From a virus, in the IMG/VR virus record IMGVR_UViG_3300032282_004406, positions 1 through 30,660 of that record: 30,660 nt of DNA, one strand, 5' to 3'. The position numbers and the translations under genes are program-made. Positions 1-30,660 of the stretch are shown in pieces. Below the pieces are notes generated by a model. It was not told the origin of the DNA. It ran no database searches and saw only the letters and a program-made list of their open reading frames with translations. Positions within the stretch are counted from its first letter, which is position 1. Each line of letters begins with the position of its first letter.

Positions 1-51
1 AAAATGATTATAAAAGATGTTAATAACTATATAGCAATTTATAAAGAGTAA
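1..51 (+). CDS. C-terminal end of an upstream gene (partial)
   Basis: The frame is open from the first base to a TAA at 49-51 and gives 16 residues ending in NNYIAIYKE. No start is visible, so this is probably the tail of a plus-strand gene that begins outside the window. The composition (Asn, Ile, Lys, Tyr) fits neighbouring genes, but 16 codons is too short to exclude chance. It is followed at once by the palindrome at 51-88. Confidence 0.35.
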   Translation, partial: KMIIKDVNNYIAIYKE

Positions 52-88
52 TGTAATTATTAATATATATTTGTATTAATAATTACAT
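51..88. repeat. 15-bp perfect inverted repeat with 8-base loop
   Basis: The left arm at 51-65 (atgtaattattaata) is the exact reverse complement of the right arm at 74-88, and the loop is tatatttg at 66-73. The arms are almost entirely A+T but show no mismatch. The element fills most of the 47-base gap between the upstream stop and the ATG at 99. It could be an RNA hairpin ending the upstream transcript (though no U-run follows), an operator for a dimeric regulator, or a boundary of the endonuclease insertion. Its role is not known. Confidence 0.8.
66..73 (+). promoter_or_regulatory. Possible Bacteroidetes -7 promoter element TATATTTG
   Basis: The 8-base loop of the palindrome matches the Bacteroidetes primary-sigma -7 consensus TAnnTTTG exactly and lies 26 bases before the ATG at 99. 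A proper -33 TTTG about 19-21 bases upstream is not present. If real, it would drive the GIY-YIG gene and the small genes after it, and the flanking arms could act as an operator. In such A+T-rich DNA a chance match is plausible. Confidence 0.3.
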
Positions 89-98
89 ACTTACTAAA

Positions 99-755
99 AT
101 GAAAGCTAGAAAAATTCATAAAAATATATCAGGTATATATTTAATTTTAAATATTAAAAATGGTAAAGTTTATGTTGGAAAATCACATAATATTTATAAT
201 AGAATAACAGAGCATATTTCTAGATTAAAAAATAATATTTGTGAAAATGAATATTTACAAAATTCATTTAATAAATATGGAAAAGAATCTTTTGATTACT
301 CTATTCTTGAAATTTGTAATGATGAAGATATTGTTTCTAAAAAAGAACTTTTTTGGATGAAAAAATTAAATTCTTTAGATAGAAATTTTGGATATAATCT
401 TAGATCTGATTCTGATTCTAAAATGATTGTTCATAAACTTACTAGTTTAAAAATATCTAAAAGATTAAAAAAAGAATGGAGTTTAGGTATAAGAAAAGAT
501 CATGGTAAAAAATTATCAAATAATTGGAATAAAACACCAAATAGAAAAATAGAACAATCAAAAATTATGTCTAAAAATTTAACTAAATATCATTATTTTA
601 TAATTAACAAATTAGATATTTCAAAAGATTTAATAATGAATTATCAAGATTTAATAAATATGGGATTAAAATCTGCAATGTCATCATTTTATAGAAAAAA
701 ATCAAATATTATTAATATCAAAGGATATACTATTAAAAGAGTAAATTTAAAATAA
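99..755 (+). CDS. GIY-YIG homing endonuclease (free-standing)
   Basis: This 218-residue protein is a site-specific DNA nuclease of the GIY-YIG family, the kind that spreads its own gene into allelic sites in related phages. Visible motifs are GIY at residues 12-14, YVG at 25-27, the catalytic Arg at R35, the metal-binding Glu at E83 in KELFW, and FGYN near 97-100. Residues from about 108 on are Lys/Asn-rich, with a NUMOD-like stretch (SLKISKRLKKEW) that probably binds DNA. The gene is visibly more A+T-rich than the genes after it, which fits recent acquisition. Its stop is one base before the next ATG (TAATATG). No split gene flanks it, so it appears free-standing rather than intron-encoded. 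Confidence 0.9.
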   Translation: MKARKIHKNISGIYLILNIKNGKVYVGKSHNIYNRITEHISRLKNNICENEYLQNSFNKYGKESFDYSILEICNDEDIVSKKELFWMKKLNSLDRNFGYNLRSDSDSKMIVHKLTSLKISKRLKKEWSLGIRKDHGKKLSNNWNKTPNRKIEQSKIMSKNLTKYHYFIINKLDISKDLIMNYQDLINMGLKSAMSSFYRKKSNIINIKGYTIKRVNLK

Positions 756-756
756 T

Positions 757-1248
757 ATGAAAGTAAAATGTAAAGGTCTTTTTGAATGGGAAGACTTACA
801 AGATCACAAGTATACTCATTTACACAAAAATAAAAGTTTTTTAATTATACCAAAAGCTTTATATGCATTCTTTGTAGATAACACCTTACCAGAACAATTC
901 CTTCAGCAGAATAGAAATATATATGACTATTGTGGGGGAGTAAAAATCAAAGGTAACTGGGAATTTCAACAAGTGTGTGTAGATAAAGAAGGTGTCCATA
1001 GAAAAACCTTGCAACATACTTTAAGATATTATGTTTCTAATAAGGGATGTAAAGTATATAAAGTAAATAAAGCAGACAAAAGAGAAATTCAAGTTGAAGC
1101 AGGAAAATGGATGCAGGAAATATTTAACACATATGTAGAGAAACCTTGGAAAGACTATGATGTAAATGATTCCTACTACTTAGAAACAATCTATAAAGAA
1201 ATAGATAGTATAACACATAAAAAAACACAATTAAATTTATTTGAATAA
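757..1248 (+). CDS. Early-region protein with C-terminal clamp-binding-like motif
   Basis: This 163-residue protein is not recognised as a named family. It is basic and rich in aromatic residues (Trp, Tyr, Phe) over its whole length, with no signal peptide or membrane segment. The last six residues, QLNLFE, follow a short polar linker (THKKT) and match the bacterial sliding-clamp-binding pentapeptide QL[SD]LF closely. Such motifs typically sit at a flexible C-terminus, as here, so a role at the replication fork or in DNA repair with the host DnaN clamp is a reasonable inference, but no catalytic domain can be seen. The start is the ATG one base after the endonuclease stop, so translation is probably coupled. 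Coding potential is clear; function is open. Confidence 0.8.
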   Translation: MKVKCKGLFEWEDLQDHKYTHLHKNKSFLIIPKALYAFFVDNTLPEQFLQQNRNIYDYCGGVKIKGNWEFQQVCVDKEGVHRKTLQHTLRYYVSNKGCKVYKVNKADKREIQVEAGKWMQEIFNTYVEKPWKDYDVNDSYYLETIYKEIDSITHKKTQLNLFE

Positions 1249-1249
1249 A

Positions 1250-1423
1250 ATGGATAATCAAAATAATACCCAGGAAAGCTCTCCTAAAGAAAAGGAGAGC
1301 CTACCTAATAAGGTTCCAGTTAATGAACCTGAAAAAATACAAATCAAAATAGGAAAGCAAATGGATCTTGAAGAGTTAATCAAGATACTAGAGGAAGAAG
1401 ATAATAAACATTTAAACTTATAA
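1250..1423 (+). CDS. Small acidic protein, unknown function
   Basis: This is a 57-residue protein starting at ATG 1250, one base after the previous stop. A TTG at 1241 would add three residues and overlap the preceding gene, but ATG is preferred. The N-terminal third is polar and probably disordered (Asn, Gln, Ser, Glu, Lys). The C-terminal part, MDLEELIKILEEEDNKH, is likely an acidic amphipathic helix. No family is recognised. A perfect 8-bp hairpin (1278-1300) lies in its early codons. The tight spacing on both sides suggests co-translation with the neighbouring early genes. The acidic helix could suit a small inhibitor or adaptor, but that is speculation. Confidence 0.65.
   Translation: MDNQNNTQESSPKEKESLPNKVPVNEPEKIQIKIGKQMDLEELIKILEEEDNKHLNL
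1278..1300 (+). repeat. 8-bp perfect hairpin inside a coding region
   Basis: gctctcct at 1278-1285 pairs perfectly with aggagagc at 1293-1300 around the loop aaagaaa. It is unusually G+C-rich for this genome and starts 28 bases after the ATG of the 57-residue gene. No U-run follows, so it is not a standard terminator. It may slow translation, stabilise mRNA or be a chance effect of Ser/Pro and Lys/Glu codons. The right arm contains AGGAGA, but no start codon is suitably placed for it to serve as a ribosome-binding site. Confidence 0.55.
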
Positions 1424-1428
1424 ACTTT

Positions 1429-1650
1429 ATGAGCATATTTGAAAAACAAACAGCAGAAGAAACATATGATGATTTTACAGCAGTAGGTATAGCAGAAGGC
1501 TTTATTGAATGTGATTCAGAAGATGATATGATAAAAGCTTGGCAACACTTGGTAGACAATGATTTAGTATGGAAACTCCAAGGTTGGTTTGGTAGAACAG
1601 CAAACCAGCTAATACAAGAAGGATTAATTAAAGCTAAATCAAATGATTAG
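1429..1650 (+). CDS. Small conserved-type phage protein (LQGWFGRTA motif)
   Basis: This 73-residue protein belongs to a type of short phage and plasmid protein that I recognise by its C-terminal half: a helix ending in LVDNDLVWKLQGWFGRTA (about residues 41-58), then a LIQEGLIK helix. No biochemical function is established that I know of. The acidic N-terminus (EETYDDF, CDSEDD) and the Trp-rich core suggest a compact helical protein-binding module. It ends with TAG at 1648-1650 inside the start of the next gene: ATGATTAG gives an 8-base overlap, so the two are probably translationally coupled. It sits in the early-type cluster just before two nucleotide-pyrophosphatase-like genes. Confidence 0.75.
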   Translation: MSIFEKQTAEETYDDFTAVGIAEGFIECDSEDDMIKAWQHLVDNDLVWKLQGWFGRTANQLIQEGLIKAKSND

Positions 1651-2008
1651 ATCAGAATTTAACAAAATTGTAGATAAAAGATTAAACTTAATAAAACAAG
1701 TTCTTTTATCTAAAGGTAAAGAGTATTCAACAGACTTAGATGTTTTCCATAACTTTAAGGCAGCTACTGGATTATCATTTCATGAGGCTCCTGAAAAAGT
1801 TTGCTGGGAATTTATGGTAAAACATTTACAGTCTATTAAGGATATTTTAAATCATATAGAAATACTAGGGATAAATGATTATCCAACTAGAGAAATAATT
1901 ACAGAAAAATTTGGCGATGCTATAAACTATTTAGTACTTTTAGAAGGAATGCTAGAAGAAAGACAACAATTTTATGAAGATTTAAAAATTTTAAAAGAAG
2001 AAAAATAA
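1643..2008 (+). CDS. DUF1599 / Nmad1-like all-alpha protein
   Basis: This 121-residue protein is all-helical. It has the pattern of DUF1599 (nucleotide modification associated domain 1): LLSKGKEYSTD near residues 22-32, a NFKAATGL segment (about 37-44), KHLQSIKDIL (about 60-69), and a late acidic helix EKFGDAINYLVLLEGML where Glu and Asp could bind metal. Families with this layout resemble the all-alpha NTP-pyrophosphatases and are common in phages, where they are thought to act on nucleotides or modified nucleotides. The substrate is not known. The start overlaps the previous gene by 8 bases and the stop overlaps the MazG-like gene by one base (TAATG). It is probably the functional partner of that next gene. 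Confidence 0.65.
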   Translation: MIRSEFNKIVDKRLNLIKQVLLSKGKEYSTDLDVFHNFKAATGLSFHEAPEKVCWEFMVKHLQSIKDILNHIEILGINDYPTREIITEKFGDAINYLVLLEGMLEERQQFYEDLKILKEEK

Positions 2009-2391
2009 TGCAAGAAGAATTAAAAAAAGTAGCTGCTTTCCATAGAGTATTTAAGCAGGAACAAGCTAATGAACCAACATTAATCCCTGAAAATGATTTT
2101 TTACTCAGACATAAGTTAATGGCTGAAGAAAATGAAGAATACAAAGAGGCTTGTTGGAATGGTGACATGGTAGAAATTGCTGATGCACTAGGAGACCAAC
2201 TATATATCTTATGTGGAACCATACTTAGACATGGAATGCAATATAAGATAGAAGAAGTATTTAATGAAATTCATGAATCAAACATGAGTAAACTAGATAC
2301 TGATGGTCAACCCCTTTTTAGAGAAGATGGAAAAATCATGAAAGGTCCCAACTATTTCAAACCAACTCTCCATAGATTCTTTTACAAATAA
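2008..2391 (+). CDS. MazG-like nucleoside triphosphate pyrophosphohydrolase
   Basis: This 127-residue protein fits the all-alpha NTP-pyrophosphatase (MazG/HisE-like) superfamily, enzymes that hydrolyse (d)NTPs to (d)NMP and pyrophosphate. The metal-binding pattern is present: EENEEYKEA at about residues 36-44, followed by VEIADALGDQLYILCG at about 55-70, with paired acidic residues on both helices. The C-terminal HESNMSKLD and GKIMKGPNY segments are typical of phage members. It may adjust the cell's nucleotide pools or lower alarmone levels during infection; which substrate it uses cannot be read from sequence. The start codon shares one base with the preceding stop (TAATG). It is the last gene of the plus-strand block and is followed directly by the terminator. 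Confidence 0.85.
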   Translation: MQEELKKVAAFHRVFKQEQANEPTLIPENDFLLRHKLMAEENEEYKEACWNGDMVEIADALGDQLYILCGTILRHGMQYKIEEVFNEIHESNMSKLDTDGQPLFREDGKIMKGPNYFKPTLHRFFYK

Positions 2392-2394
2392 ATT

Positions 2395-2429
2395 ATAGGC
2401 TATCCTTCGGGGTAGCCTATTTTTTTTTT
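2395..2429 (+). terminator. Intrinsic terminator with UUCG loop between convergent blocks
   Basis: The arms ataggctatcc (2395-2405) and gggtagcctat (2410-2420) form an 11-bp stem with one U-G wobble, capped by the very stable UUCG loop, then nine T residues (2421-2429). This ends the plus-strand block three bases after the MazG-like stop. In the minus direction the stem keeps 10 pairs with one A-C mismatch and is followed only by TAATTTATTTG, so termination of late transcripts there would be weaker. The stop codon of the glycosyltransferase gene (2417-2419) lies inside the right arm. Confidence 0.93.
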
Positions 2430-3118
2430 ATTACAGAGTGGATGTTATGCATTGATTGTATATCACTATCAATCATAGAAGTAAAATTATCTAATTTTAT
2501 AAAAGCAGGTGAGTAATTACTATACTCTACTCTTACTCTATACACATGGTTTCCTGGTTCTATTTTACCATCATGTTTATATAATTCATAAACATGTAAA
2601 GTATCATCAAAAATAGTTTTATCTTTAAGTACTTTACTAACTACTCCATCTTCTATACCTGAATAAAGAAAAGGGCATTTATTGAAATCATCAACAATAT
2701 ATTTTGCAATATCTCTTGATATAGCAAATCCTTCACCCCAAACATGTTTATCAGCATCTGGTAAGCCATAGGGAAAAGTCATTCCTCCAAAGTAATTATT
2801 TTTTGGTTTAGTAAGTAATAAATTATATAAAACATCTTTATCTACATAAGCAGAGTTATCAGTTTTAAAAATATAATCCCAATCTTGTTTTAGTAATAAT
2901 CTTAATGCTTTTACAAAAGATTTATACATAGTTATCCACTCTTCATTTTCTGGAGTGTTAATAATATTATCTATAATTTCTTCACTTTTACCATTTCTTT
3001 TATAATAAATAGTGTCAATATTATGATGAGGAATACTATCCCAGGTTAATTGCTGAGCCTCTCTAAGTTTGATATATTCAGGATTATCACTTGATTGTAC
3101 AAGAATAATTACTTTCAT
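2417..3118 (-). CDS. Predicted glycosyltransferase, GT31 (galactosyltransferase)-like
   Basis: This 233-residue protein resembles family 31 glycosyltransferases, which transfer a sugar from a nucleotide donor. The N-terminal strand MKVIILVQSS leads into REAQQLTWDS. WDYIFKTDNSAYVD (about residues 80-93) occupies the place of the usual FKTDDDVFV metal site, although the middle Asp residues of DDD are replaced. GGMTFPYG (111-118), WGEGFAISRDIAKYIV (127-142) and GIEDGVV (154-160) match the later GT31 motifs including the catalytic-region ED. There is no signal peptide or membrane anchor, so it should act in the cytoplasm. It is the last gene of the late unit, starting one base after the stop of the 1123-aa gene (TAATATG). 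It may modify virion proteins or host surface precursors. The altered DxD makes activity uncertain. Confidence 0.65.
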   Translation of the reverse strand: MKVIILVQSSDNPEYIKLREAQQLTWDSIPHHNIDTIYYKRNGKSEEIIDNIINTPENEEWITMYKSFVKALRLLLKQDWDYIFKTDNSAYVDKDVLYNLLLTKPKNNYFGGMTFPYGLPDADKHVWGEGFAISRDIAKYIVDDFNKCPFLYSGIEDGVVSKVLKDKTIFDDTLHVYELYKHDGKIEPGNHVYRVRVEYSNYSPAFIKLDNFTSMIDSDIQSMHNIHSVIKKK

Positions 3119-3119
3119 A

Positions 3120-6100
3120 TTATTTATTTAATGTACCTTGAAAAGATTCAGTAGCTACTCTAGGGGTAAAATTATAACCACTAATACCTATAAGTTTTAA
3201 GAAATCAGCCCATGATTTATTATCACCTTTATTCCAAATTCCCTGCTTTCTTTGATAAGTTAATTTTTCTGGGTCCCAAGTAAAGAAAAACTGATCAGTA
3301 AATTTAATAGCTCTTTCTAATGTACTTGTCATAGCACTAGGAGACTTAACAACTCTATATGCATCATTAGGCCATACATAAGCAGCAGTTTCACTTCTCA
3401 TTCTTATAGCCTCATACAAAGCAAAGTTATACACATAATTATCTTTTAATTCATCATCATCATCTCCCATAGAAGCAAGTATAGCAGCTACAGCAGTTGT
3501 TGTTATAATCATTGTAATTTCTGCAATAGCTCTTTTCATTTGGGCTTTTTCAAATGGAGTAAATGTAGACCAATCTTGGATCATATTCCATTTAAAAGTT
3601 AAAAGATCTTTTGCAAATAGTCTCCAGAAAGTTATATAAAAACCTTCTGTAAATGTACCAAGTTCTTGATCCATAGACATGCTTTTAAATCTTCTTTTAT
3701 AACCTGGTACTAAGTGTTTTCTATACATTACAACTAATCTACCCATAGAATATCTTTGTGCAGTACCTTTATCAAATTCATTATATACACCATGCATTCT
3801 TTTATTTAATGCATGTAATCTATTTTGAAAATCTTGTCTTTTCTTTTCAGTAAAATTGGTGTTTTCCTCAACTCCATAAGCTCCATATTGAGTATGGGCC
3901 TGTAAAAGAGTTATTGTATTTCCAGTTTTTTTATCAATAACATTAGTAGCATTCATTAATGCTAACATTGTTGGTACTTGAATCTCATGTTCTCCAAAGT
4001 GCATGTTAAAAAACAAAGTTCTTGTACTAAATAACTTAGTAGCTACACTAGATGTTACTGTTTTACCATATTCATCTACAAATTCACCCTGCATAGCATC
4101 ATAAAATTCTATCATTTGACCCATTAAATTTTTTGGTGTACGGTTACCAAAATCAGCAAGCATTGAAGGAATTGAACTAAAATAAAAAGCTTTACCTGCA
4201 GCTAAATCAGATTTAGAAATAAACTGTTCAGAATTAGCTTCTATTATTAACTGTATATTACCTTGTAAATTATTAGCTAAACCCTTAAGAGGATCCATTG
4301 CAATAGAAGTTAAGGCAGAAAAACTACTTAAAGTATTAGTAATTTTAGATGTAGATAACCCAAATAATTCTTCACTTTTTTCCATCTCACCATATACAAC
4401 CATTTCAAGAAAGGCATCTAAATGTTTTTTAGAATAAGATTCTCCATTTTGTTTAATAAATTCTTCATAACCTAATGTTTTAGCAAAAGAATCTAATATA
4501 CCTTCACCTTTACTATTTGTTTCAATAACTCTGTCTGGATTACCAATAATAGTTTTAAATAAAGATATTTCACCATTTAACTCATTTAATGCACTATACC
4601 TATTAGCCATAGCAGCAAACATTAATACAGATCTACCTAAATCAAGACTAACATCTTCAGATGCCATAGGTTGTATGTAATAAACTGGTACAAATTTGAC
4701 ACCTAATTGAGCTGTATCTGCTATACCAAATTCTGTATCAAATGCTCTTACTTTTGTAGCATCTTTTATATTTTCTTCAACAGTACTTACTATACCATTA
4801 GTCATAACTCTTTCTAAATCAGTCTTAGGAATAGAAGGTATTCTAAATCCTGGTTTTTGTGAATCAGGAATAAGTTCTTGGGATTGTAAGTATGTATCTA
4901 ATAAAAATTTATGATATTCTCCTTTTTCATTTTTAGGTTCATCTTTTTCATTATACATCTCTTTCCACTTAGGATTAAGATATATATCAGCAGGTTTAGT
5001 TAATTCTTTTCTATAAGTTATAGTACCCCATTCTGTTTCACGGATCCTATCTTCTTTCCAGGCTTTAAATTCATCTGGACTTATAATTTTATTAAATACA
5101 TCTTTTTGTTTAGCAGCAATAATTGCATTTATTTCTTCAGGAGTCTTAGATTGTCTATTTCTAGCATAAAAGTTTTGTATTTTTTTATTATATGTTTCAA
5201 GTTTTCTTTTTTCTGTTGCAGTAGGATTTTCAGGATCTGCAGGAATAGGTTGTTCACCTAGCTTTTCATAAAAATTAAATTGAGCTGTATTATAAGCTGA
5301 CATATCATATTTTTGTACAAAAGCCATATGATCAACATTTCCAATTTCACCTGTTTCTAAATTTTTATACATGTATTTTATATTTTCAAAAATACCCTCA
5401 TTAAATTTAGCTTTATTATCTATGCTAGCACTTGTGGTATCAGCATATTTTTGAAATTTAGCATCAAATTCATTTTTTAATTTTATAGATTTTAATCTAG
5501 CTGTTTCAAGATGACTTTTAATGGCTTTAGCAAATAAAGCTATAGCTGCATCTTCAGAACTAATCATAGGACTGATTAAGTAATCAAGAATTCCTGTATC
5601 AGTAGCTGATTTTAAAATATTTATTAACCCTTCTTTATCTAAAGAATAGCTTTGATATTTAGCTATTTCTTTTTCTGATTTAGCTATTTTAGCAGCTTTT
5701 TCTTCATCAGTTAATGAATCATCTTTTTTAATAGCTTCAATAATACCCTTCTCTTTATTAATTTGTTCAAGAATAGCTTCTTCAGCATTTTCTGATTTAA
5801 ATTCTAATAAAAACTCAGCCATTAAAGGAAGACCTTCTTTTACAAAAGAAATTGAAATCTGTCTTTTGGTTTCAATAGCTTTTGATAACATTTGCTGAGG
5901 AGTAAGTTCTTCATCAGGAATAGATGGGTCTACTTTTTGATTAAAGTATTTCCATATATCTTCTTTTTCTATTTCATCTAATATAGAATAACCATTAGCA
6001 AAATCATTAAGAGAAGATAAATCTTTAATTAATTCTCTTCTGCTTTTTAAATCTTTTTTCTTAAGTATATTATTAAGCCTAATACCCATTTTTTGAGAAA

Positions 6101-6491
6101 CATCATAAGCATCTCTAATAAACATTATAATTGATTCCACACCTTCAAGGGCTGAAAAATCATCAATTACTTTTTTTAATTCCTTTTGCTTTTCTGTTTG
6201 ATTAGCTACTTTTTTTCTTTTAAGACTAGCATATTGTTTAGTAAGATATAGTTTAATGTCTTTAATTAACTTAGAAAATTCATCTTTACTTTCTTCTTCT
6301 TTATCAATAGGAGTAGGTTCTCCTTCTCTTACATCAGAAAAATTATCATTATCAACCTTTTCATTAAGGTCTGGATTATTATTTAATTCTTCATCAGCTC
6401 TCCAAAGACTAAGAGCTAATTTTTCATCACCATTGGCTAAAGCTAAGACTCTTTTCCACTCACTTCTTGATTTAATTGGACAACTTAACAT
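3120..6491 (-). CDS. Large crAss-like virion/cargo-type protein with one hydrophobic segment
   Basis: This 1123-residue protein lies directly downstream of the polymerase and ADP-ribosyltransferase-like genes and has the character of large crAss-like virion proteins, but no enzymatic domain is recognised. Residues about 40-350 are highly charged, Lys/Glu-rich and probably coiled coil. The centre is mixed, with a segment rich in aromatic and hydrophobic residues near 590-640 (FVPVYYIQPM). A strongly hydrophobic stretch near residues 985-1010 (MIITTTAVAAILASMG) is followed at once by DDDDELKD and could insert in a membrane. This fits a protein injected with the genome. Its start overlaps the previous stop by 7 bases. 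It begins MLSC, echoing the early Cys of the two upstream proteins. A subunit or partner of the virion RNA polymerase is one possibility. Confidence 0.75.
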   Translation of the reverse strand: MLSCPIKSRSEWKRVLALANGDEKLALSLWRADEELNNNPDLNEKVDNDNFSDVREGEPTPIDKEEESKDEFSKLIKDIKLYLTKQYASLKRKKVANQTEKQKELKKVIDDFSALEGVESIIMFIRDAYDVSQKMGIRLNNILKKKDLKSRRELIKDLSSLNDFANGYSILDEIEKEDIWKYFNQKVDPSIPDEELTPQQMLSKAIETKRQISISFVKEGLPLMAEFLLEFKSENAEEAILEQINKEKGIIEAIKKDDSLTDEEKAAKIAKSEKEIAKYQSYSLDKEGLINILKSATDTGILDYLISPMISSEDAAIALFAKAIKSHLETARLKSIKLKNEFDAKFQKYADTTSASIDNKAKFNEGIFENIKYMYKNLETGEIGNVDHMAFVQKYDMSAYNTAQFNFYEKLGEQPIPADPENPTATEKRKLETYNKKIQNFYARNRQSKTPEEINAIIAAKQKDVFNKIISPDEFKAWKEDRIRETEWGTITYRKELTKPADIYLNPKWKEMYNEKDEPKNEKGEYHKFLLDTYLQSQELIPDSQKPGFRIPSIPKTDLERVMTNGIVSTVEENIKDATKVRAFDTEFGIADTAQLGVKFVPVYYIQPMASEDVSLDLGRSVLMFAAMANRYSALNELNGEISLFKTIIGNPDRVIETNSKGEGILDSFAKTLGYEEFIKQNGESYSKKHLDAFLEMVVYGEMEKSEELFGLSTSKITNTLSSFSALTSIAMDPLKGLANNLQGNIQLIIEANSEQFISKSDLAAGKAFYFSSIPSMLADFGNRTPKNLMGQMIEFYDAMQGEFVDEYGKTVTSSVATKLFSTRTLFFNMHFGEHEIQVPTMLALMNATNVIDKKTGNTITLLQAHTQYGAYGVEENTNFTEKKRQDFQNRLHALNKRMHGVYNEFDKGTAQRYSMGRLVVMYRKHLVPGYKRRFKSMSMDQELGTFTEGFYITFWRLFAKDLLTFKWNMIQDWSTFTPFEKAQMKRAIAEITMIITTTAVAAILASMGDDDDELKDNYVYNFALYEAIRMRSETAAYVWPNDAYRVVKSPSAMTSTLERAIKFTDQFFFTWDPEKLTYQRKQGIWNKGDNKSWADFLKLIGISGYNFTPRVATESFQGTLNK

Positions 6492-7891
6492 ATTTTATTT
6501 AATAGTTTATTAATAATATCATTTAATTCTTCTTGGGTAGATGCAGCCTCTAAATTACTGATAATATCATTTACATCATAACCTTTTTCAGCTAAGATTT
6601 CATCAAGTCTATAGTCATTTACAGCTTGATTTATAGAATCTATCATGTTATCTCTTTCAGTAGTATTGATTGGTGAGTAGGAAACCTCTTCTTTTTCTTG
6701 AATACCTTTGCTGAGATTAACATTTTTTATATATACATCTCCGGTATTTTTATCTATTAAATCATATAGGTTTTTTTGGTTAAGTCTCCATTTATGCACA
6801 TCATTAATACCTGTATAGTATACAGAAGGTTGAATATTACCATTCATTGCAACAGCATTATTAAAGTTATCAACATCTCCTTGGGGAATAAGGGTTTCAT
6901 TATTCTTATTAGGAATAGATATACCTAATTTATTAACAAGTTGATCTGATATATAAGAATCTAATTCCTCATCTGTTTCATTAATATTACCTACAACTTC
7001 TTCTTTACCTACAAACTCTTTAAATCCTTCTATATCTTGTTCATTACCTAATATATGTATTTGTTCTGTATTATTTTTTACAAGAAAGTGATCACCATCC
7101 ATTAAAAAAGCCCCATCATGTCCATTTTTATAAGCATCCCTATCATTTTGTAAATCTTCTTGTACTATTTCTCCTTTATATGGATTTTTAATATTTAAGA
7201 TAGCAGTTTTAATTTCCCCAACATCTTTTCTATTAAAAAATGGTTCTAACTCTTTTCTTATTTTATCATACTCAGGTTTATATTTTTGATATTCAGTATT
7301 ATCAAATTGTTTCATTAAATCTTCTTCTGATTCAATTGAAACAATACTATAAAGTTCAATTAATCTACTAAGATTTTTAATGTCTTTATTAGTAGATAAT
7401 AATTTTCTTGCTTCATCAGCATCTTCTTTAGATATAAAACCTTCATATTCTAAACCATTTACTCCAAGTTGAGTATCTGTAATGGCCAAAAGAACATTTT
7501 TATTAAGATTATATGTTTTTGCAATATTATTTTTTATTACAGAAATTGGATTTCTTTCTGTTATTTTACCACCTTTAGTTACATTAGCTTTAGAATACAT
7601 GTATGCTTCAGCATAATTGTTTGTAAAGTATTCAAATAAACTAGTATCTTTTTTTTCTCCACCTCTGTAAACAATATCTTTTACTTTACTATCAGGAAAT
7701 ATAGTATCAAGATATTGTGAGTATTGTTCTTCAGTACCTATAGAAGCCAATTCAGGATTAGAATCAAATAGTTCTTCTACTCCTGGTTTATAATCTTGCT
7801 GTTTATCAAACTCAATCTCAGCTAATAATGGATTTTTAATCTCTTTAAGTAAAATTTTAAATAAAGGATCATTAGGATTTACACAGCTCAT
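6485..7891 (-). CDS. ADP-ribosyltransferase-like protein (ART-PolyVal type)
   Basis: Residues about 70-290 of this 468-residue protein show the outline of the ART fold seen in polyvalent proteins that enter cells with phage or plasmid DNA. IVYRGG at 73-78 corresponds to the first NAD-binding strand, LFEYFTNNYAEAYMYSKAN (85-103) to the phobic-core/alternative-residue region, ILNIKNPYKG (231-240) to a mid strand, and GHDGAFLMDGDHFLV (257-271) with NTEQIHILG (274-282) to the final strands with a Glu that could be catalytic. About 180 further residues, Asn- and Asp-rich, have no recognised fold. ART enzymes move ADP-ribose from NAD+ to protein or nucleic acid; T4 Alt is an injected example. The gene starts one base after the polymerase stop. 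The residue triad is not canonical, so activity is not assured. A structural ART-like fold without catalysis is the alternative. Confidence 0.55.
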   Translation of the reverse strand: MSCVNPNDPLFKILLKEIKNPLLAEIEFDKQQDYKPGVEELFDSNPELASIGTEEQYSQYLDTIFPDSKVKDIVYRGGEKKDTSLFEYFTNNYAEAYMYSKANVTKGGKITERNPISVIKNNIAKTYNLNKNVLLAITDTQLGVNGLEYEGFISKEDADEARKLLSTNKDIKNLSRLIELYSIVSIESEEDLMKQFDNTEYQKYKPEYDKIRKELEPFFNRKDVGEIKTAILNIKNPYKGEIVQEDLQNDRDAYKNGHDGAFLMDGDHFLVKNNTEQIHILGNEQDIEGFKEFVGKEEVVGNINETDEELDSYISDQLVNKLGISIPNKNNETLIPQGDVDNFNNAVAMNGNIQPSVYYTGINDVHKWRLNQKNLYDLIDKNTGDVYIKNVNLSKGIQEKEEVSYSPINTTERDNMIDSINQAVNDYRLDEILAEKGYDVNDIISNLEAASTQEELNDIINKLLNKIC

Positions 7892-7892
7892 C

Positions 7893-10800
7893 TTAGTAAC
7901 ATTCTTTTAATTTATTAATTATATCAGTAGGGTTTTTGGTCTTATTATTTAAGGCTTGATTGATGTAATCATAAGCTTCTTGTTGAGTTACACCATGTTT
8001 TAAAGCAAAGTTAGATAAAATTTCTCTCTTTCTATCTATTGTAAATTCAGGCATAGTTTTAAAATCTAAAGCTTCAGTAGATGGTTGCTTATCTCTTAAC
8101 TCTTCTCTTACTTCCATAAGTAATCTTGGGAACTCAGTACCCCATTTACTTTTATCTTGTGTATGAGTAAGGGTAGCATTACCTGTAGCTAATAGTTTTT
8201 GAAGAGCTGTTGGATTTTGTTCAAAAGAATTTTTTAACAAAGCTTTCATTATTTCTGAATTATTGTTATTCCAATCTTTTATTTCTAATCCTTCAATAGT
8301 TTGACCTAATTGTTTAGCTTGACTACCTGTACTTTTTGAAAATTTATTTAATAAATTTATTTTTTCTTCATTAGAATATTTTTCTGAATAAAATATTTTA
8401 TAAGCTTGATATGCACCTTCTACTGTATTAAATACTAATACATTTCCAGTTATATCTTTATAAAGTTCTGATAAATCACCATCTTCTTTAAAAGGTCTAT
8501 TAGCAAAGTTGCTTAACTCAGCATTCTCTCCTGTACCTGCATAGATGTTAATCTTAGTATCTGGTCCAGGTAAGTTAGTAGATGGTTGAACTAGTTTAAA
8601 TTCTATTTGCCAAGCCTCATCTAATCTTGGCTTAACACTTCTATTAAAATATTCTTTAGACCATCCTTCTAATTTAGACCATTCTTCTGCAGTTTTACCT
8701 GAACCCTTAAGAGGAGTCAAGGCTTTTGTAACAACTACATCAACTTTTTTACCATCTTCTGATTCCCAAGTAATTATATCACCTACTTTAGCAGTTTTCC
8801 AGTAATCTAATTTACTTTCACTTTCATATCTAGTAGTAGCAGTTCTTTCTCCTTTAAGTATTGCATCAAAAGTAGTATTAGCTGTAACATCTTCTCTTTT
8901 ATTAGTACCATATACATAAGTCATTTTACCTTTAAAAGTATTTACAGGAGCTTTTGGTTGAGCAGATTGTACTCCAGTTTTAGATGGTTTAGTATCTTTT
9001 AATTTTAAGATAGCTATTCTGTTACCATCATTGTCTTTCCACTCCATTTTTGTACCAGTAGTTAATGAGATAATAGTATCTTTTGGAGTCACTAGGTAAT
9101 CTGCATCTCTATATCTTACTTTAACAGCTTTATTAAATCCTGGAGTTAAGTTAGCTTCAGCAAAAGATTTCTTAGAATTGACTCCTGTAGCATTAGGGTT
9201 ATAAACTTGCCATGTACCATTATCATTCTTTTTAATAACAATATAAGTTATACCATTATTTGCAACAAATCTACCTGGTTCAATAGGAAATTGACTAATA
9301 GTTTCTTTTTTAGGTTCTACTTCAGCTTTTTTATCATAAAAGTTTTTAGGAGAATCACCAAAACCTTCTGTAAATACTACTACATCATTTCCTGTGGCAA
9401 TAATTTTATTAATAATATCATTTATACCTAACTTAGCTTTGTTTATTTCATCAACTGTTACAATATTACTTAATTTATATAAATCAGCAGGAGATAATAA
9501 AAAGAATACTGAAGGGTTAGCTTCAATTAAATTATCTATTTGATTTTTACTAACAGAATATACTCTACCGTCTTTTGTATAAGTGTTACTTAGATTAAAT
9601 ATACCAGTAGGTATATCATTATTACCTATTATTCTCTCAATAAAAGGTTGTTCATAAATATTATCTTCAGCATCAGGTAAATTAGAAATATCTACTTTTA
9701 ACTCAGGACCTCTTGATCTTAATTTTCTTTTACCAACAGAATTTTCTCTTTCAAATAATTTCTTTAATCCATTTAATATATTATCAGTATCTGTTGTTTC
9801 AAGTTTATTAATAAACTTTTCTGAAGCTTTTTGCATTATTAAACTATAGTCCATAAGACTATCTATCTTATTAGCATAAGGCATTATAGATGCTAATGAA
9901 AACTCACTAGAATCCATACCTGTTTGTAAGAAAGAATAAATTGGTAATCTAGCAAAGAAATCACTGATATAAGCATTAGCTTTACCATTATTATCTTTTT
10001 TACCAGTTAATTTAATTTCTCCTTTATTAGCAAGGTCTATCCACTGTTTATTATATTCATTAATTAAACCTTCATCAAGATTAGAATAGTTTTTTAATTG
10101 AAAATTTAAAATATTTTTATAATCAGTATCATTAGGTATACCTTTAGGCATAAATTGTTTTAGAATAGAATACTGTGTAGAATCACTAATTTCAGGATAG
10201 TTTGTAATAATATCCATTAATTCTTGGGCTACAGTATTATCACCAGATCTAAATAATTGCCAGATATTATAAGTATTAGTAAGAGCTTTATTAGCTAACA
10301 TATTTTCATATGTAGCAGTATTTAATCTTGATAAATATTCATCTCTACTTTCTCCATCATTTTGGCCATATTTTTTATTAGAGTTTTTTACTCTTTCTCT
10401 TCTAGTAATAAACTCTTTAGTATCTTTTACATCTTCTAGAGACATTCTTTTTCTTAAATACTCTCTTTCTAAACCAAATTCAATAAAATCAGATCTTAAT
10501 TTTTCATTAGGTGTTAAAACATTATTAACACCTACTAATAAAGGAAATGCTTGACCATTAATTGAAGCTAATTCTTTAGCATTATAAGAATCAGGATCAT
10601 TATTAGTTTCTAAATATAATCCTTTATCAAAGTCTTTATTAAGTTGTTCTAAATATACTGGATCAATAACATCACCTTTGTATTTAGTATCTCCTGATTT
10701 ATAGTTTTTTAATTCATTAGCAAAGATATATTGAGAAATAAAGTTTTTAAATCTTGTAATATAAGTATCAAGATCATAACCTGTTGCTTTTTTTGCTTTA

Positions 10801-13800
10801 CCTATTGCTTTTCTATCATTAAATGTAGTAATAAGAAAGTTATTTACTTGAGCATCATCTCTTAATTTAAACATTCTATTAAATAATCTTCTAGCAAAAT
10901 CTTGTATAAAGAATGGAGATATAATACTATTTGTAGATAATTTATCAATAGTTTCTGTCTCTAGGGTGTTAGTATCCATAAGACCTCTTACCTCTTCAAT
11001 TTTAGCTTGAGCTGAAAATAAAGTAGTAGTATTCTTAGTATCAGGATTCATTGCTTTTTTCATAGCATCATAATCCTCAATAAGCTTTTCTACATATAAG
11101 TACTCTAAGAACCCTGTTACTTGTTCTCTGTCAGTATAATCTAAACTTTTTTGTGCAATTTTCTCAAGTGTTTCTTTAGTAAAGTCATTAGGGTTGGACA
11201 TTTCTTCTAAAGCTACTTGTAAACCATAAATATTATCTTTATTTCTTAAAGCTTTTTCTGAAAGTCCTATTTTATTTAACATTTCTCCAGCTACATCATA
11301 TGATTTTGTTATAGAAGGCATTAAGTTTGCTAGAATAGCTTTTCCATTTGCTTTATCTTTAACATATTGTCTAGTCATAGGATTAGAAACTAAAAAGGCA
11401 ATGTGTTCAAAAGGAGTTCCAGCTTCTAATAAAAATAAAAATTTAGGTACAACTTCAGGATTACCTTGTAAGTAAGCTACCCAGGCACCTTTACCTGCAT
11501 CCACAAAACCATTCATTAATTGGTTAATTACATCAGCAATAGAGTTGATACCATCTGCATCCATAATATCTGATAATGATATAGCACCATCAAGTTTATT
11601 ATGAGGTAGATTTAAAGTAATATTAACCTCAACAGGTGCTTCTTTCCATTTAATTCCTGATTTTGTTTTAGTTTCAACTTGACCCATAATTGATAAAGTC
11701 TTTTTCATCTTAGAGCCGGCCATATTAAGTAAATTGTTAATATAGTTATCCACAGCTGCAATACCTAAAGATTCTTTACTACTATAGTTTTCTTGGTGTT
11801 TTTTGATATTGTAATTTTGAGTATAAATCTTGGTAGAACTAATACCTTTTTTATACATTTTTTTACCAGTTTTAACAGACTTAGTATAATCACTTTCATT
11901 ATCAGCCTTTTGTTGGTAATCTTTTATTTTATCAGCAGTAGGTTTAACTAAGTTAGTATCATTAGGAGACATTAATGAAGCAGCAAGATAAGGTAATTGT
12001 AATATGTTAACCATATCCTGTATTAACTTATTTTGGATACCACCTAACATATTATTTTTATTATCATTTAAATCAGCTCTTTCTTTGTATACATCACTAA
12101 GTTCTGATTTTTCATCATATAATTTACTTAAAGTATCTTCTACTGATTCTATATCTTCTAAAGTAACTCCTTTAATTTTATTTTTATAAATTTTATAAGC
12201 ATTAGGTATAAAGTTTTTTACATATTCTTCTATACCAGGATCACTCATAATTTTTATAATAACTTTGCTTTTATTACTAGTAAGATTATTTAAAAGTTCT
12301 GGATCAATGTTTTGTGTTTTTGATTTTGTAATAATAGCTTTTCTAAAATTATTAAGTTTAAAGTTAATATCTAACCATTTAATACTTTTTTGATCTTTTA
12401 ATGTATTAATAAACTCTTTAGTAGCAGTTAATTTATCAAACTTTTGTTTAAGTTCTTCTTCTTTTTCATCAATATCTTCCTCAGTCATCTTTTCCATCAA
12501 TTTACCATTTCTAGTAATAAATGGCATGTAGGTAGTCATCTTATCAACGTCAAAGTCAGTACCTGATTTAGCTACAATTTCTGCAGGAATAATAATTACA
12601 GGACCTGCTGAAGGATGTAAAAACTCAGCTACTTCACCAAACTCCATAGAGTTATGACCTTGTACAGGAATCCTTACACCAGTAAGTCTTAGTTTCTTAT
12701 AATTATCATCATGATTTCTCCAGATATCTAACCTAAGCATTTCATTTAATCTATCTAAACTTGCATCTACATCAATTTCTCTTGGTTCCCCTTTTTCTTT
12801 AGCTTTATATACAGCAATTGATTTACCAGAATTTACATATTCTCCACTTTCATCTTTAACAAAATAATCAGTTTGAAATAAACCTTCATCCATTTTATTA
12901 AGAGCTCTTTTAAACATGAATCCTATAGTGTTGTTTATACCATCAGCTACATAAGATTTTAATCCATTAGTACCTCCAAAATCATCATATTTTGCTATTT
13001 CTTCAGGAGTAGCATTTTTAAACTTTGCAGTTTGCATAAAAGCTGAAGATAATTCTACTAATGGTTCACCCTTTAATTTAGGTTTAACAATTCTATTATT
13101 AACAATTGCCATAATCATTTTTTCAAATCTGGCTGCTAATGGACTAATACTTAAATCTACTTTATCAAAGTTTGAGGTTGCATTAAAAATCTCTCTTTCA
13201 TGTGTACTAAATCCTTGTTTTGCAAGTTCTTTATCTAAAAACTTTAACATTGATTGAAGTTTTACATCATCAACTTTTTCAGCATATAAATCATCTTCTG
13301 TCCACCCTAATTCTTCAAGTAATTCTTTTTTCTTAAATTGTACAAACTCATCTATACTTCCTTTAAACTCTTCTGAATAATCATGAAATTGACTAACCAA
13401 TCTTTTATATGGTTCATTTTTCCAAGCTTCTACAGCTTCTTCTTTAGTTGAAAAGTTATTCTTTTCAATGTAGTCCATAGGTACTCCATTTTTATATAAA
13501 AGAGAAGTAATTAATTTTCTTAATTGACTAGAAAAAGTGGATTGATCTTTAAAATATCTATTAACAGATGTTTGATTTTTTAAATAAGCTATATAAATAA
13601 CATTTGGTGTAAACTTAATTTCTTCTAATGGTTTAATGTTATCTGTAGTACCATTATAAACTAAATCACCTTTACTAGTAGGACTAGATTTTATAAAAGA
13701 TCTTTTAGATCCTGACTCAAATAAAGCATAATCTATATTTTGAGAAATCATAGCTTTATGTAAAGTATCAGCTGCAGGAAATTTTTTAATTACACTTGGT

Positions 13801-16800
13801 ATTAAAGGAAATAAAGAAAACTTATGAAAGGCTTGTACAGGAATTCTTCCCTTTTCTGTAGCAAGTGCTCCATTATATTGAAGTTTATATACCGGAAACA
13901 TATCAGTAAGTTCAGATGCAGATATTTCTTCTCCATTTACAACTTTCCAAAATAAGTCTTCTTGAGCATTAGACCATGTTCCCTCTGCTCTTTTTAATAT
14001 TCTATAAGTATCAAAAGTCATCCAACCTTGACCATCTCCATCTTTAATATCAACAAATGATGTCATTTTACCACCATCATAAAGATCATTATAATTACCT
14101 TCTTCATCAACAGAATCACTACCTGGTAAACCTGTATCAGGATTAACACCATATAAAGCAATATTTAATTCATCACCATTTATACCTTTTTTAATAAAAT
14201 CATTTTTAAAAAGATTTTTATACATATCAAAATACACAGAAGTAACTTTACTTTCTTGAATAATTGCAGTATTAAGAGTAGGACCATATGTTCTTACTTG
14301 TTTTTCTCCAATAACTTTATCATCTATAAGTTTTTGTTCATAAGGTCTTCCTACTTTAGTATCAATAAAGATTTTAGTTAGTTTATCTACTGGAAATACA
14401 GTACCACCAGATTGAGAACCTGTAGCTCTTTTAGTCATATCATCTTTAGTATGATCAAATTGAAAACCATCTCCTTGTAAAAATACAGTAGTTTCAGTCT
14501 TATGAATAAAGTTATTTATCATATAAGATCTGATAGCTGCTTTTTTAATATTTAAATCTTTATCTGTAACATCTTTTCCATAAATAGCATTTAATTCTTT
14601 TTTACCAGTTAAATCTTTTAATATAAGATCTGTTAATGTAGAAGGCATAACACTACCTTCTCCAAAAATAGGATCAAATAAATCTTTATAGTAATCCTCT
14701 TCAATTTTATCAAAATATGTTAATATTTCTTTATCAATCTTTTCTTTTAACTTAGGATTATTAGCTAATAATGTAGTTAAATTACCTACTTTATTTAACT
14801 CATCATAAGTTTCTTTAGATTTTAATGTTTCTTTAAGAGTACCTGTTTCTTCATCTAAAATCTCATCAAAAATATCAAACTCAGTTCCTCTTTCAAATCC
14901 TTTCATATTATTATAATAAGCAGGATCTGCTTTAACCATTGCAATTCTTCTAATTTCACCCTCTAATTTAGGGTATAACATCTTTAATACTTCTTGCATT
15001 GGGTCAATTCCCATAATGGATTTACCATTTTTATCTGTTATAAAAGCAACAGTATCAACATATAAATTTTTATTTATTTTATTATTATATGTTTTAATAT
15101 AATTAAGTTTTATTGCAAAGTTTGAACTCTTATCACCTGGTTGAATACCTTCCATATAACCACCACCAAGAGTAGAAATAAATGTAGATAATACTTTATC
15201 TAAAAAGCCCATTTTAACAATTGATACACCATCACTTACAGTTTGGTCACCATAGCTTGTACCTGTTAAATCTCTATAATTAATATCATTATCTGAAATT
15301 TTTTGCCCTGTAACAGTAGAATATAATGATTTAAGCATTATTAATCCATTTGCTGATGGATTGCTTTCTGGATTAAAGCTATTCATATGTACAAACTCAG
15401 GATCATCAGAATATAAATCATTTATTTCAGTAGATTTTTTAATTCCATTAACTTTTTGAGTATCTGAGTTATTATATGCATGAGTTGATTTAAGATTATT
15501 ATCTGCAGTATACTTCATTGAACTTGCATATTCTATTGAATATGTTGCTTGTATTTCAGCTAACCTATTTACAGCAAAAGCATTTTTTTCTATTTTTGTA
15601 CCATTACTTAATACTCTATCTTTAGCTAAATAACTAATAATATTACTTATTTTTTTAGCATCTTCATCATTACTTTCCTGTGTTTTACCAATAGCATTTG
15701 CTATAAAATTAACATCACTTGGTGTAAGGATATCTCTAATTTCAGAAGTATCATCTATGTATAAACCAATGCTATTTAAAAATGGTATATAATTTTCTTG
15801 AGTAACAGTATAAGTACTTTTATTTTCAGTGTTAGTACCTTTAATCAAATATCTATTTACAACATTATCTAAATTAATGTAATTAACATTATCTATTTTA
15901 TTAGTAAAATCATCTTTTTCTTTTTGTTGAAATAATAAAGGCCAGTCTGTGTTTACAATTTTTTGATAATCAGCACTTGTCTTACCAACTTTTATTTCAA
16001 CTTTTCCTGTTTTATTATCTATTTTAATAGTATTAGATACTAAATCAATTTTATGTAAATTTGTAGATTGAATAAACTTCATCCATAAATCACCAACAGT
16101 ACTACCTTCTCTAAACATTATAGCTAATGATTCTTCTGGACTTACTTTTTCTTTATTTTTAGTTTGTTGTACATATATCTTACTAAGAAGTTGTTTAAAT
16201 AAAGGAGATACTTTTTCACCTGCTTCTGCAAGTTTATTATATAAACCCATTACAGAAGTTTCACCTGAAGCTTTATCCATTAATACTCTCCAGAAAGGTA
16301 AGAACTCTATAGGTTCTTTAAATCCTAGTTCATTTAATTCAAACTCACCATCTTTTTTTTGTTTAGTTAAACTTTTTATTAAATATAAAACCATTTCATC
16401 AGCAAGCTTTTCTGAAGCTACACCATTGATAGGCATGTCAAAACTAGTAGATAATTCCTGTTGAGCTTTATCATCAGTTTCTTCATAATCATCACTATCT
16501 TTTTCTTCTATTAACTTGAATGTAGAAAATAAATCTTTAAATGTACTGTTGTTTCTATGAAAAGCTACTAATGATGTTTCTGCAGATTCTCCAGCCAAAG
16601 CTTTATTAATATCACCAAATACTTCTTCATTTACAGCTTTTGTTAATAAAGTAATTTTATTAGTGAGAATAGTGATTGACTGCTCATCTTCAGCAGGTAT
16701 CCTATTTCTTTCAGATACTAACTCATTTATTCTATCATTTAAAACTTTCTTAGCTTTATTATAAACAGTAGTAAGAGCTTTTCTACTTGAAAATATTTTA

Positions 16801-19463
16801 GTAGCAGCACTAAACTCATTTTTTTGTTGAATTCTTTCTGTTACAAAATCAGATAATATACCATCTATAGTTCTAGTTAATAACAAACCTTCTGATATAC
16901 TAATATTATTTTCACCATTTTCAGTTACAATACCACCACTATTTAGTAAAGCAAACTCTGCATTGTTTAAATTTGGTGAGTAGGGTAACAGATCTTTAGA
17001 ATCTTTAGCAGTATATAATTTATTAAACATGTCATTTAAGACACTTTCAGAACCTGGATTAGAATATATAGAAGTACCTCCTACTAATGCTTTTAATGCT
17101 CTCCATATTCTATCAAATAACCTACCTAATACAGTGTTTTTTTCAGACTTAGTATTAAATTTACCATTATTCATAGCATATTTTCTAAATTCTTCTGCTA
17201 TGAATTCTTCTAATAATACCCTATCTGATCTTTTATTAAAATCAAGATCTTTAAAATTAACTTTAACCTTTTCAAAAGTTACAGAACCTGGACCTACAAT
17301 TCTTTTTACAACCTCAAAGCTACCTTTAAGTTTACTTACATCACTATATAAAGCTGTTCTTTGATCTTTAGTTAAATATACTTGACTAAATGCATGCCAA
17401 GCCTCATGATAAACCTGAGTAAAACTTGCTCCTTTATATAAAGTAATGACAGAACCACTGAAAGTAGCCCATGCATCTGAATTTACAACATTTCTTAATA
17501 GGTTTAAATTAAAAAGAGGTTTACCATTCTCATCAACTTCTTTAGACAAAGCTGATTCATTTTTCCACCAATCTTCAGCTTTAACATTTTGTTTATTTGT
17601 TGCAGAGTTTTCTATTAACTTAGAAGATTTAAGATCATCAAAAGCATCTTCTTGTTCACTATTAGTAACAGGAATATTTTGTTCTTTTACAATAGCTCTA
17701 GTTTCATTTACTTCTTTATTAACTTCTTCCTGAGTTAAAATTGGTTCAAAAGTAAGATACCCATTATTAACTACAGGATATTCAGAACTTTTATCTAAAG
17801 GGACTCTAGGTGTAAGTTTACTAAAAATAAAAGGTTTATATTCTAATTCTTCTGTACTTTGAATTTTATAACCAGTTTCTGTTGATTCAATATTATGTTT
17901 AGTAAACTGTTGTGCTATTAAAAGTTTATCATTAAAGTGAATATAAACATTATCAGCAAGAAAGTTTCTAATCATTTCTTTAGCTACTTCTTTATTTTCT
18001 AATGGTACATTAGTGTTATTAAGAACAATATAAAGTTTTTGACCTTTATCTACATTAATACCAATAGAATAAGGTAATGCTGTAGGATTTTCTTCATTAA
18101 ACTTTTTTGTAAGATTAATAAACTGACCTACATAATCTACTTTTTGTCTATCAGTTAAACCTAAATCTTCTGTAAGAACATTTACTATATTATCTAATAA
18201 ATCAGGAGCTTGTTCACCAATTTTTTTTGTATTTTTTAATGTTGTATAGTCTTTAATAGTGTTAAATTTAACAGCTGGTATATTATCAGTAATACCTTTT
18301 ATAACTTTTGGTACATAAGTTAAACTAGAGGGGTCAAATGAATTTTCATTAAACTGTGATAAAGTACCCTCTGCTAATTTTTTATTTTCAGTTGTTAAAG
18401 TATCTGTATTTACAGCTACCCCAATAGATCCACCAGTTATATTAACTAAAATAGGACCATTTTTTAACTGTGTTTTTAAAGCAATAAGTTCTGCACCTTG
18501 TTTTTTAACTTTTTCATCAACATTTTTTAATATTTCATCTCTTTCTGCCTGAGGTAAATCTTCAGTTTGAGCTTTAATACTACTTATAATTTTAGAATCA
18601 GTTTTAGGATTAACTGCTTTTAAAGCAGAATATAAAGGAATACCACCTTTATCTCTATCAGTAATTTTACCAGTTATTGGATCAAAGTACATGATGTTAC
18701 CTTGATTATCTGTTACTACTAATACTGGTACATTTCTAGTTAACCATACACCTCTGTTAGGTCTAAGTTTACTATCATCTGTGTCTATGTCTCTTTCAAG
18801 CATTAACTTTCCTCTGAAACCTTTATGACCATCATATTCTACTTCTGTAAAATCTTGGTCAGCATCTTTTCTAGCTAATAAAAGTCTAGATCTCATATCT
18901 TGATAAAAGATTTGATCCGGATCTCTTACATTAATAATAGGTACAACTTTACCATCTATTTTTTCTGTAGCAGATGTCTGATCAGTTGTTGAGTTATATG
19001 TATCATTTGATAGGACATTATCTACAGCTAACTCAGAAGAACCCTCAGATTTAAGATAAATCTTATTAGCTTCAGCAGGCTGTTCATTAATAACCTTTTC
19101 AAGTTCCTCAACATTTGTAGGTGTAATACCAAGCATTGTAGCAACTGCTGCAATTTTATCTTCAGCTTTTTTTAATTTAGAAATTTCTTTAAGTAATTCA
19201 GTAGGATTATATCCTTTTTCTACAAACTCTAATTCATCATATTCTTTGTTATTTTTTATAATATCATATATCATTTGAGGTACATGATAAGCTATACCTA
19301 ATGCTTGATTAAGATCACCACTTTCATCTATTGTATCTTGTTTTATAGTATTAACTATATCAGTATATGAAAATTTAGGATTTTTAAAATTCTCTTCTAT
19401 AAGAGCATTTACATAATTTTCAAGATTTTCTTTTAAATTATTTTCACTTAAGTTACAAACCAT
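7893..19463 (-). CDS. Giant crAss-like virion RNA polymerase with zincin, ASCH and NADAR domains
   Basis: This single 3856-residue frame appears to be the injected DNA-dependent RNA polymerase of crAss-like phages, which transcribes early genes. Order of parts: an N-terminal region; a zinc-protease motif HEAWH at 686-690 with a likely third ligand in EEFIAE at 752-757; a long middle region; a double-psi beta-barrel segment with RIPVQG (2264-2269) leading to SGTDFDVDK, where DFDVD (2303-2307) is the Mg-binding DxDxD loop shared with the phi14:2 gp66 and YonO polymerases; a further helical region to about 3380; a beta-rich segment (about 3390-3490); an ASCH domain (about 3520-3622); and a NADAR domain (about 3638-3789). 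In the prototype crAssphage the corresponding region is divided among several genes. The frame has no break over 11.6 kb. It starts at ATG 19463, five bases after the preceding stop. The protease part could cleave the polyprotein; that is inference. Confidence 0.88.
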   Translation of the reverse strand: MVCNLSENNLKENLENYVNALIEENFKNPKFSYTDIVNTIKQDTIDESGDLNQALGIAYHVPQMIYDIIKNNKEYDELEFVEKGYNPTELLKEISKLKKAEDKIAAVATMLGITPTNVEELEKVINEQPAEANKIYLKSEGSSELAVDNVLSNDTYNSTTDQTSATEKIDGKVVPIINVRDPDQIFYQDMRSRLLLARKDADQDFTEVEYDGHKGFRGKLMLERDIDTDDSKLRPNRGVWLTRNVPVLVVTDNQGNIMYFDPITGKITDRDKGGIPLYSALKAVNPKTDSKIISSIKAQTEDLPQAERDEILKNVDEKVKKQGAELIALKTQLKNGPILVNITGGSIGVAVNTDTLTTENKKLAEGTLSQFNENSFDPSSLTYVPKVIKGITDNIPAVKFNTIKDYTTLKNTKKIGEQAPDLLDNIVNVLTEDLGLTDRQKVDYVGQFINLTKKFNEENPTALPYSIGINVDKGQKLYIVLNNTNVPLENKEVAKEMIRNFLADNVYIHFNDKLLIAQQFTKHNIESTETGYKIQSTEELEYKPFIFSKLTPRVPLDKSSEYPVVNNGYLTFEPILTQEEVNKEVNETRAIVKEQNIPVTNSEQEDAFDDLKSSKLIENSATNKQNVKAEDWWKNESALSKEVDENGKPLFNLNLLRNVVNSDAWATFSGSVITLYKGASFTQVYHEAWHAFSQVYLTKDQRTALYSDVSKLKGSFEVVKRIVGPGSVTFEKVKVNFKDLDFNKRSDRVLLEEFIAEEFRKYAMNNGKFNTKSEKNTVLGRLFDRIWRALKALVGGTSIYSNPGSESVLNDMFNKLYTAKDSKDLLPYSPNLNNAEFALLNSGGIVTENGENNISISEGLLLTRTIDGILSDFVTERIQQKNEFSAATKIFSSRKALTTVYNKAKKVLNDRINELVSERNRIPAEDEQSITILTNKITLLTKAVNEEVFGDINKALAGESAETSLVAFHRNNSTFKDLFSTFKLIEEKDSDDYEETDDKAQQELSTSFDMPINGVASEKLADEMVLYLIKSLTKQKKDGEFELNELGFKEPIEFLPFWRVLMDKASGETSVMGLYNKLAEAGEKVSPLFKQLLSKIYVQQTKNKEKVSPEESLAIMFREGSTVGDLWMKFIQSTNLHKIDLVSNTIKIDNKTGKVEIKVGKTSADYQKIVNTDWPLLFQQKEKDDFTNKIDNVNYINLDNVVNRYLIKGTNTENKSTYTVTQENYIPFLNSIGLYIDDTSEIRDILTPSDVNFIANAIGKTQESNDEDAKKISNIISYLAKDRVLSNGTKIEKNAFAVNRLAEIQATYSIEYASSMKYTADNNLKSTHAYNNSDTQKVNGIKKSTEINDLYSDDPEFVHMNSFNPESNPSANGLIMLKSLYSTVTGQKISDNDINYRDLTGTSYGDQTVSDGVSIVKMGFLDKVLSTFISTLGGGYMEGIQPGDKSSNFAIKLNYIKTYNNKINKNLYVDTVAFITDKNGKSIMGIDPMQEVLKMLYPKLEGEIRRIAMVKADPAYYNNMKGFERGTEFDIFDEILDEETGTLKETLKSKETYDELNKVGNLTTLLANNPKLKEKIDKEILTYFDKIEEDYYKDLFDPIFGEGSVMPSTLTDLILKDLTGKKELNAIYGKDVTDKDLNIKKAAIRSYMINNFIHKTETTVFLQGDGFQFDHTKDDMTKRATGSQSGGTVFPVDKLTKIFIDTKVGRPYEQKLIDDKVIGEKQVRTYGPTLNTAIIQESKVTSVYFDMYKNLFKNDFIKKGINGDELNIALYGVNPDTGLPGSDSVDEEGNYNDLYDGGKMTSFVDIKDGDGQGWMTFDTYRILKRAEGTWSNAQEDLFWKVVNGEEISASELTDMFPVYKLQYNGALATEKGRIPVQAFHKFSLFPLIPSVIKKFPAADTLHKAMISQNIDYALFESGSKRSFIKSSPTSKGDLVYNGTTDNIKPLEEIKFTPNVIYIAYLKNQTSVNRYFKDQSTFSSQLRKLITSLLYKNGVPMDYIEKNNFSTKEEAVEAWKNEPYKRLVSQFHDYSEEFKGSIDEFVQFKKKELLEELGWTEDDLYAEKVDDVKLQSMLKFLDKELAKQGFSTHEREIFNATSNFDKVDLSISPLAARFEKMIMAIVNNRIVKPKLKGEPLVELSSAFMQTAKFKNATPEEIAKYDDFGGTNGLKSYVADGINNTIGFMFKRALNKMDEGLFQTDYFVKDESGEYVNSGKSIAVYKAKEKGEPREIDVDASLDRLNEMLRLDIWRNHDDNYKKLRLTGVRIPVQGHNSMEFGEVAEFLHPSAGPVIIIPAEIVAKSGTDFDVDKMTTYMPFITRNGKLMEKMTEEDIDEKEEELKQKFDKLTATKEFINTLKDQKSIKWLDINFKLNNFRKAIITKSKTQNIDPELLNNLTSNKSKVIIKIMSDPGIEEYVKNFIPNAYKIYKNKIKGVTLEDIESVEDTLSKLYDEKSELSDVYKERADLNDNKNNMLGGIQNKLIQDMVNILQLPYLAASLMSPNDTNLVKPTADKIKDYQQKADNESDYTKSVKTGKKMYKKGISSTKIYTQNYNIKKHQENYSSKESLGIAAVDNYINNLLNMAGSKMKKTLSIMGQVETKTKSGIKWKEAPVEVNITLNLPHNKLDGAISLSDIMDADGINSIADVINQLMNGFVDAGKGAWVAYLQGNPEVVPKFLFLLEAGTPFEHIAFLVSNPMTRQYVKDKANGKAILANLMPSITKSYDVAGEMLNKIGLSEKALRNKDNIYGLQVALEEMSNPNDFTKETLEKIAQKSLDYTDREQVTGFLEYLYVEKLIEDYDAMKKAMNPDTKNTTTLFSAQAKIEEVRGLMDTNTLETETIDKLSTNSIISPFFIQDFARRLFNRMFKLRDDAQVNNFLITTFNDRKAIGKAKKATGYDLDTYITRFKNFISQYIFANELKNYKSGDTKYKGDVIDPVYLEQLNKDFDKGLYLETNNDPDSYNAKELASINGQAFPLLVGVNNVLTPNEKLRSDFIEFGLEREYLRKRMSLEDVKDTKEFITRRERVKNSNKKYGQNDGESRDEYLSRLNTATYENMLANKALTNTYNIWQLFRSGDNTVAQELMDIITNYPEISDSTQYSILKQFMPKGIPNDTDYKNILNFQLKNYSNLDEGLINEYNKQWIDLANKGEIKLTGKKDNNGKANAYISDFFARLPIYSFLQTGMDSSEFSLASIMPYANKIDSLMDYSLIMQKASEKFINKLETTDTDNILNGLKKLFERENSVGKRKLRSRGPELKVDISNLPDAEDNIYEQPFIERIIGNNDIPTGIFNLSNTYTKDGRVYSVSKNQIDNLIEANPSVFFLLSPADLYKLSNIVTVDEINKAKLGINDIINKIIATGNDVVVFTEGFGDSPKNFYDKKAEVEPKKETISQFPIEPGRFVANNGITYIVIKKNDNGTWQVYNPNATGVNSKKSFAEANLTPGFNKAVKVRYRDADYLVTPKDTIISLTTGTKMEWKDNDGNRIAILKLKDTKPSKTGVQSAQPKAPVNTFKGKMTYVYGTNKREDVTANTTFDAILKGERTATTRYESESKLDYWKTAKVGDIITWESEDGKKVDVVVTKALTPLKGSGKTAEEWSKLEGWSKEYFNRSVKPRLDEAWQIEFKLVQPSTNLPGPDTKINIYAGTGENAELSNFANRPFKEDGDLSELYKDITGNVLVFNTVEGAYQAYKIFYSEKYSNEEKINLLNKFSKSTGSQAKQLGQTIEGLEIKDWNNNNSEIMKALLKNSFEQNPTALQKLLATGNATLTHTQDKSKWGTEFPRLLMEVREELRDKQPSTEALDFKTMPEFTIDRKREILSNFALKHGVTQQEAYDYINQALNNKTKNPTDIINKLKECY
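8097..8552 (-). other. NADAR (YbiA/DUF1768-like) domain of the giant polymerase protein
   Basis: These bases encode residues about 3638-3789. Diagnostic pieces are LSNFANRPF (3650-3658), VEGAYQAYK around Glu 3682, LLATGNATLTHT, and KWGTEFPRLLMEVREEL with Trp 3774. NADAR proteins are N-glycosidases: YbiA acts on riboflavin-pathway intermediates, and NADARs paired with DarT2 remove ADP-ribose from guanine in DNA. The key Glu and Trp positions are kept, so catalysis is plausible. Confidence 0.82.
8598..8906 (-). other. ASCH domain of the giant polymerase protein
   Basis: These bases encode residues about 3520-3622. FDAILKGERTATTRY matches the opening of ASCH domains (a G-K/E-R-T-x-T-x-R signature), followed by the strand KVGDIITWES and GWSKEYFNR before the closing WQIEFKL strand. 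ASCH domains have a PUA-like fold that binds RNA or modified nucleosides; E. coli YqfB hydrolyses N4-acetylcytidine. Whether this copy is a binder or an enzyme is unknown. Confidence 0.72.
12540..12674 (-). other. RNA polymerase double-psi beta-barrel catalytic segment (DFDVD)
   Basis: These bases encode residues 2264-2308. They run from RIPVQGHNSM through a Gly/Pro turn and the strand GPVIIIPAEIVAKSG to DFDVDK. The three Asp residues (2303, 2305, 2307) correspond to the Mg-coordinating loop of two-barrel RNA polymerases, and Lys 2308 follows. The conserved arrangement argues strongly for an active polymerase. Confidence 0.88.
17154..17471 (-). other. Zincin metallopeptidase-like domain of the giant polymerase protein
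   Basis: These bases encode residues about 665-770. VYHEAWHAFSQVY carries the zinc-binding HExxH (H686, E687, H690) and LLEEFIAEEFRKY 62 residues later supplies candidate third ligands (E753 or E757), the spacing of a gluzincin-type domain. Zincin domains are a known feature of this crAss-like protein set. A role in processing virion proteins or in opening the host envelope is inferred. Confidence 0.75.
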
Positions 19464-19468
19464 AATAT

Positions 19469-22400
19469 TTACCCTTTACAAATAGATTTTTTAAATAGTG
19501 TTTTATATTCCCCAACAGTTAATTTTTTAGCTTTTTCTTTTTCAAACTCTTTAGGCTTTTCAGAAACAAGTTTCTCATTAGCTTTAATAGTTTCATTTTC
19601 TTCTACAGTTGCTTCTTTGATACCTGGTTTTACAATTCTTAAATTTTTAAAACCAGAGTCATTTATTACTTCTTTTTTACCAAGAGCACTTTTCAAAGTT
19701 ACAGAATTTGTTCCAATTTTTTCAATTTTATATTGAATATTATCATAAATAACTTGATAATCATAAGCTTTTGCTATTTTTAAATTTTCTAAATTTATCT
19801 CAATATTTAACTCTTGAGTTGTGGGTTCTTCAAGTACAAACTCAGATACTATATCTGAAGGAGTTATAGTAGAAACTTCAGGTGTAACTACCACAGACTC
19901 AGCTTGTTCTACTTCCTTAAGTTGAGCTTTAGCTTCTTTAATTCTTCTCTCAATTCTGGCATTTTTTCTAGAAATAGTAACAGGATGCTCAGCTTGTTTT
20001 TCATCTACAATCTCTTTTGTATTAAGATTCATGTCTTTGAACTTATCCTTAATTTCTCCTTCTTTGTAGTTATAGATAAGTTCTTCTAAATATCTTACTT
20101 GATCTTGATAATTTAATAAAGCCTCTAATAATTGAGCCTGTTTAATTTCTTCTGAAGCTTTTACCTCTTCTAAAAATTCAACAGATTCCATGTTATTTAA
20201 AGCTTCATTTTCTAAACTTTTAAGTTTATTTTTTAAAGAAGGATAATGGAAGTTTTCATACTCATTTTCTGATATAAAAGTTTTAAGATTTTTATTAGCT
20301 TGAAATAAAGCATTAACATGTTCTCTGATATATCTAATAGAATCATAGATAGCTTTTTTAACAGCATCTAATAACCTACTGATAGTATTTATCTTACCAT
20401 TTAACTTATCTCTTCTGGCAGTTAATTCTTCTCTTGAGTATGTACTTAAAGAAGAATCAGAGAGCATTGAATTGTAATAAGAAGCCTGTTTTTGTAAGTC
20501 TTTTTGAACAGCTTCTATATCAGATAACTCTTCTTGAAGTTCTTTTATTCTATCTGTTATATCATTTAATAGTTGAAATTCTGATCTGTAGGAAAGCTTG
20601 AGTTCAGTTATTTTTTCCAAAGCTTTAACACCTCTGGCTGTTTTTTTAGCTCCTTTAGATTTAATGCTGTTTATTAATACCTCAAGTTGTTTATCTATTT
20701 GTTTTATATTATCATAAGTACCATCAACACTTGTTTTTAATATATCATTTAAGTAGTTAAGAGTATCTGTAATCTCAATAGCATCTAATCCTAAAGCATC
20801 AGCTTTTTTCTCAAGAATATTTATTTTCTTTTCAATAAAGTCTTTTCTGATTGCTAAATTAGATGATCCTGGTAATCCAAACTTTAATGCCTTTTCTTCA
20901 GCAGGTGTAAGAGTTTCTCTAGGTTTCATTAGTAATCTTTTAAGATTACTGTCATTAATAAAATTTTTCCATTTATCAACAGCTTTATTAAAATTAGCTC
21001 CAGATGTTATTTTTTCACCACTAGAATTAATAAAAACATTAGGAATAGGTGCAATTAATCCTCTAGATATAGAATCATAATAATAATTTATAAATTCTTT
21101 AGGGACATTAAGTCCTTCTTCATTTAATATATCATTTAAAGTATCTTCAATACTCTGGTTTTTTAATGCAGTAACTGTTTCTTTTTTACCTTCTTCAGTA
21201 ACAGGTTCTTCAACTTTAACTTTATGAGTAATAGCAACAAACTTGTTCCATAAATCCATACCTAAGTCAAACTTTTCACCTGAAGTTATTTTTTCATTAG
21301 TTACAGGATCTAAGAAATAGGTAGGAACCACCATTTCTTTACCAGACTCTATAGCTTCACTATAAGCTTCTAATAATTCATTTGGTACATAAAGACCTGT
21401 TTTTTCAGTAAAGAAATTACTAAATTCCTGAACATGTTTAATCTTTTCATTTACAGCTTGATTATTATTAATAATATTTGTTCTATCATTAAAAAGATCT
21501 TGTAATGTAGTAGTTAATTTAGTATGAAGATCAAAGAAGTTTTGAGGAGCCATTAAAACATTAATGTTTCTAGCAAGATTCTTCATTTCATCTTTAAGAG
21601 TCATATGATCTCTAACTACACTATATGCTTTATTTATCTCTTCATTAAATACAATGTTATCATTTTTTTTAGCTAAAAACTTTACATACTCTAAAAATGC
21701 TTTTTTAGATTCTACCTCAGCTGCTGATTTTTCATCTTCAGTTTTAGCTGAATTAAGTTTTTCTATAGCCTTAGAAAAGTTAGTTAGTGTTTCTAACTGT
21801 TTGGTTTTTTCTGCTTTAATTTTCTTTTGTTCAGGAAGAGATTCATCTAATACAGAAATTTCTTTTTGTAACATTCCAATTTCAGCCTTAGTTGTATTAG
21901 GACTAAGTAATGACATTAAATTTTGAGCATCAGATTTAGCCAAGTCATCAGAAATAGCTGAGAAAATTTGAGCTACCTCAGCAACTCTTTTACTATGAGT
22001 TTCATAAGTAGCTTTGGCAAACATTAAGTTATAAGTAGCAGTATCCCATGCTTCTTTTGCTATAGTTGCAGAAGCATGTTCTGGACTATTAAATGCAAAT
22101 TTAGAAGGATTAAAAGGGTTAGGATATTTTTCAGCTACATCAGCATATTCATCTTTAAATCTTTCAGCTCTAGCAATTACATCAGTCATTTTACCTAAAG
22201 CTTTATCAACATCTTTTTCTTCAATACCATACTTAGCAAAAGCTTCTGTAGCCTCTGACTTAGTCATGTTACCATATTCTTTTAGTTTGTCAATAATGAT
22301 ATCAAGTTTACCTAACTTAGCAGTTGTTAATATATAATTGTTTTTTATATTTTCTAAAGCATCTAATGCTTCTTTTTTATTTCCAACTCTAGCAGCTGTT

Positions 22401-24229
22401 TGTAAATCATCAGCTAATCTTCCTGTTTTTATAGCATTAGGTAAATCAGAACCAAAAAAGTTAAGTGCATTATCATATGCAAGATTAAGGTGCTCTACAT
22501 TTCTAGCTTTAATCTCATCATTTATTTTTTTATTAGCTTCATATTCAGAAGTACCAAAGGTATTAATTAACTTACCCATAGATACTGATACTCCACCCAT
22601 TACAGGTCCAGCAAATAAACCCATAGCAAGACCTCCAGCAAATGTTTCAGCTCCTTGTGCAGAAAATTGATCACTAAAACTTTTTATTACATGAGGCATA
22701 TAACCTTCATAAGTTGCTCTAATAGGATCTTTAAATAAAGCAACAGCATGATCAGAAGCAGCTTTAGAAATCATATCTTGTAAGTTTTCTTGAACCCCTT
22801 CAGCTACATTGGCTTTAAGATAATTCATTCCAAACTGACCATAGAATTTAGGATTTTTAAATGACTGTAAAGCAGCTTTACCTTTATCAAAAATACCTTC
22901 ACCTAATGCAGTAAATTTTTTATTTTTAAATAAATAATCTTCTATTAAATTAGCAGTACCTTCTTTACCCATTACATTTTTTAATGGTGAAAATACAGCA
23001 GCATACATTAATTTATTAGTAGTATTAATAGCAGGTAAATTCCATAGTGCAGTATTATAAGCTTCTTTATCAACTTTCTTTTCAATGTCTGCCATAGCAG
23101 CTTGATCAGGGTTTGAACCAAACTTAGCTCTATATTCTTGAATAAGAGTATTAGTAAGATCAATTTTAATCATACCAGCTTCTAGTTTAGCTTCTGATAC
23201 AGTGTTTTTCATTAACAACATATCATCAGCAAATGCTCCAAAAGTTTTAGCAACTTTAGCATAGTCAGTAGCATAATCACCTGCTTTTAATGCAGCAAAT
23301 GTTTGGTCAAGAGGGTTTAATATATCTGCTGTTTCTTTTACAAAAGACTTAGCCCCTTGACCTACAGTATTCCACCATGTTCTCATTTCAGGAATGGTTT
23401 CACCCATTTCTCTGATACCTCTCATTTCTTTTGAACCTGTAAATGCAGCTTTAGTTCCTTCAAATGCTTTGTTAATAGCATTCAAACCTCTACCTACCAT
23501 AGTAGGTACATTAGCAGCTCCCATTATACCACCAGTAACTGCAGTTGCTCCCATTAGAGCTAGTTCTTCACCTAAGAAATTTAAACCAATACCAACTGTA
23601 TATCCTGAGTTTAAAAAGGTATTAACAAAAAATCCACCAACACCTCCTCTTTGAGATCCTCCTGTGGTCATAATTCTGTTCATATCTCTAGCACCTTCAA
23701 TATCTGGAGCTAAAGGGTCTGTAAACATTGTTTTCCAAGATCTTACACCTGACATAAAACCAACACCTACTAGATTATCCCATTGTTTAGCAGCTCTTAC
23801 AAACTCATCTCCAAATGTCATTTTCTCATTATACAAAGATTCATTGTCTCTGTAAGGAGAGAATCCTAATTTATTGTATAAGTCACCAGAAGAATGATAT
23901 CTATCAAACTTAGCTCCATCATAGTCACCATTGTAAGTAAAAGGTCTTAATGCACCCCATTCATTTTCTTGTGAAGAAAGATTTTGTCTTACAGAGTTAT
24001 CTAAGCTGTTAACATAATCAAGAGAACTTGTTTGATTTTTTGAGCCAGGATTACTTCCCGTAATAGGATTCCCTGCTATATTTTTATAAGAATCAATAGC
24101 AGTAGGTCTAGCTGGTAGGTTTAAAGAAGATTCAATCTCTCTAATTCTATTTAAAGCAATATCATTAATATTTTGTGAACCAGGAGGGTTTACTGATTCA
24201 GTTTCTTGAGAAACAATTTCTTCTGCCAT
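19469..24229 (-). CDS. Large crAss-like cargo/ejection-type protein with hydrophobic and coiled-coil regions
   Basis: This 1586-residue protein lies immediately upstream of the polymerase gene and is probably carried in the virion; no enzyme domain is recognised. The first 140 residues are polar and likely disordered. Gly/Ala-rich hydrophobic stretches at about 195-240 (VGIGLNFLGEELALMGATA) and about 525-555 (GGLAMGLFAGPVMGG) could insert into or line a membrane channel. Residues from about 560 to 1450 are mostly long charged helices, probably coiled coil. Two copies of a roughly 53-residue unit occur at 946-999 and 1040-1091. The C-terminus has a small beta-rich segment (VIYDNIQYKIEKIG) and a Lys/Glu tail. 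The layout suits an inner-virion protein that helps genome and polymerase enter the cell. It starts at ATG 24229, 21 bases after the previous stop. Confidence 0.78.
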   Translation of the reverse strand: MAEEIVSQETESVNPPGSQNINDIALNRIREIESSLNLPARPTAIDSYKNIAGNPITGSNPGSKNQTSSLDYVNSLDNSVRQNLSSQENEWGALRPFTYNGDYDGAKFDRYHSSGDLYNKLGFSPYRDNESLYNEKMTFGDEFVRAAKQWDNLVGVGFMSGVRSWKTMFTDPLAPDIEGARDMNRIMTTGGSQRGGVGGFFVNTFLNSGYTVGIGLNFLGEELALMGATAVTGGIMGAANVPTMVGRGLNAINKAFEGTKAAFTGSKEMRGIREMGETIPEMRTWWNTVGQGAKSFVKETADILNPLDQTFAALKAGDYATDYAKVAKTFGAFADDMLLMKNTVSEAKLEAGMIKIDLTNTLIQEYRAKFGSNPDQAAMADIEKKVDKEAYNTALWNLPAINTTNKLMYAAVFSPLKNVMGKEGTANLIEDYLFKNKKFTALGEGIFDKGKAALQSFKNPKFYGQFGMNYLKANVAEGVQENLQDMISKAASDHAVALFKDPIRATYEGYMPHVIKSFSDQFSAQGAETFAGGLAMGLFAGPVMGGVSVSMGKLINTFGTSEYEANKKINDEIKARNVEHLNLAYDNALNFFGSDLPNAIKTGRLADDLQTAARVGNKKEALDALENIKNNYILTTAKLGKLDIIIDKLKEYGNMTKSEATEAFAKYGIEEKDVDKALGKMTDVIARAERFKDEYADVAEKYPNPFNPSKFAFNSPEHASATIAKEAWDTATYNLMFAKATYETHSKRVAEVAQIFSAISDDLAKSDAQNLMSLLSPNTTKAEIGMLQKEISVLDESLPEQKKIKAEKTKQLETLTNFSKAIEKLNSAKTEDEKSAAEVESKKAFLEYVKFLAKKNDNIVFNEEINKAYSVVRDHMTLKDEMKNLARNINVLMAPQNFFDLHTKLTTTLQDLFNDRTNIINNNQAVNEKIKHVQEFSNFFTEKTGLYVPNELLEAYSEAIESGKEMVVPTYFLDPVTNEKITSGEKFDLGMDLWNKFVAITHKVKVEEPVTEEGKKETVTALKNQSIEDTLNDILNEEGLNVPKEFINYYYDSISRGLIAPIPNVFINSSGEKITSGANFNKAVDKWKNFINDSNLKRLLMKPRETLTPAEEKALKFGLPGSSNLAIRKDFIEKKINILEKKADALGLDAIEITDTLNYLNDILKTSVDGTYDNIKQIDKQLEVLINSIKSKGAKKTARGVKALEKITELKLSYRSEFQLLNDITDRIKELQEELSDIEAVQKDLQKQASYYNSMLSDSSLSTYSREELTARRDKLNGKINTISRLLDAVKKAIYDSIRYIREHVNALFQANKNLKTFISENEYENFHYPSLKNKLKSLENEALNNMESVEFLEEVKASEEIKQAQLLEALLNYQDQVRYLEELIYNYKEGEIKDKFKDMNLNTKEIVDEKQAEHPVTISRKNARIERRIKEAKAQLKEVEQAESVVVTPEVSTITPSDIVSEFVLEEPTTQELNIEINLENLKIAKAYDYQVIYDNIQYKIEKIGTNSVTLKSALGKKEVINDSGFKNLRIVKPGIKEATVEENETIKANEKLVSEKPKEFEKEKAKKLTVGEYKTLFKKSICKG
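20957..21394 (-). repeat. Duplicated ~53-residue unit within the 1586-aa protein
   Basis: Unit 1 (21233-21394, residues 946-999) and unit 2 (20957-21112, residues 1040-1091) share the order L-x-V-P-x-E at the start, EKITSG in the middle, and a final F-x(6)-W-x-x-F helix; spacing is nearly identical. The 40-residue linker between them is Glu/Lys/Thr-rich. The DNA has diverged, so the duplication is old. Confidence 0.85.
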
Positions 24230-24250
24230 TTTATTTTTGTTTATATTGAT

Positions 24251-27028
24251 TTATTTACTTGCTGCTATTCTTCTATTTTCCTCATCTATTAAATCATTTT
24301 TTTTCCAATTATTATTTAATTTTAATGAAAATTCATTAACTGCTGCATCAATATTTTTAAGATTAGTTGTTTCATAAGGTGTACCATTTATATCTAAAAT
24401 TTTATTACCTTCATGAATTCTGTATGTAGGATAAAGGGTAGCTTTTTTACCATCATAAATAACTTTTAATGTACCGCCTCCATTAAAATCATTAATAAAA
24501 AATCTACCTTTATCTAAAAGTATTTTTTCTACTTTATTAACCTCTAAAGCTTTAGTAATGTTAGTACTAACATCTTTTTTATTATAAAATATAGAAAATC
24601 CTGTAGAAAGAATACTTGGATCTAATAATCCTTTTACTTTTTCATTTTTAGCAAAATAATCTTGAACATATGCTTGACTAGGTATTATAGTAAGACCTGC
24701 TTTAGTATTATCATCAGCAGCCATTCCTTGTACTTGGACACTATACAAAGGTCTATTAGCATCAGTTGCTTTAGCTTTAGCAAGATCCATTCTAAACTGT
24801 ATAAGAAATCCATTTAAAGCTTCATCACTATCTTTACTAGAGTTATAGTTATCAGCACTAAGGTTTCCTGGTAATATTTTATATGAACCTGGTTTACCTA
24901 ATAATTGATCTACTGTATTAACAACTTCTTTGTTAACATCAACATTATAATATTTAGAATTAGTAGGATCTACATTATTAAATAATAGACCATGACTTGT
25001 AATAGAACCTTGACCTTCAGCACCTGCTGGTAAATATTCACCTTGATTAAAACTTACACCTTTGGATCTATTATATACTTCATAAAATTTTGATTGTACT
25101 TTTTTATAAGCATCTTTAATGGTACCATCACTTGCACTAGGTCTAGTTTTTCTATACTCAGTAACAAAAGATTTAGAAGGTTCATCACCATATTCTAAAA
25201 CTCCAGTTGGACTTATTAAATATTTAGCAAGTCTGTAATCAGGATCACCTGAATTAGCAACAGCATTTGCAGTTTTTTGAACCCCTTTTTTAAAATAATT
25301 CATTTCAGCTGCCCATGCTTGATTATCAGTATTTATTTTAGAAATAGCTTCAGCATTATCTTTTATAACTTGTTTACCCCAACTTGTATCAGAATTATCT
25401 TTTATATAATCTTGAGCTTTAGCTAAATAAACATTAGGATTTTTTTTAATAAAAAATCTTAAGTCATCAATACTGGTAATATTTTGCCATTTACCTTTAC
25501 CAAAAGTTTTATCTAAATACTGTATAGCACCTGCTCCTGTTTTAGGATTTTTAGCAGAATTTTGTGCAGCTTGAACAATTTTATACATCATTTGATTAGA
25601 TTGTTCACTAATGTTTTCATATCCAGAACTAGCAGTTTCAGAATTTAATAAATAAGCTGTAGCAGGTATATCATTTATATTAACACTTGCTCCTGGTACA
25701 CCTTTAACTTCTTGTGGTGCATTATTACCTGGAGTACCTATAGTACCATTCTCAAGAGCTTTTTTATGAGTTTCCTCATCTCTTTTAAGATAACTATTAC
25801 GAACATCTCTTATAGAACCTAAATCATCTTTAAACTTTTCTAAATCTTTAGCAAGTTTATGATTATAGTTAGCCATTGCATAAGGATCTTCTTTAAGAGT
25901 ATGTTCTTCATCTACCATAGATAAAGTTTCAGCCATTTTATTTAAATCATGATCTTGAAAAACTAAAGCAGAAGATTGATCAGCTTTATTAATTAAAGCT
26001 GCCATATTACCTTGATCCATATTAGTAATAATATTATCTAACCTAGCTTTCATACTATCTCTAGTACTAGCAACTTGATCTTTTCTTTCTTTAATATATG
26101 CTAACTCTTGTTGTTCTTGTTTAGTTAATGCACCATTTCTATTTTCTAATTCTATTTCTCTAGAAAGTAATTGGGCATGAGCATTTGAAACTTTAGTTAT
26201 ATTATTATTTAATTCTTTATTACCTTTATTCATTACATCTGTAATGTAAGCTCTTTCAGCTTCCTTCTCATCATTGTTATATTTAGGCATTAATGCTTTT
26301 ACAGCTTCCTTTCTAGTAACATAAGCTTTAGTATCATAATTAGCAGCAACTCTAGGATCATTACTATAAAGCTGTTCAAATAAACTGTATAAACCATCTT
26401 CTATAAGTTTACCATTTTTATCTCTAACAATATAACCTCCAGATACTTTATCTTTGGTTACACTCATTCCTGAATCTTTTGCTTGTTTTATAGCATCTTT
26501 TTGCCAGTTATAGTAAGGATCATAAGAACCCATGTCAAAATTTAAAGCTTCTTCATCAGATACTGCTTTAAATTCATCCATTTTATACTGAAGTTTTCTC
26601 ATAGAAAGTTCATTATAAACACCTCCACATTTTTCTTGATCATAACAGTTCTTAGAATTTAAACCTTTTTCCCATTCATTCTGATGTTTTTTGGTTTTAA
26701 CCATATCAGACATCATGTTCTTATCTTCATAGAACCCTTTGAATACATTCTCTGCTTGGTCTACATTTTGTTTTAGAGATAAATCCAACCCAGATATTTT
26801 TTTAATATCATTATCAATAACCTTAAAAAACTCATCTCTTCTTTTAATGTTATTATCTCTACTCAAAGGACCATTTAATAATGAACCATATAACTCACTA
26901 ACTTGTTTTTTAGCTGCATCATATTTAGTCTGCTTTGTTTGTAGAATATTACCTAAAAAGTTATAATCAGGTCTGAATGGTTGAATTTGAGGGATATAGT
27001 CGGTGATGCCATTTATATAGGTTGACAT
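24251..27028 (-). CDS. crAss-like virion-associated protein, unknown function
   Basis: This 925-residue protein has the character of crAss-like tail or cargo proteins, but no catalytic motif is recognised. The N-terminus (MSTYINGITDYIPQIQPFRP) is Pro/aromatic-rich; residues about 40-420 are charged and helix-rich, with a Cys pair in NCYDQEKCGG near residue 130; the C-terminal third is more beta-like, Gly/Asn-rich, ending in a helical basic tail (NNWKKNDLIDEENRRIAASK). There is no signal peptide or membrane segment. The start is one base after the second homing endonuclease stop (TAATATG), so it may depend on translation of that gene. Its position between the Ala-rich virion protein and the hydrophobic 1586-aa protein supports a structural or injected role. 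Confidence 0.75.
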   Translation of the reverse strand: MSTYINGITDYIPQIQPFRPDYNFLGNILQTKQTKYDAAKKQVSELYGSLLNGPLSRDNNIKRRDEFFKVIDNDIKKISGLDLSLKQNVDQAENVFKGFYEDKNMMSDMVKTKKHQNEWEKGLNSKNCYDQEKCGGVYNELSMRKLQYKMDEFKAVSDEEALNFDMGSYDPYYNWQKDAIKQAKDSGMSVTKDKVSGGYIVRDKNGKLIEDGLYSLFEQLYSNDPRVAANYDTKAYVTRKEAVKALMPKYNNDEKEAERAYITDVMNKGNKELNNNITKVSNAHAQLLSREIELENRNGALTKQEQQELAYIKERKDQVASTRDSMKARLDNIITNMDQGNMAALINKADQSSALVFQDHDLNKMAETLSMVDEEHTLKEDPYAMANYNHKLAKDLEKFKDDLGSIRDVRNSYLKRDEETHKKALENGTIGTPGNNAPQEVKGVPGASVNINDIPATAYLLNSETASSGYENISEQSNQMMYKIVQAAQNSAKNPKTGAGAIQYLDKTFGKGKWQNITSIDDLRFFIKKNPNVYLAKAQDYIKDNSDTSWGKQVIKDNAEAISKINTDNQAWAAEMNYFKKGVQKTANAVANSGDPDYRLAKYLISPTGVLEYGDEPSKSFVTEYRKTRPSASDGTIKDAYKKVQSKFYEVYNRSKGVSFNQGEYLPAGAEGQGSITSHGLLFNNVDPTNSKYYNVDVNKEVVNTVDQLLGKPGSYKILPGNLSADNYNSSKDSDEALNGFLIQFRMDLAKAKATDANRPLYSVQVQGMAADDNTKAGLTIIPSQAYVQDYFAKNEKVKGLLDPSILSTGFSIFYNKKDVSTNITKALEVNKVEKILLDKGRFFINDFNGGGTLKVIYDGKKATLYPTYRIHEGNKILDINGTPYETTNLKNIDAAVNEFSLKLNNNWKKNDLIDEENRRIAASK

Positions 27029-27029
27029 A

Positions 27030-27668
27030 TTATAAATATTTATAGTTAGTATTATTAATTCGGGAACCTTGTAATTTATGTAAAAAAGTACTTCTTGGTA
27101 TACCAGATACTTTTATAGCTTCTATAGCTGATTCATATATTTTACCTGTAGTTATATTTATTACTTTTTTCATTTTATCTTTTCTAAGATTTTTCCAATC
27201 AACTTTTTTTAAAGATTGTATTTGCCTTTCTCTACCTTCTTTAGACATTTGTACTTCTTTTCTTCTTGCTATACATAATTCTGAAGGTTTTTTACCTTTA
27301 TTAATTATTCTTAATTTTTCTTTAGTACTTTCTGATTGACCAGCTTTACCATTAGGATCTGTAGATTTAATATTATATCCAAAATATTCATCTGTAGTTT
27401 TTAAAATTTTTACCCAATAATCTTCCATTAAACATAACTTATCCTTAGAACATTCTTCTATTACAGAAAAAATAAAATTACATTCTCCATATTTTAACCA
27501 GGCTTTTTGTAAATAATCATTTGGATGTTGTTTTTTATTAAGATCAGAACCATGACCTTTTAATCTAGCTCTAATATTTGAAGCATAGCCAATATATCTT
27601 TTTTGAGTTGTTATATTTAAAATTTGATAAATACCTGATTTTTCAGGAAGATATATGTATGTAGCCAT
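27030..27668 (-). CDS. GIY-YIG homing endonuclease inserted in the late operon
   Basis: This 212-residue protein has GIY at 12-14, YIG at 25-27, catalytic R35, Glu 82 in MEDYW, and FGYN near 97-100. It continues with a NUMOD3-type DNA-binding segment (GKAGQSESTKEKLRIINKGK, about 107-126) and a C-terminal NUMOD1-like helix-turn-helix (INITTGKIYESAIEAIKVSG). It has the same plan as the endonuclease at 99-755 but clearly different sequence, so the two are related rather than copies. It lies between two intact virion genes, with 71 A+T-rich bases (27669-27739) before it, the longest gap in the late block, and one base after it. This indicates a free-standing mobile gene that reads with the late genes. 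No promoter in the 71-base gap is convincing. Confidence 0.92.
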   Translation of the reverse strand: MATYIYLPEKSGIYQILNITTQKRYIGYASNIRARLKGHGSDLNKKQHPNDYLQKAWLKYGECNFIFSVIEECSKDKLCLMEDYWVKILKTTDEYFGYNIKSTDPNGKAGQSESTKEKLRIINKGKKPSELCIARRKEVQMSKEGRERQIQSLKKVDWKNLRKDKMKKVINITTGKIYESAIEAIKVSGIPRSTFLHKLQGSRINNTNYKYL

Positions 27669-27739
27669 AGTAAAATATTATGTTTTAAATATACAAAATT
27701 TATTTGAAGTAATAATACACTTTTAAAGTTTATTTACTT

Positions 27740-29341
27740 TTATCCAGCATCTTGTGAGCTATTATAACCTCTTTCAGTCATTTTTTTAAGTTTATTATAA
27801 TAATCATTATATGCATCTTCTTCTGGGTCAGTAGCTCCTTTACCTAATAAAATTTTAAGCATTCCTTTAGGATCATTAGGATCCATTGTTTTTGCTTTTT
27901 CCCATAATGGATCTAAATAATTATATTTATCAATAGGTTTTATTTTAGCAGCATTAGGATTAAATTTAATAAAGCCTCCAGTTGATGGATCAGCATAATA
28001 TTCAGGATAAAGACTATTCATATTAGCAGTATTAGCTCTATTAGTAATAGCATCTATAAATGAACTTCTTAAATTCTGTCTAGCTTTAGTTTTACTATTA
28101 TCAAACTGTTGATTAGCAATAGTATATTTATCCCACAATTGAGTATCAAGATTAGCTTTATTTTGAGAAGCAGCATTCATAATACCTGTTCTTTCTTGAG
28201 ATAACTGATTAGCTAATCCTACATTTAAGTTATTATACCTACCCATTGTATCAGCAGCATTTTTAGCAGCCTGACCTTGGGCAACTGAGTTAGCAGCAGC
28301 TAATTGTTGAGGACCACTAAAAGCTGTTTGAGCTTGAGATGCTAAATTAGCTTGTTCAGTATTAGCAGCTAGTTCTCTAGTGGGATCATAAAATGTTGCA
28401 TCTGGTAATCTTACTTCAGGAGTAGCCTGCCAAGGTAAATATTTTTTAAGTCTAGCTAAATCACTAGCAGCTCCTGCAGTTTGAATAATATCTTGTAACC
28501 AAAAAGGAGTATTTCCTGGAGTACTTTGATTAACAGGTGTATTAGTTTCAAAAGGTTTTGTTTCATCATCTTTCTTTTTATTTCCTGTATCAGCAATAGT
28601 TTTATCACCACCAGGAGGAACAGTTTCTTTTTTCTTAGAGATACCAGGTAAATTAAATAACTGAACACCTGGTACATATGCATCTGGTTTAGTAACATCA
28701 ATTAAATCTTTTCCTGCAATTTCTTGATGTCTTTTATTTATATTATTTACTACATGTTTAATAGCAGGATCTTTTCTTGCAAATTTTCCAGAAGCATCTT
28801 TTTCATTAGCATATTTAAGATGATCTCTTTTCCATGCATCTGACCCTTTAGTATTATCATCAGGACTTACATATTCATCAATAATATCTTTATGAAGTTC
28901 TATATATTTATCTAACCCTGCTTTACCAGGTGCAACTGCAGAAGAATTATAATAAAAACCTGATTCAGGATCCCAATTTCTTTGAGAACCTACAGTTTTT
29001 CCTGTGTATCTATAAGCAGGATCAATTTTATTAATTGTGTATCCTTTTTCTTCAGCTGCTTTTATTACATCATCTTTATAGACATCATATTCAGTATCAA
29101 GCTTTTTAGCAGCCTGTTGAATTCTACTTTCAGGTCCTTTCCCTTTAGCAGCATCTTTAGCAGCTTGAATAGCAGCATCTTTAGCAGCCTGAGCTGCTAC
29201 TGCATCATTAATTATTTTTTGTCTAGGAGATATAAAATCAGGATTTGCTCTTACATTTTTAAATGATCCATCTGAGTATTCATCTCTTAATTTAGTACCA
29301 TCTTTTGATACTGTTGTTCTTACAAATGTTGGTGTAGCCAT
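27740..29341 (-). CDS. Ala-rich crAss-like virion protein, unknown function
   Basis: This 533-residue protein is a probable structural or cargo protein; no enzyme domain is recognised. An Ala/Lys/Asp helix with 8-residue repeats (QAAKDAAIQAAKDAAK, about residues 50-65) is followed by a polar region to about 260, a Pro/Thr/Gly-rich linker (about 240-285), and a long Gln/Ala/Asn-rich helical region (about 320-430) that looks like a coiled coil. The order of an EQ-rich helix followed by RYNNLNVGLANQ is one I associate with a conserved crAss-like virion protein upstream of the polymerase region. It starts at ATG 29341, 20 bases after the preceding stop. No membrane segment is seen. Confidence 0.75.
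   Translation of the reverse strand: MATPTFVRTTVSKDGTKLRDEYSDGSFKNVRANPDFISPRQKIINDAVAAQAAKDAAIQAAKDAAKGKGPESRIQQAAKKLDTEYDVYKDDVIKAAEEKGYTINKIDPAYRYTGKTVGSQRNWDPESGFYYNSSAVAPGKAGLDKYIELHKDIIDEYVSPDDNTKGSDAWKRDHLKYANEKDASGKFARKDPAIKHVVNNINKRHQEIAGKDLIDVTKPDAYVPGVQLFNLPGISKKKETVPPGGDKTIADTGNKKKDDETKPFETNTPVNQSTPGNTPFWLQDIIQTAGAASDLARLKKYLPWQATPEVRLPDATFYDPTRELAANTEQANLASQAQTAFSGPQQLAAANSVAQGQAAKNAADTMGRYNNLNVGLANQLSQERTGIMNAASQNKANLDTQLWDKYTIANQQFDNSKTKARQNLRSSFIDAITNRANTANMNSLYPEYYADPSTGGFIKFNPNAAKIKPIDKYNYLDPLWEKAKTMDPNDPKGMLKILLGKGATDPEEDAYNDYYNKLKKMTERGYNSSQDAG
29147..29192 (-). repeat. 24-bp tandem repeat in the Ala-rich gene
   Basis: agcagcatctttagcagc occurs at 29147-29164 and again at 29171-29188, a period of 24 bases, with the next four bases differing by one (ttga/ctga). 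It encodes two turns of an AAKDAA helix repeat. The low divergence suggests a fairly recent slippage duplication that keeps the reading frame. Confidence 0.85.
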
Positions 29342-29361
29342 GTTTTTTATTTAAAATATAA

Positions 29362-30660
29362 TTACCAATCTCCTTGAACAGGTGTAGTAGTTTGTGTAAT
29401 AGATTTATTATTTGTTTTTGGTTTAGTGGGTAAAAGAACAGAAGTAGGGTATGTTGGTGAAGCCTGAAGTTTTTCTGCTAAATTTTTATAATAATCTTTT
29501 TCTTCTTCTATTTTTTTTATTTCTTTATTTTTAGTATATTCTTGACTAGCTCCTGAAACACCTCTAGATATAGTAGCTGCTATTATATTTTGAGCTATTT
29601 CTTTTTCTGGTATAATTTTATGAATATTTGCTACCATCCAATCTAAACCTTTTTCAGCATTAGTTGCAACCCATTTAAGACCTTTTAAACCTTCTCGTTC
29701 TATTATATCTTTAGCTATTTTTCCATATTTTATAACAGCTTTTGCAGCTATAGGTCCATATTTTGTAGCAGCTTTATAACCATATTTTAAAGGAGATATT
29801 CCAACATATGTTAAAGGATCCATTGCAACATCTGTCCATAAATTACCAGTTGTTTCCATTTTACCTGATCCCCATCCAGCATTTACTGCATATAAAGGCA
29901 TATTTATCATATTCATTCCATAATCTATTACATCTTCTGCATTATATGGATTTAATTTTTTAAAAGCTTCAGACTCTGTAATGTTTTCTACAGGATTGAA
30001 TATATTTTTAATAGGTCCTCTCATTTCAGATATATAATCTGAAATACCTTTTGCTCCAAAATAATTAGGAGTTTCACTAAGTTTGAATGGTTTATTAAAT
30101 CTTATATCAGTAGTGTGTAATTTACCATCTCCACCTATCCATGGTTTAGTAGGAACTTCTGTATAAGCATTTTTATATTTATTCATAACAGTATTTCCTT
30201 CTTGTGCTTTAGTAAGACCACCATACTTTTTAGTAGGGAACTGAGCCACCATGTTTCCACCATATCTTGATATACCCATGTCAGCATCAGGTTGTTCTTC
30301 TTGACCTTGTGTCTCAGCAAGCTCTGCTGGATTAATATCATTAGCAATAACATAAGGCATAGCTACTGCAGGAATACCTTGAGGGAATCCTTTCATAGAT
30401 TCTTGTACTAAAGCAAGTTTAGCCAGTTTCATGTTATAGTTAGTAATCATCATCTCTGCAGTCTTTCTTTCTACATCTTCAGAGTTAGGGTCTGCTAGTA
30501 TTTTTCTAAAAGTATTTATATCATACTTCTTAGCAATCTCAGCAGGAGTGTATCCAGATTTTTTAGGTACCATTCCAAACTGTGCATGAACCATAGGATC
30601 TTTAATTTTCATTTTAGCTGTGTCACTAAAGATGAAAGAGTTATCTGGAAGATTTAATGG
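29362..30660 (-). CDS. crAss-like structural-type protein, 5' end outside window
   Basis: There are 432 visible codons. An ATG at 30612 could serve as start, but the frame stays open to the window edge and the 16 upstream codons read sensibly (PLNLPDNSFIFSDTAK, running into MKIKDP), so the gene very probably begins beyond 30660. The visible N-terminal part has FGMVPKKSGYTPAEIAKKYD, then a Gln/Glu-rich linker and RYGGNMVAQFPTKKYGG. The middle has Gly/Tyr-rich amphipathic segments (GWGSGKMETTGNLW is not a true nucleotide-binding loop), and residues near the end form a Lys/Glu coiled coil (KNKEIKKIEEEKDYYKN) before a Pro/Thr tail ending VQGDW. It is the first late gene seen in transcription order, and is likely a virion protein of unknown job. 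Confidence 0.75.
   Translation of the reverse strand, partial: PLNLPDNSFIFSDTAKMKIKDPMVHAQFGMVPKKSGYTPAEIAKKYDINTFRKILADPNSEDVERKTAEMMITNYNMKLAKLALVQESMKGFPQGIPAVAMPYVIANDINPAELAETQGQEEQPDADMGISRYGGNMVAQFPTKKYGGLTKAQEGNTVMNKYKNAYTEVPTKPWIGGDGKLHTTDIRFNKPFKLSETPNYFGAKGISDYISEMRGPIKNIFNPVENITESEAFKKLNPYNAEDVIDYGMNMINMPLYAVNAGWGSGKMETTGNLWTDVAMDPLTYVGISPLKYGYKAATKYGPIAAKAVIKYGKIAKDIIEREGLKGLKWVATNAEKGLDWMVANIHKIIPEKEIAQNIIAATISRGVSGASQEYTKNKEIKKIEEEKDYYKNLAEKLQASPTYPTSVLLPTKPKTNNKSITQTTTPVQGDW

Follow-up and report, generated by a model that had tools for sequence, protein, structure and literature searches.

Introduction

The closest described counterparts of the locus considered here come from T4-type phages. 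According to PMC2988022, the leaders of I-TevI, I-TevII, I-TevIII, segB and Aeh1 mobE follow a scheme in which the ribosome-binding site of the early read-through mRNA is hidden in a hairpin and mRNA transcribed from a late promoter is free of it; PMC3014915 agrees with this account of these leaders. For I-TevI, the former text adds an operator that resembles the homing site and overlaps the promoter, and by binding to which I-TevI represses itself. It also describes seg43(25) of Aeromonas phage 25, a Seg-like homing endonuclease gene (HEG) located where a family B DNA polymerase gene is split; a very stable hairpin directly precedes the ribosome-binding site without covering it, and the role of this hairpin is left open. 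Among the titles and abstract openings listed, with few subscription journals represented, we found no report of HEG control of this type in phages of Bacteroidota.

In this study we consider a palindrome near one end of a virus record of 30,660 bases (GC 28%), which was analysed as a whole and is called the window below. What it represents is most likely the hairpin control known from T4, here in a different phage group. More specifically, we propose that the palindrome is the leader of a HEG and acts as an I-TevI-like on/off switch, in which the hairpin blocks the read-through mRNA and an internal promoter gives a translatable mRNA; we would put the probability of this proposal at roughly 0.55.

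A palindrome at the 5' border of a homing endonuclease insertion

The two arms of the palindrome at 51-88 (Table 1), each of 15 nt and 8 nt apart, are 100% complementary. No other perfect inverted repeat (loop 3-20) in the window exceeds 11 bp, and an arm length of 15 was reached in none of 100 dinucleotide shuffles of the window, among which the maximum was 13. The palindrome is thus a real, non-random feature, just as the first-pass annotation, made from the letters of the DNA, had described it: perfect over 15 bp and with a loop resembling a -7 promoter element. It lies 50 bp from the end of the linear record, and because the window is the entire record, the sequence 5' of base 1 is unreadable. 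That annotation had also suggested looking for the same palindrome elsewhere. No copy of the exact arms around any 8-nt loop was found in IMG/VR, in a search that possibly lacked the records nearest to the window's own, and within the window the arm sequence occurs two more times, each with 2 mismatches, where 1.5 matches are expected by chance; the idea that the palindrome belongs to a repeat family was accordingly dropped.

Table 1. Coordinates of the features discussed in the text
Feature	Position	Strand	Basis or remark
End of N-terminal part of split family B DNA polymerase (KMIIKDVNNYIAIYKE*)	1..51	+	Translation; stop codon TAA 49-51
Presumed homing-site region in polymerase exon (AATAACTATATAGC)	22..35	+	13/14 positions match AAYAAYTAYATTGC
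5' arm of palindrome	51..65	+	Inverted-repeat search; base 51 is the last base of the polymerase stop codon
Loop of palindrome (TATATTTG)	66..73	+	Exact TAHHTTTG, 8 nt
3' arm of palindrome	74..88	+	Inverted-repeat search; with 89-91 contains the homing-site copy
Homing-site copy in leader (AATAATTACATACT)	78-91	+	11/14 match
Free-standing GIY-YIG homing endonuclease gene (HEG), 218 aa	99..755	+	Pfam PF01541 E=4e-12; PHROGs homing endonuclease; alignments
C-terminal part of split DNA polymerase, 163 aa	757..1248	+	phrog_1252 DNA polymerase, profile positions 512-656 of 663

The hairpin occupies the gap from the polymerase stop codon to the HEG start. A homing endonuclease has thus split a family B polymerase gene. 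The order of polymerase N-part, hairpin, HEG and polymerase C-part is common to the window and contig L005. The end of the N-part is homologous to the end of a 521-aa polymerase ORF in L005, and the C-part shares 52-74% identity with 80 polymerase relatives, kept of 454 confirmed in IMG/VR. With its catalytic domain present and the host gene intact in relatives, the inserted gene appears from its sequence to be a free-standing GIY-YIG homing endonuclease. The two-piece polymerase (window 1-1248) is split after the motif DVNNYIAIY, and we note the same free-standing split, with a HEG of the window's family, in Klebsiella phage KpTRp1 (L009) and Acinetobacter phage phiAB441 (L010).

At the insertion site, 73 of the 80 polymerase relatives were classed as uninterrupted and 7 as interrupted, one of the latter (L191) being by eye uninterrupted and merely beginning near its contig end. 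The longest perfect inverted repeat at the site measures only 4-8 bp in the 73 relatives classed as uninterrupted and the palindrome is absent from every one of them, so it came with the insertion. A comparison with relatives lacking the endonuclease, as well as the possibility that the palindrome marks an insertion border, had been raised in the first-pass annotation, and on both counts the outcome is clear: the palindrome stands exactly between polymerase N-part and HEG and marks the 5' border of the HEG insertion.

Elsewhere in the window, a 3856-aa ORF (7893-19463, minus strand) has its only PHROGs match in its C-terminal 150 residues, to phrog_1017 (61.8 bits, function unknown), and two other large window proteins gave no tblastn match in phage records.

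Free-standing and intron-borne relatives

A first scan of IMG/VR with the single HEG sequence confirmed no match, and a genome scan for HEGs gave 17 distant ones; the family comprises at least the members described here, among the matches listed in the IMG/VR scans. L005 and three further contigs with an identical leader have the same layout as the window; the endonuclease of L005 is 54% and its polymerase C-part 70% identical to those of the window. The L005 hairpin (TAGTTATTAA / TTAATAACTA) has 10 bp, and one of its pairs is changed on both sides relative to the window, this being the only such pair between the two. A second L005 stem of 14 bp carries the endonuclease AUG in its loop. The third free-standing member, L168/L169, whose endonuclease is 73% identical to that of L005, has a hairpin that by eye reaches 6 bp (opening cost, as defined below, 9.1). 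With perfect arms of 15 bp in the window and of 10 and 6 bp in its two nearest relatives, the 15-bp arms are special to the window's phage. A switch of early genes, by a repressor on the arms or by cruciform formation, as the first-pass annotation had proposed, found no support, because arm length varies in this way and because the element belongs to the HEG; it was dropped.

Members of the HEG family also reside in group I introns at the same polymerase motif (L098, L099, L100, L103, L108, L117 and L128); six of them are 48-57% identical to the window HEG, L103, which is cut by its contig end, having been left out of the alignment. For L099, Rfam RF00028 was matched in two parts, one on either side of the endonuclease, scoring 45.2 and 23.5 bits (E 5e-10 and 0.002); neither reaches the gathering score of 50, a lower threshold having been used for L099 and not for the window; outside L099 the intron label and the splice points come from shared sequence read by eye. 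At the gathering score Rfam confirmed no HEG-bearing intron among 16 loci, three matches being other introns, and found no group I intron in the window or L005, at a threshold that also misses the HEG-interrupted introns of the relatives. A group I intron core in the window was dropped as a candidate.

We also observed stems in two other family members. In KpTRp1 (L009, 2400-2470) a stem CAAATCTCC/GGAGGTTTG would hide the endonuclease Shine-Dalgarno, the overall fold z being only -1.2. The flanks of the HEG-family member in L134 (400-430) gave no match to polymerase queries; its leader keeps the homing-site-like sequence discussed below, and a stem ATAATAAC/GTTATTAT reaches into the start codon, with an overall fold z of only -0.4.

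Structure of the leader RNA

The window leader from -55 to +15 folds with a z of -6.4, matched by none of 300 shuffles and the lowest of 17 family leaders; over bases 1-160 z is -3.1, and 1 of 200 shuffles was equally good. The excess of structure extends to the family: the 17 HEG leaders (-55..+15) have a mean z of -2.2, compared with -0.11 for 122 other starts at the same loci (p=1.1e-5), nine lying below -1.5 and four (L132, L133, L134, L019) near zero or positive, without excess folding. In the -55..+15 fold the window stem closes six nt before the AUG, which is itself unpaired (0.99); folding of bases 1-160 places a weak downstream stem against it. Since the AUG is unpaired and the stem ends before it, a block would be steric and would not work by sequestration.

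The cost of opening the region -20..+15 of the window HEG is 12.8-15.9 kcal/mol for transcripts beginning at 1, 40 or 51 and falls to 3.0 from 66 and to 1.3-1.4 kcal/mol from 74, 80 or 85, the value of 1.3 kcal/mol being partly trivial because any shortened transcript opens more easily. At the 12 other gene starts of the window the cost is 2.4-7.3 kcal/mol. The window HEG stands at the 93rd percentile among 159 mixed control starts, high and yet not unique, and 4.1% of 339 starts (ORFs of at least 200 aa in 136 AT-rich loci, HEGs included) cost as much or more to open. The mean opening cost is 11.7 for the 17 family leaders and 7.9 for the 159 controls (p=3e-4). By computation, the window shares one trait with leaders of the I-TevI type, a stable hairpin restricting the start region on read-through mRNA. 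The second GIY-YIG gene of the window (27030-27668, minus strand; PF01541), distant from the first on the tree, has no strong leader structure and an opening cost of 4.4.

In the intron-borne leaders an outer helix is formed by TTTG and its neighbours with endonuclease codons 3-4, and an inner helix, which differs in L100, pairs the bases round the AUG (unpaired probability 0.00-0.09). When the seven intron-borne rows, without the window, are aligned, 92.1% of the cells of this common structure pair, compared with 40-51% when it is slid by 1-3 columns, and 4 of 20 pairs are changed on both sides in a compensatory manner. The shuffle statistics for these seven rows are all soft, the rows being related: the covariation score was reached in 0 of 500 shuffles and the percentage paired in 1 of 500, and by more ordinary measures the number of pairs changed on both sides was reached in 87 and that of pair types in 196 of 500. 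The TTTG in the window loop is homologous to the helix strand of these relatives; the window has GCT AGA in place of the codons that would partner it in an outer helix of the intron type.

The loop as a candidate promoter element

According to PMC6847099, the Flavobacterium -7 element is TAHHTTTG, with T at -12 and G at -5, and the -33 element is weak. The window loop matches this exactly and would set +1 at 78, inside the 3' arm, by a consensus that is that of Flavobacterium and may not be the host's. Of the elements of a Bacteroidota sigma promoter, the -7 TAHHTTTG is present (66-73) and the -33 TTTG is not, no TTG being found 17-23 nt upstream of the loop motif in the window. No Shine-Dalgarno-like motif precedes any of the 13 window starts, as expected for a Bacteroidota host.

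TAnnTTTG is not enriched window-wide (40 occurrences on both strands, 51.5 +/- 7.5 expected), and our claim of enrichment for TAHHTTTG is limited to HEG leaders. At AT-rich loci poor in Shine-Dalgarno motifs, TAHHTTTG lies within 45 nt upstream of 19 of 68 GIY-YIG starts as against 28 of 368 others (Fisher p=1e-5), in a count that includes ORFs running off contig ends and differs in its removal of duplicates from an earlier one (18 of 70 HEGs and 25 of 339 others, p=4e-5), both p-values being optimistic because the HEGs are related. For both counts the controls are mechanical ORFs of at least 120 aa, which surely include some that are not genes, a few HEG starts are wrongly placed, and a Shine-Dalgarno fraction >0.25 or GC >=40% had excluded a locus beforehand. 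Shuffled HEG leaders contained the element 2.8 times on average and at most 8 times in 300 rounds; at Shine-Dalgarno-rich loci it precedes 0 of 24 HEG starts and 3 of 142 others. Starts with the element are also costly to open in HEGs (12.4, compared with 9.2 for HEGs lacking it, 7.7 for other genes having it and 7.2 for other genes; p=2e-7 for 12.4 vs 7.2). It sits exactly at -12 in 8 of the 19 HEGs that carry it, among them the HEG of Flavobacterium phage Fpv1 (L015) with TATCTTTG; from this position the A of the AUG would be the first base of the message. As a separate observation, 28 of the 368 control starts at Shine-Dalgarno-poor phage loci carry the element and 8 of these have it exactly at -12, a peak before non-HEG ATGs that hints at leaderless messages in these phages generally. 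The AUG hairpin of L103 and that of L128 each have the element across the loop, its last two bases lying in the stem.

The foremost alternative to our proposal, which we hold to be rather unlikely, is that the hairpin works without a promoter, either blocking HEG translation or coupling it to that of the polymerase N-part, and that the -7 match of the loop is a by-product of AT-richness and the conserved TTTG. Coupling would come about through the polymerase stop codon, which touches or overlaps the 5' arm in both the window and L005; with the window stop codon at the base of that arm, the terminating ribosome would melt the stem. The by-product argument is strengthened by the place of TTTG as a conserved helix strand in the intron-borne relatives, by our estimate that about one TTTG in ten is preceded by TAHH in this base composition, and by the homologous loop of L005, which reads AAAATTTG, without the TA. 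It does not account for TAHHTTTG being enriched before related HEGs and coinciding there with costly start regions. We first took the conserved TTTG to be a helix strand only and not a promoter, and revised this after the enrichment test, because enrichment upstream of HEGs makes a promoter plausible again. Thus, the loop promoter of the first-pass annotation is, judged from sequence, plausible, in that the exact match and the family-level enrichment speak for it, and is called into question by the L005 loop and the second role of TTTG. The case in the window is weaker than that at the family level, also because in L005 and L168, the relatives nearest to the window, the -7 element is found at -12 and not in the homologous loop.

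The homing-site-like sequence

Group I introns of the relatives adjoin the codons of the presumed homing-site region, the splice point being set by eye. A sequence resembling this region (at least 11/14) is found in the 40 nt before 16 of 18 family HEG starts and before 2.4% of 782 others; four of the family members (L103, L108, L117, L128) had been found by a pattern for this very sequence, and the fraction is 12/14 without them. L009 (7; 12 within 60 nt) and L019 (10) are the misses, and what matches in L010 is the polymerase exon itself. The pattern matched 36 stretches, about half with a family HEG downstream. L009, L022, L023, L132 and L133 have a second copy of the sequence, 22 nt beyond that in the exon and directly in front of the HEG, resembling a target duplication, the exon copy of L009 being assigned by eye.

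These matches raise the further, quite unlikely possibility that the palindrome is mainly a DNA operator, in which case the endonuclease would bind the copy of its homing site in the 3' arm, as well as the inverted one in the 5' arm, and repress its own transcription. The frequency of the sequence before family HEGs and the self-repression of I-TevI through such an operator lend this some appeal. The window match of 11/14 is nevertheless the joint weakest of those that pass, the homing site is inferred and not mapped, the copy may be flank carried over with the insertion, and the intron-borne relatives have the copy without a perfect inverted partner.

Descent from an intron-borne gene

In a tree of 28 rows, with intron labels for 17 of the 28 taken from motifs seen by eye, the window pairs with L005 (84/84) and both belong to a set of six rows (97/97), four of them intron-borne, and the other six free-standing members lie in a different part. 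Because the window and L005 nest among intron-borne members, we infer that the window HEG descends from an intron-borne HEG. Most intron-borne leaders read AATTATTAA, a few bases, TTTG, then TTAAYAATTATATTGC within the stretch before the ATG, L128 lacking the first piece; that of the window reads AATTATTAA-TATATA-TTTG-TA-TTAATAATTACAT. The final piece is similar to the homing-site region of the polymerase, which in the window is AATAACTATATAGC. The 5' arm of the window aligns by eye with AATTATTAA, the place of the 5' strand of P8 in related group I introns. In L099 AATTATTAA directly follows the matched part of the intron model (positions 48-158), where P8 belongs, and its designation there as a P8 strand is our own assignment.

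One might then regard the palindrome as a fossil without present function, with arms that are complementary because of their origin, the 5' one a remnant of intron P8 and the 3' one copied from the target site. The tree and the alignment by eye of the leader with intron-borne leaders (AATTATTAA, TTTG, TTAATAATT) agree with such an origin, yet upkeep is suggested by its 15 perfect pairs, more than the homologous stems have in L005 and L168, and by a fold z lower than that of any other among the 17 leaders, and we consider this reading more unlikely still. Finally, an intrinsic transcription terminator or an assembly artefact, suggested by the closeness of the palindrome to the record end, is highly improbable, as no terminator-like site was found in window 1-1300 and no T run follows the stem, which led us to drop the terminator, and as L005 has the same layout with a homologous shorter hairpin, of a type carried by four contigs.

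The proposed switch and its known counterparts

Our preferred scenario, the on/off switch, would operate as follows. Read-through messages from the polymerase contain both arms, and by computation their hairpin folds, leaving about six unpaired bases before the AUG, which would block ribosomes. A host-type promoter with the loop as its -7 element might give rise to a second message beginning near base 78, midway along the 3' arm; such a short message could not form the hairpin and would be free for translation. In addition, and with less confidence, because the 3' arm copies part of the presumed homing site, binding of the endonuclease to this arm may lead to autorepression of the I-TevI kind.

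Quite tentatively, and aware that this is doubtful, one may extend the scenario to a general form of HEG control in phages of hosts without Shine-Dalgarno sequences, probably Bacteroidota, in which the structure hiding the start incorporates the host -7 element, often at -12, where this element gives a leaderless message free of structure. The window switch would then have been rebuilt after the HEG left its intron, the dead P8 strand becoming one arm and the homing-site copy the other. At the level of sequence, the locus offers a case of a HEG that has apparently left a group I intron, become free-standing at the same polymerase motif and kept its leader. If our proposal is correct, the T4 solution of a hairpin combined with an internal promoter arose with a different host sigma factor and no Shine-Dalgarno, and its having arisen in other phages points to strong selection for delayed HEG expression.

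How the locus stands among known systems can be summarized by three comparisons. The intron-borne HEGs share with the window the HEG family, the polymerase motif and a homologous leader; they differ in their intron location and in that their TTTG pairs with codons 3-4 and hides the AUG, which the codons of the window do not allow. The likeness to seg43(25), drawn from its description, lies in a HEG at a split family B polymerase with a stable hairpin just upstream. By analogy with the T4 I-TevI leader, the window in the proposed view would combine a hairpin on read-through mRNA, an internal promoter and a homing-site-like operator. Unlike that leader, the window has no Shine-Dalgarno to hide, its stem ends just before the AUG, and a candidate host-type -7 element takes the place of the T4 late promoter.
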